Source of the DNA: Terriglobus tenax
GTDB taxonomy: Bacteria > Acidobacteriota > Terriglobia > Terriglobales > Acidobacteriaceae
Length of the DNA: 64,000 nt
Reading direction: 5' to 3'
Assembly (NCBI RefSeq): GCF_025685395.1
Contig: NZ_JAGSYA010000004.1
Location: 1,364,001 to 1,428,000, forward strand
In this document: piece after piece, positions 1 to 64,000 of the stretch
Layout of the letters: the number at the start of each line of letters is the position of its first letter
How positions within the stretch are numbered: the first letter of the stretch is position 1
Made by a program: the position numbers and the translations under genes
The notes under the pieces: generated by a model
Seen by the model: the letters and a program-made list of their open reading frames with translations, nothing else
What the model was told of the DNA's origin: nothing
Database searches by the model: none

Positions 1-195
1 CGTGGCCGTGGGCTGCTTCACGACAGAACGTACCTCTCCGGTTGCGTTTTTCGTCACGGCGAGCTGGCCGTAATGGAAGACGGTTGGGCCGAGCACAGTT
101 GCACTGTTCGCGGCAGGTGTGGCGGGGTTCTGAGCAAATACAGAGGGCGCAGCCAGCAGGAGGGCTGCGGCAATTCTCCAGATATCCAGTTTCAT
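1..195 (-). CDS. exported protein, N-terminal fragment (possible cupin)
   Basis: Only the first 65 codons lie in the window; the gene runs off the left edge. The start is supported by a GGAGG ribosome binding site about ten bases upstream. The translation opens with a clear signal peptide (MKLDIWRIAAALLLAAPSVF, cleavage after AQ), so the product is exported. The following segment, with VLGPTVFHYGQLAVTKNATG, resembles the start of small secreted cupin-domain proteins of Acidobacteria. That resemblance is weak and the cupin metal site would lie outside the window, so the family call is tentative. The head-to-head gene on the plus strand is an M23-like peptidase. Confidence 0.55.
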   Translation of the reverse strand, partial: MKLDIWRIAAALLLAAPSVFAQNPATPAANSATVLGPTVFHYGQLAVTKNATGEVRSVVKQPTAT

Positions 196-343
196 CCTGT
201 TATTCCTCCGTGCCGGGGATTTGCATAGGGTGCGACTTCCGGCGACAGCCATCTTAGCCAGCGCAACCTATGCCGGTCATCTTCCAGGCGAACATTCATG
301 CCGCACAACGGAACTCCGCATCGGATTGCCGCGTAGCAGTAAC

Positions 344-1534
344 ATGCGCTCTCTACTGCTTCCAGCAATTGTTCTCCTGTACGCCTATCCAGCGATGGCA
401 CAAAGCGGACGTCCGGTACGCAATGCTCCGCCCAGGATCAGCTCCAGCGATAAGAAACCTGCAGACAAATCGTTTGCGTGGCCAACGCAGCTTGAGATGC
501 GCGTACCTTTTGAGCCCACGGCGTTCCCCTCCGGAGAGAAGTCATATCTGATGTATGAGCTTTACCTGACCAACTACGGATCGTCCGCTCATACCTTCAG
601 CCGTCTTGAGGTGCTGGATGCGGATGCCGGGGAAGCCGCGCCGATTGCATCGTTTGATGCTGAACAGCTTGCCGCCATGGTGCAGCCCATCGGCGATATC
701 TCCGGCAAAAACAAGCTGACGCTTGGCGGCGGGCAAAGTGCGATCGTCTTTGTCTCCATTGCCACCGGCCGTAAAGCGCACTTCCCCCGGCGCGTTGTAC
801 ACCGCATCCGTATGGGCGATACAGCGCTGGAAGGAGCCGGGATCGCAACGCACCATACCACCCTGCACCTGTTCGGGCCTCCGCTGGAAGGAGCGAACTG
901 GCTGGCCGCCGATGGCCCCAGCAACGACGAGGACAATCATCACCGGCGCGGCGTTCTCGTGATGGACGGCAGCCCGGTGGATTCGCGGCGTTATGCCATC
1001 GATTGGAAACAAATGCAGAATGGAGCATCGTTTAGCGGCGATGCACGGGATGTGCATTCTTACTACTCGTACGGCAACGCCGTATTGGCCGTTGCCGATG
1101 GCCGTGTGATCACCTCGAAGGATGGCCTTCCGGACAATATCCCCGGCCATGGAGAGGCATTTCATCCCGCGGTCCCCATCACGCTGGAGACGGTTGCGGG
1201 AAACACCATCACCCTTGATCTTGGTGGGGGCCAGTTCGCCTATTACATGCACCTGCAGCCCGGTAGCCTGCGCGTAAAAGCCGGTGACCACGTGCGGCGC
1301 GGCCAGCTTCTGGCCCGTGTCGGCGCTTCCGGAGACGCACGCGAGCCGCATCTGCACTTCGAGGTCACAACCTCGCCCAGGCTGATTCGCGGAGAAGGCG
1401 TTCCTTACCTGATCGCTCGCTATCGCTCCAGCAGCAAGGGAACCCAGGAAGAGCATACGCACGATCTCCCTCTCGATAACGAGGTCATCGACTTCGGGGA
1501 AGCGATGAGGAGTACACGCCAGCACGCGCCGTAG
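344..1534 (+). CDS. exported M23 (LytM-type) metallopeptidase-like protein
   Basis: A 396-residue protein. I chose the ATG at 344 because it begins a clean signal peptide (MRSLLLPAIVLLYAYPAMAQ); an upstream in-frame ATG at 221 adds 41 residues with no protein-like character. The first half is a beta-rich region without a recognised domain. The LytM/peptidase M23 domain covers roughly residues 215-345, with AIDW, MHLQPGS and HLHFEV motifs, the last supplying the paired histidines of the zinc site. The residue four before the AIDW aspartate is Arg where classical LytM enzymes have the first zinc-binding His, so activity is uncertain. Likely role: periplasmic peptidoglycan or protein cleavage, or a non-catalytic LytM factor. 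The ribosome binding site is weak. Confidence 0.8.
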   Translation: MRSLLLPAIVLLYAYPAMAQSGRPVRNAPPRISSSDKKPADKSFAWPTQLEMRVPFEPTAFPSGEKSYLMYELYLTNYGSSAHTFSRLEVLDADAGEAAPIASFDAEQLAAMVQPIGDISGKNKLTLGGGQSAIVFVSIATGRKAHFPRRVVHRIRMGDTALEGAGIATHHTTLHLFGPPLEGANWLAADGPSNDEDNHHRRGVLVMDGSPVDSRRYAIDWKQMQNGASFSGDARDVHSYYSYGNAVLAVADGRVITSKDGLPDNIPGHGEAFHPAVPITLETVAGNTITLDLGGGQFAYYMHLQPGSLRVKAGDHVRRGQLLARVGASGDAREPHLHFEVTTSPRLIRGEGVPYLIARYRSSSKGTQEEHTHDLPLDNEVIDFGEAMRSTRQHAP

Positions 1535-1581
1535 CGCTGAATCGGGCTATACTTCCGCGGCGAGGCCAATGCGTTATTCCT

Positions 1582-2712
1582 ATGTCTCTCTATCGCCTGC
1601 CGTGTGCTGTCATTCTGCTCTTCGCGTCGTCTCTTGTCTCTTCGCAAATGCCGCTTCCGCCACCAGCAGCGGCCCGGCCGGTTCCGCCTACGCGTGATCC
1701 GCATACGCCGGGCTACGTTGCGGCGAAAGAACTATCAGATGCTGAGCTGCCTCCTGCGAATGAGGACGGCAACTTCATCCTGGGGCCGACGCATACGCCC
1801 GCTCCGGAAACGCTTCCCCGCACAGACGTGCCACACGGCGATGTCTCCGCGTTCGTTCTTGACTCGGCCGACAGCAGGTTCTATCCCGGCATCGCGCGGG
1901 AAGCCGGCACCTTCGGCACGCCTGATCCGAACGATCCTGCAAAGCTGGTGGTCACCACCAGTCATCCTGCACCATACACGCGCCGCGTCACGGTCTATGT
2001 ACCGAAACAGTATGTTCCGGGTACATCCGCACCCTTCATCATCGGAGCGGATGGTCCGGATGCGGTGCTGTTCACCACGCTCGACTCACTGATCGCGGAA
2101 CATCGCGTTCCAGCGATGATTGTCATCTCCATCTCCAACGGCGGAGGCGACGCGCAGGGCAGCGAACGCGGTCTGGAGTATGACACCATGTCCGCTCGCT
2201 ATGCCGAGTTCGTGGAACACGAAGTTCTGCCGCAGGTAGAGTCGCGTTTTCATGTGAAACTCACGCAGGATCCCGAAGGCCGTGCCACCATGGGCGGAAG
2301 CTCCGGCGGGTCGTGTGCGCTGATCATGGCCTGGTATCACCCGGAGTGGTACCACCGCGTGCTTACCTACTCCGGCACCTACATCAACCAGCAGTGGCCC
2401 AGCGACGCGAAGACTCCACATGGCGCATGGGAGTTCCATGAGCACCTGATTCCCGCATCTCCACGCAAGCCCCTCCGCATCTGGATGGAGGTCGGCGACC
2501 GTGATCTGCTGAACCCCAACGTGATGCGTGACAACATGCATGACTGGGTGCTGGCCAACGAGAACATGGCCCGCGTGTTGAAGGCGAAGGGTTACCACTA
2601 CCAGTTCGTCTTCGCGCAGAACGCAGGCCACACGGACCGTGGAGTGAAACAGCAGACGCTGCCCGAGGCGCTGGAGTATCTGTGGCAGGGATACCGGGCT
2701 ACAGGACGATAG
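1582..2712 (+). CDS. secreted alpha/beta-hydrolase esterase
   Basis: A 376-residue exported esterase of the Esterase D/enterochelin-esterase fold (PF00756 type). It has a signal peptide (MSLYRLPCAVILLFASSLVS) and a proline-rich segment to about residue 45. The nucleophile elbow GGSSGGS lies near residue 237, a candidate catalytic acid in EVGDRDLL near 305 and the His in NAGHTDRG near the C-terminus. Family members hydrolyse feruloyl, acetyl or siderophore lactone esters; the substrate cannot be read here. It lies 47 bases after the M23-like gene, and GGGCTATACT just upstream could be an extended -10. The TAG stop is shared with the end of a dispersed repeat. Confidence 0.85.
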   Translation: MSLYRLPCAVILLFASSLVSSQMPLPPPAAARPVPPTRDPHTPGYVAAKELSDAELPPANEDGNFILGPTHTPAPETLPRTDVPHGDVSAFVLDSADSRFYPGIAREAGTFGTPDPNDPAKLVVTTSHPAPYTRRVTVYVPKQYVPGTSAPFIIGADGPDAVLFTTLDSLIAEHRVPAMIVISISNGGGDAQGSERGLEYDTMSARYAEFVEHEVLPQVESRFHVKLTQDPEGRATMGGSSGGSCALIMAWYHPEWYHRVLTYSGTYINQQWPSDAKTPHGAWEFHEHLIPASPRKPLRIWMEVGDRDLLNPNVMRDNMHDWVLANENMARVLKAKGYHYQFVFAQNAGHTDRGVKQQTLPEALEYLWQGYRATGR

Positions 2713-2812
2713 GCTTGCTTGCCCATTCTTCGCGGTTTTGCGAAGGTTGGGTATCGCGTTGCGCGCGGCAGAGAAGCAAACTCCTCCGCCTGCGGCTGCG
2801 GAATGACAAAGC
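2711..2812 (-). repeat. composite dispersed intergenic repeat, copy 1
   Basis: On the minus strand this reads TTGTCATTCCGCAGCC..., GCTTCTC, then a second module with GCGATACCCAACCTTCGC, a short hairpin, and GGGCAAGCAAGCC. The same two modules in the same order occur at 6812-6944. The distal end overlaps the TAG stop of the esterase gene. Confidence 0.75.
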
Positions 2813-2844
2813 AAAATGCTCTCTTGAATCTATGTTGATCCGTC

Positions 2845-3732
2845 CTAGCCCGCCGCGGCTCTCCACTGCGACGGAGTCGCACCGACGCGCTCGCGGAAGG
2901 TGCGTGTAAAGTTCACCGGGGACTGAAAGCCACAGTGCAGGGCGATCTCCGCGATGTCGTCGCGGGTGCTCCGCAACAGGTGGCGAGCTTCTTCCATGCG
3001 GCGGTCCAGCAGATACTGGTGCGCCGTCTTCCCGGCGCTGATGCGGAAAGCGCGGGCGAAGTGAAAGGGGCTGAGTTGGAGCTCGTCCGCGATCTTTTCC
3101 AGGCTCACATCCTCGCCGAGATGCTCGTTCATGAACTCCAGCGCATGACGCAGACGGGGCCTTGTCAGGCCGCCTTTGAATTCCGGAGCCTTGTACGGCC
3201 GCCCTGCGTAGGTGCGCAGCAGGTGGTGCTGCAGGTCCAGCGAGAGCAGGCCCGCGTAGAGGCTTCCCAGGGGCCAGCCGTTCTCTGCCTGCTGGCCCAT
3301 CTCCATCACCAGGTTGCGCAGTGCCATGTCATGCGCGGCCCATCGCGGGGTGAACTCCACCTCGGGCGATCCGGTGGTCTGCTCGGCCAGTTTGGCTAGC
3401 TCTTCTGCCTTCAGGGAAAGGAGGTAGCGGTCCGAGGGGCCGGTCCATACCAGGCGATCGCGCGTACCTGCCGGCAGAACGATCAGCGATCCGGGAGAGC
3501 TCTTCTCGACGCGGTTCTTCCCTTCGTTCCACCACTCATAGTCGGAGTTGCCGGTCACCTGCAGGTGCAGGCACAGGTCGCGGTGCTCGTGCTCCGGGAT
3601 CTCCATCGACCGCACGGAGTGCCGCTCCAGCAGAAGGCCGGTCCACGGCTGCGGGGTCTTCCGGGCAGGACCGGGCAACAGCGGCACCAAACCTTCTTTC
3701 CCTACGACCGAGATGCGTCCGTCCAACGGCAT
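2845..3732 (-). CDS. AraC-family transcriptional regulator
   Basis: A 295-residue regulator: an N-terminal cupin-like sensing half (with EHEHRDLCLHLQ) and a C-terminal pair of AraC helix-turn-helix motifs. Typical family signatures are seen in ADELQLSPFHFARAFR and ALHCGFQSPVNFTRTFRE near the end. I chose the ATG at 3732. An earlier ATG at 3807 has a better-looking AAGGA but adds 25 residues with rare codons (ATA, AGG, CTA) and four cysteines, which looks non-coding. It is transcribed away from the small membrane-protein gene at 3848, so the intergenic region probably holds divergent promoters. Its target and inducer are unknown. Confidence 0.88.
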   Translation of the reverse strand: MPLDGRISVVGKEGLVPLLPGPARKTPQPWTGLLLERHSVRSMEIPEHEHRDLCLHLQVTGNSDYEWWNEGKNRVEKSSPGSLIVLPAGTRDRLVWTGPSDRYLLSLKAEELAKLAEQTTGSPEVEFTPRWAAHDMALRNLVMEMGQQAENGWPLGSLYAGLLSLDLQHHLLRTYAGRPYKAPEFKGGLTRPRLRHALEFMNEHLGEDVSLEKIADELQLSPFHFARAFRISAGKTAHQYLLDRRMEEARHLLRSTRDDIAEIALHCGFQSPVNFTRTFRERVGATPSQWRAAAG

Positions 3733-3847
3733 ACTGTGGATTAGATTACCCCTGCTCTTGGAACGCTCCGCCGGATTACCGCAAGAATTGCATATCCGGC
3801 AGCCCATGGCTTGCCATCCTTAACGTGTGTAGATCAGGAGGCTGGTC

Positions 3848-4015
3848 ATGGGTAAGTTCAGCGAGTGGGTCAGTGAATCGTTCATCTGGGGCGTTGGCGT
3901 AACGCGCCCGAAACCGGGGACTGAGCGCTTTGCGGCGCGCTTCATTACGGGCCTTCTCTTTGGCTCTGTCCTCTTCCTGGCCGCAGTCTTTCTTCTGGTG
4001 GCGACCCACATCTAA
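3848..4015 (+). CDS. small single-pass membrane protein, 55 aa
   Basis: A short reading frame of 55 codons with an excellent ribosome binding site (AGGAGG, 5-6 bases before the ATG). The product starts MGKFSEWVSESFIWG, has a basic stretch (RPKPGTERFAARF), then one hydrophobic helix at about residues 34-53 (GLLFGSVLFLAAVFLLVATH). The predicted topology is an N-terminal cytoplasmic tail and one membrane span. I do not recognise a family. It lies between an AraC regulator and a TonB-dependent receptor gene. The strong Shine-Dalgarno and the clean membrane segment argue for a real gene despite its size. Confidence 0.65.
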   Translation: MGKFSEWVSESFIWGVGVTRPKPGTERFAARFITGLLFGSVLFLAAVFLLVATHI

Positions 4016-4096
4016 GCATCCCTCCCAGGGGCGCGCCACTCCGGCCGCCCCCCTCTTTCTTTCCTTTTCGGAAATCCGAAGATGCAGTCCGTCAAC

Positions 4097-4126
4097 TTGA
4101 CTGCGACCAATCTAGTCCTATATAAA
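4097..4126 (+). promoter_or_regulatory. sigma70-type promoter of the TonB receptor gene
   Basis: TTGACT at 4097-4102 and TATAAA at 4121-4126, separated by 18 bases (or TATATA at 4119 with 16). This is close to consensus and predicts a start site near 4133, giving a leader of about 130 bases before the receptor ATG. Confidence 0.6.
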
Positions 4127-4154
4127 AGGGACTGGATAAGTCCTATATCTGGAC
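4114..4154 (+). promoter_or_regulatory. alternating AGTCC/GGACT half sites over the promoter
   Basis: AGTCC at 4114-4118, GGACT at 4129-4133, AGTCC at 4139-4143 and GGAC at 4151-4154 alternate in orientation across the -10 box and predicted start site. AGTCCTATAT is also directly repeated with a 25-base period. The placement is that of a repressor operator; the regulator is unknown, and the sequence is not a recognisable Fur box. Confidence 0.45.
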
Positions 4155-4262
4155 GGTCTTTTTCTGCACGGCAACCGTGTGCGCCATTGCAGAGATCATC
4201 GCGTTTGTCTTTTTACCGGGAACACGGCCGGTGAGAGGGCGGCGCGCAAGGAAAGGTATCTC

Positions 4263-6713
4263 ATGCAGTCACACGGATTCTGGAGCAGCCCATCCGCGCG
4301 CGTTTTGCGCTTTGCCTCTCTGGCACTTTTGATCACCACGGCCCATGGCCGCAGCTGGGCGAAGAACCCAGGCTCAACGCGACCAGCGTTGGAAACTCCG
4401 GCGGACGGTGCGGGACCGCTGATCTGCAGCGACGCTCCCCATGGTCCGGCCCGGAGGCTCTCCGGCGTCGTGGCAGATCAGACCGCCGCGCGCATTCCCC
4501 AGGCGCAGATCACCCTGAGCTGCGGCGACTTCCGCACGACGGTGAGCACGGACGCAGCAGGCGCCTACGCCCTGACCGTGCCCTCGGGCAACTACCTGTT
4601 GCAGGTGGAAGCGCCCAACTTCAACAGCACCCAGCAGCTGGTTTCCGTGGAGAACACCACCTCCGGAACCGAGGTAAACCTGACGCTGCGCATTGGGCAG
4701 GTGGGCAGCAGCGTGACTGTCTCCGCCGCCAATGAATACGCCACCACCGAGACCCTGAGCGGCACCAAGACTGAGCTTCCGCTCAACGAGGTTCCTCAGG
4801 CCATCACGGCAGTCAACCGCCAGCTGATGGACGCGCAGGACGTGGTGAAGCTGGATGACGCGCTGAAGAACGTAGCCGGCGTGATGCCCGGCGGCTACTA
4901 CGACGGCTGGGATTACTACCGCATCCGGGGCTTTGATGCCTCATTCAACACCTACATTGACGGCCTGCGCGGCGGCAACGGCATGATGGAAGAGACCTGG
5001 GGCCTGGAATCCGTGGAAGTGCTGAAGGGACCCTCCTCCGCCCTGTATGGGCAAAGCGTTCTGGGCGGCCTGGTGAACATCGTCACCCGTAAGCCGGTGC
5101 CGGACAACTTCGCGCACATCCAGATGACGGGCGGCACCTTCAAGTTCCTGGACCCGGCGGTGGACGTGGGCGGATCGTTGAACTCCTCGCGCACGCTCTT
5201 CGGACGCATGGCGGGCCTGTATCACTCGGCCAACACCTTCGTGGACCACACCTATCGCCATCGTTACTACCTGGCTCCGTCGCTGACGTGGCGTCCCACA
5301 CCTGCCACCTCTCTGACGCTGATCGGCCGTGCGCAGCGCGACAACGGCGTACAGGGCATGCCGCTGCCGGCCATCGGAACGGTGACTCCGGGGCCCACCG
5401 GAACCCTGATTCCCATCAGCCGCTACATCGGCGAACTGAACTCGCATGCGAACCAGCTTGCGCAGGCCAACCAGCAGTTCGGCTACCAGTTCCGCCAGTC
5501 GCTGGGCGAACACTTTACCCTGCGGCAGAACGCGCGCTTCGCGTGGTATCAGCAGCACTGGAACCGCATCTACTACCCCAGCTATCTTGCCGCGGACAAC
5601 CGCACCCTGTACCGCTATGCGCTGAGCTGGGACGGTCCGTGGCAGACGCATGAGGTAGACACCAACATGGAAGCGCATGGCCGCCTGCTGGGCATGGAGC
5701 ACAGCGCCCTGCTGGGCTTTGACTTCTTCCGCCAGCCGGGAACCTCCGTTGGCTGGATTGGCGGCGACGAACCGCTGGACCTGTACAACCCGGTCTACAA
5801 CGCGAACCCGTACCAGCCGCTGGTGCAGTACACCAGCTCGGCGACCGTCACGCAGTACGCGGGCATCTACCTGCAGGACCATATCCGTTTGCCGCACAAC
5901 GTAACCATCACTGGCGGCGGACGCCTGGAGTTTGCCAAGAACCAGACCAAGGGTTCGCCCAACCAGAACAGCGTAGGCCAGACGCCGCGCCTGGGCGTGA
6001 CCTGGCAGTTCATTCCGTCCACGACGGTCTACGCCAGCTTCAGCCGCTCGTTCCTGCCACAGTCCGGCCAGACCTACGTCAGCGCCACGCAGACCGGCAA
6101 CATTCCCCCGGAGCGCGGCAAGCAGTGGGAAGGCGGATTGAAGTCCTCGTACTTCAACGGTCGCCTGCTGACGACACTGGCCGTCTTCCAGTTGAACCGC
6201 ACCAACGTGGCCACCACGGACGTTGCCCATCCGAACTTCATGGTGGTTGCGGGTGAGCAGCGCAGCCGCGGCGTAGAGCTGGAAGCCACCGTGCATCCGA
6301 TGGCGGGATGGAACATTACCTCGGCCTATTCCTATGTGAACGCCGTCTACAGCAAGGATGCGCTGGTCTACGGAGTCACGATTCCGGAAGGCACGCCGAC
6401 GCTGAACGCGCCGAAGCACATCTTCAACCTCTGGACGACGTATGAGATTCCGCGTGGCACGGTGCGCGGCCTGCGCTTCGGCATTGGTGGACGCCACTAC
6501 ACTGACCAGGCAGGCGACACAGCCAACAGTTTCCGCCTGCCCCAGTACGGCATCGCGGACGCGTCCGTGACCTACCAGCGCGGACCGGCCAAGTGGCAGC
6601 TCAACGTCAACAACCTGGGCAACAAGCGTTACTATGCCGGATCCTATAGCGACCTGTATGTGAAGCCGGGCGAGCCGCGCGTCATCCGCGGCACCATGTC
6701 CTGGAACTTCTAA
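4263..6713 (+). CDS. TonB-dependent siderophore-type receptor
   Basis: An 816-residue outer-membrane receptor for energised uptake, most similar in motif content to FhuA/FpvA-type ferric-siderophore receptors. The ATG at 4263 follows AAGGAAAGG and begins a signal sequence. Residues about 55-150 form a carboxypeptidase-regulatory-like domain (SGVVADQTAARIPQAQITL). The TonB plug follows, with LNEVPQAITAVNRQLM, RIRGFDASFNTYIDG and SVEVLKGPSSALYGQ motifs. The beta-barrel ends in a C-terminal aromatic residue (MSWNF), the usual barrel insertion signal. The gene stands alone, with its own promoter and a strong terminator. No siderophore biosynthesis gene is nearby, so the substrate is open; ferric xenosiderophores are the default guess. 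Confidence 0.92.
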   Translation: MQSHGFWSSPSARVLRFASLALLITTAHGRSWAKNPGSTRPALETPADGAGPLICSDAPHGPARRLSGVVADQTAARIPQAQITLSCGDFRTTVSTDAAGAYALTVPSGNYLLQVEAPNFNSTQQLVSVENTTSGTEVNLTLRIGQVGSSVTVSAANEYATTETLSGTKTELPLNEVPQAITAVNRQLMDAQDVVKLDDALKNVAGVMPGGYYDGWDYYRIRGFDASFNTYIDGLRGGNGMMEETWGLESVEVLKGPSSALYGQSVLGGLVNIVTRKPVPDNFAHIQMTGGTFKFLDPAVDVGGSLNSSRTLFGRMAGLYHSANTFVDHTYRHRYYLAPSLTWRPTPATSLTLIGRAQRDNGVQGMPLPAIGTVTPGPTGTLIPISRYIGELNSHANQLAQANQQFGYQFRQSLGEHFTLRQNARFAWYQQHWNRIYYPSYLAADNRTLYRYALSWDGPWQTHEVDTNMEAHGRLLGMEHSALLGFDFFRQPGTSVGWIGGDEPLDLYNPVYNANPYQPLVQYTSSATVTQYAGIYLQDHIRLPHNVTITGGGRLEFAKNQTKGSPNQNSVGQTPRLGVTWQFIPSTTVYASFSRSFLPQSGQTYVSATQTGNIPPERGKQWEGGLKSSYFNGRLLTTLAVFQLNRTNVATTDVAHPNFMVVAGEQRSRGVELEATVHPMAGWNITSAYSYVNAVYSKDALVYGVTIPEGTPTLNAPKHIFNLWTTYEIPRGTVRGLRFGIGGRHYTDQAGDTANSFRLPQYGIADASVTYQRGPAKWQLNVNNLGNKRYYAGSYSDLYVKPGEPRVIRGTMSWNF

Positions 6714-6744
6714 CGATTTCTCACAGCCCCTGACAAGGCTGATT

Positions 6745-6785
6745 GGGTGTACTGCCTTCCCTCCCGGCAGTGCACCCTATTTTTT
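6745..6785 (+). terminator. rho-independent terminator of the receptor gene
   Basis: GGGTGTACTGCC pairs with GGCAGTGCACCC (one G-U pair) around a nine-base loop, followed by TAT and six T residues. Confidence 0.9.
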
Positions 6786-6811
6786 GCACTCTGCACGCTG
6801 TGCTTTTTTGT

Positions 6812-6944
6812 CTTGTCATTTCGCAGCGGAGCGGAGAAATCTGCTTCTCAAGCCAAATCTGCATTGGCAGTAAAAAGAAGGGTCGCCTGCGCGATACCCA
6901 CCCTCCGCGCAGGCGCTAAGAACGGGCAACAAACAAGCCTAATT
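6812..6944 (+). repeat. composite dispersed intergenic repeat, copy 2
   Basis: It begins CTTGTCATTTCGCAGCGGAG and AAATCTGCTTCTC, then a second module with GCGATACCCACCCTCCGC and AACGGGCAAC...AAGCC. Its module order matches 2711-2812. The distal end carries the TAG stop of the amidase gene on the minus strand. Confidence 0.75.
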
Positions 6945-9191
6945 CCCGGTCGGCTTTGATTCCGCGCTGTTGCCCTGCGCCAGCTTCATGCCGCTGAGGC
7001 CACTGGTATAGCGGGCCACACCCTTGTAGATGGACTCGGCGATACGCTCGCGGTAGTCGCCCTGGCGAAGCTGTGCAGCATCCTTCGGATTGGTCACAAA
7101 CGAGATCTCAGTCAGGATCGACGGCATGTTCGCACCAATCAGTACGACGAACGGAGCCTTCTTGATGCCGCGGTTCTTCAGACCGTCATTGCCCTTCTGC
7201 AGGCCTCCGTACAGCGACTGCTCCACATCGAAGGCGAACTCGCGCGACTCCTCGATCTTGTCCTTCAGCGTGATCTTCTTCACCAGGTCGCTCAACTGCG
7301 AGACCGACTGGTTGGAGACGGCATTCTCGCGCGCGGCCACTTCCAGGGCGTCAGGCTGCGAGGTGAAATTCAGGTAGTAGGTCTCCACGCCGCGCGCTGT
7401 CTCATCGCGCGAGCTGTTGGCATGGATGGACAGGAACAGGTCCGCCTGCGCCTTGTTGGCGATGGCCGTGCGCGTCTCCAGCGGAATAAACGTATCGTCG
7501 GAACGCGTGTAGACGATCTCCGCGCCAAGCCGCTCATGCAGCAGTTTGCCAAGCCGCAGGGCGACGTCGAGCACGACATCCTTTTCCATCAGCCCATCGA
7601 CGCCGATGGTGCCGGAGTCGTGTCCGCCGTGGCCTGCGTCAATCACAATGCGGCCAATCTTCAGGCCGAGAGCACGCACCAGCGAGGTCTCCCCGGCGGC
7701 GGTCGGCGTTGCCATGTGCCCCAGCGACTCGTCCGCGACAGCAATCTTCTTCCCTTTGCGTGTCTTCTTATCCGTCGGAGGAGCGGGCAGATCGACCGCG
7801 GCAACCTCCTTTGAGCGGGTATTGGCGGCAATCGGCTGCGAGGTCGGCGCGGAGGTGGCCTTTACCTTGCCTGGCTGCGCGCTGACCGAAGCAACATCGT
7901 GCGTGTTGTTCTGCTGCGTGGCAATGGTGCTGGGCACCGCGGCTACGGGAGCAACGCTCTTCTCCGGAGCGGGCGGTGGCAGATCATCATCGATCAGTGG
8001 CTGATCGTTCGACGGCCGGGAGACACCCTGCCGCTCCTCTGCCACAGGCTTGCTGACCACAGGCGACTGCTGCGCCGCAACGGTTTCCGCCGCCGGAGCC
8101 TTCCCCTTGGCGCCATGGATATCGATGATCAGACGGTACGGGTTCGGCAACAGAAACGCCGAGTATTCGGTGACGTTGTTCACGTCGAGCACCACGCGGG
8201 TGACGTCGTTGGAAAACTGCGCGATGCGGATCTTCTTCAGGAATCCATCGTCGGTGACGGTAAAGTTCTTCCCCACCAACTCCTGCGCCAGCCGTGTGCC
8301 GTGCAGGTCAAAGAAGATGCGCTCGGGGCTCGGCACGCGGGCAGCTTCATACTGCACCTCGTCGCCCAGGTCGATGGCCACACGCGTGTAGTCCGGCGTT
8401 GACCAGTGGCGAATGCCGCTGACCTGTGCCAGCGCGCCCTTCCTGCGGGGCATGGGAGTTGTGGAAACCGGCTGCAGCTTCTGCGAGACCGCATCCACCG
8501 CCGCGGTAGAAGGCAGCGGGCGGATAGGCGATCCTGAGGCTGCACCAGAGGTCAGTGGCATGGCCGGCAGCCGTGACGACTCCGCCTGTGCCTGCCGGGG
8601 TGCAGGCGCTGGAGTCTCTACCGGAGCCGGTGCCGCACTGGCCACCAGCGTCTGCTTTGTGGCGGTACGGCCTCCGCTCTTCAGCGCGGCCAGACCCGCC
8701 TGCGCGTCCTTTGCCTCACTGGAACGCGGATAGCGGTGCACCACCTCGTCATACTTCTGCTTGGCCAGCTTCGTGTCCTGCAGGTCGTTCTGCGCGATGA
8801 TGCCTTCGGCCAGCAGCGCCGGAATGCGCAACGACGAGCCGGGATACTGCTTGCGCAGGAACTCAAACTGCCCCAGCGCCGCCTCGGACGACCGGGCGTC
8901 GTTCAGGCTGCGGCCCTGCTCGGCCAGCAGCTCTCCCACCGTGAAGATGGCCGCCGGTGCGTGCATATCGCCGGGATTGTCGTGATAAATGGCACGGTAG
9001 GCTTCGAGCGCACGGGTATACACAGCACGTGAACGCTGCTGCTCCGGCGTGGCCTCAAGCTGTTGACGAAGCTGCTCCGCCTTCTGCCACGGCGACACGA
9101 TGACCGGTTTCTTCCGCACCGCCGCCAGCGCCAGTGACGAAGCACAAAGAGCGATCACAACTCCGGAGCGGATTGAAGCAGAGACACCCAT
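6939..9191 (-). CDS. N-acetylmuramoyl-L-alanine amidase with TPR and AMIN domains
   Basis: A 750-residue periplasmic cell-wall amidase that cleaves the amide bond between N-acetylmuramic acid and the stem peptide. It has an N-terminal signal segment and a TPR-like region at about residues 40-170 (YPGSSLRIPALLAEGIIAQ). An AMIN domain at about 260-365 (RVAIDLGDEVQYEA, RLIIDIHG) targets septal or outer-envelope peptidoglycan. A long Pro/Ala/Thr linker leads to the amidase_3 domain at about 530-735. Zinc-site motifs are intact: DAGHGGHDSG, MEKDV, SIHANS and ILTEISFVTN. The N-terminal TPR region is an addition relative to E. coli AmiC. The gene follows alaS at 215 bases on the same strand. Confidence 0.93.
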   Translation of the reverse strand: MGVSASIRSGVVIALCASSLALAAVRKKPVIVSPWQKAEQLRQQLEATPEQQRSRAVYTRALEAYRAIYHDNPGDMHAPAAIFTVGELLAEQGRSLNDARSSEAALGQFEFLRKQYPGSSLRIPALLAEGIIAQNDLQDTKLAKQKYDEVVHRYPRSSEAKDAQAGLAALKSGGRTATKQTLVASAAPAPVETPAPAPRQAQAESSRLPAMPLTSGAASGSPIRPLPSTAAVDAVSQKLQPVSTTPMPRRKGALAQVSGIRHWSTPDYTRVAIDLGDEVQYEAARVPSPERIFFDLHGTRLAQELVGKNFTVTDDGFLKKIRIAQFSNDVTRVVLDVNNVTEYSAFLLPNPYRLIIDIHGAKGKAPAAETVAAQQSPVVSKPVAEERQGVSRPSNDQPLIDDDLPPPAPEKSVAPVAAVPSTIATQQNNTHDVASVSAQPGKVKATSAPTSQPIAANTRSKEVAAVDLPAPPTDKKTRKGKKIAVADESLGHMATPTAAGETSLVRALGLKIGRIVIDAGHGGHDSGTIGVDGLMEKDVVLDVALRLGKLLHERLGAEIVYTRSDDTFIPLETRTAIANKAQADLFLSIHANSSRDETARGVETYYLNFTSQPDALEVAARENAVSNQSVSQLSDLVKKITLKDKIEESREFAFDVEQSLYGGLQKGNDGLKNRGIKKAPFVVLIGANMPSILTEISFVTNPKDAAQLRQGDYRERIAESIYKGVARYTSGLSGMKLAQGNSAESKPTGN

Positions 9192-9307
9192 GCGGCAGCA
9201 TCGGCCAATTGCCGAAACGCCTTCAGTTTACCGAGCAGTTAACCCTCAAAACGGGGCAAATGCCAGAGCGTACTCGTGTGGTAAATGGGGGTGAGGTTTT
9301 TACTGAG

Positions 9308-9404
9308 CCGGATGCCCCACCCTCGCTGAGCGAGGGCGGGTTTGATTGCAACAAATCCGTGGTGCCCCACCCACCCAGACGTCGTGTGGGTAGGGCACCT
9401 GAAC
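9308..9404. repeat. two tandem hairpin repeats of the GGTGCCCCA type
   Basis: The first is CCACCCTCGC / GCGAGGGCGG around TGA at about 9319-9341. The second is GGTGCCCCACCCACCC facing GGGTAGGGCACC at about 9361-9400. They lie just after the alaS stop in the transcribed direction and could act as a terminator, although no T-run follows. No gene is seen in 9192-9406. Confidence 0.6.
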
Positions 9405-9406
9405 TC

Positions 9407-12343
9407 CTATGCCATCAACGACTTCAACGTCTCCGCAGACGAAGCAATCGCCGCGTCGAGCGCTGAGGCGTCTGTGCCGCCGGCCTCTGCCAGGTCAGGA
9501 CGTCCGCCGCCCTTGCCGCCGACCTTCGCCGCCAGCGCGCCGACCAGCTTGCCCGCGTGCACCTTGCTTCCGGCGATGTCCTTGGTCGCTCCGGCGATCA
9601 GCGCGACCTTGCCATCTTCAGTCGCAGTGCCAAGAACAACGACACCGGTGCCGATCTGGTTGCGCAGGTTGTCCACCAGTTCGCGCATCTGGTTCCGGTC
9701 CAGACCCGGAACGCGCTGGGCGATCAGCTTGATGCCGTTGACGTCGACCGCATTGTCGCCGGTTACGGCGGATGCAGCCGACTTCATGCGCACCTGGTCC
9801 AGCTCGCGCTTCAGCTTCTTCAGTTCCTCTTCCTGCGCGGCAATCTTGTCGCGGAGCGCAACGGCGGGGTCCGCTGCGGTCGACGCGCCCACGATCTGCA
9901 AGGCGACCTTGGCCACATCGAAGTCTTTGCGGAACTCGGCCAGCGATCCGGTGCCGGAGACAGCTTCAACCCGCCGAACACCTGACGACACAGAGCCTTC
10001 GCCCACCAGCTTCAGCAGGCCAATCTCACCGGTGGCGCCGGTGTGAATGCCGCCGCAGAGCTCGGTGGAGAAGTCGCCGATCTTGATGACGCGCACCAGG
10101 TCACCGTACTTCTCCCCAAACAGCGCCATCGCTTTCAGGTCGTTGATCGCCTCGTCGATGGGCACGTCTTCGAAGACCTGCACCTTCGTGTTTTTCAGCA
10201 CCTGCTCGTTGACGATGGACTCGACCTGCTCCAACTCTTCGTCGGCCACCTGCGAGAAGTGGGAGAAGTCAAAGCGCAGCCGCTGGGCGTTGTTCAGCGA
10301 GCCGGCCTGCTTCACATGCGTTCCCAGGACTTCTCTAAGAGCGGCTTGCAGCAGGTGCGTTCCGGTGTGGTTGCGGACGATGGCAGCGCGGTTCACGTCG
10401 TCCACCACGGCATCGAGACGGTCGCCCACGGCGATAGGCCGCTTCACCAGCACCTTGTGCGCGAAGATGCCCTGTACCGGCTTGGTGCATCCGCGTACCT
10501 CAGCCAGAGCGGAGGTGTGGTCCGTCGGGAAGAGCCAGCCGGTATCGCCCACCTGTCCGCCGGAGTCGGCGTAGAAGCTGGTCTTGTCGAGCACGACCTC
10601 GCCTTCATCGCCGGGAAGGAGTTCGGGAACGCCGACGCCGTCTTTGATCAGGGCGAGCACTTCTGCGCCGTCTGCGCGGGTATCGCGGTAGCCGAGGAAG
10701 TCGGTCTTCGGCAGTTCGCGATAGACGGGCGATGCGGTCTTCTGGGAGCCGCCTTTCCAGGAGGCGCGGGCGCGGGCTTGCTCTTCTTCTTTAGAGCGCT
10801 CGAAGCTACCTGTATCAAATAACAGGCCCATATCCCTCGCGGCATCTTCCATGAAATCGAGGGGCATGCCGAAAGTTTCGTAGAGGAAAAAGGCGTCCTT
10901 GCCATCCAGCTTGCCTACATGAGTTGAATCCTTGAGATATTCACCGATTGGCTTGTAGAGCTTCGGAATCACAGCGGAAGGATTCGAATCGTATGTTTTC
11001 CAATCATCGTCGAGGCTTCCGCTGTTCCCGTAAGTAGCTTCATAAGCCTTTTGGTACTTGAGCAAGTTCTCCTGATCAAAGCGAACATCTGCGACTGCCT
11101 TCGCCATTGCGTTATGCAGGATCTGATCGAGTTCCCGGCTTCCAATCTGGATGGTTCGCGCGAACTGCTGCTCTTCCTGCAAGACGACCTTCGCGATGCG
11201 ATCCGCTGCTTCATGCAGTTCGGGATAAGCGACTCCCATCTCATCCCGCACCGCGAAGACCATCTGGTGCATGAAGGGTTGTTCCTGTCCGAGCAGGCGA
11301 CCGTGGCGGATGCCGCGGCGCATGATCTTGCGCAGCACATAGCCGCGGCCTTCATTCGCGGGCAGCACGCCGTCGTTGATCAGGAAGGTCGCAGCACGCG
11401 AGTGGTCAGCGATGATGCGCAGGGAAGCACTGGAAAGACGTTGTTCAATGCGCTGTCTATCTTCGAATGCAGGATCGGGATCAAGAGCAACGTTTGCAGA
11501 AAAGCGAGGCTCGTAAGTGTATTGAAAATTCGTTAATTCTGCGGCCTTTGCAATCAGCGGCGTGAAGAGGTCGGTCTCGTAGTTGGAGAGCTTTCCCTGT
11601 AGGACAGCCGAGATGCGTTCGAGGCCCATGCCGGTGTCGATGGACGGCTTCGGCAGCGGAGTCAGCGTACCGTCGCTGGCGCGGTCGAACTGCATGAAAA
11701 CCAGGTTCCAGATTTCGACGTAGCGCTGGTCATCCTGAGGGAAGGGCTTGTCCTCGCCGGATTCGCTGGCTTCGAGGCCGAGGTCGTAGAAGATCTCGCT
11801 GCAGGGGCCGCAGGGGCCGGTCTCGCCCATTTGCCAGAAGTTGTCCTTGGCGCCCATCTCGAAGATGCGGTCCTTGGGAACGCCGGTGGCGATCCAGAAC
11901 TCTTCCGCCTCGTTATCGCGGGGGACGGAGCCTTCGCCCGCGAAGATGGTGACATACAGCTTGTCCTTGGGGATGGCGTACCACTCCGGGCTGGTCAGAA
12001 GCTCCCACGCGTAGGCGATGGCGTCCTTCTTGAAGTAGTCGCCAAAGCTGAAGTTGCCCAGCATCTCAAAGAAGGTGTGGTGGCGGCGGGTAAAGCCAAC
12101 GTTCTCCAGGTCGTTATGCTTGCCGCCCGCGCGGACGCACTTCTGGCTGGTGGTGGCGCGCGAGTAGTCGCGCTTTTCCGCGCCAAGGAAGACGTCCTTG
12201 AACTGGTTCATGCCCGCGTTGGTAAACAGCAGGGTCGGGTCGTTGGCAGGCACCAGCGACGACGAATGAACGCGGCGGTGCTGTTTGGTCTCGAAAAAGC
12301 GAAGAAAATCCTCGCGAATCTGGCTTCCGGAACGGTATTGCAT
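9407..12343 (-). CDS. alaS: alanyl-tRNA synthetase
   Basis: A 978-residue class II synthetase that charges tRNA-Ala, about 100 residues longer than the usual 875. The catalytic N-terminus is canonical ([34 protein letters not shown]). The editing domain has HTGTHLL near residue 661 and CGGIHTG near 763. The C-terminal DHHA1 region ends [17 protein letters not shown]. Extra length sits at about residues 395-480, within the tRNA-recognition half, around a segment rich in Asp, Ser and Lys. Bases 10,800-11,560 use less GC-rich codons than the rest of the gene. The ATG start is unambiguous. Confidence 0.97.
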
Positions 12344-12513
12344 AAGGTACTTAAAGTTTAGCAGTGCAAGCCGTCTGCACCTGCCTCTCGCCTCCAGGAA
12401 CGGCTTCCGTCCCGGCCCCGAGGATTTCTGTTGCGCCGCGGAGTGGCGCCTGCAACACTAACCCCAACAAATCCTTATTACTGTTCCGTCCGTTCCCCAG
12501 CGGACATGCCGCC

Positions 12514-13662
12514 ATGGATATCAATACCCTGTTTTTCGTGCAGTCGAGCCTGTTGTTCCTGTTCGGCTTCACCATGCTGATCAATTCGATGGCGAATCCG
12601 GGCCTGCGCGGGGCGTATTGGTTTGTCGCGTCCAACTTTGCCGGGGGCACCGCCCTGGCGCTGCAGGGTTCGCGGGAGCACCTGCCGGTAGCCGTCGGCA
12701 TCGTGCTGTCCAACCTGTTGTTTGTCGTCGAACTTGTCTGCCTGAACCGCGCCGTCACCAGCTTTCTGGGCCGCATGCAGCAGATGTGGATGGCCGTGCT
12801 CGGTGTGTGCCTGCTGGGCCTGGTTGGGGTGGTGTATTTTTCCGCGCTGTACCCGAATATCCCGGTGCGCGTTGCGGTTATCTCCGCCATGATGTCGCTG
12901 CCCTCGCTGATGACCGCCTGGGTTCTCTTCGGCCCGGCGGAACCGGGCGTGCGGACAGCCGCGCGCCTGCTGGGTGGCGTATTCCTGTTCTTTGCCGCCG
13001 TCAACTCGGTACGCGGATACATGGTCTACCGCTACCACGTGCCCAGCTTCTACTTCATCTGGCTGGACCTGGTGGTGATCGCCGGCATCGCCTTCTGCTT
13101 CATCTGGATGTCAGCCGCACAGCTTCGGGGCGACCTGGAAAAGCTGGCCATGACCGATCCTTTGACCGGCGTGCTGAACCGCCGCGCCATTGAGATCGAG
13201 GTGCTGCGCCTGCTGCAGACCGCTGCCCGCAACGGCGGCACCATCTCCGCCATCATGCTCGACATGGACCACTTCAAAGGCATTAACGATCACTTTGGCC
13301 ACCACGCCGGCGACCTGGCCCTGCGCACCGTGGCCGACGCCCTGCGCCACTCCGTTCGCGCAACCGATGTACTGGCCCGCCTGGGTGGCGATGAGTTCAT
13401 GGTCGTACTGCCGGAGACGCCGCAATCGACCGCCAACGCCATCGCCGAGCGCATCCGCACCGAGATCTCTGAACTGAAGGTGCGCGCCGAGGAGCATGAG
13501 TTCGAGGTCCGCGTCTCGGTCGGCGTCACCACGCTGGCAGGACAACTGGTGGCCCTGGAAGAGCTGATCAAGCTCTCGGATCGCGCTCTTTACGCCGCCA
13601 AAGCCGCCGGCCGCAATCGCGTTGTGCCGTCGTCTGAGATTGAGCCCTTTCTGCTGGCGTAG
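12514..13662 (+). CDS. membrane diguanylate cyclase (GGDEF)
   Basis: A 382-residue enzyme making cyclic di-GMP from two GTP. The ATG at 12514 starts the membrane domain directly (MDINTLFFVQSSLLFLFGF); upstream in-frame sequence is not protein-like. Residues about 1-200 contain six to seven hydrophobic spans that form an unidentified sensor. The C-terminal GGDEF domain (about 215-375) has an intact GGDEF at about 292-296 and the RATD inhibitory site exactly five residues before it, so product inhibition is expected. No EAL domain is present. It is divergent from alaS across 170 bases in which I see no other gene. Confidence 0.92.
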   Translation: MDINTLFFVQSSLLFLFGFTMLINSMANPGLRGAYWFVASNFAGGTALALQGSREHLPVAVGIVLSNLLFVVELVCLNRAVTSFLGRMQQMWMAVLGVCLLGLVGVVYFSALYPNIPVRVAVISAMMSLPSLMTAWVLFGPAEPGVRTAARLLGGVFLFFAAVNSVRGYMVYRYHVPSFYFIWLDLVVIAGIAFCFIWMSAAQLRGDLEKLAMTDPLTGVLNRRAIEIEVLRLLQTAARNGGTISAIMLDMDHFKGINDHFGHHAGDLALRTVADALRHSVRATDVLARLGGDEFMVVLPETPQSTANAIAERIRTEISELKVRAEEHEFEVRVSVGVTTLAGQLVALEELIKLSDRALYAAKAAGRNRVVPSSEIEPFLLA

Positions 13663-13674
13663 CCGCCCGCGGAA

Positions 13675-13721
13675 AGGCAGGTCTCTCCACTCCGCGCTGC
13701 GCGCTCGGGTCGAGATGACAA
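13675..13721 (-). repeat. dispersed TTGTCAT repeat
   Basis: On the minus strand it starts TTGTCATCTCGACCCGAGCG and ends GAGAGACCTGCC, a variant of the family at 6812, 15184 and 32908. It lies between convergent genes. Confidence 0.6.
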
Positions 13722-13741
13722 TCTCTTATACGCTCAGAACT

Positions 13742-14251
13742 CTAATCCACCATCTCCCAGATCCGCGCCAGATGATGGTCGTCATGCTCCGCGACAAAGT
13801 AGAGGTGGTCTGCCAGCGACATAGGCACCTTCATGCGCGGATGCACGATGCTCCGCGTCCACGCCGCTGCATCGAGTTCCGCCACGCGATGTAATAGCTT
13901 TGCCCGCTCCGCGCGAAAGGCGGCCACAATCGTTTCCTGCGGCTGCCCGTTGTACTCCGCCTCGTCGGTCGCGCGATTAGCCAGGTCGGTCGGCGTCAGC
14001 TCCTGGCTGCCGCGCACAAAGTCTTCGACGCGCTCCAGCCACAGCGGCTCAAGCTGCAGCATGTGCCCTGCCTGCTCCTGCGCGGACCACTTGCCTTCCG
14101 GCTTATGGAACAGCACCTCGCGACGGATGCCACGCATGCTCTCTTCCACACGCGCGGGAGCCCCCCGCAGACGCGACAACAGGTTGGGGACCAACTCTAC
14201 CGGATAGCCAAATGCAAACGTCCGCTCAAACCAAACCGTGACCTTGCTCAT
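13742..14251 (-). CDS. DinB-fold protein
   Basis: A 169-residue four-helix-bundle protein of the DinB/YfiT metal-dependent superfamily. The start is the ATG at 14251 (MSKVTVWFERTF); a TTG two codons earlier is less likely. The three metal-binding histidines of the fold are suggested by EQAGHMLQLE near residue 65 and AEHDDHHLARIWE near the C-terminus. Family members include bacillithiol transferases and maleylpyruvate-isomerase-like enzymes, so a thiol-transfer or detoxification role is possible; the substrate is unknown. No clear Shine-Dalgarno is visible. Confidence 0.8.
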   Translation of the reverse strand: MSKVTVWFERTFAFGYPVELVPNLLSRLRGAPARVEESMRGIRREVLFHKPEGKWSAQEQAGHMLQLEPLWLERVEDFVRGSQELTPTDLANRATDEAEYNGQPQETIVAAFRAERAKLLHRVAELDAAAWTRSIVHPRMKVPMSLADHLYFVAEHDDHHLARIWEMVD

Positions 14252-14323
14252 GCCCAACAGTGTGAAGCATGTGCTGGTGATTCCTCTATCGTTATAAGCA
14301 GAATCATCCCGCGCATAAGGCCG

Positions 14324-15289
14324 CTATGGGGCCCAGGTCCAACCTTCCATGGTGTGCAGAGGATCTTTGGGGCGTGGCAGGTGTGGGAACTCCGCGCGCC
14401 GTTCCACCATCACCATCATGCTGACCAGCGCATCGAAGGCATCTTCGCCCGCGCGCGCTGTCTGCAGCACACCACGCGGCAGGGCGGCATAGGCAGGGTC
14501 TTCCTTGCGCTTGCGCAGCAGGTACTCCGCGCGCTTCTCCGGGTTCGACTTATGCACCGGCCCGGTGTTCAGACGTGAGTACATCTCCACCACCAGCGGC
14601 AGGTTCGGCTTGTCGAAGGGCCATACAGAGAAACCCGCATCCCGCAACGCCAGCAATACCGCCATCCCCCGCAGCGAGGCCGTGCCAACCGAACCCGAGC
14701 CGCCGATCTGGAAGACCGACTTTGGCGTAATGCCCTTCACCCGCAGCGCACGCTCCTCTTCCGGGATATGTGCGATCAACTTGCAGTCGATGTCGGTGGC
14801 CCGCAGCATGCGATGCAATTGTTCGCCGCTGAACTCCGCCGGGCGCTTGTGCGGCTTGCCCCAGAAGCGGCGGTCTTCGCAGGCGCGCGAGAGCCAGCGT
14901 TCACCGTGCTCTTCCGTCACCATCCGCCAGAATGCAGGCGCCGTCTTCGCACCCATCTCCGCCAGGAACCATGCGGGAAAGCTGAAGCAGAAATCGAAGC
15001 CGACAACCAGCGAGGGGTTCTTCTTTGCAAGCGCAATCAGCCACTCGGCTGTCTCCATGCGCGTGCGGCCGTTGGTGAGTGTGACTTTGCCATTGTTCCA
15101 GTGCGCGGCGTAGATGTGGCGACGCTGGCCAGCTGTGTCGATGCGGCCCGACCAGTCAATAGCAACGACCTGTTGCGGCAGCGAAGCAGATTTCTCCGCT
15201 TCGCTGCAAAATGACAAAGAGAGATCACCTGACTGCTGCTTTTCCTGTTTGTCACCCAGAAGGAATCTGTTTTTTGTCTTGAGGGCCAT
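14324..15289 (-). CDS. DUF429-like protein (RNase H-like fold)
   Basis: A 321-residue protein with the IDWSG opening strand, VVGFDFCFSFP and a C-terminal EDAFDALVSMM motif, as in DUF429 predicted nucleases of the RNase H fold. These motifs carry candidate acidic catalytic residues. Function is not established. The ATG overlaps the recX stop as TAATG, indicating translational coupling, so the start at 15289 is favoured. Unusually, residues about 25-35 (SFCSEAEKSAS) are encoded by a copy of the dispersed repeat, in frame. No alternative start lies between the repeat and the conserved IDWSG strand. Confidence 0.78.
   Translation of the reverse strand: MALKTKNRFLLGDKQEKQQSGDLSLSFCSEAEKSASLPQQVVAIDWSGRIDTAGQRRHIYAAHWNNGKVTLTNGRTRMETAEWLIALAKKNPSLVVGFDFCFSFPAWFLAEMGAKTAPAFWRMVTEEHGERWLSRACEDRRFWGKPHKRPAEFSGEQLHRMLRATDIDCKLIAHIPEEERALRVKGITPKSVFQIGGSGSVGTASLRGMAVLLALRDAGFSVWPFDKPNLPLVVEMYSRLNTGPVHKSNPEKRAEYLLRKRKEDPAYAALPRGVLQTARAGEDAFDALVSMMVMVERRAEFPHLPRPKDPLHTMEGWTWAP
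15184..15217 (-). repeat. dispersed TTGTCAT repeat inside a coding sequence
   Basis: On the minus strand it reads TTGTCATTTTGCAGCGAAGC..., ending AAATCTGCTT. It differs from the 34-base copy at 6813 at only two positions, yet lies in frame in the N-terminus of the DUF429-like gene. Confidence 0.8.
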
Positions 15290-15834
15290 TACTCTTCAAC
15301 TTCTTGGATGCTTTCCACCTCGGAAAGCACCTCGTCGCTGGCCTTTAGCTCTTTCAGAGCCGCGAAGATGGTTCCCATGGAGAAGCCCGCCGTCGCCAGA
15401 CGCCGCACAATACGCGCGGCCTCTTTCTCGTTGGTGGGAGGCTTCAGACGCTTCTTGCGCAGATGTTCGCGCGCCAGGTCCAGCTCCTTCACGTCTTCAA
15501 AGGCCGTGGTGAGCGTGCTCTCAATCAGCGGCTGCGCCACACCCTTGTTGCGCAGATCATTCGCGATGCGGCGCTTGCCAAAGGCCTGGTTCTCCTGCCG
15601 CAGACGCGTAAAGTCGGCGGCAAAACGCGGGTCAGAGAGGTACTTCATCTCTTCCAGCCGCGCGATCACGCGTGTGATTTTCGCTTCGCCCTCGGCGTTG
15701 TCTTCCACGCGCATCTTCAGCCGCTTGCGCAGCTCGGACACGGTGAGCATGCGGCGGCCAAGAGCTCCGGCCGCGTAGTCCAGCAGCTCAGTCTCGGTCA
15801 GCGGTTCGCGCGGTTTGGGTTTTCGAAAGGGCAT
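15289..15834 (-). CDS. recX: RecX regulatory protein
   Basis: A 181-residue protein with the helical RecX repeats: LDYAAGALGRRMLTVSELRK, YLSDPRFAADFTRLR, RIANDLRNKGVAQPLIESTL and a C-terminal ARIVRRLATAGFS. RecX binds RecA filaments and limits their extension during recombination and SOS. recA is not in this window, so the gene is separated from its usual neighbour. Its stop codon overlaps the ATG of the DUF429-like gene, so the two are probably co-translated. Confidence 0.9.
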   Translation of the reverse strand: MPFRKPKPREPLTETELLDYAAGALGRRMLTVSELRKRLKMRVEDNAEGEAKITRVIARLEEMKYLSDPRFAADFTRLRQENQAFGKRRIANDLRNKGVAQPLIESTLTTAFEDVKELDLAREHLRKKRLKPPTNEKEAARIVRRLATAGFSMGTIFAALKELKASDEVLSEVESIQEVEE

Positions 15835-15857
15835 CGATGTCGTCTTTGTTTTCCCTG

Positions 15858-15884
15858 CTTGTCATCCCGTAGGGGTCTACTTCT
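15858..15884 (+). repeat. short dispersed TTGTCATCCCG repeat
   Basis: CTTGTCATCCCGTAGGGGTC followed by TACTTCT. It matches the opening of the element at 32908 and lies between recX and the S9 peptidase gene. Confidence 0.5.
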
Positions 15885-15904
15885 TTTCGGATCGAACCAT
15901 CCAA

Positions 15905-18130
15905 CTACTTCGCGTACGCGTTTGTGTGTGTCCACTGGTCGCACCAGTCGTTCACCGTCTTGTACCAGAGCTGCGAGTTCTGCGGCTTCAGTACCCAGTG
16001 GCCTTCATCGGGGAAGTAGAGCATCTTGCTGGGCACCTTCAGCCGCTGCAGTGCGGTGAAGAGCTGGAAGCCCTCGCTCACGTCCAGGCGGTAGTCCTTC
16101 TGCCCGTGGATAACCAGCGTCGGTGTTTTTGCCTTGCCGATGTTCAGCATGGGCGACCACTTGCGGAAGGGGTCCTGCGCCGCGGGTAGCGAGGCATACT
16201 TCCACGGCTGACCCGGCTCCTTCGCGCCGAGCTGGCGGAACTCCCACTCGTTGAACCACATCTCTTCCGTCGAGCCGTAGGCGCTCTGCGGGTTGTACAT
16301 GCCGTCGTGCGTCACAATGCAGGCGAAGCGGTTGGTGTGCGTCAGAATCCAGTTGGCCATAAAGCCGCCGTAGCTTGCGCCAAGAGCGCATTCGCGCGTC
16401 TTGTCGATGAACGGGAAGTGCGCTTCGGCGTAGTCGAGGCCCTTCATCAGGTCAACGTAGGGCTTGCCGCCCCAGTCGCCGTTGACGCCGTCGATGAATG
16501 CCTGCCCGTAGCCGGTGGAGCCACGCGGGTTGATCATCACGACAACGTAGCCGTTGGCGGCGAAGAGTTCCGGATTCCAGCGATAGCTCCACGCGTCGCC
16601 CCAAGCGCCCTGCGGGCCGCCGTGGATGAGGAACTTCAGCGGGTATTTCTTATTGGGATCGAAGTTCGGTGGGCGGATGAGGAAGCCTTGAACTTTGGTG
16701 CCGTTGGCACCGGCAAAAGTAAAGGGTTCCATCCCGGGTAAATCGAGGCTGTCGAGAATCCGATCATTCAGGTGAGTAATAGGACTGCCGCCGACCGTTT
16801 TACCAGCGAGCGGTCCGGCGTCCGACACAGATGCTGGAATCTGGACCTCTGGACGTACCTGCTTTTCCAGAGATATAGCAAAGACATGCGACGGCTCCCG
16901 AACAGTCATATTGGAGGCAATCACCTTTTCACCACCAGGTGTCACATGCAGGTCGCTTAGTTCCCCCGTCGGCGAAAGCATGGTTACGTAGAAAGCAGGC
17001 GTCTCTTCGTTTATTCCAATCGACTGAAGGAATTCACCACCATGTGTTCCTGACGCAAAGTAGATGTGTTGAGAATTGGGTGCCCATATAAACTCATCCA
17101 CCCATCCGTCAAACTTCGGCAACAAATCCTTCGTCGTCTTCTTCTCTCGGTCATACAGCATCAACCGGAACTTATCCGACTCATACCCCGCCCGTGCCTG
17201 CGAGCGAAACGCGAGATACTTCCCATCTGGTGAATACGCTGGAGCATCATCGCTTCCCGGAGAAGTCGTAATCTTTACCGGCTTAGGGCTCGCTGCTGTC
17301 AGGTCCAGCGTGTAGATGTCGTTGTTCGTGCTGGCCGCGGGAGTCTCATCCATGTTCACGACGTAAGCGAATTCTTTGCTATCTGGAGAGAACGCATACC
17401 CCATTGGTCCGCCGAGCGAGAACGTCGGCGCGATGTGGTCCTTGATATCGCGCACCGGCGTCAGGTCGCGCATCTGTTTGCCGTCTGCGCTGACCAGCAG
17501 GATGTGCGAACGCTTCTGCCCCTGGTAGTGGTCCCAGTGGCGATACAACAATCCATCAAAGATCTGAGCCTTCACCGGACTCTTTGCCGCGGCGTCATCC
17601 TTGGCCTTGTTACAGGCATCGTCCACCGCGCCGTTTTGCGCACACTCGGGATAGACGTCGCTGACGAAGGCAATCGACTTGGAGTCAGGCGACCAGATGG
17701 CTCCGTCCGTCTCAGTCGAGAGGCTGGTCAGACGCTTCGCCGTTCCCAGCGTTCCGTCGGCCTCATTCCATGGCGCCAGATAGATCTGCTGGCTGCCCTC
17801 CATGCTTGAGAGGAAGAGCACCTGCTTTCCATCCGGGGAGAAGCGACCTCCGGTCTCGCCATCTTTCGTAGCGGTCACCGCCTGCTCCTTCGCGCTGCCA
17901 TCCACCGGAACGGTGTACAGGTGCGTGGTCTTCCTGTTCGCCGCCAGGTCCACGCTGGTCACCGAGAAGAGCACCCATTTGCCCGAAGGCGAGACCTGTG
18001 GGTCGCCGACCCGCTTGATCTTCTGCAGGTCTTCAAAGGTCATGGGGTGTTTGGCGGAGTTACCCGCCTGCCCGAAGGCCGCGACGGCCGCCGTCAGCGC
18101 GATGGCACTGCTCAGAAAAATCGCTCGCAT
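15905..18130 (-). CDS. exported S9 family peptidase (acylaminoacyl-peptidase/DPP type)
   Basis: A 741-residue serine peptidase with a signal peptide (MRAIFLSSAIALTAAVAAFG). Residues about 30-430 form a beta-propeller of TolB/WD-like blades (GRFSPDGKQVLFLSS, AIWSPDSKSIAFVSD). The C-terminal alpha/beta hydrolase has the nucleophile motif GASYGGFMANW near residue 585, the acid in HGQKDYRLDV near 678 and the His in DEGHWVLKP near 709. Such enzymes remove dipeptides or acyl amino acids from short peptides in the periplasm. Bases about 16,740-17,300 use noticeably less GC-rich codons than the flanks, which may indicate a recombined patch. Confidence 0.92.
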   Translation of the reverse strand: MRAIFLSSAIALTAAVAAFGQAGNSAKHPMTFEDLQKIKRVGDPQVSPSGKWVLFSVTSVDLAANRKTTHLYTVPVDGSAKEQAVTATKDGETGGRFSPDGKQVLFLSSMEGSQQIYLAPWNEADGTLGTAKRLTSLSTETDGAIWSPDSKSIAFVSDVYPECAQNGAVDDACNKAKDDAAAKSPVKAQIFDGLLYRHWDHYQGQKRSHILLVSADGKQMRDLTPVRDIKDHIAPTFSLGGPMGYAFSPDSKEFAYVVNMDETPAASTNNDIYTLDLTAASPKPVKITTSPGSDDAPAYSPDGKYLAFRSQARAGYESDKFRLMLYDREKKTTKDLLPKFDGWVDEFIWAPNSQHIYFASGTHGGEFLQSIGINEETPAFYVTMLSPTGELSDLHVTPGGEKVIASNMTVREPSHVFAISLEKQVRPEVQIPASVSDAGPLAGKTVGGSPITHLNDRILDSLDLPGMEPFTFAGANGTKVQGFLIRPPNFDPNKKYPLKFLIHGGPQGAWGDAWSYRWNPELFAANGYVVVMINPRGSTGYGQAFIDGVNGDWGGKPYVDLMKGLDYAEAHFPFIDKTRECALGASYGGFMANWILTHTNRFACIVTHDGMYNPQSAYGSTEEMWFNEWEFRQLGAKEPGQPWKYASLPAAQDPFRKWSPMLNIGKAKTPTLVIHGQKDYRLDVSEGFQLFTALQRLKVPSKMLYFPDEGHWVLKPQNSQLWYKTVNDWCDQWTHTNAYAK

Positions 18131-18174
18131 AAGGCATCCAGTCTAAACCCGCATGCGCAACCCGTCCTCTGCAT

Positions 18175-18190
18175 AAAGGTTGCGCGAAAC
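18175..18190 (+). promoter_or_regulatory. shared upstream element, copy 1 (GGTTGCGCG)
   Basis: AAAGGTTGCGCGAAAC, 67 bases before the ATG at 18242. GGTTGCGC here also pairs with GCGCAACC at 18155-18162. The same word lies 64 bases before the paralogous gene at 18779. Confidence 0.45.
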
Positions 18191-18241
18191 ACCCTGCGCG
18201 AAACTGCGTTTGACCTTCACGTAAGGCGGAGGTTACCGCAT

Positions 18242-18610
18242 ATGAATACGATCTCGAAGGCAACGAAGTGGATGGGCGGAGCGGCCATGGCGGCCGTGAT
18301 GTTCTTCGGTCTCTCGCACAAGGCTGAGGCGCAGCATGTCTCGTTTGGCGTGCAGATCGGCGGCCCGGTGGTGGTTGCCCAGCCTGCGTATCCGTATGCC
18401 TATGGCTACAGCAATGGTGGCTATTACACCAATGGCTATTACGGCACCAGCTACTATGGCCGCGATGACTGGCGCCGCCGCGAGTATTACGAGCATGAGC
18501 GCTGGGAACGCGATCACCGTTACGACTGTGACCACGACCGTGGCTATGGCCGCGACCATGGACGCAACTTCTACAACAACGGTCGCGACTTCGACCACGG
18601 ACGCCGCTAA
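18242..18610 (+). CDS. small exported Tyr/Gly/His-rich protein
   Basis: A 122-residue secreted protein. The ATG at 18242 follows GGAGG and begins a signal peptide (MNTISKATKWMGGAAMAAVM) that ends AEAQ. The mature part has GVQIGGPVVVAQPAYPYAYG, then a Tyr/Gly-rich region, then a highly charged tail of Arg, His and Asp repeats (DHDRGYGRDHGR). No catalytic domain is seen; the composition suggests a surface or periplasmic low-complexity protein, perhaps cation binding. The signal peptide and the GV.(I/V)GGPV block match the gene at 18779, so the two are paralogues with diverged C-termini. A strong terminator follows. Confidence 0.8.
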   Translation: MNTISKATKWMGGAAMAAVMFFGLSHKAEAQHVSFGVQIGGPVVVAQPAYPYAYGYSNGGYYTNGYYGTSYYGRDDWRRREYYEHERWERDHRYDCDHDRGYGRDHGRNFYNNGRDFDHGRR

Positions 18611-18625
18611 ACGCTAACCCACAGA

Positions 18626-18660
18626 CCGGGGGCGGACAGTATTCTTCCGCCCCCGGTTTT
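18626..18660 (+). terminator. rho-independent terminator
   Basis: A perfect 11-base stem, CCGGGGGCGGA / TCCGCCCCCGG, nine-base loop, then TTTT. Confidence 0.9.
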
Positions 18661-18712
18661 CCCTCTGAAGTATTTGCTCCAGCAGAACCTAGCGCGGCGA
18701 CCCGGAACAGGA

Positions 18713-18730
18713 AAAAAGGTTGCGCGCAAC
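18713..18730 (+). promoter_or_regulatory. shared upstream element, copy 2 (palindrome GTTGCGCGCAAC)
   Basis: AAAGGTTGCGCGCAAC includes the perfect 12-base palindrome GTTGCGCGCAAC at 18719-18730. It lies 64 bases before the ATG at 18779 and matches copy 1 at 18175 in 14 of 16 bases or more. Candidate operator or activator site for the paralogous pair. Confidence 0.45.
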
Positions 18731-18778
18731 AACAACCGGAAATAACCGTTCAACCAGACGTACGCAGGAGGTGACGCG

Positions 18779-19102
18779 ATGAAAGCTCTCAAGACGATTT
18801 CGAAGTGGATGGCAGGTGCGGCGCTGGCCGGCGCTCTGTTGGTGGCGGCCCCGCAGAAAAGTGAAGCCCAGGTAGCGATTGGTGTGCATGTTGGCGGACC
18901 CGTTTATGGTGGTCCCGTTTATGCCCGCCCGGTTCCCCGCCCCTATTACCGTCCATACTACCCGGCCTACTACCGTCCGTATGGATATGGCTACTACGGA
19001 CCTCGTCCGATCTACGTAGCTCCGCGCCCGGTGTATGTGCGCCCGGTACCGCCGCCGTATTACTACCGTCCCGGCGTCAGCTTCGGCGTTCGCATCCGGT
19101 AA
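18779..19102 (+). CDS. small exported Pro/Tyr-rich protein
   Basis: A 107-residue secreted protein with a strong AGGAGG ribosome binding site. The signal peptide (MKALKTISKWMAGAALAGAL) ends SEAQ. It is followed by VAIGVHVGGPVYGGPVYARP, a run of Pro-Tyr-Arg repeats (PYYRPYYPAYYRPYGYGYYG, RPVYVRPV) and a conserved-looking end SFGVRIR. It is paralogous to the protein at 18242 over the signal and GGPV block and shares an upstream palindrome with it. No enzymatic motif is visible. The aromatic/proline repeats suggest an envelope or matrix component. Confidence 0.78.
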   Translation: MKALKTISKWMAGAALAGALLVAAPQKSEAQVAIGVHVGGPVYGGPVYARPVPRPYYRPYYPAYYRPYGYGYYGPRPIYVAPRPVYVRPVPPPYYYRPGVSFGVRIR

Positions 19103-19116
19103 CATTCGGTCTTCAT

Positions 19117-19147
19117 AAAAAATCCCCGCCATGTGGCGGGGATTTTT
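19117..19147. terminator. bidirectional terminator
   Basis: AAAAATCCCCGCC - ATGT - GGCGGGGATTTTT, with A and T tracts on both sides, placed between two convergent genes. Confidence 0.92.
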
Positions 19148-19167
19148 ATTTGCTCCAAACCATCCAG

Positions 19168-19605
19168 TTATCCAACAAACTGCGCGTCCAGCGTGATCTC
19201 GGCGGCGGCCAGAAGGCGGCTGATGGGGCAGTTCTTCTTCGCGCCCTCGGCAAACTCCTGGAACTTGGCGGCGTCGATGCCCGGAACGCTGCCCTTCACC
19301 GTCAGCAGGATCTTGTTGACCGTCGGTGCACCATTGACCATGTCCAGCGTGACCTTGGCGGTGGTATCAATGGAGGCAGGCGGATGTCCGGCCTTGTCCA
19401 GTTCGGCCGACAGGGCCATGGAATAGCAGCCGGCATGCGCGGCGGCGATCAGCTCTTCCGGGTTGGTGCCAACCTTATTCTCAAAGCGGGTCACGAACGA
19501 ATACTCCTGCTCCTTCAGCACGCCGCTCTGCGTCGTAATGACGCCGCCACCGGACTTCAGTCCGCCCTTCCATACCGCGGTTGCTGTGCGATCTGCGATT
19601 GCCAT
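19168..19605 (-). CDS. osmC: OsmC-family peroxiredoxin
   Basis: A 145-residue OsmC/Ohr-fold protein that reduces organic hydroperoxides with two cysteines. The peroxidatic Cys is in AAAHAGCYSMALS (about residue 60) and the resolving Cys in KKNCPISRLL (about 125), both intact. The arrangement and N-terminus (ATAVWKGGLKSGGG) fit OsmC rather than Ohr. A Shine-Dalgarno (AAGGAGAAAG) precedes the ATG. It ends at a bidirectional terminator and is divergent from the zinc-ribbon gene. Confidence 0.92.
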   Translation of the reverse strand: MAIADRTATAVWKGGLKSGGGVITTQSGVLKEQEYSFVTRFENKVGTNPEELIAAAHAGCYSMALSAELDKAGHPPASIDTTAKVTLDMVNGAPTVNKILLTVKGSVPGIDAAKFQEFAEGAKKNCPISRLLAAAEITLDAQFVG

Positions 19606-19661
19606 TGCGTTCTTTCTCCTTGTACCGGGTTAGATGCTGCGATTTCGACTGCGTTGCGTGT

Positions 19662-19853
19662 ATGCTGCTTGCCATGCAGATGCCAGCGGAGCTGCCCCTG
19701 GAACCAGACACCCCGGTCACGGAAGACGCAGCCCCGACGGGTGAGCACCACCAAGTGTACTGCCCCACCTGCAGCTCCCGCCTGGAGAGCCGCCGGTGCA
19801 AACTGATCTGCCACCAGTGCGGTTATTACATGTCCTGCGCCGATTATTACTGA
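19662..19853 (+). CDS. small zinc-ribbon protein
   Basis: A 63-residue protein (ATG at 19662; 19674 is an equally possible start, giving 59 residues). The C-terminal half carries CPTC...CKLICHQCGYYMSCADYY. The YCPTCSSRL and CHQCG pairs form a probable four-cysteine zinc ribbon, and there is an extra Cys near the end. The N-terminal half is acidic and proline-rich. The function is not recognised; such ribbons often bind nucleic acid or partner proteins. It lies 63 bases before pheT on the same strand, with no clear Shine-Dalgarno. Confidence 0.6.
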   Translation: MLLAMQMPAELPLEPDTPVTEDAAPTGEHHQVYCPTCSSRLESRRCKLICHQCGYYMSCADYY

Positions 19854-19916
19854 GGCGAAGGCAGGAGTGTCGCTTCCATTGTCTTCATTTCGATAGACTA
19901 GACAGGTCAATTCGCA

Positions 19917-21989
19917 ATGAAGATTCTTACTCACTGGCTCCGTTCGTACCTCCCTGCGATCTCTGTCTCCGACCGTCAACTGGCCGATGACCTGACCCTG
20001 CGCGGCATTGCCGTCGAGGGCGTCTTCGACCTGCCCGATGGCAATGGCTCTCTGTTTGAGATGGACATCACCACCAATCGCGTGGATGCGATGAACCACT
20101 ACGGCGTCGCCCGCGAGGCTGCAGCCATCTACGACGTGCCGCTGCCGACGCTGGACCTGACGCTGCCCACGCCTGCCGCTGGGGATGCCTACCCGGTACG
20201 CATTGAAGCTCCTGAGCTGTGCGGACGCTTCACCGCCCGCGTGATTCGTGGCGTAACCATCCAGCCTTCGCAGGGCGAGATTCTTTCGCGCTTTGCCGCT
20301 CTGGGGCAGAAGCCGATCTCGAACGCGGTCGACATTACCAACTACACATGGCTGGCGATGGGACATCCCACGCACGTCTTCGATCTGGACAAGATCGAGG
20401 GCGCGATCGTTGTCCGCACCGCGCACAAGGGCGAGACGATCAAGCTGCTGGACGGAACGGAAAAGACCATGCTGGGCGACGAGCTGGTGGTCGCCGACGA
20501 GAAGAAAGCCCTTGGTCTGGCCGGCGTGATGGGTGGCTGGGACTCGCGCGTCACCGAGGAGACGAAAAACATCCTGGTGGAGGCCGCGTGGTTTGACCCG
20601 GCCAGCATCCGTAAGAGCTCGCGCCGCCACGGCCTGCATACCGATGCCTCGCACCGTTTTGAACGCGGTGCCGACCTGGCCGCCGCTGCCGCAGCCAACG
20701 CACTGGTCAGCAAACTGATTCTGGAAGTGTGTGGCGGAACATTGCACGGCGAACTGACCGACGTCGTCGTCCCCGCGCAGGAAGCGAAAACCGCGAAGCG
20801 CGCTCCGATTGCGCTGGCCGTCAGCGAAGTACAGCGCCTGCTGGGCACCACGACCGACGGCAAGGGCGTTACCGCCGCCGTTGTGGAGCAATACCTGACC
20901 GCCCTGGGCTGCGTGCTCGCTCCTACGGGCGAAGGCGCATACGACGTCACGCTGCCCTCATGGCGCCTGGATATCGAGCGCGAGATCGACCTGCTTGAAG
21001 AGGTCGCCCGCGTCTACGGCTACAACCGTTTCGCCAATACCCTGCCATCCTTCGCGGGCGGCGTGGTGGAGTTGCCCTACGAAGCCCCCGAGCGCGCCGT
21101 GCGGTCCACCCTGCTGGCCGCCGGATTCACCGAGACCATCTCCAGCACCTTCGCCTCCGAGGCCGATTCGGTGACCTTCGCCGGCGGCGGCGTTCCGATG
21201 GGAAATCCTCTCAGCGAAGAGGCCGGGAACCTGCGTCCGTCGTTGTTGCCCGGCATGGCCACCATGCTGGCCACCAACCTGAACCGCGATGTCAGCGACG
21301 TGCGGCTGTACGAGATGGGAACGCGCTTTACCGGCTCCACTGTGACCATCGTGGAAGAGCCCTCGCTCTCACTGGGTGCAACCGGCGGAGCCAGGGCCAC
21401 CGCGCTCGTCTCCGAAGCCGATGCGCTGTTCTACGAGTTGAAGGGCGCCCTGGAGAAGCTGTTTGCCCGCTTCCGCGTCTCCGCTCCGGTTTACGCCGCT
21501 GCGAACCTGCCCACATGGGTTGAGGCTGGCCGTGGAGCCACCGTCTTCCTGAATGGCCAGGTCGTTGCCGTGATCGGCGAGCTGTCGCAGGCTGAGGCCC
21601 AAAAGCGCAAGCTGAAGCAGGCGGTATGGCTGGCGGAGGTCAACCTGGCCAGGTTGTTTGCCTTCCCGCTGCGCACGCCGCTGGCGCATGAGATCTCCCG
21701 CTACCAGGCCGTGGAACGCGACTTCTCCTTTGTCTTCCCGGATACGGTGGAGTGGTCGGCTGTGGAAGCCGCCATCCATGGATTGGGTATCGCCGAACTG
21801 CTGCGCATTACCCCGGTCGAGATCTTCCGCGACCCGAAGGGCAAGGCCGTGGCCGCCGGACACTATTCGCTGCTGACGCGTGTGCTCTTCCAGTCGCAGG
21901 AATGCACCCTGCGCGAGGAAGAGCTTTCCGCCTGGTCTGCGTCGATCATGCAGACACTGGAAACCCTGGGTGGCAAGCTGCGCACATAG
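19917..21989 (+). CDS. pheT: phenylalanyl-tRNA synthetase beta subunit, short form
   Basis: A 690-residue beta chain of the alpha2-beta2 PheRS. Recognisable parts are MDITTNRVDAMNHYGVAREA, the B3/B4 region (NAVDITNYTWLAMGHPTHVFD), the B5 helix-turn-helix region, the catalytic-like core (ETISSTFASEAD, MGNPLSEEAGNLRPSLLPGM) and the C-terminal FDX-ACB anticodon-binding domain (ISRYQAVERDFSFVFPD). Between residues about 38 and 48 the usual OB-fold (tRNA_bind/EMAP) insertion of about 110 residues is absent. This explains the length deficit against the usual 790-800. pheS is not adjacent in this window. Confidence 0.95.
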   Translation: MKILTHWLRSYLPAISVSDRQLADDLTLRGIAVEGVFDLPDGNGSLFEMDITTNRVDAMNHYGVAREAAAIYDVPLPTLDLTLPTPAAGDAYPVRIEAPELCGRFTARVIRGVTIQPSQGEILSRFAALGQKPISNAVDITNYTWLAMGHPTHVFDLDKIEGAIVVRTAHKGETIKLLDGTEKTMLGDELVVADEKKALGLAGVMGGWDSRVTEETKNILVEAAWFDPASIRKSSRRHGLHTDASHRFERGADLAAAAAANALVSKLILEVCGGTLHGELTDVVVPAQEAKTAKRAPIALAVSEVQRLLGTTTDGKGVTAAVVEQYLTALGCVLAPTGEGAYDVTLPSWRLDIEREIDLLEEVARVYGYNRFANTLPSFAGGVVELPYEAPERAVRSTLLAAGFTETISSTFASEADSVTFAGGGVPMGNPLSEEAGNLRPSLLPGMATMLATNLNRDVSDVRLYEMGTRFTGSTVTIVEEPSLSLGATGGARATALVSEADALFYELKGALEKLFARFRVSAPVYAAANLPTWVEAGRGATVFLNGQVVAVIGELSQAEAQKRKLKQAVWLAEVNLARLFAFPLRTPLAHEISRYQAVERDFSFVFPDTVEWSAVEAAIHGLGIAELLRITPVEIFRDPKGKAVAAGHYSLLTRVLFQSQECTLREEELSAWSASIMQTLETLGGKLRT

Positions 21990-22085
21990 CAGGTGCCAAG
22001 CAAGGTTCCCCGGATTGTGGATTTCCGGCCGCATATCCACGCACGTCAGGGCTATACTTCGCCCAGAAGAGGTAGATTTTTAACC

Positions 22086-22367
22086 ATGAGCACCACAGCC
22101 ACCACCGTGAATGTTGACGAATTGCAGGCGCTTGAACAAAAGGTTCTCCGCGCCGTTGAAATCATCCGCAAGGAACGCGAAGAGCGCGCCACGGCGGAAA
22201 CCAAGGTGGAGCAGCTGAATCTGCAGGTGCAGTCTCTTCAGGAGCAGCTTGAGCTGCAGCAGATGGAGACCTCCGACGTGCAGCAGCAGCTCGACAGCCT
22301 GCGTGGCGAGCGTGAGAGCGTGCGCGGACGCATGGAGAAGCTGCTGGAACAGCTGGAAACGCTGTAG
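22086..22367 (+). CDS. coiled-coil protein upstream of zapA (ZapB-like)
   Basis: A 93-residue, almost wholly helical protein: VDELQALEQKVLRAVEIIRK followed by continuous heptads rich in Glu, Gln and Leu to the end (MEKLLEQLETL). The ATG at 22086 is the only start that avoids an unrelated N-terminus; GGGCTATACTTC about 30 bases upstream could be its promoter -10. It lies eleven bases before zapA, with the zapA ribosome binding site in the gap. Small coiled coils next to ZapA act with the FtsZ ring in other bacteria (ZapB); that role here is inferred from position and shape only. Confidence 0.75.
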   Translation: MSTTATTVNVDELQALEQKVLRAVEIIRKEREERATAETKVEQLNLQVQSLQEQLELQQMETSDVQQQLDSLRGERESVRGRMEKLLEQLETL

Positions 22368-22378
22368 GAGGAGAAGCG

Positions 22379-22702
22379 ATGGCAGAGGTCCCCCAACCCG
22401 TCAGCGTCGACATCTTCGGGCAGATCTACAACCTGCGCGGCACCGATCCAGCCTACATTGAGCGACTTGCCGCGGCGGTAGACGCGAAAATGCGCGCCGT
22501 TGCCTCGCATGGCGCAACTGTGGACTCCCTGCGCGTTGCCGTACTTGCCGCACTGAACATCGCCGACGAGATGGAGCAGACCCGTCGCCGCTATGCGGAG
22601 CTGGCAGGCAGCGTCGAAGAGACCTCCGCCACCGTGCGGAGCCACACCGATTCGCTGACCGACCTGCTGGATGAGGTCCTGGGCGAACGCCGCGCCGGAT
22701 AG
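22379..22702 (+). CDS. zapA: cell division protein ZapA
   Basis: A 107-residue ZapA: the N-terminal globular part VSVDIFGQIYNLRGTDPAYI with LAAAVDAKMR, then a long coiled-coil helix (AALNIADEMEQTRRRYAELA). ZapA binds FtsZ and promotes protofilament bundling at the division site. It has a strong AGGAGG ribosome binding site overlapping the end of the preceding coiled-coil gene. It ends at a very strong hairpin shared with the convergent bactofilin gene. Confidence 0.9.
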   Translation: MAEVPQPVSVDIFGQIYNLRGTDPAYIERLAAAVDAKMRAVASHGATVDSLRVAVLAALNIADEMEQTRRRYAELAGSVEETSATVRSHTDSLTDLLDEVLGERRAG

Positions 22703-22719
22703 CCCCGAATTTCAATTGC

Positions 22720-22763
22720 AAACAGAAACGCCCCGGGCGCAATCTCCCGGGGCGTTTCTGTTT
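22720..22763. terminator. bidirectional terminator with 18-base stem
   Basis: AAACAGAAACGCCCCGGG pairs perfectly with CCCGGGGCGTTTCTGTTT around an eight-base loop, between convergent zapA and the bactofilin gene. Confidence 0.9.
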
Positions 22764-22779
22764 GTGTTGCCGCTTGCGT

Positions 22780-23292
22780 TTAGGCTTCCGCTGCCACAGG
22801 CTCGGTCTTCTCGACGATCGCGGGGCCTTTGCCTTCCTGCCCAGGCTTGCGGATGTCGATACCGCCCTTGAAGAAAGCTCCGTCTTCAATGCTGATACGG
22901 GCGGCGATCACGTCGCCCGTCAGCGAGCCTTCGCTGCGGATTTCCACGCGGTCGCTGGCCTGGCAGTTGCCGCGTACTTTGCCCAGCACGACAATCTCGC
23001 GCGCGCTGATATTGGCGGCCACCTGACCATTACGGCCAACCGTGACACGGTTCCCCGGCAGATTGATCGCGCCTTCGACCTTGCCGTCAATAAACAAGCT
23101 CTCGGAGCCCGAGACTTCGCCCTTGACGACGAGGGATTTGCCGATCGTAGCCTGCTCGCCGGCAGCGGCAGCAGGTGTGGAAGAAGCAGGTGTCCGTACC
23201 GCTGCCGGTTCATAGCCGGTAGCTGGCGTGCTCGGACGAATTGGTTCGGGGGTTGAAGTGGGCACGTTGCCGGGCTGGTTCGGTTTCCACAT
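22780..23292 (-). CDS. bactofilin
   Basis: A 170-residue polymer-forming cytoskeletal protein (bactofilin, DUF583). A disordered Pro/Thr-rich N-terminus (MWKPNQPGNVPTSTPEPIRP) leads to the right-handed beta-helix core at about residues 50-150 (IGKSLVVKGEVSGSESLFID, GAFFKGGIDIR). A short tail rich in Glu, Lys and Ala follows. The ATG at 23292 is the only start giving the usual length; the upstream in-frame extension is non-coding. Bactofilins assemble nucleotide-free filaments that organise cell-wall synthesis, and its position next to zapA fits an envelope or cell-shape role. Confidence 0.9.
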   Translation of the reverse strand: MWKPNQPGNVPTSTPEPIRPSTPATGYEPAAVRTPASSTPAAAAGEQATIGKSLVVKGEVSGSESLFIDGKVEGAINLPGNRVTVGRNGQVAANISAREIVVLGKVRGNCQASDRVEIRSEGSLTGDVIAARISIEDGAFFKGGIDIRKPGQEGKGPAIVEKTEPVAAEA

Positions 23293-23508
23293 GGTGAATC
23301 CTGTTTCCTTTCGTTCGTACGCGTGTGTTGACTGCGGCTCGCGTCCGCTGCCCTTATAGGGTGATATTACTCCGCAGTTAATCCCCCGGAGGCAAACATT
23401 GCAGAAATCTCCAGGAAGGTTTCCCACAGGGCATCCACCTTGTAAACCCGGGAAATAACCGGCAAAAAACACTTGCACATCTGTAAAGCAGCAACTACGC
23501 TGACCGGC

Positions 23509-24198
23509 ATGCAGAAATCCTGTCCGGCTGCTGTGCCGCTGCTGCTGGCCTTCGTATGTCTGTGGTGGACATACGAAGGCCAACCTCTTTGGGCGGCCCC
23601 TCTCCCCAAGATCCATACGGTCTCTCTCGGCAGTGTTCGCAAGACGACCTATACTCCCCCCGGTGCCGGCGAAGCCGTCTCTCTGCCCCTGCGTCCGCTG
23701 GTGATCGACGGCCGTCAGAAAGAATGGACCACCGGCGATCCGCATGACATTACCGACCGCAGCTTCGTGATTCGCCGCGTTCTGAAGCTGAACGATGCCC
23801 TGCCCGGAGAAGCCCCGCGGTGGACCTGGCAACCCGGCCCGTGGCTGCTGGTGGATCGCAACACAGGCCACATTACCGCGTTACACCTGCCGGACTTCGA
23901 CCCCGTTGTCTCCGACGCCATCTGGTACCGCGACTATGCCGCCTACTGTGGCCTTTCCACCACAACCCGTGGCGGTCTTTATTTTGTTGTCGCCCAGCTA
24001 AACGGCCGCAAGGCCATCGTCAGCAAAAAACTCGGCCCGTTGCCGGCGCAGCCTCTGCAACAGCCGCCGTGCAGCGGTATCGCGTGGCAGCGCGACCCGT
24101 TGCGTGTCAGCGTAACGCCCACAGGCGCGCAGCCACTCAGCTTCAACGTGCAGGGCACCGCGGCCTCACTGGTCGAAGACGACGAGGACGAGAAGTAA
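23509..24198 (+). CDS. exported protein of unknown function
   Basis: A 229-residue protein with a signal peptide (MQKSCPAAVPLLLAFVCLWW, ending near AAP). I see no catalytic motif. The body has paired aromatic segments (PRWTWQPGPWLLVDRNTG, IWYRDYAAYCGLS, GGLYFVVAQLNGRKAIV) that look beta-rich, and an acidic C-terminal tail (LVEDDEDEK). TTGCAC at 23473 and TACGCT at 23496 with a 17-base spacer would start transcription at about 23508, so the mRNA may be nearly leaderless. A 14-base perfect hairpin lies in the signal-peptide codons. Confidence 0.7.
   Translation: MQKSCPAAVPLLLAFVCLWWTYEGQPLWAAPLPKIHTVSLGSVRKTTYTPPGAGEAVSLPLRPLVIDGRQKEWTTGDPHDITDRSFVIRRVLKLNDALPGEAPRWTWQPGPWLLVDRNTGHITALHLPDFDPVVSDAIWYRDYAAYCGLSTTTRGGLYFVVAQLNGRKAIVSKKLGPLPAQPLQQPPCSGIAWQRDPLRVSVTPTGAQPLSFNVQGTAASLVEDDEDEK
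23547..23581 (+). other. perfect 14-base inverted repeat inside a coding sequence
   Basis: GGCCTTCGTATGTC at 23547-23560 and GACATACGAAGGCC at 23568-23581, with a seven-base loop, within codons 13-25 of the exported protein gene. This is stronger than expected by chance in coding DNA. Confidence 0.7.
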
Positions 24199-24232
24199 GT
24201 CCGGGGTGGCAAAGAAGGTCTACCATAACCCC

Positions 24233-24838
24233 ATGCTTTCTCTGGATGAGCTGCTCAAAGAAGCCGAGGCCGCGCACGGACACCTCTGCGCCGGACAGAT
24301 TCTGGGCGTACGCATGGCCATGCTGGCCTGTACCCGGCTGGGCATTGACGAGCCGTACGGCAAAGACCGTAAGCGGCTGGTGACCTGGGTGGAGATTGAC
24401 CGCTGCGCCACCGACGCCATCGGGGTGGTGACCGGCTGCCGCCTGGGAAAGCGCGCACTCAAGCCGGTCGACTACGGCAAGATGGCGGCGACCTTTGCCG
24501 ACCTGTCCCTGCCGCTGGGGGGCGACCGCTATAAAGCCATTCGCGTCTGTGCGCTGGAAAGCAGCAAGCAGCGGGCAAAGGACCTTTATCCCCACATTGA
24601 ACCGAAGAACACGCAGCAGATGCTGGCCTATCGCGAGATGCCCGAGGCCGACCTGTTCACGGAAGAATGGGTCTCCGTCCACCTGCCGCCGAAGGAATTT
24701 CCCGGTTACAAAGGGGAGCGCGTGGCCTGCGCCGTCTGTGGCGAAGGCATTAACTATGACCGGTTTGTTGTAAGAGATGAAAAGACCTTGTGCCGCGCCT
24801 GCGCCACTGTGGCTGAACGGTATTACCAGCCGCTTTAG
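24233..24838 (+). CDS. FmdE-family protein with C-terminal zinc finger
   Basis: A 201-residue protein. The N-terminal FmdE domain has the signature AHGHLCAGQILGVRMAM and the Cys of EIDRCATDAIGVVTGC. The C-terminal treble-clef-like finger has CAVCGEGINYDR and LCRACA. FmdE was named for formylmethanofuran dehydrogenase operons, but no such genes are here, and stand-alone FmdE proteins are of unknown role. A GTG at 24206 is an alternative start; I chose the ATG at 24233 because it directly begins the conserved domain. Its last four bases overlap the convergent transporter gene. Confidence 0.8.
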   Translation: MLSLDELLKEAEAAHGHLCAGQILGVRMAMLACTRLGIDEPYGKDRKRLVTWVEIDRCATDAIGVVTGCRLGKRALKPVDYGKMAATFADLSLPLGGDRYKAIRVCALESSKQRAKDLYPHIEPKNTQQMLAYREMPEADLFTEEWVSVHLPPKEFPGYKGERVACAVCGEGINYDRFVVRDEKTLCRACATVAERYYQPL

Positions 24839-25773
24839 TGGGCGTGCGTGTGACTGCAGCCTTCGTGCTCTTCTTCCGGCGGAGCGCAGCAGTTCTCTTC
24901 GGCGCGCGGGCAGCATTCCATCTCAAACTGAATGGTGGTGTGCGTAATGTGGAAGCCCTTGCGCAGTGAGAGGCGTATCGCATCCAGAATCCCCGTCTGG
25001 TCCTGCATGGGGACATCGCCCACCGTTACATGGCTGGCCAGGGCGTAGCTGGAGGAGCCAAGGCTCCAGACATGCAGGTCATGCACATCCTGTACCCCCG
25101 GAACATCGCGCATCGCCTCACGAACATCAGCCAGACAGAGATTCCGCGGCGTGCCTTCCAGAAGGATATTCAGCGTCTCGCGGACGATGCCGATGCTTGA
25201 CCACAGGATCATGGCCGCGATGCCCAGCGACAGTACCGGGTCAATCCACCGCAGGTTCGTCCATTCAATCGCGGCTCCGCCGACGATGACGGCGGCAGTG
25301 GAAAGTGCGTCGCCCAACATGTGCAGAAAGACCGAGCGCAGGTTCAGGTCGCGGCCGACCCGCCACAGCATCAGCGCCACCACACCATTCATGGCCACGC
25401 CCAGGGCGGCCACAATCATCATGGTTCCGGCTTCCACATCCACCGGTTTGTACAGCCGGCCAATGGCGGCAAAGCCGATCAGGATGGCTACGACGATCAG
25501 CGACAGGCCGTTCACAAACGCCGCCAGCACACCGGCGCGCTGGTAGCCAAAGGTCTTCTGATCATTAGCCGGCTTGGCCTGGAAATACACCGCGACAAAG
25601 CTGAGCAGGATGGCAAGGAAGTCGCTGGCGTTGTGTCCGGCCTCGCCCACCAGGGCCAGGGAGTGCGCCCGTATGCCGGCCCACAGCGTCGCCAGAACAT
25701 AGAGCGCCGTCAGTACGAGTGAAATCTGCAGAACGCGCTGCGTCTTTCCGGTCGGGCTGCCGTGAACATGCAT
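24835..25773 (-). CDS. cation diffusion facilitator, CzcD/ZnT type
   Basis: A 312-residue inner-membrane antiporter exporting Zn2+, Co2+ or Cd2+ against protons. It has six membrane spans with the transport-site motifs HNASD (second span) and HMLGD (fifth span). A cytoplasmic domain (GVQDVHDLHVWSLGSSSYAL) is followed by a metal-binding tail rich in Cys and His (CCPRAEENCC, GCSHTHAH). The N-terminus (MHVHGSPTG) also carries His. The start codon is the only reasonable ATG. The Cys-rich tail suggests a thiophilic metal sensor or trap. Confidence 0.93.
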   Translation of the reverse strand: MHVHGSPTGKTQRVLQISLVLTALYVLATLWAGIRAHSLALVGEAGHNASDFLAILLSFVAVYFQAKPANDQKTFGYQRAGVLAAFVNGLSLIVVAILIGFAAIGRLYKPVDVEAGTMMIVAALGVAMNGVVALMLWRVGRDLNLRSVFLHMLGDALSTAAVIVGGAAIEWTNLRWIDPVLSLGIAAMILWSSIGIVRETLNILLEGTPRNLCLADVREAMRDVPGVQDVHDLHVWSLGSSSYALASHVTVGDVPMQDQTGILDAIRLSLRKGFHITHTTIQFEMECCPRAEENCCAPPEEEHEGCSHTHAH

Positions 25774-25800
25774 TGTCTCTAGGCTACTCCAGCTATGTGT

Positions 25801-26238
25801 TTAGGCTACGCCAGCCGTCTCTCGATCGCTCGCCCTCAGACCGCTCCAGCCCTCGGCCAGAACGATGCTGTTACAGGGATTGCGCGGGTCATACTTGATG
25901 CTTACGGGCAGGTCCCAGCGGACCCGGGCAATACGGTCGCGCAGGGGAGTCACATCCTGTGCCGCCTCATACTCCACACCCGCCAGTTCGTACTTGTAGA
26001 CCAGCACATCCGGTGTCTCCTCCGGGCCGGTTGCTTCCACAATCGTGCCGTCGATCAGGCGTCCGGACTCCACCAGACGTTCCCTGCGGCGGCGCTCCAT
26101 CTCCTCGGCCGACGGCTTCCGGCGGAAAATCATCCATCCGGCCACCGCGAGTGCAGCAACGACCGCTCCCCCCGCGGCCATGACTGCCTGGGGATGGTGG
26201 AGTAGGGTCTGAACCAAAGGAAGATCGGCAAAAGGCAT
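25801..26238 (-). CDS. membrane-anchored protein of unknown function
   Basis: A 145-residue protein: one N-terminal membrane span ([18 protein letters not shown]), a basic/acidic helix ([16 protein letters not shown]), then a small beta domain ([44 protein letters not shown]) resembling the DUF3592 type of membrane-linked domain. The NPCNS..L ending is typical of that group. Function unknown. It lies 27 bases before the start of the cation-efflux gene on the same strand, so the two are probably co-transcribed. Confidence 0.72.
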
Positions 26239-26415
26239 TGCAAAGTACCTCAGAGTTACCTGCCGCTAGTATGCCACTCCAACGGTGCAATCTTCGCGGT
26301 TTTGCATCCGTATGACACCAATTTGATGCCCGTTTCCCCGGGATGGAAGCAGGCGGTGGCGGCGTACAATCAAGGTGTGAGCAAAACCGCTGTAACCAAA
26401 GGAAATCGCGCGCAG

Positions 26416-26985
26416 ATGGCGCACCCGATCGACCTCTCGGCCGGACGCATCCGGTCCACTACTGTCATCTGCGTGCGCCGCAATGGCCGCGTTGTCATGG
26501 CCGCCGACGGCCAGGTCACCCTGGGCTCGTCCGTTCTGAAGCACTCGGCCAAAAAGATCCGCCGCCTGTACCAGGACAAGGTTCTCGCCGGCTTTGCCGG
26601 TTCCACCGCCGACGCCTTCTCGCTCTTCAGCCGCTTCGAGTCCAAGCTGGAGCAGTTTGCCGGCAACCTGGGCCGTGCAGCCGTAGAGCTGGCCAAGGAC
26701 TGGCGTACCGACAAGATGCTGCGTCAGCTGGAAGCCCTGCTGATCGTCGCTGACCTGAACCAGACCTTCCTGCTCTCCGGCACCGGCGACGTGATTGACC
26801 CGGACGAGGGCATCTGCGCCATCGGCTCCGGCGGCAGCTACGCCCAGGCCGCAGCCCGCGCCCTGTACCAGAACACGGAACTGGACGCCCGCGAGATCGC
26901 CGAGAAAAGCATGAAGATCGCCGGTGACATCTGCATCTACACCAACCAGACATTCACGATTGAAGAGCTGAAGAGTGGCTCTTAG
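26416..26985 (+). CDS. hslV: ATP-dependent protease subunit HslV
   Basis: The proteolytic subunit of the HslVU (ClpQY) protease. The core begins [20 protein letters not shown] with the catalytic Thr about 15 residues from the chosen ATG (26416), implying a short propeptide [14 protein letters not shown] that must be removed. [14 protein letters not shown] is the usual C-terminal block. AAAGGAAA upstream serves as a ribosome binding site. Longer in-frame starts (26302, GTG 26377) would add an unconserved leader. The TAG stop lies inside a hairpin repeat; hslU follows at 80 bases. Confidence 0.93.
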
Positions 26986-27043
26986 CTTTTAGCCGTTAGC
27001 TACTAGCACCATGTTTTACGGCTTTTAGCTAACAGCTAAGAGC
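26978..27043. repeat. GCTCTTAGCT hairpin repeat between hslV and hslU
   Basis: GCTCTTAGCT at 26978-26987 pairs with AGCTAAGAGC at 27034-27043; inner AGCCGTTAGCT and AGCTAACAGCT also pair. It contains the hslV stop codon (TAG at 26983) and is related to the element at 37444-37503. Confidence 0.75.
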
Positions 27044-27065
27044 GAGCAGCCAGGAGCTGATTTTT

Positions 27066-28583
27066 ATGGCCATCTATCTTCCCGGCGCCGCCGAAGACCA
27101 GGCGCTTGCACTCGACGACCTCACGCCCCGCGAAATCGTTGCGGAGCTGGACAAGTACGTCGTCGGCCAGAAGGCCGCCAAGCGCGCCGTCGCCGTCGCC
27201 CTGCGCAACCGCATGCGCCGCCAGAAGCTGTCGCCCGATCTAGCCGACGAGATCATGCCGAAGAACATCATCATGATCGGGCCTACGGGTGTCGGCAAAA
27301 CCGAAATCGCCCGCCGCCTGGCCAAGCTGACCAACTCCCCCTTTCTCAAGGTGGAGGCCAGCAAGTTCACCGAAGTGGGCTATGTAGGCCGCGATGTCGA
27401 ATCCATCGTGCGCGACCTGGTCGAGATCGCCATCGACATGGTGCGCGAAGAGAAGCTGGAAGAGATCGAGGACAAGGCCGAGCTCGCCGCCGAAGAGCGT
27501 CTGCTCGATATCCTGCTGCCTCCCGCTCCGCCCGTCGTGCCACAGCCGTCTCCGAATACCGCCGCGACCCCGGAAGCTCACCTGGTTCTGGAAGGCACGA
27601 CGGATGGCGCGAAAGCGCCTCACTCGGCGGACGCACAGACCTCACGCGAGAAGCTGCGCCTGCAGTTCCGTGAGGGCAAGCTGGACGACCGCACCGTCGA
27701 GATCGACGTTCGTGACAAGAACGGCCCGTCGTTTGAGATCATCTCCAGCCAGGGACAGGATGAGATGGACATCAACCTGAAGGACATGATCCCCGGCTTG
27801 TTCGCTCCGCGCACCAAGAAGCGCAAGATGAAGGTGCCAGAGGCCTTCGATTACTTTGTGCAGGAAGAAGAGCAGCGCCTCATCGACATGGACCAGGTCA
27901 CGCGCCAGGCCGTCGAGCGTGTCGAAGACTCCGGCATGGTCTTCCTTGACGAAATCGACAAGATCGCCGGCCGCGAAGGCGGCCACGGCCCCGATGTCTC
28001 CCGCGAGGGCGTGCAGCGCGACATTCTGCCCATCGTCGAAGGCACGACCGTCTCGACCAAGTACGGCATGGTCTCCACCGACCACATTCTGTTCATCGCC
28101 GCTGGAGCCTTCCACGTCTCCAAGCCCAGCGACCTGATTCCGGAGCTGCAGGGCCGCTTCCCCATCCGCGTGGAACTGCAGTCGCTCACGGTCGAGGACT
28201 TCATCAAGATCCTTACCGAGCCGAAGTCGTCTTTGACCAAGCAGTACACCGCTCTGCTGGAGACCGAAGGTGTGAAGCTCGAGTTCACCCCCGAGTCCCT
28301 GCGCGAGATGGCAGAGTTCGCCTTCCGCGTAAACGAGACGACCGAGAACATCGGTGCGCGCCGCCTGCACACCATCATGGAGCGCGTTCTGGATGAGATC
28401 AGCTTCCAGGCGCCCGACCTGTTCAAGGAACCGAAGATCGAAGGCCAGCCTGAACTTCCGGTCGAGGACCGTCCCACGCTGGCTGGCCCAGTGGAAAAGG
28501 TCATCGTCATTGGCCCTGAGTATGTGAAGCAGCAGGTCGCCAGCATTGTGAAGAACGAAGACCTGAGCCGCTACATTTTGTAA
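27066..28583 (+). CDS. hslU: ATP-dependent protease ATPase subunit HslU
   Basis: A 505-residue AAA+ unfoldase that feeds substrates to HslV. Walker A is [15 protein letters not shown] (about residues 72-86), Walker [16 protein letters not shown], and GYVGRDVES is the substrate-gripping pore loop. The intermediate (I) domain contains a disordered insert rich in Pro, Ala and Thr near residues 155-185, making the protein longer than the 440-470 usual. The C-terminus EDLSRYIL matches the tail that docks into HslV to activate it. It forms an operon with hslV. Confidence 0.96.
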
Positions 28584-28640
28584 TCTCTGTGCCTCTCTGC
28601 TGCGGACAGGTATGCTGTCTGCAACAGAGAGGCATCCCCC

Positions 28641-29510
28641 ATGCATCGACTTCTGGCACTTCTTCTTCTGGCGGCAGCACTTCCCTCCATCGCGCAGAAC
28701 CGCATCACTATCCTGAACGACGCCTTCAGCAAACGGGCCGACCTGGAACAGGACTGGGGCTACTCTGCCCTGATTGAGTTCGAAGGCAAGCGCATCCTCT
28801 TCGACACGGGCGACAACATTGCCCTGTTCAAGCGCAATGTCGAACGCCTGCACGTCGATCTCTCACACCTGGATATGGTCATCCTGTCGCACGCGCACGG
28901 CGACCATACCTCCGGCCTGCGCTACGTGCTCTCGCTCAACCCGAACGTGCCCCTTTTCGTGCCAGACGACCCTTACTTCACCGGCAGCACGCTGCCCCCG
29001 GGATTTCTGACGACCGACGCGCAGCCCGACCTGCCGAAAGAGATGCGCTACTTTGGCGGCGGCAATCGTCCCGCGGGTGGCAAGGGATGGACGGCGTGGA
29101 CCGACACAAAGATGACCGCCATCAGCGGCAACACGGATATTGCACCGCATATTCACCTGATCTCGCAGGTCTCGGAGAAGCCGGCCTTTAAGGGATTGCG
29201 CGAAATTTCGCTGGTGCTCGACACACCGAACGGCCCGGTCGTGATCGTCGGCTGCTCACACCCTGGCATTGAGAACATCATGGCATCCGCGAACCTTACG
29301 CAGCCGGTCGCCATGCTCTTTGGCGGTTTGCACCTGCTGCAGGATTCCCCGGAGCAGATTCATGCCACGCTGACCACGCTGGCAGAGACCTACCATGTCC
29401 GCACCATGGCCATTGGCCACTGCAGCGGAGAGCTTGCCTTCAAACAGATACAGCAGAGATGGGCCGGACACTTCGCGTACGCCGGACTGGGCGAAACCGT
29501 CCGTTTCTAG
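28641..29510 (+). CDS. exported MBL-fold metallohydrolase
   Basis: A 289-residue metallo-beta-lactamase-fold enzyme with a signal peptide (MHRLLALLLLAAALPSIAQ). The metal motif is SHAHGDHTSG; further ligands are in VIVGCSHPGIEN and the final GHCSGE. It resembles the subgroup related to methanopterin biosynthesis (dihydropterin phosphate synthase-like MBL proteins), but the export signal argues for a periplasmic hydrolase of unknown substrate. It lies 57 bases after hslU and meets a convergent gene with no gap. Confidence 0.87.
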   Translation: MHRLLALLLLAAALPSIAQNRITILNDAFSKRADLEQDWGYSALIEFEGKRILFDTGDNIALFKRNVERLHVDLSHLDMVILSHAHGDHTSGLRYVLSLNPNVPLFVPDDPYFTGSTLPPGFLTTDAQPDLPKEMRYFGGGNRPAGGKGWTAWTDTKMTAISGNTDIAPHIHLISQVSEKPAFKGLREISLVLDTPNGPVVIVGCSHPGIENIMASANLTQPVAMLFGGLHLLQDSPEQIHATLTTLAETYHVRTMAIGHCSGELAFKQIQQRWAGHFAYAGLGETVRF

Positions 29511-30014
29511 CTACATCCTATGATAGCGGCCAGGATAGGGCGGCGGCATCGGGGTTCGGTTGCGAATGGTGTGCACCAGCAGCCAGATCAACCCGCCAAT
29601 GAAAAGAAACGGAGCCAGGGGCACCAGGATCCACAACGGGCTGGGGGAGATCACGCGGTCGCCATGCACGGTGGCCGCCGTCTCCTCGTAGCTTCCGCCA
29701 AAGGTCACCAGGTCGCCGCCCACGCTGGCTTTCTTCTTCAGCTTGATAGGCGTTCCGAAGGCGACGACATCGCCGCCAATTGATTTGTCTTCATCCACAT
29801 GCAGGCTGCCGAAGGCCATGACGATATCGCCCGTCACGCGGCCATGCACCGTTACGTCGCAGAACAGGCAGACGATATCGTCCGCCGTCTCGTCCTCGCC
29901 CACTACAACGTGGTTGCCCACGCCAACATGGTCCTCCCTGCTGTCTGCAAAGGCATCCCCTGCGGAGAAGCAGGAAAGCAGCAAAACGACGGCAAACATC
30001 ATCAGACGGTGCAT
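29511..30014 (-). CDS. exported beta-helical polymer-like membrane protein
   Basis: A 167-residue protein with a signal peptide (MHRLMMFAVVLLLSCFSAGD), a short right-handed beta-helix of repeated GD-V-FG turns (VHGRVTGDIVMAFGSLHVDE, VGGDLVTFGG), then one membrane span near the C-terminus (PLAPFLFIGGLIWLLVHTI) and a proline-rich tail. The helix repeats recall bactofilins, but the export signal and membrane anchor place it in the envelope. The start at 30014 is supported by GGAG eight bases upstream. Function not known. Confidence 0.72.
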   Translation of the reverse strand: MHRLMMFAVVLLLSCFSAGDAFADSREDHVGVGNHVVVGEDETADDIVCLFCDVTVHGRVTGDIVMAFGSLHVDEDKSIGGDVVAFGTPIKLKKKASVGGDLVTFGGSYEETAATVHGDRVISPSPLWILVPLAPFLFIGGLIWLLVHTIRNRTPMPPPYPGRYHRM

Positions 30015-30133
30015 TTTTCTCACTCCCGCGGGCGCCACCCATTTTACTGGGGTCCCGGCCGCTCGTACTAAAATTGAACTTTGGCCTGTGCGCTTTGTGT
30101 GCACAAACATGCGCCACACCCGGACATACAGAC

Positions 30134-32872
30134 ATGCCGCAGGAACTCGCAAAAGCTTACGATCCGACATCGATTGAAGAACGTTGGGCCCGCTACTGGA
30201 TTGAAGAACGTCTTTTTGACGTACCAACCCCTACCCCCGGTACGTCAGCCGACATAAAAAAGTTCGTTCAGCTTCTTCCACCGCCCAACGTCACCGGCCG
30301 CCTGCACATGGGCCACATGCTCAACCAGACGGAAATGGACATTCTGGCTCGCTGGCACCGCATGAAGGGCGAGCGTTCGCTGTGGGTTCCGGGCACCGAC
30401 CACGCCGGCATTGCCACGCAGATGATGGTGGAGCGTCAGCTTGCCGCGGAGAACACCACCCGCCAGCAGCTTGGCCGCGAGGCCTTTGAGCAGCGCGTCT
30501 GGCAGTGGAAGCAGGAGTACGGCGGAGCCATTACCGGGCAGATGCGTCGCCTGGGCGCCTCAGTCGATTGGTCGCGTGAGTACTTCACCATGGACGAGAA
30601 CCTGTCCACGGCCGTGAAGGAAGCCTTCGTCCGCCTGTATGAGCAGGGACTGATCTACCGCGGCAGTTACATCGTGAACTGGTGCCCGCAGCAGCAGACC
30701 GCCGTCAGCGATCTGGAAGTGGTTCACGAGGAGCAGGCGGGCAAGATCTACCACATCCGTTATGACCTGGCCGACGGCACAGGCTCCATCACCATCGCCA
30801 CCACGCGCCCTGAGACCATGCTGGGCGACGTGGCCGTGGCCGTGAACCCGAACGATGAGCGCTACCAGGCCATGATCGGCAGGATGCTGGTACTGCCGCT
30901 CGTTGGCCGCGAGATCCCCGTTGTTGCGGATGACTGGGCCAACCCCGAGTTCGGCACCGGCGCCGTGAAGGTAACACCCGCGCACGACCCCAATGACTTC
31001 GAGATCGGCAAGCGCCACAACCTGCCGAACCTGAACATCATGGACGAGACCGCGCACATCCTTCTGGCCGGCTCACCCTACAACGGGCTGGACCGCTACG
31101 ACGCACGCGAGAAGATTGTTGCCGATCTGGAAGCCCTGGGCAACCTGGTCGCCATCAAGGACCACAACAACTCCATTGGCCGCTGCGACCGCTGTAAAGC
31201 GATTGTGGAGCCGCGCCTGTCCATGCAGTGGTTCATCAAGATTCAGCCACTGGCCGACAAGGCCATCGCCGCCGTGGAAGAAGGCCACATCAAGTTCACG
31301 CCGGAGATGTACGCGAAAACCTACTTCGAGTGGATGCGAAACATCCACGACTGGTGCATCTCGCGTCAGCTCTGGTGGGGCCATCGCATTCCCGCATGGC
31401 ACTGCCGCCACTGCCACGAGATCACCGTGTCCCGCGAAACGCCCGCTGCCTGCAAGGCCTGCGGAGCGACGGACCTGGTGCAGGAGACCGATGTGCTGGA
31501 CACATGGTTCTCGTCCGGCCTGCTGCCCTTCACCATCTTCGGATGGCCGAAGCATGATGCGCAGCTCGAAGCCTTCTATCCCACTGAGCTTCTGGTCACC
31601 GGCTTCGACATCCTCTTCTTCTGGGTGGCCCGCATGGTCATGCTGGGTACGCACTTCATGCTCGATGTGCCGATGCCCGATGGCTCGCAGCGCACGTTGA
31701 AGGACTCCGTGCCCTTCAAGGAGGTCTACATCCACGGTCTGGTCCGCGATGCTGACCGCCAGAAGATGTCCAAGACCAAGGGCAACGTCATCAACCCGAT
31801 CGAGATCATCGAGCGCTTTGGGACCGATGCCGTGCGTTACACGCTGGCCAGCCAGGCCTCGCCCGGCACCGACATCGCCTTCAACGAGCAGCGCACCGAA
31901 GGCTACCGCGCCTTCGCCAACAAGATCTGGAACGCCGCCCGTTTCCTGTTCATGAACATTGAGAAGGCGAAGGAGGCTGGCTACAACATCCGCCTGGGTG
32001 AGAACCTTCCGGTCACCGTGCTTCCGGCAGGAACACCGCTCGAAACGCGCTGGATCTTCGCACGCCTGTCGGCCGTCAGCGCCGAAGTGGAGACCGCGCT
32101 GAACAACTATCGCTTCGACGAAGCCTCCGCCGCCGTCTATCAGTTCTTCTGGGGCGAGTTCTGCGACTGGTACCTGGAGCTGGTGAAGCTGCGCCTGAAC
32201 TTTGACCAGCCCGGCAACGCGGAGACAGCCATCACACTGGCCTCTCTGGTTGGCGTTTTTGAAGCTGCTCTGCGCCTGCTCTCACCCTTCATGCCCTTCA
32301 TTACCGAAGAGGTGTGGCATGCGCTCTATGACAACGAGCCGTATGCCAAGTCCATTGCTCTGGCACGCTACCCGCAACCCAGCGACTTCCCAGCCGAAAA
32401 GGACGCGGAAGAGAACATGGTGCTGCTGCAGGAGCTGATCGTCGCCATCCGCGGCCTGCGCAAGGATGCCAGCGTTCCGGAGAAGGAGTTCGCTCCGGTT
32501 CGCATCTTCACCGACATCAAGACCCAGGCCATCCTGGACGCCAACCGCGAGATGCTTTCGCGGCTGGCACGCGTGGACGGTGTGGAGTTCCTGGAAGGCT
32601 CGCTCAGCGGAGCCAATGTTCGCAGCACTGCGAAGTTCGATGTGGCCGTGGTCTACGAGCGCCAGGTCGACGTTGCCGCCGAAACCGAGCGCCTGACCAA
32701 GGAGATTGCCAAGCTGACCAAGGGCCTGGAAGCTGCCGCAAAACAGCTCGGGAACGAGGCCTTCGTGGCCAAGGCTCCCGCTGCCGTGGTCGATGGTCTG
32801 AAGAAGCAGCAGGCAGAGACACAGCTCCTCTACGACAAGGCCAAGACCGCGCTGGACGCACTAACGAAGTAA
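30134..32872 (+). CDS. valS: valyl-tRNA synthetase
   Basis: A 912-residue class I synthetase charging tRNA-Val. It has the HIGH-type motif PPPNVTGRLHMGHML (about residues 51-65), a CP1 editing domain (TTRPETMLGDVAVAVNPNDE), zinc-binding Cys clusters (RCDRC; CRHC...CKAC), KMSKTKGNVINP near residue 545, the anticodon-binding region, and the C-terminal coiled-coil arm (LTKEIAKLTKGLEAA). The ATG at 30134 matches the conserved N-terminus; an earlier one at 30074 adds a Cys-rich, unlikely leader. No Shine-Dalgarno is obvious at the chosen start. Confidence 0.97.
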   Translation: MPQELAKAYDPTSIEERWARYWIEERLFDVPTPTPGTSADIKKFVQLLPPPNVTGRLHMGHMLNQTEMDILARWHRMKGERSLWVPGTDHAGIATQMMVERQLAAENTTRQQLGREAFEQRVWQWKQEYGGAITGQMRRLGASVDWSREYFTMDENLSTAVKEAFVRLYEQGLIYRGSYIVNWCPQQQTAVSDLEVVHEEQAGKIYHIRYDLADGTGSITIATTRPETMLGDVAVAVNPNDERYQAMIGRMLVLPLVGREIPVVADDWANPEFGTGAVKVTPAHDPNDFEIGKRHNLPNLNIMDETAHILLAGSPYNGLDRYDAREKIVADLEALGNLVAIKDHNNSIGRCDRCKAIVEPRLSMQWFIKIQPLADKAIAAVEEGHIKFTPEMYAKTYFEWMRNIHDWCISRQLWWGHRIPAWHCRHCHEITVSRETPAACKACGATDLVQETDVLDTWFSSGLLPFTIFGWPKHDAQLEAFYPTELLVTGFDILFFWVARMVMLGTHFMLDVPMPDGSQRTLKDSVPFKEVYIHGLVRDADRQKMSKTKGNVINPIEIIERFGTDAVRYTLASQASPGTDIAFNEQRTEGYRAFANKIWNAARFLFMNIEKAKEAGYNIRLGENLPVTVLPAGTPLETRWIFARLSAVSAEVETALNNYRFDEASAAVYQFFWGEFCDWYLELVKLRLNFDQPGNAETAITLASLVGVFEAALRLLSPFMPFITEEVWHALYDNEPYAKSIALARYPQPSDFPAEKDAEENMVLLQELIVAIRGLRKDASVPEKEFAPVRIFTDIKTQAILDANREMLSRLARVDGVEFLEGSLSGANVRSTAKFDVAVVYERQVDVAAETERLTKEIAKLTKGLEAAAKQLGNEAFVAKAPAAVVDGLKKQQAETQLLYDKAKTALDALTK

Positions 32873-32907
32873 TCACTCCGGCTGTTGTTTTTGCTTTTGT
32901 TGTTCTT

Positions 32908-32982
32908 GCTTGTCATCCCGTAAGGATCTGCTTTCCCTTAGATCCCAGAAGCAGATTCCACCGCTGCGCTGCGAAACGACAA
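32908..32982. repeat. inverted pair of TTGTCAT dispersed repeats
   Basis: A forward half CTTGTCATCCCGTAAGGATC...GCTTTCCC is followed by a reverse half that reads TTGTCGTTTCGCAGCGCAGC...AATCTGCTT on the minus strand. The second half differs from the 6813 copy at a few positions only. Confidence 0.7.
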
Positions 32983-32992
32983 AAAACGACCC

Positions 32993-33025
32993 AAAAGGCC
33001 GCCCAACCGGGTGGCCTTTTCTTTT
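32993..33025 (+). terminator. rho-independent terminator after valS
   Basis: AAAAGGCCGCCC - AACC - GGGTGGCCTTTT (one G-U pair), then CTTTTC. Confidence 0.75.
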
Positions 33026-33088
33026 CCCGTGAATTTTTCCGAACGGAAGCCCTTCCTCTCCGGTCTATGTGTGTAGAAGGAACAATGC

Positions 33089-33652
33089 ATGAGCTCGCCG
33101 CACGCATGGCAAACCGGACTGCGCCGCGACCTCTCTGCGGAGGAGCTGGGCCTGCCGGAGACGACCAACCATGATGCGATCTTTGCCGCGCTGGTGCAGA
33201 CATATGCCCGGCTGATGTACCGCATCGCCTATGCCGTTCTGCGCAACCCGCATGACGCCGAGGATGCCGTGCAGGATGTATTTGTGAAGATACTGCGTTC
33301 CCGTCCGACGCCGGAACAGGAGAAGGCCTATCTGTCGAAGGCGGCGTATCGCGCGGCGTTGGACCGCTTGCCACGCAAGGACACACGGGCGCTGGAGGAG
33401 GAAGAGGAGTTCGTCTCTCCTGCCTTCTCGCAGGAGGAGCACGCCACGGCCTTAGCAGAGCAAAAACGCCTGCTCCTCCTGATTGCCGCGCTTCCGGAGG
33501 AGCTGCGACAGCCTCTGGTGCTGATGGCTCTGGAAGAACTCACCTCGCGCGAGGTGGCCGACCTGCTCGGCATTCCGGAAGGCACGGTTCGAACGCGGGC
33601 GCAACGTGCACGCGAGGAGTTACGCAGAAGATTCGAAAGGAGGAAGCCATGA
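33089..33652 (+). CDS. ECF sigma-70 family RNA polymerase sigma factor
   Basis: A 187-residue extracytoplasmic-function sigma factor. Region 2 is YARLMYRIAYAVLRNPHDAE with DAVQDVFVKIL (about residues 45-75); region 4 is LPEELRQPLVLMALEELTSR with EVADLLGIPEGTVRTRAQRA (about 130-178). The connecting segment is acidic. It is the first gene of a three-gene unit whose next two starts overlap the preceding stops as ATGA, which suggests that the second gene, a membrane protein, is its anti-sigma partner. Its promoter consensus cannot be stated. Confidence 0.92.
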   Translation: MSSPHAWQTGLRRDLSAEELGLPETTNHDAIFAALVQTYARLMYRIAYAVLRNPHDAEDAVQDVFVKILRSRPTPEQEKAYLSKAAYRAALDRLPRKDTRALEEEEEFVSPAFSQEEHATALAEQKRLLLLIAALPEELRQPLVLMALEELTSREVADLLGIPEGTVRTRAQRAREELRRRFERRKP

Positions 33653-34188
33653 ACGATCGTTTTGACGAGTTGCTGAACGACACCCTGCAGCCGATAGCGC
33701 ACGCCGAACCAGTGCATGGTCTGGAGGACCGTATCCACGCGCGGGCAACGCGCACACGGCGGGTTCGCCGCCTGATGTGGTTTGCCACTCCTGTCGCAGC
33801 ATGTGCCGCCATGGCCATGGTGTGGATCGCGCTCCATACTACGCAACCAGTAATGCCGCAGAAGATGGCTGTAGATGCAGCACCCGCGCTGCAACCTGCG
33901 CCCGTAACGCATCCGGATACGCCTGTGGTGAAGGCGCATGTGTTCAAGCCTGCAACCATTGCAGTACGGCCCCGGCAAGAAGCCGTGGCACAGAACGATC
34001 TGCCGAAGCTAACTACCTTCCCCGCTCCGCCGGAGGATACGACGGAACGCCGCGCCATCATGGCATTGGTTGAGGCAAAGAATCAACCCGCTCTGCTTGC
34101 AGCCTCTGATTTGAAAGCGCAACAAGCCGGTCCCATCGAGATTGCAGAGATCCACATCCAACCCCTCTCACAGGAGACACCCCAATGA
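33649..34188 (+). CDS. putative anti-sigma factor, single-pass membrane protein
   Basis: A 179-residue protein: a cytoplasmic N-terminus of about 45 residues (FDELLNDTLQPIAHAEPVHG), one membrane span at about 46-65 (MWFATPVAACAAMAMVWIAL), then a Pro/Ala-rich periplasmic region and tail. The topology is that of anti-sigma factors, but no zinc-binding HxxxCxxC motif is present in the short N-terminus. The call rests on gene order, ATGA overlap with the sigma gene and topology. It overlaps the next gene by ATGA as well. Confidence 0.65.
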   Translation: MNDRFDELLNDTLQPIAHAEPVHGLEDRIHARATRTRRVRRLMWFATPVAACAAMAMVWIALHTTQPVMPQKMAVDAAPALQPAPVTHPDTPVVKAHVFKPATIAVRPRQEAVAQNDLPKLTTFPAPPEDTTERRAIMALVEAKNQPALLAASDLKAQQAGPIEIAEIHIQPLSQETPQ

Positions 34189-34736
34189 CCCGCCGCATCC
34201 TCTTCACCCTTTTGCTTTCCCTCCTGCTCTTCCCTGTCTGCATCAGCCATGCCCAGGAGAAGGACAGCCCGTCCACGGGGCCACAGAACCTTTACCACGT
34301 GAAGCTCATCGTCAAAGAGCTTGAGAGTGGAAAGGTGATCAACGGCCGCGAGTATGACACGAACCTCACCACGGTTCAGGGCAAAGCCATCACCTATACC
34401 AACTCCATTCGCACCGGCAACAAGATCCCGATTACGACCGGCAGCACGGCAGCTTCCAATAGTGTCAATACGATGTACACCTACATCGATGTCGGCGTGA
34501 ACTTCGATATCCGCGACTACCGCGTGGACGGGGACAAGGCATCCTTCACCCTGAAGGCCGAGATCACCAACGTCGAGGCGGCATCCAACAGCATCTTGCA
34601 GCCGGTAATCCACCAGAACTCCTGGAACTCAAATGTACGGGTCACCATGGGCAAGCCAACCATCGTATTCAGTTCGGATGATGTCTCCTCCAAACGCACC
34701 ACGCAGGTGGAGGTCACGGCAACCGAAATCAAGTAG
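34185..34736 (+). CDS. exported beta-rich protein, sigma-operon third gene
   Basis: A 183-residue protein with a signal peptide (MTRRILFTLLLSLLLFPVCI, ending HAQ). The mature part (VKLIVKELESGKVINGREYD, IRTGNKIPITTGS, YTYIDVGVNFDIRDY, GKPTIVFSSDDVSSKRTTQV) resembles the beta-domain of secretin-like proteins in pattern, with a parameter-like GN.IPI and a final alternating strand. The homology is not certain. It overlaps the anti-sigma-like gene by ATGA and is followed by a strong terminator, so the sigma, membrane and periplasmic proteins form one transcript. It may carry the signal sensed by the operon. Confidence 0.62.
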   Translation: MTRRILFTLLLSLLLFPVCISHAQEKDSPSTGPQNLYHVKLIVKELESGKVINGREYDTNLTTVQGKAITYTNSIRTGNKIPITTGSTAASNSVNTMYTYIDVGVNFDIRDYRVDGDKASFTLKAEITNVEAASNSILQPVIHQNSWNSNVRVTMGKPTIVFSSDDVSSKRTTQVEVTATEIK

Positions 34737-34754
34737 CGCATGCAGTCCTTGGCC

Positions 34755-34780
34755 CGGCCGCCTCCACAGGCGGCCGTTTT
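34755..34780 (+). terminator. rho-independent terminator of the sigma operon
   Basis: A perfect nine-base stem, CGGCCGCCT / AGGCGGCCG, with a CCAC loop, then TTTT. Confidence 0.92.
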
Positions 34781-34887
34781 CTTGCTCTGAAAAAATTTCC
34801 ATAAACTAAGGAACAACGCCGCGGGAGGCCGCGTACTAGCCGGGGTACGACGAAAAAATCGCAGCACCATGTCCCGAGGAGCACCCC

Positions 34888-35880
34888 ATGCTCATGGCTC
34901 GCGTACCTGTTTGCGTCCCACACCGTCTGGCAATCGCCTGTGTCTTCGTACTTGGCACCGCACTTCTCTCTGGGCGCGTTTGCGCCGCACAAGCCCCGTC
35001 TGCAGCAGATACCTCAGCCACCTATCGCAAACTCATTACCGAATCAGAGCGAAGAGACGAGCCCCCTGCAAAGCGCGGCTACCTGTGGGCCATGCTCGCA
35101 TCCTCGTATCACGACAAGGGCAACGTAGCAGAAGCCTTCCGTGCCTACGACCGGGCCCTTCCTCTTCTCGCCAAGGATGCGGACGCCCGTTCCAACTATG
35201 CCACCGCGCTCGATAATCTTGGGAGCCTCTACCTGGAGACCGGTCGCATTCCGGAGGCGGAAACTACCCGCACCCGCGCGCTTCATCTCCGCGAAGAGCT
35301 GGGAAACGCTATCGACCTGGCCCGCAGCCATGAACACCTGGCCGAGATTCATCTCGCCCGCCATCACTATCCCCAGGCCGAAGCCGAGGCCAGGGCCGCA
35401 CACGACATCTTCCTCACATCGCCCGAGCCCGAACGCTACGACGCTGCCGGAAATTCCCATCCCGGCAACACGCTTCTCTCCTCACTAGTCACACTCGTCT
35501 TCGCCGAGTGCGCACAGTCCAAGTGGGATGCATGCCACCAGTCCGCGGTGGATGCCGACAAGCTGGTGCAGCAGGACTTTGCGCCCGACTCCCTGGAGAG
35601 AGCCCACACTGAGATGGCGCTCGGCTTCGCGCAATGGAAGACCGGTGACCCATCGGCGGCCGAGAAGAGCCTGCAAAGCGGCATGGCCATCATGAAAGCA
35701 CGGCTGGGCGAAACCAGTCCCATCGTCCTTGATTCCATGTATGAATACCGCGACTTCCTCGCATCCCAGCACCGCAAGCCAGAGCTTCGCCAACTGGATC
35801 AAAGCATCCGCGTCGCCGTTGCACGCCAACAGAGTGGCATCTGCAACAACTGCCAGGTAAGCGCCTTCGCCCTGCGCTAA
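34888..35880 (+). CDS. exported TPR protein
   Basis: A 330-residue protein with a long signal sequence (MARVPVCVPHRLAIACVFVL from the second Met at 34894). At least five tetratricopeptide repeats follow between about residues 60 and 300 (ALDNLGSLYLETGRIPEAET, SHEHLAEIHLARHHYPQAEA, MALGFAQWKTGDPSAAEKSL). TPR proteins are scaffolds for protein partners. The C-terminus has two Cys (GICNNCQVS) that could form a disulfide in the periplasm. A GAGGAGC ribosome binding site supports either of the two close starts. Partners unknown. Confidence 0.8.
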   Translation: MLMARVPVCVPHRLAIACVFVLGTALLSGRVCAAQAPSAADTSATYRKLITESERRDEPPAKRGYLWAMLASSYHDKGNVAEAFRAYDRALPLLAKDADARSNYATALDNLGSLYLETGRIPEAETTRTRALHLREELGNAIDLARSHEHLAEIHLARHHYPQAEAEARAAHDIFLTSPEPERYDAAGNSHPGNTLLSSLVTLVFAECAQSKWDACHQSAVDADKLVQQDFAPDSLERAHTEMALGFAQWKTGDPSAAEKSLQSGMAIMKARLGETSPIVLDSMYEYRDFLASQHRKPELRQLDQSIRVAVARQQSGICNNCQVSAFALR

Positions 35881-35900
35881 CGCGTTTTGCGTGAAACAGA

Positions 35901-35930
35901 AAGGCCGCCCATTTGGGCGGCCTTCTTTGT
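35901..35930. terminator. terminator between convergent TPR gene and rplI
   Basis: A perfect ten-base stem, AAGGCCGCCC - ATTT - GGGCGGCCTT, followed by CTTTGT. Confidence 0.85.
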
Positions 35931-35951
35931 CTTGCGTGAAGCAGGCAAGGC

Positions 35952-36452
35952 TTACTCAGCCTCAACCGTCTCTGGCTCTTCCGCAACAGCCGTCACAACC
36001 TCTTCCGGCTTGTCGCTCTTGATGGTGACCTTCACGTGGGCCGAAACCTCACGGTGCAGCTTGATCGGCACGTGGAACTCGCCGATGGTCTTCAGCGGCT
36101 CGTCCAGGGCGATCTTGCGGCGATCAACGGTGAAGCCCTGGGCTTCCAGAGCGGCAGCGATGTCTGACGAGGTGACCGAACCGAACAGGTGATCGCCTTC
36201 GCCAACCTTGCGCTCGAAGGTAAGCTCAGCCTCGTTCAGGCTGGTGGCCAGCGTCTCGGCATCACCCTTTTCACGTGCGGACTTGCGCAGGGCCGAGCCC
36301 TTCATCTGCTCGATCACAGCCTTGTTCGCCGAGGTCGCTTCAATGGCGAGCTTCTGCGGCAGCAGGTAGTTGCGGCCGTAGCCGTCGGCAACCTTCACAA
36401 CGTCGCCACGGTGGCCGAGCTTGAGGATATCTTCCTTGAGAATGACTTCCAT
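35952..36452 (-). CDS. rplI: 50S ribosomal protein L9
   Basis: A 166-residue L9. The N-terminal 23S rRNA-binding part MEVILKEDILKLGHRGDVVK with VADGYGRNYLLP is canonical. A connecting helix and the C-terminal domain (FGSVTSSDIAAALEAQGFTV, VHIKLHREVSAHV-like strand) follow. An acidic tail (about 20 residues, Glu/Val/Ala-rich) is longer than in E. coli. It is the last gene of the rpsF-rpsR-rplI group and ends at a convergent terminator. Confidence 0.97.
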   Translation of the reverse strand: MEVILKEDILKLGHRGDVVKVADGYGRNYLLPQKLAIEATSANKAVIEQMKGSALRKSAREKGDAETLATSLNEAELTFERKVGEGDHLFGSVTSSDIAAALEAQGFTVDRRKIALDEPLKTIGEFHVPIKLHREVSAHVKVTIKSDKPEEVVTAVAEEPETVEAE

Positions 36453-36475
36453 TTGAATGTCTCCTGTCCCTTTCC

Positions 36476-36829
36476 TTAGTAGCGTGCTGCGAACGGCAGC
36501 AGGGCGATGTTACGGGCCTGCTTGATGGCAGCCGACAGCTTGCGCTGGTGAGTGGTGCATACGCCGGTCAGGCGACGGGGAACGATCTTGCCGCGCTCGG
36601 CAACGAAGCCCTGCAGCAGGCGAACGTCGCGGTAGCTGATGGCGTCAATCTTCTCGGTGCAGAACTTGCACACCTTCTTGCGGCGGAAGAACTTGCGTCC
36701 GCCAGGACCACCGGGGCCACCAGGGCCGCCAGGACGCGGGCCACGAGGGCCGGAAGGACGCTCGCCCGCAGGGCGCTCAGAGGGTGTGGATGCTGCTGGG
36801 GTGGTGCTGGTAGTAGTCTCGTCAGCCAT
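36476..36829 (-). CDS. rpsR: 30S ribosomal protein S18, zinc-binding form
   Basis: A 117-residue S18. The conserved core (about residues 50-117) has [18 protein letters not shown] and [20 protein letters not shown], giving a Cys-X2-Cys plus a third Cys, the zinc-binding form. In front is a 45-residue extension rich in Thr, Ser, Pro and Gly ([14 protein letters not shown]) that is probably disordered. S18 pairs with S6 on the 30S platform. It lies 23 bases before rplI and 125 bases after rpsF. Confidence 0.96.
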
Positions 36830-36954
36830 TGCTGAAAATCCTTTCTGGTTGGGGCGGCTCGTCGCTCCAGGCCTGCGAGGAGGCCTCTGGACCGGTGCTC
36901 CGGGAAACGGCAGCCGCTTGTTACGTGTCGTTCGGGTCTTAGCTCGAAATCCTC

Positions 36955-37380
36955 TTAGGCGGTAACGGTCTCAGCTTCCGCTGCGGCCGGCGCCTCGGCA
37001 ACGGCGGCAACAGGAGCTGCAACCGGGGCAATCGCCGAACGCTTCACCTTGGTGTCGCGGATGGCCTTCACCTTGGCCAGGCGCTTGTTCTCCTCGTCCG
37101 TGCGGACGGTGATGAACTTGATCACCTGCTCGGTAACGCGCAGGCGGCGCTCCAGCTCGGCAATCAGCTTGCCGTCTGCGGCGACGTTCAGAAGGACGTA
37201 CAGGCCGTCTTGGAACTTGCGGACGATGTAGGCCAGGCGACGGCGGCCCAGCTTCTCCACCGACTTCACCTCGCCACCATTGGTGGTCACGGTGCCGGAG
37301 AAGCCCTCAATCAGCTTGTCCAGATCCTCTTCCTGCAGGTCAGGACGGACGATAAACATGACTTCATACGTACGATTCAT
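36955..37380 (-). CDS. rpsF: 30S ribosomal protein S6
   Basis: A 141-residue S6: [39 protein letters not shown] and the [13 protein letters not shown] strand are intact. A C-terminal Ala/Val/Glu tail of about 40 residues is longer than usual. In many bacteria ssb sits between rpsF and rpsR; here that interval is only 124 bases and holds no gene. Confidence 0.97.
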
Positions 37381-37443
37381 CTGGTTCTTCTTTCTGCCCG
37401 GTTCTGCCGGGCACCGCCGTCAAAGGCGGTCTGGAAGTTATCT

Positions 37444-37503
37444 AGCTGTTAGCTCTTAGCTTTCAGCCTCCAGCTAAGAACTGGAAGCTAACGGCTAAAG
37501 GCT
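37444..37503. repeat. AGCTGTTAGCT hairpin repeat between rpsF and pth
   Basis: AGCTGTTAGCT at 37444-37454 faces AGCTAACGGCT at 37486-37496, with inner copies of CTTAGC and GCTAAG. It includes the pth TAG stop (37495-37497, minus strand) and is related to 26978-27043. Confidence 0.7.
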
Positions 37504-38100
37504 GTCTTTCTTTACTGCATTGAACTTACTCATCGCGGGGCCGACACCTTCTGTCAGCACCGCCTCAACCGCAAGCTTCACACGGTCGAGCACTTCATCC
37601 AGCACGGCCAGCTCGGCCTTCTTCATCGGCGCAAGCAGGTAGTTCGAGCCACCGGCCTTGATCTCGCGTCCATCTTCGGTGGGCGGTTTGCCTACACCAA
37701 TGCGGATACGGATCCAATCTTCTGAGCCAAGCACGCCGGTGATCGATTTCACACCGTTGTGCCCGTTGGCGCTGCCACGCTCGCGGATGCGAATCGTACC
37801 CAGCGGTAATGCCAGCTCGTCGTACAGCACAATCACATCTTTCGACGGATCGAGTTCGAGCTCCTGCACCAGGGCGGCTACGGAAAGCCCGCTCAGGTTC
37901 ATAAAGGTCTCCGGCTTGGCCAGCAGAACTTCCTGTCCTGCCAGCATTGCCTTCCCCGTCAGGGCTTTGCCCCTCCGGTTGGTGACCGTCGCATAGCTGT
38001 CTTCCGCAATACGATCAATCGCCAGGAACCCCGCGTTATGCGGCGTGAACTGATATTCGATTCCTGGATTTCCAAGCCCGACAATCAGCTTCACGTTCAA
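37495..38100 (-). CDS. pth: peptidyl-tRNA hydrolase
   Basis: A 201-residue enzyme that releases tRNA from peptidyl-tRNA dropped from ribosomes. Signatures are LIVGLGNPGIEYQFTPHNAG, containing the catalytic His, KPETFMNLSG and the substrate-gate helix (GSANGHNGVKSITGVLGSED). It lies between rplY and rpsF in the conserved order prs-rplY-pth-rpsF. Its last codons fall inside a hairpin repeat. Confidence 0.97.
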   Translation of the reverse strand: MNVKLIVGLGNPGIEYQFTPHNAGFLAIDRIAEDSYATVTNRRGKALTGKAMLAGQEVLLAKPETFMNLSGLSVAALVQELELDPSKDVIVLYDELALPLGTIRIRERGSANGHNGVKSITGVLGSEDWIRIRIGVGKPPTEDGREIKAGGSNYLLAPMKKAELAVLDEVLDRVKLAVEAVLTEGVGPAMSKFNAVKKDSL

Positions 38101-38151
38101 AATCCTTCAATCCCGTGGCGGCTGCCATCGATGGCAGCCGCCCCCAGGCAG

Positions 38152-38805
38152 TTACTTCTTGGCGCCTTCGGCAGCAGCGTCCTGCTTGCCCTTCTTGGCC
38201 ACTTCCGGCTCGGTCGGGGCAGCAACCACTTCGGCAGCAGCCTCTTCCTTCACGATGGTGACGTGGGCAACCACGGCGTTCTCTTCCACGATGAACTTGA
38301 ACTTGCCGCCGTGCGGCAGGTCCGAAACGTGGACGGCGTCGTGCAGGCCCAGGTTGGTTACGTCGACATCAATGTGCGACGGGATGTCACCCGGGAGGCA
38401 CTCGATCTCGACCTCGCGCAGGATGTGATCCAGGATGCCGCCCTGGTTCTTCACGCCCGTTGCCGTACCCACCAGCATGACCGGAACGTTGACGCGCATG
38501 GCCTTATCCATGGCGATACGCTTCAGGTCGATGTGCAGCAGCTTGCCCTTGATGGGCTCGTACTGCCAGTCCACAATCATGGCCTTGATAGCCGGCTCAG
38601 CGCCAACGCTCAGGTCGAAGATCGTGTTGTGACCCGACTCCGAGTGCAGGATCTTGGTGATGGCCTTGGGGTCCACCGTGATGGCCTGCGAGTCCTTGCC
38701 CGCACCGTAAACAACAGCGGGAATCAGACCGGAGACGCGAACGCGGCGAGCCGCATTCTTGTTGAACTTACCTTCGCGGAGGGTTGCGAGAACTGCTTCA
38801 GACAT
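38152..38805 (-). CDS. rplY: 50S ribosomal protein L25 (CTC/TL5 type)
   Basis: A 217-residue protein that binds 5S rRNA. The N-terminal L25 domain (GKFNKNAARRVRVSGLIPAV, VYGAGKDSQAITVD) is followed by the C-terminal TL5 domain (IDVDVTNLGLHDAVHVSDLP) and an Ala/Glu-rich tail, the long form found with general stress protein CTC. It lies 142 bases after prs and 51 bases before pth. Confidence 0.95.
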   Translation of the reverse strand: MSEAVLATLREGKFNKNAARRVRVSGLIPAVVYGAGKDSQAITVDPKAITKILHSESGHNTIFDLSVGAEPAIKAMIVDWQYEPIKGKLLHIDLKRIAMDKAMRVNVPVMLVGTATGVKNQGGILDHILREVEIECLPGDIPSHIDVDVTNLGLHDAVHVSDLPHGGKFKFIVEENAVVAHVTIVKEEAAAEVVAAPTEPEVAKKGKQDAAAEGAKK

Positions 38806-38848
38806 TGTGTTTTCCTTTCGGGCACGGACAAGAAGTTCTTAGTTGTCA

Positions 38849-38871
38849 GTTCTCAACTGTTAGTTGAGAAC
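38849..38871. other. perfect hairpin between prs and rplY
   Basis: GTTCTCAACT - GTT - AGTTGAGAAC, a ten-base stem with a three-base loop and no T-run. It could be a processing or attenuation site of the prs-rplY transcript. The rest of 38806-38947 shows no gene. Confidence 0.6.
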
Positions 38872-38947
38872 TGCTTCTTCAAACTTGGTTCCGCTCCCTT
38901 TGCGGCTTTGCCGCGTGATTTGTACTTCCCTAAAAACTGACAACAGC

Positions 38948-39985
38948 TTAGGAGAACAGCGAGCTTACGCTGGTCTCCATGTGAATGCTCTCGATGGCGC
39001 GGCCAAGCAGGCCGGCGATCGAAAGCACCTTGATCTTGTCTCCCAGCTTCTGAGCATTCTCATTCAGAGGGATGGTATTGGTGACAACCACCTGCTTCAG
39101 GCGGCTGGCCGCGATGCGATCCGCGGCGGGGCCGGAGAGAACCGCGTGCGAGGCACAGGCATAAACCTCGGCGGCACCCTGGTCCAGCAGAGCCTCGGCC
39201 GTCTTCACCAGGGTTCCGGCGGTGTCGATAATATCGTCGAGGATCAGGCAGGTGCGGCCCTTCACATCGCCGATCACGTTCATCACCTCGGTGACGTTGA
39301 TGTCCGTACGGCGCTTGTCGACGATGGCCAGCGGAGCTTCCATCTTCTGCGCGAAGAAGCGAGCGCGCTCCACGCCGCCGGCGTCCGGCGAAACCACCGT
39401 CAGGTTCTCAAGCTTCATCTCGCGGAAGTGCGAAACCAGCACTGGCGAGGCAAACAGATGGTCGACCGGGATATTGAAGAAGCCCTGGATCTGCGCCGCG
39501 TGCAGGTCAACCAGCAAAGCGCGGTTCGCTCCGGCCGTCTGCAGCAGGTCGGCAACCAGCTTGGAGCTGATGGCGACGCGCGGACGGTCTTTACGGTCCT
39601 GGCGGGCATAGCCATAGTACGGAATCACCACGGTGATCCGTCCGGCCGATGCGCGCTTCAGGGCGTCAATCATAATCAGCAATTCCACAAGGTGCTGGTC
39701 GACAGGAAAGCTGGTCGGCTGCAGCAGGAAGACATCGGCACCACGCACGTTCTCCAGCAGCTGGAAGTGGATCTCTCCATCGGAGAAGCGCTGCAACCGG
39801 GTTTCGCCCATGGCGACTCCCAGGAACTTGCAGACCTCTTCGCACAGCGGCTTATTGGCAGAACCACAGAAGATCTTGAAGCGCTTGTCGTCAGCAATGC
39901 GGGAAGCCCGCTTGCGTTCTGCCGGCTTGGCGGCAGGTGAGGGCATGCTGTTCAGTTCGCTCTGCGAGAGGGTGCTGTCGGTCAT
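38948..39985 (-). CDS. prs: ribose-phosphate pyrophosphokinase
   Basis: A 345-residue PRPP synthetase. The ATG at 39985 is used because longer starts would run into the tRNA-Gln gene. The first 35 residues are a non-conserved Ser/Ala/Lys-rich leader. Motifs: FSDGEIHFQLLENVRGADVF, YYGYARQDRK (ATP), DLHAAQIQGFF (metal/ribose phosphate), VSPDAGGVERARFFA and the PRPP-binding CLILDDIIDTAGT. The order ispE, tRNA-Gln, prs, rplY, pth is classic. Confidence 0.96.
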   Translation of the reverse strand: MTDSTLSQSELNSMPSPAAKPAERKRASRIADDKRFKIFCGSANKPLCEEVCKFLGVAMGETRLQRFSDGEIHFQLLENVRGADVFLLQPTSFPVDQHLVELLIMIDALKRASAGRITVVIPYYGYARQDRKDRPRVAISSKLVADLLQTAGANRALLVDLHAAQIQGFFNIPVDHLFASPVLVSHFREMKLENLTVVSPDAGGVERARFFAQKMEAPLAIVDKRRTDINVTEVMNVIGDVKGRTCLILDDIIDTAGTLVKTAEALLDQGAAEVYACASHAVLSGPAADRIAASRLKQVVVTNTIPLNENAQKLGDKIKVLSIAGLLGRAIESIHMETSVSSLFS

Positions 39986-40103
39986 TCTTCGTCGCTTCCT
40001 TCCGGGCTGGTTTGCCCATTTGGGTGCTGCGTCCTTCCGATCTGTCCTGCGGAGGCCATGTTCGACTCTCCACACCTTCCACTGCCCGTTGGCAGCAGCA
40101 TTT

Positions 40104-40177
40104 TGGTTGGGCGACCAGGATTCGAACCTGGACAAAGTGCTCCAAAGGCACTTGACCTACCATTAGTCGATCGCCCA
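40104..40177 (-). tRNA. tRNA-Gln (anticodon UUG)
   Basis: On the minus strand the acceptor stem TGGGCGA pairs with TCGCCCA. The D arm is GACTAATGGTAGGTC, the anticodon arm AGTGC-CTTTGGA-GCACT with anticodon TTG, and the T arm CCAGG-TTCGAAT-CCTGG. Discriminator A and an encoded CCA complete 74 bases. It lies between ispE and prs. Confidence 0.97.
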
Positions 40178-40187
40178 CCTGCTACAC

Positions 40188-41132
40188 CTACACAAACATC
40201 GTGGCCCAGTACACGCTTCGCGGCAAGGTGCTTGTTATGCGAGCCTCGCAGCCGAGCGCTGTTATACGGTCACTGGCCGCCTTCGCCTCATCCTCCGAAC
40301 GGTAAAGACCGAACAGAGACGAACCGGAGCCGGAGAGCGCCGCATATAAGGAACCTTCTTCTAACGCAGATTTGAACGCACGCAGCGATGGCTGCTGGGG
40401 AAAGACGACCGTTTCAAAGTCGTTCTCTAGCCCGGTGCGGACAAGCGCGAGAAGGGGTTCCTCGGCCAGGTCTCCAGCCGGGCCGGAGACACCAGGTTGG
40501 CCGGCGAAGGCTATTGCCACGCGCCGACGAAACTCCATTAGTGTATCGTTTTCAGGGTTTTCCGGCAATCCGGCATCCCAGTCGCGGAAGGCCTGCGGGG
40601 TGGAAACTCCCACACCGGGAAAGGCCAGAACCGCATAAAACGAAGGCAGATCCGGGAGCGGAAAGGTCTCCTCCCCGCGCTCAATGCCCAGCATCGTCCC
40701 CCCCACCAGGAACATGGGCACATCCGAGCCTACTTTTCCGGCCAGATGGAGCCGGGCGCTGGGGCTAAGTTGTTCTCCCAGTTCGGCTTCCAGGGCAAGG
40801 ATGGCCGCCGCGGCGTTCGCCGAGCCGGCGCCGATACCGCCCTGCACGGGCAGCTTTTTGTCGATGAAAATGTCAACTTTTGCGCTGATCTGGAGCGCTT
40901 TAAGCGCCATTTCGACGGCTTTAAACGCCGTATTGCGCGCGTCACAGGGTACGCCGGGGTGGTCGCAGCGCAGGGTGATCGAGGTCTCCGGGGCGCGCTC
41001 GGCGGTGACCGTCATCAGGTCAAACAGTCCGATGGTCTGGTAGATGGTCGCCAGGTGGTGGTAGCCGTCCGGCCGGGGAGGGCCGATGCGGAGGCCCAGG
41101 TTGATCTTCGAGTACGAACGAACGGTGGTCAT
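40188..41132 (-). CDS. ispE: 4-diphosphocytidyl-2-C-methyl-D-erythritol kinase
   Basis: A 314-residue GHMP kinase of the methylerythritol phosphate pathway to isoprenoids. The ATG at 41132 opens MTTVRSYSKINLGLRIGPPR; an earlier in-frame ATG lies upstream of the terminator of the preceding gene. Motifs: KINLGL, PVQGGIGAGSANAAAAILAL (ATP loop), GSDVPMFLVGG and SGSGSSLFGLY. It ends 11 bases before the tRNA-Gln gene. Confidence 0.95.
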   Translation of the reverse strand: MTTVRSYSKINLGLRIGPPRPDGYHHLATIYQTIGLFDLMTVTAERAPETSITLRCDHPGVPCDARNTAFKAVEMALKALQISAKVDIFIDKKLPVQGGIGAGSANAAAAILALEAELGEQLSPSARLHLAGKVGSDVPMFLVGGTMLGIERGEETFPLPDLPSFYAVLAFPGVGVSTPQAFRDWDAGLPENPENDTLMEFRRRVAIAFAGQPGVSGPAGDLAEEPLLALVRTGLENDFETVVFPQQPSLRAFKSALEEGSLYAALSGSGSSLFGLYRSEDEAKAASDRITALGCEARITSTLPRSVYWATMFV

Positions 41133-41160
41133 GCCCGAGGTTGATTGTAGCGGGTCATAA

Positions 41161-41196
41161 GAAAAGACCGGGACTTCATACGGACAGTCCCGGTCT
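41161..41196 (-). terminator. rho-independent terminator of the PIG-L gene
   Basis: On the minus strand AGACCGGGACT pairs perfectly with AGTCCCGGTCT (10-base loop), followed by TTTCTT. It separates the PIG-L gene from ispE. Confidence 0.9.
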
Positions 41197-41207
41197 CGCT
41201 TCACTGC

Positions 41208-44012
41208 TTACTTCAGGTTCGGGTTCTTGCCGGAGCTCAGCACGTTGGCCATGATGCGGAAGCTGCCGGGGACGCCGTCCGGAAGTTCCCGGAAGAAGGC
41301 GTAGGCCAGGTAGACATACACACCCTTGCCGTAACGGGCATAGATCAGGCCGCCGCGCTGCGGGTCTTCGCCCTTGTCGTGCATCTCGACCGGAGCCGCG
41401 TATTTAGAGTCCCACGTGGCCAGGAAGCCGTGACCGCGCTCCTCCACCCAGTTGTCGAAGTCGGCCAGGGTGATCTTGTTGGGCCAGTTCAGGATGGGGT
41501 CCTTCGGGTCGACGATCTGGACGCTATTGTCCTCCTCGGCGACCGTCTCTCCGTTGCCTTCAATGTGCATGGGATAAGGACCGAAGTTGTGATCGAACTC
41601 TCCGTTCTGGTACTGCGCGATCAGCGTTCCGCCGTTCTCAACGTACTGCAGCAGGCGGTTGTTGAAGGTACGCAGCTCCGGCCGCGCGGCGTAGGTACGG
41701 ATGCCGAGCAGGATAACGTCGTAGACCGACAGGTCGGCCTTGGCGATCTCCTGCGCGGAGAGGAAGGTGGGGTGAATGCCGAGGTCAGAGAGCGACTGCG
41801 GTACCTCGTCGCCGGTGCCGGTGATGTAGGCCACCTTCAGCCCGGGAGCGACCTTCACATCCACGCCGGTGGTGCGGTAGGCGGCATCGCGATAGGAAGG
41901 ATACGGGCGCAGGCCGACGTAGCCGGTCATCATGTAGCCGTTGCTGTACTGCTTGCCGTTGTAGGTAGCCACGGCGGTCAGCGTGTAGGGCTTGGTCTCA
42001 ACCGATTTGGGCGTGACCTGGAAGGTGATGCCCTGTTCGTCGCCGTCGCGCATGGTGCTGAAGCTGGCCCTGGCGGGCGAAGAGGTCCAGCCCGTGGGAA
42101 GGTTGAGCGCAAGCTCGCCCTTGGCAGGACCCTTTACGTTGGAGTGCACGTTGACGTTGAGCGTAAAGCTGGCGGCGCCAACCGGGACGATGCCAGCCGT
42201 CGGCGAGACGGTAACGGAGATGGCCGGGGCGATCAGCAGCGGCTCATAGACGGTGCCATAGCCAAGGTAGCGGTGCTGCGACTGCACCGTGGCGGTGATG
42301 GGGAAGGTGACTCCCTGGTAGTCCACGGAAAGGCCCGCCGTGAGCGGGTAGGGCTCAATGGGCATGCCGAGCGCCGCCGGGTTATGGATGTCGTAGATGG
42401 ACTGCTCGAGATTTTTACGGGAGAAGTAGGGGCCGGTGTAGGACTGATCGTCCGGAACGACGACGTCGGCAACCTCTGCCGAGAAGGCCGAGTTGGCCCC
42501 CAGCTTGCGTGGGGGGCTGGAGAGCGTGACCGGCTTGCCGGAGAAGGTGGGGCCGTTGACGGAGACCATCACATCCTGCGAGCCCATGTTGGCGACCTGC
42601 AGGTTGACGCCGACCTTCTGGCCGGGGATCGCGGTCTGCGAGTTCTCAGCCGGTCGCGCACCGCCCGGGCCGCCGCGTCCGCCGCCGCTCTGGGAGCTAC
42701 CGGTGTAGGCGGTCAACGAGAGTCCAAGCGCCGAGGCCAGCGTGGACTGGAACTGCTGCTGCTTCACGCCGAGCTCGTGCTTCATGTTGTAGGCAGCCTC
42801 GGCAGGCAGCCTGGCCGTGTTCAGCTCCGCGAGCAGGGCTTCGGTCTGCTTCAGACCCTTGGCAAGCTGGGGAGCGATGAGGCCGGGATTGCCTGCGTCA
42901 AAGTGAGACTGCGCGTCGGCCACGGTATCGGCAAGCTGCTGCAGCTTTGCCTTCCAGGGCGCCTGCTGTGCGGCGGGCAGGTAGGTTGCGATTCCCGGCA
43001 CGGTGGTGTCAATGCCGTCAAAGAAGTCGCCTTCCTTCTCCGGAGCGGTTGCGGCGGTACGGGTGGCCCACAGGTGATAGGGCGAGTTCTGCGGCGCGGG
43101 CAGCGTTGGGCCAACGCCGCCGGTCTGCGACTTCTGCACGGCGAGGCCTTCGCGGGCGATAGCGCTGTAGTTATTGGCCAGCAGATAGTCGTAGTTGCCG
43201 ACCGGTACCTGCACGGTGGTGGAAGGCAGTGCCTTGATGTCCGTGTTGTTGGTGTAGTTGTGGAAGCTGACGGGTTCCCACTTGGTGGTGGCGTAGTCGT
43301 AGATACCCTTTTCGCTGACGCGGGCAAAGGGGACGCGGCCGTAGACCTTCTGCACCTTCCAGGGCAGCAGACCTTCCTTGATCTGCTCGGGGAACATCTT
43401 CGGGTCTGCGGCGGCGTTGAAGACCTCCTGCGAGACCTCGCCCGAGGCCTGGTGATGACCGTGACCGTCGGAGACGTTGCCGATCCAGCTGGAGGTTACG
43501 ACCATGGGACGGAGGATACGAACCATGCGCACGGTATCGCGCAGAATCTCACTCTGTCCCCACTGCTTGTGCGCCTCTTCGAGCGTCTTCGAGAAGCCGT
43601 AGTCGGCGAAGCGGCCGAAGTAGAGATGGATTCCTTCATAGCCGGTGCTGGCCAGCAGTTCCTGCGTGCGGACGATACCGAGCTGGTCCCAGTAATCGGC
43701 GGACATGACGTTCTGTCCGCCTTCGCCACGGGTGAGCACGAAGAGCGAGGCATCCACTCCCTTGCCGCGCGCCATGTAGGCCATGGTGGCGCCGTCTTCG
43801 TCGTCGGGATGGGCGTTGATGGTGAGCAGGCTGGCGCGCGTGCTGAGCTGCTTGAGCCCCTGGGCAACGGCGGCGGCGCCACGGTCATAGGCCAGCGGCA
43901 TAGCCGAGGAGGGCGGCTGGGGCGTTCCCACCATGGGCGCGGTACTTTGCGCGGTCAGAGTGGTGGTAAGCAGCAGAGACAGGGCAGAGTGCAGCAATGC
44001 GTTCCGTCGCAT
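41208..44012 (-). CDS. exported PIG-L family deacetylase, multidomain
   Basis: A 934-residue protein with a signal peptide (MRRNALLHSALSLLLTTTLT). The N-terminal LmbE/PIG-L domain has the zinc motif NAHPDDEDGATMAYM near residue 67 and the second ligand in DGHGHHQASGEV; members deacetylate N-acetyl sugars. The centre (about 450-680) is a series of Ig-like beta domains (VGVNLQVANMGSQDVMVSVN, GAASFTLNVNVHSNVKGPA). The C-terminus (about 690-925) is a class I glutamine-amidotransferase-like domain (YDVILLGIRTYAARPELRTF, GGTLIAQYQNGEFD) without a visible nucleophile Cys. The likely role is deacetylation of surface glycans or scavenged aminosugars. Confidence 0.9.
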   Translation of the reverse strand: MRRNALLHSALSLLLTTTLTAQSTAPMVGTPQPPSSAMPLAYDRGAAAVAQGLKQLSTRASLLTINAHPDDEDGATMAYMARGKGVDASLFVLTRGEGGQNVMSADYWDQLGIVRTQELLASTGYEGIHLYFGRFADYGFSKTLEEAHKQWGQSEILRDTVRMVRILRPMVVTSSWIGNVSDGHGHHQASGEVSQEVFNAAADPKMFPEQIKEGLLPWKVQKVYGRVPFARVSEKGIYDYATTKWEPVSFHNYTNNTDIKALPSTTVQVPVGNYDYLLANNYSAIAREGLAVQKSQTGGVGPTLPAPQNSPYHLWATRTAATAPEKEGDFFDGIDTTVPGIATYLPAAQQAPWKAKLQQLADTVADAQSHFDAGNPGLIAPQLAKGLKQTEALLAELNTARLPAEAAYNMKHELGVKQQQFQSTLASALGLSLTAYTGSSQSGGGRGGPGGARPAENSQTAIPGQKVGVNLQVANMGSQDVMVSVNGPTFSGKPVTLSSPPRKLGANSAFSAEVADVVVPDDQSYTGPYFSRKNLEQSIYDIHNPAALGMPIEPYPLTAGLSVDYQGVTFPITATVQSQHRYLGYGTVYEPLLIAPAISVTVSPTAGIVPVGAASFTLNVNVHSNVKGPAKGELALNLPTGWTSSPARASFSTMRDGDEQGITFQVTPKSVETKPYTLTAVATYNGKQYSNGYMMTGYVGLRPYPSYRDAAYRTTGVDVKVAPGLKVAYITGTGDEVPQSLSDLGIHPTFLSAQEIAKADLSVYDVILLGIRTYAARPELRTFNNRLLQYVENGGTLIAQYQNGEFDHNFGPYPMHIEGNGETVAEEDNSVQIVDPKDPILNWPNKITLADFDNWVEERGHGFLATWDSKYAAPVEMHDKGEDPQRGGLIYARYGKGVYVYLAYAFFRELPDGVPGSFRIMANVLSSGKNPNLK

Positions 44013-44340
44013 GAAGAGATGGACCTTTCAGATAAAGTACCGCTTGGCGCTGTAACTGAGAGTCTGACGGAGAGAGCGCACATTACGCAACTTTATTTAG
44101 AAAGTTCTCGAGCCGGGTTATGACTGGGCGAACCGGAACTAGCCCTTCCCGGGCTGAAGCCCCTTGGGCTGCTCTGTTTTCATGGCCCTGAAGGCCCCTG
44201 CCCCTCCGGATGATCGGAGTCGTCGGCATAGTGCTAACCGTGAATAGGGTGGGAGCGTGGAGCTTCAGACCCATGAAATCGTTCCCGTAAACATTGCGCT
44301 TTGGCGCTGGGATTGTTCCGCGGTTCCGAAAGACCTCTGC
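44013..44340. other. intergenic region with repeat, no gene seen
   Basis: These 328 bases separate the PIG-L and Raf-inhibitor-like genes. They contain the repeat at 44140-44207. The only open frame (63 codons, minus strand) is built of that repeat and has no ribosome binding site. Nothing else recognisable is present. Confidence 0.6.
44140..44207 (-). repeat. GGGCTTCAGCCC-type dispersed repeat
   Basis: Plus-strand TAGCCCTTCCCGGGCTGAAG then CCCCTTGGGCTG and, after a short T-run, GGCCCTGAAGGCCCCTGCCC. It has internal dyads and the look of a multicopy element in this lineage. Confidence 0.6.
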
Positions 44341-44928
44341 TTACTGCGGCTTGCGGTACCGCATGACCAGGAAGGCTTTATCTAAAATGTGCCCGGTTGC
44401 GGCGGTACTGATCTGGTCAATGGTGGCGTCCGGACCGAGATCCAGCCTGGTGTCCAGGGCATAGAGCGTGAGGGTGTAGTGGTGGAGGGGCAAGCCTGCT
44501 CCGGCACCGGGCCCGAGGTAGCCGATGACACGGGCGGCGGGAAGCTGGACGCTGCCGTCAGGAAGCTGCTTTTCGGCGGGGACGCCTTCCGGGAGCCCTG
44601 TGGCGGTACCGGGAATATTGAAGATGACCCAGTGCAGCCAGGGTGCGAAACGGCGCTGGGGCGCGTACTCCTCGTCCGTCATGATGAGCAGGAAGCTGGA
44701 GGTGCCTGTGGGTGTCCCGGTCCAGTCGAGTTTGGGAGAGACGGGTTTGGAGGCGGGCGTGGCCTGGGCGTACTTGTCGTCGATGACGGCTCCATCGGCG
44801 AAGGCGGGCGAGGAGAGTTCCAGGTGATGCGTTGCGGGTTGCAGGCGCGGCGGCTGCGGAGCGGCGGGTGTTTGAGCAAAGACGAGGCAAGAGACAGCGA
44901 GAGGCAGGGTGGCTAGGATGCGGCGCAT
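44341..44928 (-). CDS. exported YbhB/YbcL Raf-kinase-inhibitor-like protein
   Basis: A 195-residue PEBP-fold protein. The ATG at 44928 has AGGAGA seven bases upstream and starts a signal peptide (MRRILATLPLAVSCLVFAQ). Conserved PEBP signatures are SPKLDWTGTPTGTSSFLLIM, TDEEYAP, HWVIFNIPGTATGLPEG, GYLGPGAGAGLPLHHYTLTL and the C-terminal helix (GHILDKAFLVMRYRK). Bacterial members are periplasmic or cytoplasmic small-ligand-binding proteins with no agreed function. Confidence 0.9.
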   Translation of the reverse strand: MRRILATLPLAVSCLVFAQTPAAPQPPRLQPATHHLELSSPAFADGAVIDDKYAQATPASKPVSPKLDWTGTPTGTSSFLLIMTDEEYAPQRRFAPWLHWVIFNIPGTATGLPEGVPAEKQLPDGSVQLPAARVIGYLGPGAGAGLPLHHYTLTLYALDTRLDLGPDATIDQISTAATGHILDKAFLVMRYRKPQ

Positions 44929-45002
44929 GAGTGGTCTCCTGTAGCGGCGACCAATGTACATGAGGGGGAAAGTTGCCGGGAAGCTTTATTGGCGCCGCAG
45001 GG

Positions 45003-45093
45003 ACCACGAGGAATGGGACGCCGGCCATCGAGGCCGGCGCTGGTTGTTCCTGAAATGTCTTTCGGCACGGCTGAAGCCCTTTCAGGATGACAA
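45003..45093 (-). repeat. dispersed repeat ending CTTGTCATCCTGAAAGGGC
   Basis: On the minus strand it begins CTTGTCATCCTGAAAGGGCT and TCAGCCGTGCCGAAAGAC, and ends in a CCGGCC-ATCGA-GGCCGG type hairpin. The TTGTCATCC head is shared with 15858 and 32910. Confidence 0.6.
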
Positions 45094-45130
45094 GAGACTA
45101 GAAAAGAAACGGCGCTCGCGCTTTTGCGCG

Positions 45131-45163
45131 CTGTCCCACCCATGCTTCGCATGGGTGGGACAG
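45131..45163. repeat. perfect 15-base hairpin
   Basis: CTGTCCCACCCATGC - TTC - GCATGGGTGGGACAG. It lies just after the AIM24-like gene in the transcribed direction; there is no T-run, so it is either a weak terminator or a mobile palindromic repeat. Confidence 0.75.
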
Positions 45164-45176
45164 CCGGACCTTTCGT

Positions 45177-45935
45177 TTAGAAGCGGTCGCGGAGGACTGC
45201 GCCGACGATGCCACCGATGGCTCCTGCACCGGCATCTTCGCGGACACGTTCGGTGGTCATGTACTCCTGCAGGGAGTGGGCGAGGCGCGAGAGCGGCAGC
45301 GTCTGCAGCCACACGCGCCCCGGGCCGGTGAGCTGGGCCAGGAAGATACCGTCGCCGCCGAAGAGCATGTTCTTGATGCCGGGGACGGTGGTGATCTGAA
45401 AGTTGACGTTGCCGTGGAAGGCGCCGACATGGCCCGGATGGACGCGCAGGACTTCGCCAGGCTGCAGGTCTTTGACGACGACCTCGCCGGAGAGTTCGAG
45501 CCAGGCGGTGCCGTGGCCTGCGACCTTCTGCAGAATGAAGCCTGAGCCGCCGAAGATGCCTGCTCCGAGTGATTGCTGGAAGCCGACGCCGATCTGGATT
45601 TGCGAGGTGGCGCAGAGGAAGCCGTGGCGGTGAATCATGTACTCGTGGCCGGGTGAGACCTCGACAGGGACGATGTGGCCGGGAACCTTGGTGGCGAAGG
45701 CGACCTCACCGGGATAGTTGAAGGCTCGGTACTCGGTCATGAAGAGTGAGCCGCCGCCGGCCATGCGCTTGATGGCTCCGAAGAAGCCGCCGCCACCGCC
45801 GTACTGGGTGTGGGTCTGCATCTGGATGGACTGCGACATCCAGGAGAGCTCGCCTGCTTCGGAGATGACGGAGTCGCCGGGTTCGAGCAGAAATTCGAGG
45901 ACGGGCATGGTGGTTCCGGTGATGCGGCTTTGCAT
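45177..45935 (-). CDS. AIM24/TIGR00266 family protein
   Basis: A 252-residue protein of the AIM24 family, built of tandem beta-sandwich repeats: PVLEFLLEPGDSVISEAGEL, GGGFFGAIKRMAGGGSLF, YPGEVAFATKVPGHIVPVEV, TAWLELSGEVVVKDLQPGEV and GIFLAQLTGPGRVWLQTLPL. All match TIGR00266 signatures. Bacterial functions are not established; the mitochondrial namesake affects inner-membrane organisation. No signal peptide is seen. A short glycine-rich end (AGAGAIGGIVGAVL) may associate with membrane. Confidence 0.9.
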   Translation of the reverse strand: MQSRITGTTMPVLEFLLEPGDSVISEAGELSWMSQSIQMQTHTQYGGGGGFFGAIKRMAGGGSLFMTEYRAFNYPGEVAFATKVPGHIVPVEVSPGHEYMIHRHGFLCATSQIQIGVGFQQSLGAGIFGGSGFILQKVAGHGTAWLELSGEVVVKDLQPGEVLRVHPGHVGAFHGNVNFQITTVPGIKNMLFGGDGIFLAQLTGPGRVWLQTLPLSRLAHSLQEYMTTERVREDAGAGAIGGIVGAVLRDRF

Positions 45936-46112
45936 AAGGGTGGTGCTCCTTCGAGTGGATTCTACGATGGAGAGGGCTCCGCGGTTCCGTATTCGGAGGA
46001 GGCAGCTGCGTGGAGAATGGGCGTGGACTGGCGATGGTGGCGCTGATAGTCTCGCAAAAAAGACTTTGTTTCCTGCCTAACCAATAGGCGTTCCAGCTGT
46101 CCAAAAGCCACC

Positions 46113-46973
46113 ATGGGAAAACTCACGAATCTTCTTCTTGCGCTCTTCGTGTGCTCCATTGCCTGCAGCGGCGTGGCGCAACAGACTGCGACTGTTCCGC
46201 TTAGTCCAAGCTATGAAGTTGCCAGCATCAAGCCAAGCAATGCGACGGATAACCGCGCCATGCTGATGTTCCGCGAGGGTCGTTTGCAGATGAAGAACTT
46301 CCCTCTTATCGGACTGATCAGCTTTGCTTACGACATCAAGTCCGACACCCTGCTGACCAGTGTGCCGGAGTGGGTGAAGTCGGAACGGTATGACGTAGAG
46401 GCAAAAGAAGAGGAAGCAGAGGCCAAGGAAGTAGCCAAACTACCGCAGGAAGAGCGCACGAAGATTTCGCGATTGATGGCGCAGAAGCTGCTGACGGAGC
46501 GGCTGCATCTGAAGCTGGTTCCGGAGCCGAAGGAGTTGCCGGTCTACCTGCTGGTGGTGGCGAAGTCTGGTGCGAAACTGCAGCCGGCAAAGCCGCCGGT
46601 GGAGGGGCAGGAGCCTGCCGCGGGGCCGGGTGGGCCGCGGATGCGGCGCGGCATCATGATGAGCGGGCCGGGAGATTTCTCCGGTATGGACGCCACAGTG
46701 GAGCTTCTGGCAAACGTGGTCTCGCACGTGCCGGAGACGAGCGACCGGCTGGTGATTGATAAGACCGGCCTGACCGGCCACTATGACTTCCATCTGAAGT
46801 GGACACCGGAGATGGCCGGCTCTGCCGCCCGGGGCAACGATGGCGCAACCGCAGAAGCCGGGCCATCGCTGTTCACGGCCCTGGAAGAACAGCTTGGCCT
46901 GCGGCTGGAACGCGGCAAGGAAACGGTAACCACCTACCGGGTGGAAGCCATCGATCATCCGACAGAGAACTAA
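46113..46973 (+). CDS. TIGR03435 family exported protein, copy 1
   Basis: A 286-residue secreted protein with a signal peptide (MGKLTNLLLALFVCSIACSG, cleavage after VAQ). It carries the TIGR03435 sequence landmarks in order: YEVASIKPSNA, LIGLISFAYDI, MAQKLLTERLHLKLVPEPKE, PVYLLVVAKSGAKL, DKTGLTGHYDFHLKW and a C-terminal SLFTALEEQLGLRLERGKE ending HPTEN. The family is known almost only from soil Acidobacteria and relatives and has no assigned function. It is the first of two tandem copies, 21 bases apart. Confidence 0.93.
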   Translation: MGKLTNLLLALFVCSIACSGVAQQTATVPLSPSYEVASIKPSNATDNRAMLMFREGRLQMKNFPLIGLISFAYDIKSDTLLTSVPEWVKSERYDVEAKEEEAEAKEVAKLPQEERTKISRLMAQKLLTERLHLKLVPEPKELPVYLLVVAKSGAKLQPAKPPVEGQEPAAGPGGPRMRRGIMMSGPGDFSGMDATVELLANVVSHVPETSDRLVIDKTGLTGHYDFHLKWTPEMAGSAARGNDGATAEAGPSLFTALEEQLGLRLERGKETVTTYRVEAIDHPTEN

Positions 46974-46994
46974 ATCAGGGGAGCTTTCGTATAG

Positions 46995-47852
46995 ATGGCC
47001 ATGCAGAGACTTCTGGCACTTACTTTCTTAGCGGCTACGTGCGCCGTACAGGCTCAGACCGTGCCGCAGAAGCACAGCTTTGAGGTGGCATCGGTTAAGC
47101 CGTCCGCTGCGAACAATGACAATGTCAGCGTGAACACCACGCCCCACCGTATGCAGTTTGATAATGTGCCGCTGCAGCAGATTCTGTTGATGAGTTTTGG
47201 CATCCGGTCTGCTTCGCAGCTTGAGGGGCTTCCGGACTGGGCAACAAGCGCGCGCTACAACATTGATGCGAAGACAGACGAAGAGACCTCCGCGGCCATG
47301 GCGAAAGTGCCGCGCGAGGAGCGGCAGAAGTGGCAGCAGGAAATGATGCAGAGCATGCTGGAGGACCGCTTCCACATCAAGTTCCACTGGGGCAAAAAGG
47401 ATCTGCCGGTGTATGCACTGACGGTGGCGAAGAGCGGCAGCAAATTGAAAGAGGCTGTTATGCCACCTTTGCCGCCGGATGCTGATCCGAAGTCGAAACC
47501 GAAAGACCCCGGGACGAGCTTCAGCGTGAGCGATGGGACCATGGACGTCAAGAATGCCAGCATGGAAGCGTTTGTGGATCACCTGTCACGTATGGGCGAG
47601 ATGGATGGGCGCGTTGTGCTGAATCATACGGGCCTGACGGGCCGGTATGACTGGACGCTGGAGTGGTCTCCGGAGCGGCCGCAGGCGGGCTTTCATGGCA
47701 CCGATGGCGGCGGAGCCGCATCGGCAGCCGATACCTCGAAACCGACACTCTTTACCGCGCTCCAGGAGCAGTTGGGATTGAAGATGGAGCAGGACAAGGC
47801 TCCGGTGGACTTGTTGATCATCGATCACCTGGAACAGCCGACGGAGAACTAA
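46995..47852 (+). CDS. TIGR03435 family exported protein, copy 2
   Basis: A 285-residue paralogue of the preceding protein. The signal peptide is MAMQRLLALTFLAATCAVQA (ATG at 46995 or 47001). Landmarks: FEVASVKPSAA, LQQILLMSFGI, GLPDWATSARYNIDAK, MLEDRFHIKFHWGKKDLPVY, NHTGLTGRYDWTLEW and LFTALQEQLGLKMEQ with the final EQPTEN. The two are clearly diverged, so the duplication is not recent. The 120 bases downstream contain a BlaI/MecI-like operator and lead to the receptor gene. Confidence 0.93.
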   Translation: MAMQRLLALTFLAATCAVQAQTVPQKHSFEVASVKPSAANNDNVSVNTTPHRMQFDNVPLQQILLMSFGIRSASQLEGLPDWATSARYNIDAKTDEETSAAMAKVPREERQKWQQEMMQSMLEDRFHIKFHWGKKDLPVYALTVAKSGSKLKEAVMPPLPPDADPKSKPKDPGTSFSVSDGTMDVKNASMEAFVDHLSRMGEMDGRVVLNHTGLTGRYDWTLEWSPERPQAGFHGTDGGGAASAADTSKPTLFTALQEQLGLKMEQDKAPVDLLIIDHLEQPTEN

Positions 47853-47920
47853 GTCCATGCCCCGACACTTTATCCCGGAACAAAAATGACTGGCGCGCGT
47901 ATTGCCGTGTAGCGCACTAT

Positions 47921-47936
47921 TACTACATCCGTAGTA
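47921..47936. promoter_or_regulatory. BlaI/MecI-like operator
   Basis: TACTACATCCGTAGTA is a perfect dyad outside a four-base centre. It matches the classic BlaI/MecI operator core TACTACATATGTAGTA at 14 of 16 positions. It lies 37 bases before the receptor ATG at 47973, where a repressor would block transcription. blaI and blaR1 are not in this window. Confidence 0.6.
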
Positions 47937-47972
47937 GATATCTAGAGGACGGTTGCATTGGTCAGGAAAAAG

Positions 47973-50900
47973 ATGAGTTTGTTTCGAGCCTTCCAGAAGG
48001 TGTGTGCACCGCTTCTGCTGGTGTCTGCCGCGTTTGCCGCTGACCAGCGCGGACAGGTACTGTATGGCGGCTTCCCTGTTCCAGGAGCCGTGATTACAGC
48101 GACGCATGCCGGAACGACAGCTACGGCCGTAACCGATGAACAGGGCTTCTACACGCTTGTGAACCTGGCCGACGGCGCGTGGTCAGTGAAGGTCAGCAAG
48201 CCTGCCTTTGCAACGGTGACGCAGGAAGTAAATGTCTCCGCCGCCGCGGCCGATGCGGCAAAGTTCGAACTGAAGCTGCTGCCGCTGGCAGAGATCCATG
48301 CACAGCCTGCCGACCAGCCGATTGCCCCTGTCGTGACCGCAAGCGCAACGCCTGCCGTCACCAAAAAAGGAGACGGCAAAGAGGAAGCAGCTGCGCCCGC
48401 CGCGACGCAGGAGGCGAAGAACAATGACGGCCTGCTGATCAACGGCAGTGTGAACAATGGAGCCTCTTCTCCGTTTGCGCAGTTTGCCGCCTTTGGCAAC
48501 CGCCGCAATCACCGTGCGCTTTATAACGGCAGCGTGGGAGCAATCTTTGGCAACGCAGTGTTTGACGCGAAGCCATACTCCATCTCTGGCCTGAATGTGG
48601 ACAAGCCTGGCTACTACCGCTTTACCGGGCTGGCAACGCTGGGCGGGCCGCTGCGGATTCCGCACCTGATTACGCGCGTGGTGAATGCTCCGACCTTTTT
48701 TGTGGCCTACCAGTGGTCGCGGAATCGCAATGCCACCTCTTACTCGGCGTTGATGCCGACACAGGCGCAACGCAACGGCGATCTGTCCGCGGTGACGACG
48801 CCGATCATCAACCCGGTAACGGGAGCTCCGTATGCCAACAACCAGGTGCCGATATCGCCGCAGGCGGCGGCTCTGCTGCAGTATTACCCGCTGCCGAACC
48901 TGGCTGGAAGCTCGCGCTATAACTACCAGACGACGCTGCTGAACACCTCGCATGCGGACGCTCTGCAGGCGAGAGTGGATAAGACGATTGACCGCAAAAA
49001 CCAGGTGTATGGCAGCTTCAACTTCCAGTCGCTACGCGGGTCGTCGAACACGGTATTCCACTTCGTGGACCGGACCAAGAATGTTGGCCTTGCGGGAGGC
49101 GCGAACTGGTCGCACCGCATCAATGGCCGCTGGTCATTCAACGTGGGCTACAAGTTTGCGCGGCAGACCCAGCGCACGACCGCGTACTTCCAGAACGGCG
49201 TGAACGTGAGCGGCAATGCTGGCATTACCGGCAACAACCAGGACCCGTTCAACTATGGGCCGCCGACACTGTCGTTTGCCAGCGGCATTGCCGGACTGAC
49301 GGACAGCATCCCTGCCTTCAACCGCAACCAGACGCAGACAGCAACCGGCGCCGTGCAGTGGAACCGTGGCCGGCACAATGTGACCTTTGGCGGAGAGTAT
49401 CGCCGCCAGCAGTACAACTATTTTACGCAGCAGAATCCGCGCGGTGCGTTTGCCTTTACCGGAACGGCGACGGGCAATGACCTGGCAGGCTTCCTGGTGG
49501 GCGTGCCGGACACAAGCCAGCTGGCAACCGGTAACCCGGACAAGTACTTCCGGCAGAACCAGATCACGGCCTATGCAACGGACGACTTCCGCATGACACC
49601 GACCTTCACCGTCAACGCGGGCATTCGCTGGGAGTACGGAGCGCCGATCACCGAGTTGAAAGACCGCATGGTGAACCTGGATATTCTGCCGGACTTCAGT
49701 GCTGTGTCACAGGTACTGGCCTCGTCACCGACGGGCAGACTGACCGGACAACATTATCCTGATTCGCTGGTGCGGCCCTTCCGCAAGGGCTTCCAGCCGC
49801 GCGTGGGCATTGCATGGCGGCCGATTCCGGCGTCGTCGGTGGTGGTGCGTGCGGGTTACGGTATTTACTTCGACACCTCGGTCTACCAGACCACCGCGTT
49901 GAAGATGGCGCAGCAGGCTCCGCTGTCGACGTCACTTTCCGTCCAGAGGTCAAGCACCTGCCCCATCACGCTGGCCAACGGCTTCCAGAACTGCGCCGGC
50001 ATTACGTCGAATACCTTTGCGGTGGACCCGCGGTTCCGCGGCGGATATGTGCAGGACTGGCAGCTTGCCGTGCAGCGTGACCTGCCGTTCTCGCTGCAAT
50101 TGACGGCGACGTATAACGGGTTGAAGGGGACCCATTCCGCGCAGCAGTTTCTGCCGAACACCTATGCCTATGGAGGCACGGATCTTTGCCCGTCGTGCCC
50201 GAACGGCTATACGTACCTGACCTCTGGCGGCAACTCCACGCGCAACGCCGGACAGGTGCAGCTGCGCCGGCGCCTGCATAGCGGGTTTACGGCAACAGTG
50301 GATTACACCTACGCCAACGCGATCGACAATGCGTCGTTCCTTGGTGGACAGAATGCTTCCTCTGGTACGGGGACGACGTCGCAGAATCCGTTTGCGGTGG
50401 CTGCTCCAACGACGACCAACGATACGACGATTGTGCAGAACTGGCGCGACCTTCGCGCAGAGCGTGGGCGTTCGGCCTTCAACCAGCGGCATACGCTGGC
50501 TTTGACCGCGCAGTACACCAGCGGTATGGGAATGCATGGCGGAGCGCTGATGAACGGTAAGAGCGGCACCCTGCTGAAGGAGTGGACTCTGCTGGGGCAG
50601 ATTGTTGCCAACAGCGGCCAGCCGCAGACACCGATCTATCCTGTGGCAACGCCCGGCACCGGTGTGACCGGCAACCTGCGCGCACAGCTTACGGGGGCAG
50701 ATGTCTATGCCGCGCCCGCGGGACTGCATCTGAATCCCGCGGCGTATACGACTCCGGTTGCCGGAAGCTTTGGCAACGCGGGGCGGAACTCGATTACGGG
50801 CCCCGGGCAGTTCCGGTTGAATGCGTCGCTGTCGCGTACCTTCCGCGTGAAGGGCGATATGAACCTGGACATTCGGGCGGATGTGACCAATGCGATGAAC

Positions 50901-51011
50901 CATGTTGCGTTTACGCGCTGGAACACGACGCTGACTTCCACACAGTTTGGTCTACCCGCGGCTGCCAATGACATGCGCTCCGTGCAATTCACTTCGAGGC
51001 TGAGGTTCTAA
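47973..51011 (+). CDS. Oar-like TonB-dependent receptor without a clear plug
   Basis: A 1,012-residue outer-membrane protein. The ATG at 47973 has AGGA close upstream (a TTG at 47958 is an alternative). Signal peptide, then a carboxypeptidase-regulatory-like domain at about residues 25-100 (GFPVPGAVITATHAGTTATA) and a Pro/Ala linker. It passes directly into FDAKPYSISGLNVDKPGYYR and a large barrel (LDALQ-type strands, FGGEYRRQQYNYF, GITWRY-like NAGIRWEYGAP, ITGPGQFRLNASLSRTFRVK), ending in an aromatic residue (SRLRF). The RGF/VLKGP plug motifs seen in the receptor at 4263 are missing. The VWFA gene follows one base later. Confidence 0.88.
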   Translation: MSLFRAFQKVCAPLLLVSAAFAADQRGQVLYGGFPVPGAVITATHAGTTATAVTDEQGFYTLVNLADGAWSVKVSKPAFATVTQEVNVSAAAADAAKFELKLLPLAEIHAQPADQPIAPVVTASATPAVTKKGDGKEEAAAPAATQEAKNNDGLLINGSVNNGASSPFAQFAAFGNRRNHRALYNGSVGAIFGNAVFDAKPYSISGLNVDKPGYYRFTGLATLGGPLRIPHLITRVVNAPTFFVAYQWSRNRNATSYSALMPTQAQRNGDLSAVTTPIINPVTGAPYANNQVPISPQAAALLQYYPLPNLAGSSRYNYQTTLLNTSHADALQARVDKTIDRKNQVYGSFNFQSLRGSSNTVFHFVDRTKNVGLAGGANWSHRINGRWSFNVGYKFARQTQRTTAYFQNGVNVSGNAGITGNNQDPFNYGPPTLSFASGIAGLTDSIPAFNRNQTQTATGAVQWNRGRHNVTFGGEYRRQQYNYFTQQNPRGAFAFTGTATGNDLAGFLVGVPDTSQLATGNPDKYFRQNQITAYATDDFRMTPTFTVNAGIRWEYGAPITELKDRMVNLDILPDFSAVSQVLASSPTGRLTGQHYPDSLVRPFRKGFQPRVGIAWRPIPASSVVVRAGYGIYFDTSVYQTTALKMAQQAPLSTSLSVQRSSTCPITLANGFQNCAGITSNTFAVDPRFRGGYVQDWQLAVQRDLPFSLQLTATYNGLKGTHSAQQFLPNTYAYGGTDLCPSCPNGYTYLTSGGNSTRNAGQVQLRRRLHSGFTATVDYTYANAIDNASFLGGQNASSGTGTTSQNPFAVAAPTTTNDTTIVQNWRDLRAERGRSAFNQRHTLALTAQYTSGMGMHGGALMNGKSGTLLKEWTLLGQIVANSGQPQTPIYPVATPGTGVTGNLRAQLTGADVYAAPAGLHLNPAAYTTPVAGSFGNAGRNSITGPGQFRLNASLSRTFRVKGDMNLDIRADVTNAMNHVAFTRWNTTLTSTQFGLPAAANDMRSVQFTSRLRF

Positions 51012-51012
51012 T

Positions 51013-53136
51013 ATGCGCAAACTGCTGCCATTGCTGCTGATTCCATCGCTACTTGCCCAGCAGACCGGCTCCAACAAGGCGTCGGCTGACGGGCAGGAGC
51101 AGGTATTCACCATGCGTGTGACCTCAAACCTGGTGGTTGAGACGGTCACGGTGAAGGACAAGAAGGGCAACCTGATTCCTGGCCTGACGGCGAAGGACTT
51201 CACCATCACGGAGAATGGCGCGGAGCAGAACATCCGCCTGTTCGAATTCCAGAAGCTCTCGGACCCTTCTGCGGCAGTGCCGCTGGAGCCATCGAAGAAC
51301 GAGACGGAGAAGGTAAAGATTTACGATCGTCTGTCCCGTTCCCAGATCGCGGGTGAGTCGGCGGGAGCGACGAAGTATCGGGATCACCGGCTGATGGCGA
51401 TGTACTTCGATATGAGCTCCATGCCGCCGGTGGACCAGTTGCGTGCGCTGCAGGCTGCGGAAAAGTTTGTCCGCACGCAGATGCTGCCGGAGGACCTGGT
51501 GTCGATTCTGCGGTATGGCGGCGGCGCGGTGGATGTGCTGCAGGACTTTACCGCGGACCGCAACCGGCTGCTGTCGATTCTGCAGACGATGATCGTCGGC
51601 GAAGGCCAGGGCATGGCAGGCGATAACTCCGGCGATGGGACTTCGGACCCGGGAGCGGCTTTCGGACAGGACGATGCCGAGTTCAACATCTTCAACACCG
51701 ACCGGCAGCTTGCGGCGTTGCAGACGACGGCGGACATGCTGGGCCGCGTGAGCGAAAAGAAGTCTCTGCTCTACTTTGGGTCGGGACTGAGCCTGAACGG
51801 TCTGAACAACCAGGCCCAGTTGCATGCCGCAACGAATGCCGCGATTCGTGCGGGGGTTTCGTTCTGGCCGATTGATGCGCGTGGACTGGTGGCGACTCCG
51901 CCGATGGGCGATGCCACGCAGAGCTCGCCCGGCGGGCTGGCCATGTATACGGGCGCCTCAGCGACCTCTGTCACCAACGCGCGCGTGCAGTCGCAGGACA
52001 CGCTGTTCGCTCTGGCGGAAGATACCGGCGGCAAGGCATTGCTGGATAACAACGATCTGACACGCGGCATCCGCAACGCGCAGCAGGCGATGTCGAGCTA
52101 TTACCTGCTGGGCTACTACACCACCAATGCGGAGAAGGATGGAAAGTTCCGCCGCATCAAGATCACGCTGAACAACGGGCAGGAGGGGGTGCTGGAGTAT
52201 CGCCAGGGCTATTACGCAGGCAAGGACTTCTCGAAGTTCAATACTGCGGATAAGGAGCGTCAGCTGGAAGACTCGCTGATGCAGCCGGACCCGGTAACCG
52301 ACCTGACCATTGCGATGGAAGTGAACTTCTTCCAGTTGAATCGCGCGGAATATTTTGTACCGATCGCGGTGAAGATTCCGGGGCGTGAGCTGGCGCTGGC
52401 GAAGAAGCGTGGCGCACAGCACACGATGATCGACTTTATCGGTGAAGTGAAGGACAGCTACGGAAGCACCGTGCAGAACCTTCGCGATACGGTAGACATC
52501 AAGCTGACCGACTCGACGGCGCAGGAGCTGGCGACACGGCCGATCCAGTACGACGGCGGCTTCACCCTGCTGCCGGGCAAGTATGTCATCAAGTTCCTGG
52601 CGCGTGACAACGAAACAGGCCGAATCGGCACTTACCAGGCCAGCTTTACCGTACCGAACCTGAACAAGCAGACGGAGCGGCTGGCGATCAGCTCGGTCGT
52701 TCTGAGCAGCCAGAGGGTAGCGACTTCGCAGGCGCTGTTCAACGTGGAGAAGCAGAAGCAGCAGGCGAAGAACGATGCGGTAAACCCGCTTATGATCGGC
52801 GGGGAGAAGCTGATTCCTTCCGTGACGCGTGTCTTCCATCATGCGCGTCCGGCAACGATCTTCCTGCAGGCGTATCAGCAAGGCACCACCCCGGCTGAGC
52901 CTCTGTTGGCCTATGCCACCTTCTTCCGCACACACGATGGAAAGCAGGAGGTGGCGATGCAGACGCCGACGGTGATGGCATCCAACGCAAGCGCGACGCA
53001 GCTGCACGTTACACCGATTGCCATGACGATTCCGCTGGACCAGCTTGAACCGGGCGAGTACACCTGCCAGGTGACGGTGCTGGGGGCGGCGGACCAGAAG
53101 AGCTTCTTCTGGCAGGCGAAGGTGCAGGTGCAGTAG
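51013..53136 (+). CDS. VWFA-related protein (TIGR03436 type)
   Basis: A 707-residue exported protein; the signal peptide is MRKLLPLLLIPSLLAQ. An N-terminal TIGR03436 strand block (TSNLVVETVTVKDKKGNLIP, GLTAKDFTITENG) leads into a von Willebrand factor A domain at about residues 120-350. The metal-site motif reads YFDMSSMPP, a degenerate DxSxS in which the last Ser is Met. YYLLGYYTTNAEKDGKFRRI follows, with a large C-terminal beta region without a known domain. It starts one base after the receptor stop, so it is translationally coupled. A matrix- or partner-binding role at the surface is plausible. Confidence 0.9.
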   Translation: MRKLLPLLLIPSLLAQQTGSNKASADGQEQVFTMRVTSNLVVETVTVKDKKGNLIPGLTAKDFTITENGAEQNIRLFEFQKLSDPSAAVPLEPSKNETEKVKIYDRLSRSQIAGESAGATKYRDHRLMAMYFDMSSMPPVDQLRALQAAEKFVRTQMLPEDLVSILRYGGGAVDVLQDFTADRNRLLSILQTMIVGEGQGMAGDNSGDGTSDPGAAFGQDDAEFNIFNTDRQLAALQTTADMLGRVSEKKSLLYFGSGLSLNGLNNQAQLHAATNAAIRAGVSFWPIDARGLVATPPMGDATQSSPGGLAMYTGASATSVTNARVQSQDTLFALAEDTGGKALLDNNDLTRGIRNAQQAMSSYYLLGYYTTNAEKDGKFRRIKITLNNGQEGVLEYRQGYYAGKDFSKFNTADKERQLEDSLMQPDPVTDLTIAMEVNFFQLNRAEYFVPIAVKIPGRELALAKKRGAQHTMIDFIGEVKDSYGSTVQNLRDTVDIKLTDSTAQELATRPIQYDGGFTLLPGKYVIKFLARDNETGRIGTYQASFTVPNLNKQTERLAISSVVLSSQRVATSQALFNVEKQKQQAKNDAVNPLMIGGEKLIPSVTRVFHHARPATIFLQAYQQGTTPAEPLLAYATFFRTHDGKQEVAMQTPTVMASNASATQLHVTPIAMTIPLDQLEPGEYTCQVTVLGAADQKSFFWQAKVQVQ

Positions 53137-54513
53137 CTAAGCCAGCACGTAGGGTTTACGCTGTGGACGGCTGAGGTAACGGTTGGCATCTTCGTCGTTG
53201 AGGAAGTGCTCTTTCACGGGGTCCCAGCGCAGGCGGCGGCCTGTCTTCATGGCGATGTGGTGGACCAGGCAGGTAGAGCAGGCGCGATGACCGATCTCTG
53301 CCGGGGCAATGGGTTGCTTGCGGGAACGGATGCAGTCGAGCCAGTTTCCGTGCTGGTCCTCGCTGTAGTAGAGATGAACCTCGCTGGGACCGATGACGCT
53401 GTCGAGAATCTTCGGGTCGCTGGCAACCAGCGGCTCGATCTTTGCCTTCTCGCCAAAGCCGGCGGTGGGCGTCGTGCCTTCGTCGCGACAGACGAAGATC
53501 CAGCCCTTGGTGCCGTAGAACTTGATGCCGTTCTGGAACTCGCCGCTGATGGTCATGGTCATGCCGTTGGCGTAAACAGCATTAGTCTTGAAGGCTCCGT
53601 GTACGTCCCATAGTCCGGACTTCGGAAACTCGGCTGTTCCCCACACCTCCACCGGGCCGGTAAGTTCGGTGTTCATGCCCCAGTGCGCGGTATCAACGTG
53701 GTGCGCGCCCCAGCCGGTGATCATGCCGGCGCCGAACTGTTCACAGCGCAGCCAGCCCGGACGGTCAAAGCTGTTGGTGGGCATGACACGATCGAGCGTG
53801 TAAGGGACCACAGGCGTGGAGCCGAGCCATGCGTCGTAGTTGAAGCCCGCAGGCACAGGCATCGGCGTTGGGTCTCCGCCGGAGGGATCACCCGGCAGGC
53901 CGATCTCAACATGCTTGATCTCTCCAATGCGGCCGTTGCGCACCAGTTCGCAGGCCCGGCGGAACTGCTTCCAGGAGCGCTGCTGGGAGCCGATCTGCAG
54001 GATGCGGCCTGACTTGTTCACCGCCTCGACCATCGCGCGGCCCTCGGCGATGGTGAGCGAGGCAGGCTTCTGCAGGTAGACGTCTTTTTTCGCCCGCACG
54101 GCAGCTACGGCCAGGATGGCGTGCTGGTGGTCGGGCGTGGAGATCACCACGGCGTCGATGTCTTTGTTGGCCAACAGATCGTGATAGTTGCTGTAGCCGA
54201 CGGTGCCCTGGTAGGGCTTGCCTGATTTTTTTGTATAAACGCCGTCGATCAGTTCCCTGCCCAGCTTTACGCGGTTCTCGTCCAGATCACAGACGGCGAG
54301 AATGTGCGCGTTGTCGTACTTCCAAAGGCCGGGCAAATCGTGGATACGGGAGATGCGGCCCACGCCGATGGCACCGATGTTGATGCGGTTGGAAGGCGCG
54401 TTCTGGCCAAAGACACTGCGCGGCACGATGGTGGGGAAGCCGGCTGCCGCAGCGGCGGCCACGGTGGTCTTCAAAAACTGGCGGCGGGATGACTGGGGCT
54501 TCTCAAACGGCAT
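53137..54513 (-). CDS. Tat-exported Gfo/Idh/MocA-family oxidoreductase
   Basis: A 458-residue NAD(P)-dependent oxidoreductase. The ATG at 54513 gives a Tat signal (SRRQFLKTTVAAAAAAGFPT). The Rossmann fold begins INIGAIGVGRISRIHDLPGL and continues with AVVISTPDHQHAILAVAAVR and VYLQKPASLTIAEG, where the Lys of the family's EKP-like motif is kept. WLGSTPVVPYT and GWGAHHVDTAHWGM are typical of the exported subgroup acting on sugars. Its stop abuts the convergent VWFA stop with no gap. The likely role is oxidation or epimerisation of a sugar in the periplasm. Confidence 0.9.
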   Translation of the reverse strand: MPFEKPQSSRRQFLKTTVAAAAAAGFPTIVPRSVFGQNAPSNRINIGAIGVGRISRIHDLPGLWKYDNAHILAVCDLDENRVKLGRELIDGVYTKKSGKPYQGTVGYSNYHDLLANKDIDAVVISTPDHQHAILAVAAVRAKKDVYLQKPASLTIAEGRAMVEAVNKSGRILQIGSQQRSWKQFRRACELVRNGRIGEIKHVEIGLPGDPSGGDPTPMPVPAGFNYDAWLGSTPVVPYTLDRVMPTNSFDRPGWLRCEQFGAGMITGWGAHHVDTAHWGMNTELTGPVEVWGTAEFPKSGLWDVHGAFKTNAVYANGMTMTISGEFQNGIKFYGTKGWIFVCRDEGTTPTAGFGEKAKIEPLVASDPKILDSVIGPSEVHLYYSEDQHGNWLDCIRSRKQPIAPAEIGHRACSTCLVHHIAMKTGRRLRWDPVKEHFLNDEDANRYLSRPQRKPYVLA

Positions 54514-54684
54514 GAACAGAACCTCGCTGTCTACGGAAACGCGCAACGGCATGGCCGTGGAGCCCGACCATAGTACATAGTTCGATGGGCGAAGTATAAG
54601 GGTTTTGTGACAACGGCTGGAGTATGTGGACTTACCCGGGGACAGGTGTTTGCAAGATCGTCAGTATTTACGCGAAGGAAGAGA

Positions 54685-56004
54685 ATGCCCTACAGTGCTG
54701 GTATGGCTCAGCATGATCGTCGCTCCTTTCTGAAGATGACGGCCCTCGCCGGCGCATTTTCGACCACCAGTCTGTTTCAGCAGGCCCATGCCGAGGAATG
54801 GCAGGCTGCCGGCAAGGCTGTCCACCATATGGACCCGGCCTCGGTCTCGCAGAATGAGGACTTCTGGAGCGTGATTCAGCGCGGATATTCCGTCAGCCCG
54901 TTGATTATGAACCTGAACAACGGCGGCGTTTCGCCTTCGCCGATTGTGGTGCAGCAGGCGGTGGAGCGCTACAACCAGATGACCAATGAGGGGCCGTCGT
55001 ACTTCATGTGGCAGATTCTGGACCAGGGCCGCGAACCACTGCGCGCGAAGTTGGCACGGCTGGCCGGCGTCTCCGCCGAAGAGGTTGCCATCAACCGCAA
55101 TGCGACCGAAGCCCTGAACACGATCATCTATGGCCTGCCGTTCAAGGCGGGCGATGAGGTGCTGGGCTGCAAGTTCGATTATCCGAATATGATGAACGCC
55201 TACCGCCAGCGTGCGGAGCGTGACGGCATTGTGTATAAGCAGATCACCTTCGACTTCCCGGTGGAAGATGTCGACGCCATTGTGAAGGCCTATGAGCAGG
55301 CGATGACGCCGAATACCAAGCTGGTCCACATTACCCATGTGGTGAACTGGGTAGGCCAGATTATGCCGGTGCGGCAGATTGCCGACATGGCACATGCTCA
55401 TGGGGCTGAGGTGATTGTGGACGGGGCGCACTCCTTTGGCCTGCTGGACTTCAAGATCAGCGACCTGCACTGCGACTACTTTGGCACCAGCCTGCACAAG
55501 TTTCTGTCCGCACCGATTGGCAGCGGCATGATGTGGGTAAAGCAGGACAAGATTGCCAAGCTGTGGCCACTGACCTGTTACGGCGACGGCCACAGCCCGA
55601 ACATCCGCAAGTTTGAGGCGCTGGGCACGCGCAGCTTCCCGATTGAGCAAGGCATTGGCGAGGCGATCAATTTCCATGAGGCCATCGGCTCACGCCGTAA
55701 GCAGGAGCGCATCTTCTACCTGAAGAACTACTGGGCAACGCGCGTGAAGGACATCAAGGGCGTGAAGCTGCACACGTCCCTGAAGCCGGAGTTCTCCTGC
55801 GCCATCAGCGGCGTGAGCGTGGAAGGCTATACGCCGACCGAGCTGATGAACACGCTGTTTGACAGGTACAAGATTCACACGGTCGGTATCGACTACGAAG
55901 GGCAGCGCTGCATTCGTGTGACACCGCATGTGTACACCACGCTGGCGGACGTGGATAAGTTCGTCAATGCCATTGATGAGCTGGCTGCAAAAAAGAAGGC
56001 TTGA
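54685..56004 (+). CDS. Tat-exported class V aminotransferase-fold protein
   Basis: A 439-residue PLP enzyme of the isopenicillin-N-epimerase/cysteine-desulfurase fold. The ATG at 54685 has AAGGAAG upstream; the Tat motif DRRSFLKM follows. Core motifs: INRNATEALNTIIYGLPFK, DGAHSFGLLDFKISDLHCDY and TSLHKFLSAPIGSGMMW, where the Lys binds PLP. The substrate is unknown; export of a PLP enzyme through Tat implies folding with cofactor before transport. It is divergent from the oxidoreductase gene and followed by a UUCG terminator. Confidence 0.9.
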   Translation: MPYSAGMAQHDRRSFLKMTALAGAFSTTSLFQQAHAEEWQAAGKAVHHMDPASVSQNEDFWSVIQRGYSVSPLIMNLNNGGVSPSPIVVQQAVERYNQMTNEGPSYFMWQILDQGREPLRAKLARLAGVSAEEVAINRNATEALNTIIYGLPFKAGDEVLGCKFDYPNMMNAYRQRAERDGIVYKQITFDFPVEDVDAIVKAYEQAMTPNTKLVHITHVVNWVGQIMPVRQIADMAHAHGAEVIVDGAHSFGLLDFKISDLHCDYFGTSLHKFLSAPIGSGMMWVKQDKIAKLWPLTCYGDGHSPNIRKFEALGTRSFPIEQGIGEAINFHEAIGSRRKQERIFYLKNYWATRVKDIKGVKLHTSLKPEFSCAISGVSVEGYTPTELMNTLFDRYKIHTVGIDYEGQRCIRVTPHVYTTLADVDKFVNAIDELAAKKKA

Positions 56005-56028
56005 CGCAACGGCAGATCAGTTCTGGAG

Positions 56029-56054
56029 CAGGGCAGCTTCGGCTGCCCTGTTTT
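56029..56054 (+). terminator. rho-independent terminator with UUCG loop
   Basis: A perfect nine-base stem, CAGGGCAGC - TTCG - GCTGCCCTG, then TTTT. Confidence 0.92.
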
Positions 56055-56102
56055 ATGCCCAGGCGGACCGGGTACCCACGAGGATGCAGGACAAACGGCG
56101 CA

Positions 56103-57311
56103 TTACCAGTCAGTCAGTGTGCCATCGAGTTTGCGTGCGATGGGAAGATAGGCGCGCTGGTAAGGGTGCTTTGCGGCGAGGGCTTCGTCGATCTCGACAC
56201 CGAGACCGGGGCCATCGCCGGGATACATGTAACCTTCGCTGAAGCGATATGCGTGCGGAAAGACCTCGTCCGTAAGAGCCGTGTGCGGCATGTGTTCCTG
56301 GATGCCGAAGTTGTGGATGGCCAGACCGAAGTGCAGAGCCGCGGCCATGGTGACGGGAGAAAGATCCGTCGCTCCATGGAAGCCGGTACGCACCTGGTAG
56401 ACCGAGGCAAAGTCGGCGGCCTTCTTCAACGCGGTGATGCCGCCGCCGTGAACGATGGTCATGCGCAGGTAGTCGATCCACTGGTTGCGGATGAGGTCAT
56501 GCGCGTCCCAGAAGGAGTTGAAGACCTCGCCCGTAGCGATGGGCGTAACGGTGTGCTCGCGGATAAGGCGGAAGGCTTCCTGGTTCTCCGCGGGTGTGGG
56601 GTCTTCCATCCAGAAAAGGTGATATGGCTCAAGCGCTTTGCCGAGCCGTGCCGCTTCAATCGGCGTAAGACGATGATGCACATCGTGTAAAAGGTGCAGG
56701 TCTTCGCCGCAGGCTTTGCGGACGGCCTCGAACAGCCTGGGAGCGAAGTTCAGGTACTTCTCGGTGGACCACAGGCTCTCGCCGGGCAGGCCACGTTCGG
56801 CGGGCTCATAGGGCTTGCCGGACTTGGGTACGCCGTAACTGGAGGCGACGCCGGGGACACCGCTCTGCGCGCGCACGGCAAGATAGCCCTCAGCCGCGTG
56901 CTTTTGCACGCTGTCGATGGCTTCCGCGATATCTGATCCGTTGGCGTGGGTGTAGACCAGCACGCCTTCCCTGCTTTTGCCGCCGAGCAGGTTATAGACC
57001 GGCGTGTCCAACGCCTTGCCCTTGATGTCCCAGAGGGCAACATCCACGGCGGCGATGGCGCTCATGGTGACAGGGCCTCGGCGCCAGTAGGCTCCACGGT
57101 AGAGGTACTGCCAGATATCTTCGATCTGGAAGGGGTCGCGGCCAATCAGGCACGGGATAACGTGCTCGGTGAGATAGGAGGCGACGGCAAGCTCGCGGCC
57201 ATTGAGCGTGGCGTCCCCCAGTCCGTAGATGCCTTCGTCGGTCTGGATCTTCAGCGTGACGAAGTTGCGGTCAGGGGAGCAGATGATAAGTTTTGCTGAT
57301 TCGATCTTCAT
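56103..57311 (-). CDS. manD: D-mannonate dehydratase (ManD family)
   Basis: A 402-residue enolase-superfamily enzyme that dehydrates D-mannonate to 2-keto-3-deoxygluconate. Opening signature: [20 protein letters not shown] and [20 protein letters not shown]. The ManD active-site residues are seen in RAQSGVPG (Arg), SSYGVP (Tyr), LHDVHHRL (metal Asp and His), [11 protein letters not shown] (Glu), ATGEVFNSF (Glu), [12 protein letters not shown] (His/Asp) and IQEHMPHT. The motif match is full-length. The SDR gene next to it on the same strand probably supplies mannonate or uses a related keto-acid. Confidence 0.95.
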
Positions 57312-57332
57312 ACATCCTGCCTCAAACAGAGA

Positions 57333-58091
57333 TTACTGGTTGACACCGCTGGCCAGGAAGCCGCCATCGACGGCGATGATCTGCCCGGTGGTAAAGCTGG
57401 TTTCTCGTGCCGCAAGATAGACGGCCGTGGACACAAGCTCGTCCGCTTCGCCGAAGCGAGCCATGGGGGTACGCATCAGCAGTTCCTGCCCGCGCGGACT
57501 GTCGATGATTTTGCGGTTGAGCGCTGTTGGAAAGATGCCGGGGGCGATGGCGTTGACCGTAACACCGGAACGCGACCACTCCACCGCGAGCGAACGTGTG
57601 AGCGAGGCTACCCCGGCCTTGCTGGCGCCATAGGGAGCGACCTCATGAAAGGCGGTGAAACTGGCCAGCGATGCGATGTTGATGATGCGTCCAAACCCCT
57701 GTTGCAGCATGACGCGGCCAAAAACCTGGCAGGCGCGCAGTGTACCGGTCAGGTTCACGTCCATAATCTGGTTCCACAGGGCTTCATCCACATCGAGCGT
57801 AGGGATGCGTTTGGTCATGCCGGCTGAGTTGACGAGAATCTCAACCGAGCCAAACTCTGCGAGCACGGCCTCACGCAGGGCTTCCAGGGATGCGCGGTCA
57901 GAGACATCACTGGCGATGGGCAGATGCTTCGCGCCGGTGGCCGCAAGCTCCTGTGCCGCGGCATCCACCGATGCCTGCGAGCGCGAGGTTGCGACAACGT
58001 TGGCTCCATGGCGTGCCAGCCCGAGGGCCAGCGCTTTTCCTAAACCCGATGTGCCGCCGATGACGACGGCTGTCATGCCGGAGAGATTCAT
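57333..58091 (-). CDS. SDR-family oxidoreductase
   Basis: A 252-residue short-chain dehydrogenase. Cofactor loop GGTSGLGKALALG, NSAG at about residue 89, catalytic Ser and YGASK at about 154-158, and PGIFPTALNR. SQA at the adenine-ribose-binding strand suggests NADP or NAD cannot be separated by eye. It lies 21 bases upstream of manD on the same strand, so fructuronate/mannonate or gluconate oxidoreduction is the best guess from context. Confidence 0.9.
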   Translation of the reverse strand: MNLSGMTAVVIGGTSGLGKALALGLARHGANVVATSRSQASVDAAAQELAATGAKHLPIASDVSDRASLEALREAVLAEFGSVEILVNSAGMTKRIPTLDVDEALWNQIMDVNLTGTLRACQVFGRVMLQQGFGRIINIASLASFTAFHEVAPYGASKAGVASLTRSLAVEWSRSGVTVNAIAPGIFPTALNRKIIDSPRGQELLMRTPMARFGEADELVSTAVYLAARETSFTTGQIIAVDGGFLASGVNQ

Positions 58092-58274
58092 GTAAACGCC
58101 TTTATCCGTTCGGTCTCTGATGGTATCTCGACTGAGGCTTCCCTGGCGCGTTTTGATGCGACCGCCTGACGGCCCCGGCTTCGCTCTGTACGATAGGACT
58201 TTTGCCTCATCTCATTTTCTGGAGACACGGATACTCTTATGCCCATTACCGTAATGCAGCCTCAGGACGATGCC

Positions 58275-59438
58275 ATGACCGCCAGCGCTTTCAAACTGTC
58301 CCGTAGAGAGTTTTCCCTGGGCGGACTTGCGGCTGTGTGGACTGCGCGCTTCTCCTTCGCAGAGGATACGTATCACCCTTCGCGCGTTCTTCTGGGAACC
58401 ACGGGCAGCGTCAGTAAAGGCATTTACAGCGCGGCCTGGAACGCCACCACCGGCGAACTGGGCCCCATCACGCTGGCTGCCCCCCTGGTTGCCCCAACTT
58501 TCCTGGCAACACGGCGCGACGGTGCAAGGACGCTGATCTACTCTGTCAGCGAAGGCGGAAAGAGCGACTCCTCCGTCAGCGCTTTAGCCACCGTCCCCGG
58601 CTCCAGTGAGCTTCGCCTCATCAACACGGTGTCTTCCGTGGGCGACGGCCCCACGCATCTTTCGCTGTCTCCGGATGGCCGCTCCGTGTTTATCGCCAAC
58701 TATGGTGGCGGCAGCATCTCGTCGTACCACGTAAAGGACGATGGCAGCCTGAGCGAAGTCGTGAGCCACGTGCAGTATGAAGGCGCCGGCCCTGATCACG
58801 CGCGGCAGGCACAGTCGCATGCGCACTCCGCACAGGTTTCTCCCAATGGACGATTCCTGCTCGTGAATGACCTGGGGCTGGATCGCATCTGCATCTATCG
58901 CATTGACCGCAAGACGGCTGCACTGAAGCCGAATGATCCGCCAGTGTGGCAGGCGCGGCCCGCAAGCGGTCCCCGGCATATTGCGTTTCATCCGAATGGC
59001 AAGTGGCTGTACAGCGTGAATGAACTGGATTCGACCGTGGATGTGCTGCGCTGGGATGCCGCACATGGCCGACTTACGGCGGTGGATCACGTTTCCACGC
59101 TGAAGCCCGGCTTCCCGCCAGATACAGCGTTTGCCGGCGAGATCCTGATCTCTGCCGATGGCCGCTACCTTTACGTTGGCAATCGCATTGGAGACGAGAC
59201 CATTGCCGTTTTCCAGGTAGCCGCCGATACGGGCAAGCTGACGTTGAAGCAACTGGCGTCCAACGGTGGCAAGACCACACGGCATATTGCCGTGGATGCA
59301 ACCGGCGGATGGATGGTCGCAAGTAATCAGGACAGCAACGAAATTGTTGTTCTGCGGCGAGATGTGGCTACCGGCGAGTTGTCGGCCCCCGTTCATCGCT
59401 ATCCCCTGAATAAACCGATGTTTGCCACCTGGATCTAG
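58275..59438 (+). CDS. Tat-exported lactonase-like beta-propeller
   Basis: A 387-residue protein of the 6-phosphogluconolactonase-like seven-bladed propeller family (PF10282 type). The ATG at 58275 has AGGA seven bases upstream and begins a Tat signal (KLSRREFSLGGLAAVWTARF); two earlier in-frame ATGs (58239, 58254) have poor ribosome binding sites. Repeats: GDGPTHLSLSPDGRSVFIAN, SGPRHIAFHPNGKWLYSVNE, FAGEILISADGRYLYVGNRI and TRHIAVDATGGWMVASNQD. It would hydrolyse sugar lactones in the periplasm, matching the FAD sugar oxidase encoded nine bases downstream. Confidence 0.9.
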   Translation: MTASAFKLSRREFSLGGLAAVWTARFSFAEDTYHPSRVLLGTTGSVSKGIYSAAWNATTGELGPITLAAPLVAPTFLATRRDGARTLIYSVSEGGKSDSSVSALATVPGSSELRLINTVSSVGDGPTHLSLSPDGRSVFIANYGGGSISSYHVKDDGSLSEVVSHVQYEGAGPDHARQAQSHAHSAQVSPNGRFLLVNDLGLDRICIYRIDRKTAALKPNDPPVWQARPASGPRHIAFHPNGKWLYSVNELDSTVDVLRWDAAHGRLTAVDHVSTLKPGFPPDTAFAGEILISADGRYLYVGNRIGDETIAVFQVAADTGKLTLKQLASNGGKTTRHIAVDATGGWMVASNQDSNEIVVLRRDVATGELSAPVHRYPLNKPMFATWI

Positions 59439-59447
59439 AGGAGGACC

Positions 59448-60998
59448 ATGGCTGCAGTTGTTGACCGCACGGATGCACGTTTTGAGATGGCCAGCCGCGG
59501 ATGGAATGCGCGCTTCCCATTGTCTCCCGGTCAGGCTGTGGCACAGGTGGAGTATTGCACCAGTGCGGAGGACGTTCGCCGCGCGCTGCAGCTGGCTGTC
59601 GATCGAGGACAGCGGCCAACGGTGCGTTCCTCTGGACATTGTTACGAAGACTTTGTCGTGAACAACCCGGGCGGCGTGATGCTGGACGTAAGCATGATGG
59701 ATCACGTCAGCCTGGGTGAGACCCCCGGAAGCTACGTGATCCAACCCGGGGCCCGGCTGGGCACCGTGTATGAACGGCTGTACAAGCTGGGTGGCGTCGT
59801 CATACCCGGCGGAACGTGTTACACCGTGACCGCGGGCGGACATATCTCCGGCGGTGGCTATGGCACGCTGGCGCGGATGTACGGGCTTACCGTGGACTGG
59901 GTAACAGGCATTGAGATCGTTGTAGTGAATGCGGCCGGCAAAGCGGAAACGATCTACGCGGATGCGAAGCATCATCCGGAGCTGTTTCGAGCTCTGCGCG
60001 GTGGACAGGCTTCAAACTTCGGTGTCGTCACAGCCTTCCACTTCGCAAAGCTTCCTCCTTTGCCGCAGCAGGTTCTGCTGGCTAACATCTCGTGGGACTG
60101 GCGGGAGATGACGCGCGAGAAGTTTGTTCGCATTGTCACCACCTATGGCCAGTACTGGGAGAAGAACGACAGGAACCCGGCAACACGGCCCATGTTCACC
60201 GATCTGATCGTCAGTAACCGGGCCTCCGGACGTATTCATATTGGCCTGCAGTATGCGCAGATGCGTGGCGGCGACGAAGGCCGCGATGTGGTGCAGGAGT
60301 TTCTGAATCACTTTCAGACCTGCGGCCCGAGAGCGGATGCGCCCGCCGACTATGACAAGCCTGTGCCGGAGGGACAGCAGCCAAAGCCACTCATGGGCGA
60401 CACGGTCTGCTATGGCGAGCATCCGCTGCGGCAGATGAACTGGGTGGATTCCACGATCAGCGGCCAGGGCGGCAGCGGTCTGCCGGGCAGTGGCCGCAGC
60501 CGTGCGAAGTATAAGTCCACGTATATGAAGCAGGGATTTACCGATGCCGAAGCGAACACGCTATATGACCAGATGACAGGCGATGCTACACGAGGCCTGA
60601 TTCTTGCGATGGATTCCTATGGTGGAGCCGTCAACAATGTGGAGCGCATTGCCGATACCGCAATTCCGCAGCGCAGTTCCATTCTAAAGCTGCAGTACCA
60701 GAGCTACTGGAAGGATGCGGCAGATGATGCCTACCGCCTGAACGGAATCCGCCAGTGCTACCAGGCGATGTACTCTACGCCCGCGGCCGACCAGCGATAT
60801 CGCGGTGTTCCTTATCCGAACTCCCACTATGACGGCTGTTATATCAACTATCCGGATGTGGATATGCTGGAGCAGCCGGAGTGGACGACACTCTACTACG
60901 GCACGGGCGATCTGTACCCGATGTTGCAGCGGGTCAAGAAGACCTATGATCCGCATAACCTGTTCCATCACGCGATGTCGATCAGGCCACTCGCATGA
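59448..60998 (+). CDS. FAD-binding oxidoreductase, bicovalent flavin type (BBE)
   Basis: A 516-residue PCMH-fold flavoenzyme of the berberine-bridge/glucooligosaccharide-oxidase group. Flavin attachment residues are both visible: His in VRSSGHCYEDF (about residue 64) and Cys in GTCYTVTAGGHISGGG (about 125). The BBE C-terminal motif (NYPDVDM, VKKTYDPHNLFHHAMS) is present. Such enzymes oxidise sugar C1-OH groups to lactones, which fits the lactonase upstream. It has a strong GAGGAGG ribosome binding site but no signal peptide, odd for this mostly exported family. It overlaps the next gene as ATGA. Confidence 0.92.
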   Translation: MAAVVDRTDARFEMASRGWNARFPLSPGQAVAQVEYCTSAEDVRRALQLAVDRGQRPTVRSSGHCYEDFVVNNPGGVMLDVSMMDHVSLGETPGSYVIQPGARLGTVYERLYKLGGVVIPGGTCYTVTAGGHISGGGYGTLARMYGLTVDWVTGIEIVVVNAAGKAETIYADAKHHPELFRALRGGQASNFGVVTAFHFAKLPPLPQQVLLANISWDWREMTREKFVRIVTTYGQYWEKNDRNPATRPMFTDLIVSNRASGRIHIGLQYAQMRGGDEGRDVVQEFLNHFQTCGPRADAPADYDKPVPEGQQPKPLMGDTVCYGEHPLRQMNWVDSTISGQGGSGLPGSGRSRAKYKSTYMKQGFTDAEANTLYDQMTGDATRGLILAMDSYGGAVNNVERIADTAIPQRSSILKLQYQSYWKDAADDAYRLNGIRQCYQAMYSTPAADQRYRGVPYPNSHYDGCYINYPDVDMLEQPEWTTLYYGTGDLYPMLQRVKKTYDPHNLFHHAMSIRPLA

Positions 60999-61594
60999 CC
61001 ATAAGCCTCAACAAACCGACGCGCCGCAGCGTACTGCAGGGCATGGCAGGCGCCGCTGTGGTGGCGACTCCATTCGCAAAGGCATTTGCGTTGCCTGCAA
61101 GCGACATCACCTTCGAGCTGGATCGCGAAGGTGGATGGATTCATAGCCTTGTTGCCGGAAAGCATGTGCATAGCATGAGCGCCGAATCTCCATCCGCGAT
61201 GGCGTTCGCTGCCGATGCGCGACTGCTGCATGTGGCGCATGCTATCGCCGGTTATCGCGGCCTACCCACGGGCGCTGTCTCACACTACCGTGTGCATCGC
61301 AATGGCAGCCTGGCACTGGTAACGACACAGCCACTGTCGCTGGCCGCGGTAATTCCGCACCATATTGCTCTGTCGCAGGATGAGCAGATGCTGGCGATTG
61401 CCGCGGCCGAAGGCGGCATTCTGAATCTGCTTCGCGTGGATGAGCAACGCAGCGCGCATGAGGTAATTGCCACACACCGGAGGATCGGCGCATCGCTGCC
61501 GCAGAAGTTCCATTTCGATTCACAAGGCACGCTCTGTGTGGATGAACAGCAATATGCGATGCTCGATGGAAGACTTGCACGTATCGGAGGCTGA
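60995..61594 (+). CDS. Tat-exported half-size propeller-like protein
   Basis: A 199-residue protein with a Tat signal (TRRSVLQGMAGAAVVATPFA). The mature 170 residues carry propeller-like strands: SPSAMAFAADARLLHVAHAI, AVSHYRVHRNGSLALV, PHHIALSQDEQMLAIAAAEG and LPQKFHFDSQGTLCVDE, spaced as in the lactonase family but only about half the number of blades. It may be a truncated lactonase or a subunit of the flavoenzyme, whose stop it overlaps by four bases. I do not recognise a named family. Translation is coupled to both neighbours. Confidence 0.68.
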   Translation: MTISLNKPTRRSVLQGMAGAAVVATPFAKAFALPASDITFELDREGGWIHSLVAGKHVHSMSAESPSAMAFAADARLLHVAHAIAGYRGLPTGAVSHYRVHRNGSLALVTTQPLSLAAVIPHHIALSQDEQMLAIAAAEGGILNLLRVDEQRSAHEVIATHRRIGASLPQKFHFDSQGTLCVDEQQYAMLDGRLARIGG

Positions 61595-61597
61595 GAT

Positions 61598-62950
61598 TTG
61601 TCCCGTTCCCTTCTGCACAGCATTGGACTAACCGCGGCCCTGTTGTTACCGGTCACGGCGTGGCCGCAAAACTTTACCGAGGTCAAGCCTTCACCCCAGC
61701 AGACAGCATGGCAGGACCTTGAATTTGGTGTGATTCTTCACTTTGGCACAAATACTTTTCTGGACCGCGAGTGGGGCGATGGCACGGCTTCTCCGAAGGC
61801 CTTCAACCCGTCGGCACTGGATACGCGGCAATGGATGCGCGCCATCAAGGCGTCTGGCGCGAAGTATGTGGTGATGGTGGCCAAGCACCACGATGGCTTC
61901 TGCCTGTGGCCCACCGGGCAGACTGACTACAGCATCAAGGCGAGCCCATGGAAGGACGGCAAAGGCGACCTGGTGCGTGAAGCCGCAGAGGCAGCGCGCG
62001 CGGAGGGACTTCGCTTCGGGGTGTATCTCTCGCCCTGGGACCGTCACGAGCCGAAGTACAAGGACAACGCCGCCTACGATGCGTACTATCGCGCCGAGTT
62101 AGAAGAACTGGCGACGCACTACGGCGACCTGGTGGAGTTCTGGCTGGACGGAGCCGGCAGTGGGGGCCACATTTACGACTTCAAAAAGATTATCGAGACA
62201 CTGCGCACCTACCAGCCAAACACGATCGTCTTTGCCGACACGGCACTGTTTGAGTACGGCGATGCACGTTGGGCAGGCGATGAGAGCGGACGCGTGGAGT
62301 ATGAAAACTGGAACGTCGTTGACCGGCATGGCTACCTGCGCTGGCGTCCGATTGAAGTGGACACACCGCTGCGGAAGCTGCATTGGTTCTGGCACCCGAA
62401 CGACGAGGCGTCACTGAAGTCTGTCGATGAGCTGATGGACAGTTACGAGAACTCAGTCGGCAAGGGCGGGCAGTGGATGATGGGCGTTGCACCGGATGAT
62501 CGCGGACTGTTGCCGGATAGCGATGTGGCGCGATTGAAGGAGCTGGGCACGGAGATCCGGAAGAAGTATGGCCCTGAGGCGAACCTAGCTGTACATCATC
62601 TTGCAGCTCCGACAGAGACCGCCAAGGCGCTGGACAATGACCTGGAGACCTTCTGGAGTGCTCCCAAGGATTCTCGCTCCGCAGTGCTGGAAGTCCAGCT
62701 CGTGAAGGCCGCCACGGTCGACCGCACGCTGACGATGGAGTGGCTGACCGAGGGGCAGATGGTGCAGAGCTATCGTATTGAGGCACTGGTCAACGGAAGC
62801 TGGAAAACAATAACGGCAGGTCATGCGATCGGTCACAAAAAGATCGATCGCTTCCCTGCCGTTACCGCTAGCCGTTTTCGTTTGAATCTGCTCTCCACCG
62901 CGGGAACTGCGCGTATCCGTGAGTTCCAGGTCTTCGCAGCAGAAAAATAA
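61598..62950 (+). CDS. exported alpha-L-fucosidase (GH29) with C-terminal discoidin-like domain
   Basis: A 450-residue glycosidase. The start is TTG at 61598, supported by GGAGG seven bases upstream and a signal peptide (SRSLLHSIGLTAALLLPV). GH29 motifs: LEFGVILHFGTNTFLDREWG, AKYVVMVAKHHDGFCLWPTG and WLDGAGSGG, whose Asp near residue 182 is the expected nucleophile. The last 130 residues look like an F5/8 type C carbohydrate-binding domain (LDNDLETFWSAPKDSRSAVL). Likely function: removal of terminal fucose from external glycans. It is three bases after the half-propeller gene. Confidence 0.93.
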   Translation: MSRSLLHSIGLTAALLLPVTAWPQNFTEVKPSPQQTAWQDLEFGVILHFGTNTFLDREWGDGTASPKAFNPSALDTRQWMRAIKASGAKYVVMVAKHHDGFCLWPTGQTDYSIKASPWKDGKGDLVREAAEAARAEGLRFGVYLSPWDRHEPKYKDNAAYDAYYRAELEELATHYGDLVEFWLDGAGSGGHIYDFKKIIETLRTYQPNTIVFADTALFEYGDARWAGDESGRVEYENWNVVDRHGYLRWRPIEVDTPLRKLHWFWHPNDEASLKSVDELMDSYENSVGKGGQWMMGVAPDDRGLLPDSDVARLKELGTEIRKKYGPEANLAVHHLAAPTETAKALDNDLETFWSAPKDSRSAVLEVQLVKAATVDRTLTMEWLTEGQMVQSYRIEALVNGSWKTITAGHAIGHKKIDRFPAVTASRFRLNLLSTAGTARIREFQVFAAEK

Positions 62951-62962
62951 AACTGTGAGATC

Positions 62963-64000
62963 TTACGAGCGCACAGCCTTCCACTCCGCTACGCCGTACT
63001 CACCCAGCGCAACCTTACCGGATGCGTTGTTGCCCTGAACCGTTCCCGTGAAGTCCCAGTTCACTTCGTGCCCACTGACAGGCATGCGGGCGTGCAGCTT
63101 CAGCTGGTCACCGTGAACAGTTCCCTTCAGTTCGGCCTTGAAGATCGCACCGACCAACTGGCCGCTCACTTCGCTGGCGTTCTGCTGCAGATCGAAGGTC
63201 TGCTCTGCTGTGCCGCGCGTGTACTTCAGTGAGATGGACCACTTGCCTTCCACCTTCGCAGCGCCGGCCGGCACAACCGGGTTCTCATAGTGTCCGGGCC
63301 TGGTCAGCCCCTCGTAAATGGCAGTGGCAATCGTTGGAATCTCCGAAGCATCCAGCATGTACGGCATGATGGTGAGCGAGCTCTCCATCTTGTCGGGACG
63401 GACGCCGGAGCCGCCGTCGACCATGATGCGCGGCGTGCCTGCGTCTAGCCGCTCCACCATCTCGGTGCCAGTGATCTTCAACTGCTTCGCGTCCCAGTGG
63501 ATACGCAGGCGCGGCGAACGGTTGGAGAGGTCTTCAGGCTGCAAATATTCTATGCGTACGGAAGGCAGAGCCTTCACCTTATCGGCGATCTGATCGAGCC
63601 AACTCTTCCACTCACGCTGCTCAGCCTCGTGGTCGCGCTGGTACCACTTGTGGACCGCAGCAAGAATGCCCATGATCTCTTCCTTGCCGACCTTATAGGC
63701 GCGACCATAGTTGTGGTGCGGCGAAGCCTGGAACCATGCGGCCTTCACCAGGTCTGCCTGGCCGATCAGAAGTCCTGCAGCCTGCGGTCCGCGCATGCAC
63801 TTGCCGCCCGAATAGCCGACGAGCGATGCACCGTTCTTGATATGGATGTTCGGAGAGATGGGCTCTTCCGCGGCAGCATCGACAAAGACCGGAACGCCCT
63901 TCGTCTTCGCGACAGCGCAGATGGAAGGAATCGACAGCGGCCCCTTTTCCGCAGCGGGCGAGGAGAGGATGTAGATCATTGCCACCTTGTCGGTGAGTTT
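62963..64000 (-). CDS. SelA/DgaE-like PLP enzyme with C-terminal beta domain, partial
   Basis: The 3' 346 codons of a gene that enters from beyond the right edge. The PLP-fold part has VPVFVDAAAEEPI and GYSGGKCMRGPQAAGLLIG, with the cofactor Lys, as in selenocysteine synthase-like and D-glucosaminate-6-phosphate ammonia-lyase-like enzymes. After about 240 residues a separate beta-rich domain of some 95 residues follows (GKWSISLKYTRGTAEQTFDL, GTVQGNNASGKVALGEYGV). The fold is seen in other exported proteins of the group. It ends 12 bases from the convergent fucosidase gene. Amino-sugar-acid degradation is the contextual guess. Confidence 0.85.
   Translation of the reverse strand, partial: KLTDKVAMIYILSSPAAEKGPLSIPSICAVAKTKGVPVFVDAAAEEPISPNIHIKNGASLVGYSGGKCMRGPQAAGLLIGQADLVKAAWFQASPHHNYGRAYKVGKEEIMGILAAVHKWYQRDHEAEQREWKSWLDQIADKVKALPSVRIEYLQPEDLSNRSPRLRIHWDAKQLKITGTEMVERLDAGTPRIMVDGGSGVRPDKMESSLTIMPYMLDASEIPTIATAIYEGLTRPGHYENPVVPAGAAKVEGKWSISLKYTRGTAEQTFDLQQNASEVSGQLVGAIFKAELKGTVHGDQLKLHARMPVSGHEVNWDFTGTVQGNNASGKVALGEYGVAEWKAVRS

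Follow-up and report, generated by a model that had tools for sequence, protein, structure and literature searches.

How a cluster of putative surface-protein genes in Terriglobus tenax is controlled, and whether its products act together, are the questions raised by the window (the whole stretch of 64,000 nucleotides that was analysed). The TIGR03435 and VWFA proteins belong to families whose NCBIfam (TIGR03435 and TIGR03436) and Pfam (DUF3738, equivalent to TIGR03435) descriptions give no function. Our literature search found no paper naming TIGR03435, and a shared operon of TIGR03435 and TIGR03436 was absent from the papers it returned; the first-pass annotation had stated that none of the proteins has a known function, and none turned up for either family. 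Our main reading, to which we assign a probability of roughly 0.6, places the module at the output end of a proteolytic switch of BlaI/BlaR1 type, with TIGR03435 as the sensor domain and the Oar-type barrel and VWFA genes as targets.

Gene content of the module

Open reading frames and family assignments agree with the arrangement first described for this locus, with two tandem TIGR03435 genes, a BlaI-type dyad, a receptor gene and a VWFA gene after a one-base gap (Table 1). TIGR03435 proteins a and b match their family profile at 192.7 and 215.5 bits (curated cut-off 40), and the VWFA protein matches TIGR03436 at 238.9 bits (cut-off 81.25), with DMSSM at the DxSxS (MIDAS) position and a Pfam VWA_2 score below that family's cut-off. 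All four proteins are apparently exported, judging by eye from signal-peptide-like N-termini. The genome contains 22 TIGR03435 and 16 TIGR03436 matches.

Table 1. Positions of the module features within the window
Feature	Position (strand)	Remarks
TIGR03435 (DUF3738) protein a, free-standing	46113..46973 (+)	286 aa; signal-peptide-like N-terminus; C-terminal PTEN
TIGR03435 (DUF3738) protein b, free-standing	46995..47852 (+)	285 aa; C-terminal PTEN
Candidate BlaI-type operator TTACTACATCCGTAGTAG	47920..47937 (.)	dyad core TACTACATCCGTAGTA at 47921-47936, exact
Oar-type outer-membrane barrel (receptor)	47973..51011 (+)	1012 aa from ATG; CarboxypepD_reg N-terminal domain; short plug segment
TIGR03436 VWFA-domain protein	51013..53136 (+)	707 aa; one base past receptor stop

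The receptor, for which an alternative TTG start at 47958 would give 1017 aa, matches PF25183 (OMP_b-brl_4) at 503 bits and CarboxypepD_reg (PF13620) at 46.4 bits (cut-off 32.3), the latter domain being present also in 9/9 relatives scanned. Its structural model (mean pLDDT 75.6) has 6ofr as best Foldseek match (E 2.2e-20, TM 0.44/0.58). No match to the plug family PF07715 was found for the receptor of the window (E up to 0.01) or for nine relatives (E up to 0.1), giving 0/10, and this absence alone is weak evidence because just one of six control paralogues scored above the cut-off and one more matched weakly (E 0.033). The earlier description of the receptor as plug-less stands, with the qualification that a shortened, mostly disordered plug stretch persists at residues 113-181 and retains conserved residues. 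Four receptors (L093, L138, L124 and L120) of 52 are omitted from alignment A2. As described in the available part of PMC6434023, Oar of Myxococcus xanthus likewise combines a CarboxypepD_reg N-terminal domain with a TonB-dependent-type barrel, but it has a PF07715 plug with a TonB box, whereas the plug here is short and unrecognised.

Conserved neighbourhood and co-occurrence

Conservation of the neighbourhood was the key test named by the first-pass annotation, and gene order is kept in relatives. Among 80 VWFA loci, 62 were usable; of the other 18, the DNA before the receptor frame was shorter than 1 kb in 14, and 4 lacked a receptor in the available DNA. Reading upstream from the receptor, the first of the sought genes to appear is TIGR03435, free or M56-fused and on the same strand, in 59/62 loci. 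Where 4 kb or more is available (58 loci), BlaI is part of the gene chain in 28, and 27 of these 28 chains also carry an M56::TIGR03435 fusion; across all loci, a BlaI match (PF03965) occurs in 30/80. The suggestion that the system is sensed is thus borne out by a BlaI and an M56::TIGR03435 protease that belong to the gene chain in many relatives. Across 150 genomes of the family, TIGR03435 is present in 16/17 genomes with the VWFA clade versus 12/133 without it (Fisher p 3.5e-13, with genomes treated as independent). The grouping of these genes is not due to chance. As to whether the system is special to Acidobacteria, TIGR03435 was found in 0/14 control genomes; the family is patchy inside the phylum (above cut-off in 11/149 genomes) and two of the 80 VWFA loci (L102 and L122) lie in metagenome-assembled genomes labelled Pseudomonadota, which are perhaps misbinned.

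The operator and its reach

An operator matrix trained on 28 BlaI upstream regions from other genomes scores the window dyad at 21.5 bits, with the runner-up in the 64-kb window at 11.2 bits, and a Markov-1 simulation gave 0/20.1 million positions at 21.4 bits or above. The exact dyad pattern recurs at one further place only in the 4.36-Mb genome, before a BlaI gene; the sites of L032 score 21.6 and 19.8 bits. Outside the training set, six of seven module-type BlaI genes (L032, L177, L186 and L188-L190; the exception, L187, reaches 13.8 bits) are preceded, at a distance of 22 to 48 bases from the domain, by a site scoring 16 bits or more, compared with one of five other BlaI genes (L181 only); L182, where fused TIGR03435 is absent, has a best site of 8.3 bits. 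Matrix score, simulation and sites at other BlaI genes agree with the initial identification of the dyad, which looks like a genuine BlaI-type operator. Its sequence presumably resembles the bla/mec operators. L037 has a site of 17.5 bits. A third genome site (C3:1117132, 17.9 bits) was excluded from the BlaI regulon count because it is probably the neighbouring gene's own palindrome; we take the gene behind it to be a PadR-type regulator.

Both TIGR03435 genes end before the dyad, which could therefore directly control only the receptor and VWFA genes. The proposal that it governs all four genes jointly is not supported, given this position and the 32 BlaI-less loci (each including 1 kb or more of DNA ahead of the receptor), none of which was found to have an operator of at least 15 bits. 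The operator position in the window is unusual: a separate target operator, besides that of the repressor itself, was seen in the window only. T. albidus (L071), with a VWFA protein 90% and a receptor 84% identical to those of the window, has neither a close BlaI nor a site of at least 15 bits at the receptor, and its sole one-mismatch pattern match lies elsewhere in the genome and scores below 14 bits; BlaI control is therefore not universal. Four TIGR03435 genes run into the receptor in the nearest relatives, which leaves no space for a separate promoter region. A scan of positions 45900-48100 of the window found no promoter-like site, including no sigma-70-like promoter near the dyad, and two terminator-like sites, a number at chance level.

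The regulator pair

The window species has a matching BlaI and M56::TIGR03435 pair about 850 kb from the module, so that any wiring would be in trans. BlaI of L032, the locus of this pair, matches PF03965 at 92.9 bits (cut-off 22.6) and falls in one clade (support 99/98) with 28 of 30 module-locus BlaI proteins, while the two other BlaI proteins of the window genome lie outside that clade; the BlaI proteins of the module loci L117 and L141, like the one of L182, group in different clades. The HExxH motif is retained in all fusions whose M56 match reaches 200 bits (27/27; four weaker matches among the 31 fusions were left out), reading HEMEH in L032, and three Pfam-scanned fusions have DUF3738 at the C-terminal sensor position.

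TIGR03435 as an exchangeable domain

When fused and free labels are placed on the TIGR03435 tree, at least 23 changes are needed, 14 of them forced by well-supported branches (by SH-aLRT only), with 'free' denoting a frame in which no M56 was found, so that broken frames could add false changes. The tree thus indicates a minimum of 14 switches of the domain between the fused (sensor) and the free state. The labels are barely clustered: in 38 and 42 of 500 shuffles, no more changes were needed than for the observed labels. Within-locus co-evolution of the two forms was rejected in favour of repeated exchange because the closest free domain is from the same locus in just 4/16 cases.

The AF2 model of the protein b domain (pLDDT 92.6) has no match in the PDB (Foldseek best E 0.2), and a search of PDB sequences with the family profile gave a single match at E 0.73. 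An STN-like fold was considered and rejected: Pfam assigned DUF3738 to 109 and STN to 0 of 109 members, and no fold match was found. The window genome has one STN match. Among 140 stand-alone TIGR03435 frames, 136 begin with what a crude rule reads as a signal peptide, and 34 have at least 100 residues ahead of the domain.

Proposed mechanism and alternatives

We propose that BlaI bound to the dyad would repress the receptor and VWFA genes, and that an inner-membrane BlaR1-like M56 zinc protease would carry TIGR03435 as its periplasmic domain, where BlaR1 has its penicillin-binding sensor. A ligand at this sensor would cause the protease to cut BlaI and thereby turn the genes on. Free TIGR03435 proteins might recognise a similar ligand or partner within the envelope; together with the barrel and the VWFA protein, they could bind the ligand and move it across the outer membrane. 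What the sequences show is which genes belong together and in what order, how they co-occur, the operator with a BlaI of the matching type, and a domain that is fused and repeatedly exchanged. Repression, cleavage, membrane topology, a common ligand and the direction of transport are inferences from these, as is a role in surface binding or uptake, to which export is a serious rival.

Under export, which we judge rather unlikely, the barrel and VWFA protein would secrete or display TIGR03435 cargo encoded across the genome, and BlaR1::TIGR03435 would sense this traffic through its cargo-like domain. The VWFA clade is indeed present in all 12 genomes with at least eight TIGR03435 matches, and the 12 TIGR03435-bearing genomes that lack the clade have 1 to 3 matches each; the terminal residue is N in 107/109 domains of alignment A3, whose rows were selected to have the domain end at most 12 residues from the frame end. 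However, two-domain proteins have the end motif internally as well, so that it is not purely a tail signal. Within their first 60 residues, 32 of the 34 proteins with long N-terminal extensions show a WQG/WQA stretch of what looks like one recurrent domain, while in the other two these 60 residues stop short of it; Pfam gave no family match there in five members scanned. This weakens the idea of TIGR03435 as a sorting tag with varied passengers. Moreover, the plug is short here, and M. xanthus Oar deprived of its plug is less stable and still reaches the outer membrane, but PopC is not secreted (PMC6434023, available part).

Less probable again is that the dyad is a functionless leftover of a BlaI-BlaR1 pair that formerly lay between the TIGR03435 genes and the receptor, as BlaI and M56::TIGR03435 still do in L073, L108, L121, L137 and L148. 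Absence of the site from the nearest relatives fits such a loss, but the site has hardly decayed from a perfect one, and the genome still encodes a BlaI from the matching clade whose own start is preceded by matching sites. A beta-lactam resistance switch is very improbable: its parts are of BlaI/BlaR1 type and L186 has a PF00144 beta-lactamase-family gene between BlaI and M56::TIGR03435, but no penicillin-binding family was found in the three scanned fusions at E up to 1, their NCBIfam blaR1_generic scores (89-92 bits) are far below the cut-off of 400, and the usual neighbours are the barrel and VWFA genes. Chance proximity of genes with unrelated functions is hardly credible given the conserved order and strong co-occurrence.

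Relation to known switches and significance

The switch that we favour resembles BlaI-BlaR1 and MecI-MecR1 of staphylococci (PMC9834060, available part) in having an adjacent BlaI-family repressor and HExxH M56 protease and a dyad operator, and differs in its sensor, which is TIGR03435 and not a penicillin-binding domain, and in its targets, an Oar-type barrel and VWFA protein. The cyanobacterial PetR-PetP copper switch (PMC7896320, a commentary) also pairs a BlaI-like regulator with a BlaR1-like protease for a purpose other than beta-lactams, but its targets and signal are different and the available part does not mention TIGR03435. Nothing on BlaR appears in the available parts of PMC7074687 and PMC3174227, or on M56 or VWA in that of PMC7074687. 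On the reading that we favour, what is new relative to known switches is the sensor domain attached to a switch of BlaI/BlaR1 type.

More tentatively, and with less than even confidence, TIGR03435 may represent a new class of envelope sensor or recognition domain that BlaR1-type proteases have repeatedly captured from secreted proteins encoded nearby and released to them again; free copies, barrel and VWFA protein could then make up a single trafficking system of the acidobacterial envelope, in which the barrel would be the common gate for TIGR03435 proteins genome-wide and the protease would read its state. The gene chain, operator and sensor-bearing protease turn the multi-copy TIGR03435 and TIGR03436 families into one testable system and open a way, through the repressor regulon and the ligands of the sensor domain, to the role of these proteins of soil Acidobacteria. 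They also suggest how a resistance-type switch can be re-aimed when its sensor is exchanged with the effectors that it controls.

Conservation of the gene neighbourhood

The first-pass annotation had read the window as holding two tandem TIGR03435 proteins, a BlaI-type dyad, an Oar-like receptor and a VWFA (TIGR03436) protein, and re-analysis confirmed all of its reading frames, families and the dyad (see the table). Only one base separates the receptor stop from the VWFA start. The dyad lies after the second TIGR03435 gene and before the receptor, so direct action is possible on the receptor and VWFA genes only. A convergent Gfo/Idh/MocA oxidoreductase gene with a Tat signal follows immediately after VWFA.

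Coordinates of features in the window and at compared loci
Sequence	Position	Strand	Feature
Window	46113-46973	+	TIGR03435 a
Window	46959-46970	+	P-S/T-x-N end
Window	46995-47852	+	TIGR03435 b
Window	47838-47849	+	P-S/T-x-N end
Window	47921-47936		Dyad core
Window	47973-51011	+	Receptor
Window	51013-53136	+	VWFA (TIGR03436)
Window	53137-54552		Oxidoreductase
L032	5285-5900		GTWQGTL-like domain
L033	6580-6640		Dyad of other BlaI
L034	5985-6035		Dyad of other BlaI
L035	7132-7149		Palindrome
L043	8483-11028	+ (locus turned)	BlaI and interrupted VWFA frame
L186	7207-11389		BlaI, PF00144, M56::TIGR03435

The conserved module is real. A named-genome scan gave 80 loci (the best 80 of 232 relatives), and chains of five sought gene families, with gaps of up to 1.2 kb allowed, were counted in the 62 loci whose sequence reaches 1 kb or further upstream of the receptor frame. 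The nearest of these families upstream of the receptor, other intervening genes not being looked for, was TIGR03435 in 59 of 62 loci, on the same strand and either alone or fused to a BlaR1-like M56 zinc protease (M56::TIGR03435); the largest first gap was 795 bases. The conserved neighbourhood in relatives that the first-pass annotation set as its test is present, with L087, L101 (BlaI only) and L113 as exceptions. Where at least 4 kb is available (58 loci), BlaI belongs to the chain in 28, and the fusion accompanies it in 27 of those 28. A complete chain usually reads BlaI, M56::TIGR03435, 0-3 more TIGR03435 genes, receptor and VWFA. Locus L182, from another family of the phylum, has a similar order, but its M56 is unfused; its BlaI belongs to a different clade and lacks a good site. 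The module also occurs in MAGs labelled Pseudomonadota (L102, L122), whose contigs are perhaps misbinned acidobacterial ones.

A search with the window VWFA against 150 genomes of the family, scoring the seven best candidates per genome, found 17 genomes, T. tenax included, with members of one clade (59-90% identity) that is distinct from a paralogue clade at 34-42%. TIGR03435 is present in 16/17 of these genomes versus 12/133 of the others, which have 1 to 3 matches each (Fisher p 3.5e-13, with genomes treated as independent although five represent one genus). All 12 genomes with at least eight TIGR03435 matches carry the VWFA clade. In the exception, G114 (locus L043), BlaI runs into a stop-interrupted VWFA frame with neither receptor nor TIGR03435 beside it; this locus is a decayed module. 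TIGR03435 is patchy in the wider phylum (above cut-off in 11 of 149 genomes).

A probable BlaI-type operator

The whole 4.36-Mb genome contains exact TACTAC-N4-GTAGTA twice: in the window and at L032, a regulator locus ~850 kb away. The L032 copy precedes a BlaI gene and has a second copy, with one mismatch, 22 bases off; BlaI is followed there by a BlaR1-like M56 protease with C-terminal TIGR03435, and two further TIGR03435 genes adjoin. A symmetrised matrix trained on sequence upstream of BlaI in other genomes (28 regions; window and L032 excluded) scores the window dyad at 21.5 bits, versus 11.2 bits for the next-best site in 64 kb, and the L032 sites at 21.6 and 19.8 bits. Among 20.1 million positions of a Markov-1 simulation, none reached 21.4 bits and 15 reached 15 bits. 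Across the 80 loci (1.33 Mb), 23/23 sites of at least 15 bits sit at BlaI starts; most were training sites, so this supports the specificity of the matrix, not its sensitivity. Among BlaI genes left out of training, a site scoring 16 bits or more lies 22-48 bases ahead of the domain in six of the seven of module type (L032, L177, L186, L188, L189 and L190; L187 reaches 13.8 bits) and in one of the five others (L181; not L033, L034, L182 or L185). A BlaI-type switch in the module is likely.

The L032 BlaI shares a clade with 28 of 30 module-locus BlaI proteins (99/98; bootstrap not settled), outside which fall L117, L141 and the two other BlaI proteins of T. tenax. The genes for the latter score 3.2 and 13.3 bits. 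By eye their dyads (L033, L034) look different, one TTCGTACGAA-like and the other TACGAC..TCGT-like; operator type therefore seems to follow BlaI type. At L035, the palindrome CTACTTCACAAGTAGTAA lies 5' of a gene that we take to be PadR-type.

The operator placement in the window is unusual among the compared loci. In the nearest relatives, T. albidus (L071) and a MAG (L070), a run of four TIGR03435 genes leads straight into the receptor, with neither a separate promoter region nor an operator ahead of it, and no close BlaI was found in the T. albidus genome. Genome G128 encodes a BlaI (57% identity) accompanied by its own M56::TIGR03435, where two sites score 17.3 and 16.4 bits; a pattern search allowing up to two mismatches found no operator at its receptor. 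Of the loci with 1 kb of upstream sequence, 32 lack BlaI, and none of these contains a site scoring 15 bits or more. We infer that the operon was probably split in T. tenax, with a putative operator at the receptor and the regulator pair elsewhere.

The TIGR03435 domain and its fusions

HExxH is kept in all 27 fusions with an M56 match of at least 200 bits, and three fusions scanned contain no penicillin-binding domain. A tree built from 109 TIGR03435 domains requires, by a quick method, at least 23 changes between the fused and the free state, of which well-supported branches force 14; three changes may be one gain plus two losses. One domain accordingly serves as both protease sensor and free protein, and lineages switch between these forms. 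At Foldseek sensitivity, no solved structure matches the domain model, which is itself confident (pLDDT 92.6).

Of 109 aligned rows, selected for a domain ending near the frame end, 107 have N and two have D as the last domain residue, as a rule after P-S/T-x and in fused and free forms alike. Without that selection, 17/20 frames in T. tenax end in N, and 21 frames of other genomes end in N (10), D (6) or otherwise or are cut (5). Two-domain TIGR03435 proteins also show the motif at the end of their inner domains. A GTWQGTL-like N-terminal domain, unrecognised by Pfam in five members scanned, recurs before TIGR03435 at L032, L081, L089 and others. Loci L052 and L053 carry a repeated promoter-like element, around GTATATC...GTGCAGCC, upstream of each of their two TIGR03435 genes.

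The receptor

Of five receptor models, with pLDDT from 52.7 to 75.6, the highest-scoring one (75.6) resembles TonB-dependent transporters (6ofr, E 2.2e-20). A plug domain is unrecognised in 10/10 receptors from the window and relatives; it is above cut-off in one of six paralogues and weak in another, so a missing Pfam match says little by itself. Better evidence is the disorder and shortness of the stretch from N-terminal domain to barrel: ~76-97 residues in ten receptors versus 133-162 in paralogues, by subtraction and measurable in four of the six.

Proposed function and significance

BlaR1 offers a precedent for sensor-triggered BlaI cleavage by a protease (PMC9834060); by analogy, an engaged TIGR03435 sensor would cause the M56 protease to cut BlaI. 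Cyanobacterial PetR-PetP, described in a commentary (PMC7896320), is such a regulator/protease pair in non-beta-lactam use. The switch can have other targets, since the L186 cluster combines BlaI and M56::TIGR03435 with a PF00144 beta-lactamase-family gene. We put first the reading that the module binds a ligand and moves it inward. Export of TIGR03435 proteins through the module comes second; PopC secretion in M. xanthus needs Oar (PMC6434023), so the Oar class can transport outward. For TIGR03435, DUF3738, and TIGR03436 under this and two alternative names, no paper was found in the open-licence PMC literature, although papers elsewhere may exist, and the operon is undescribed in titles and abstract starts among the matches listed. 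The module is thus without earlier description in the literature searched; its parts belong to known families, and the sensor swap and target set look new.
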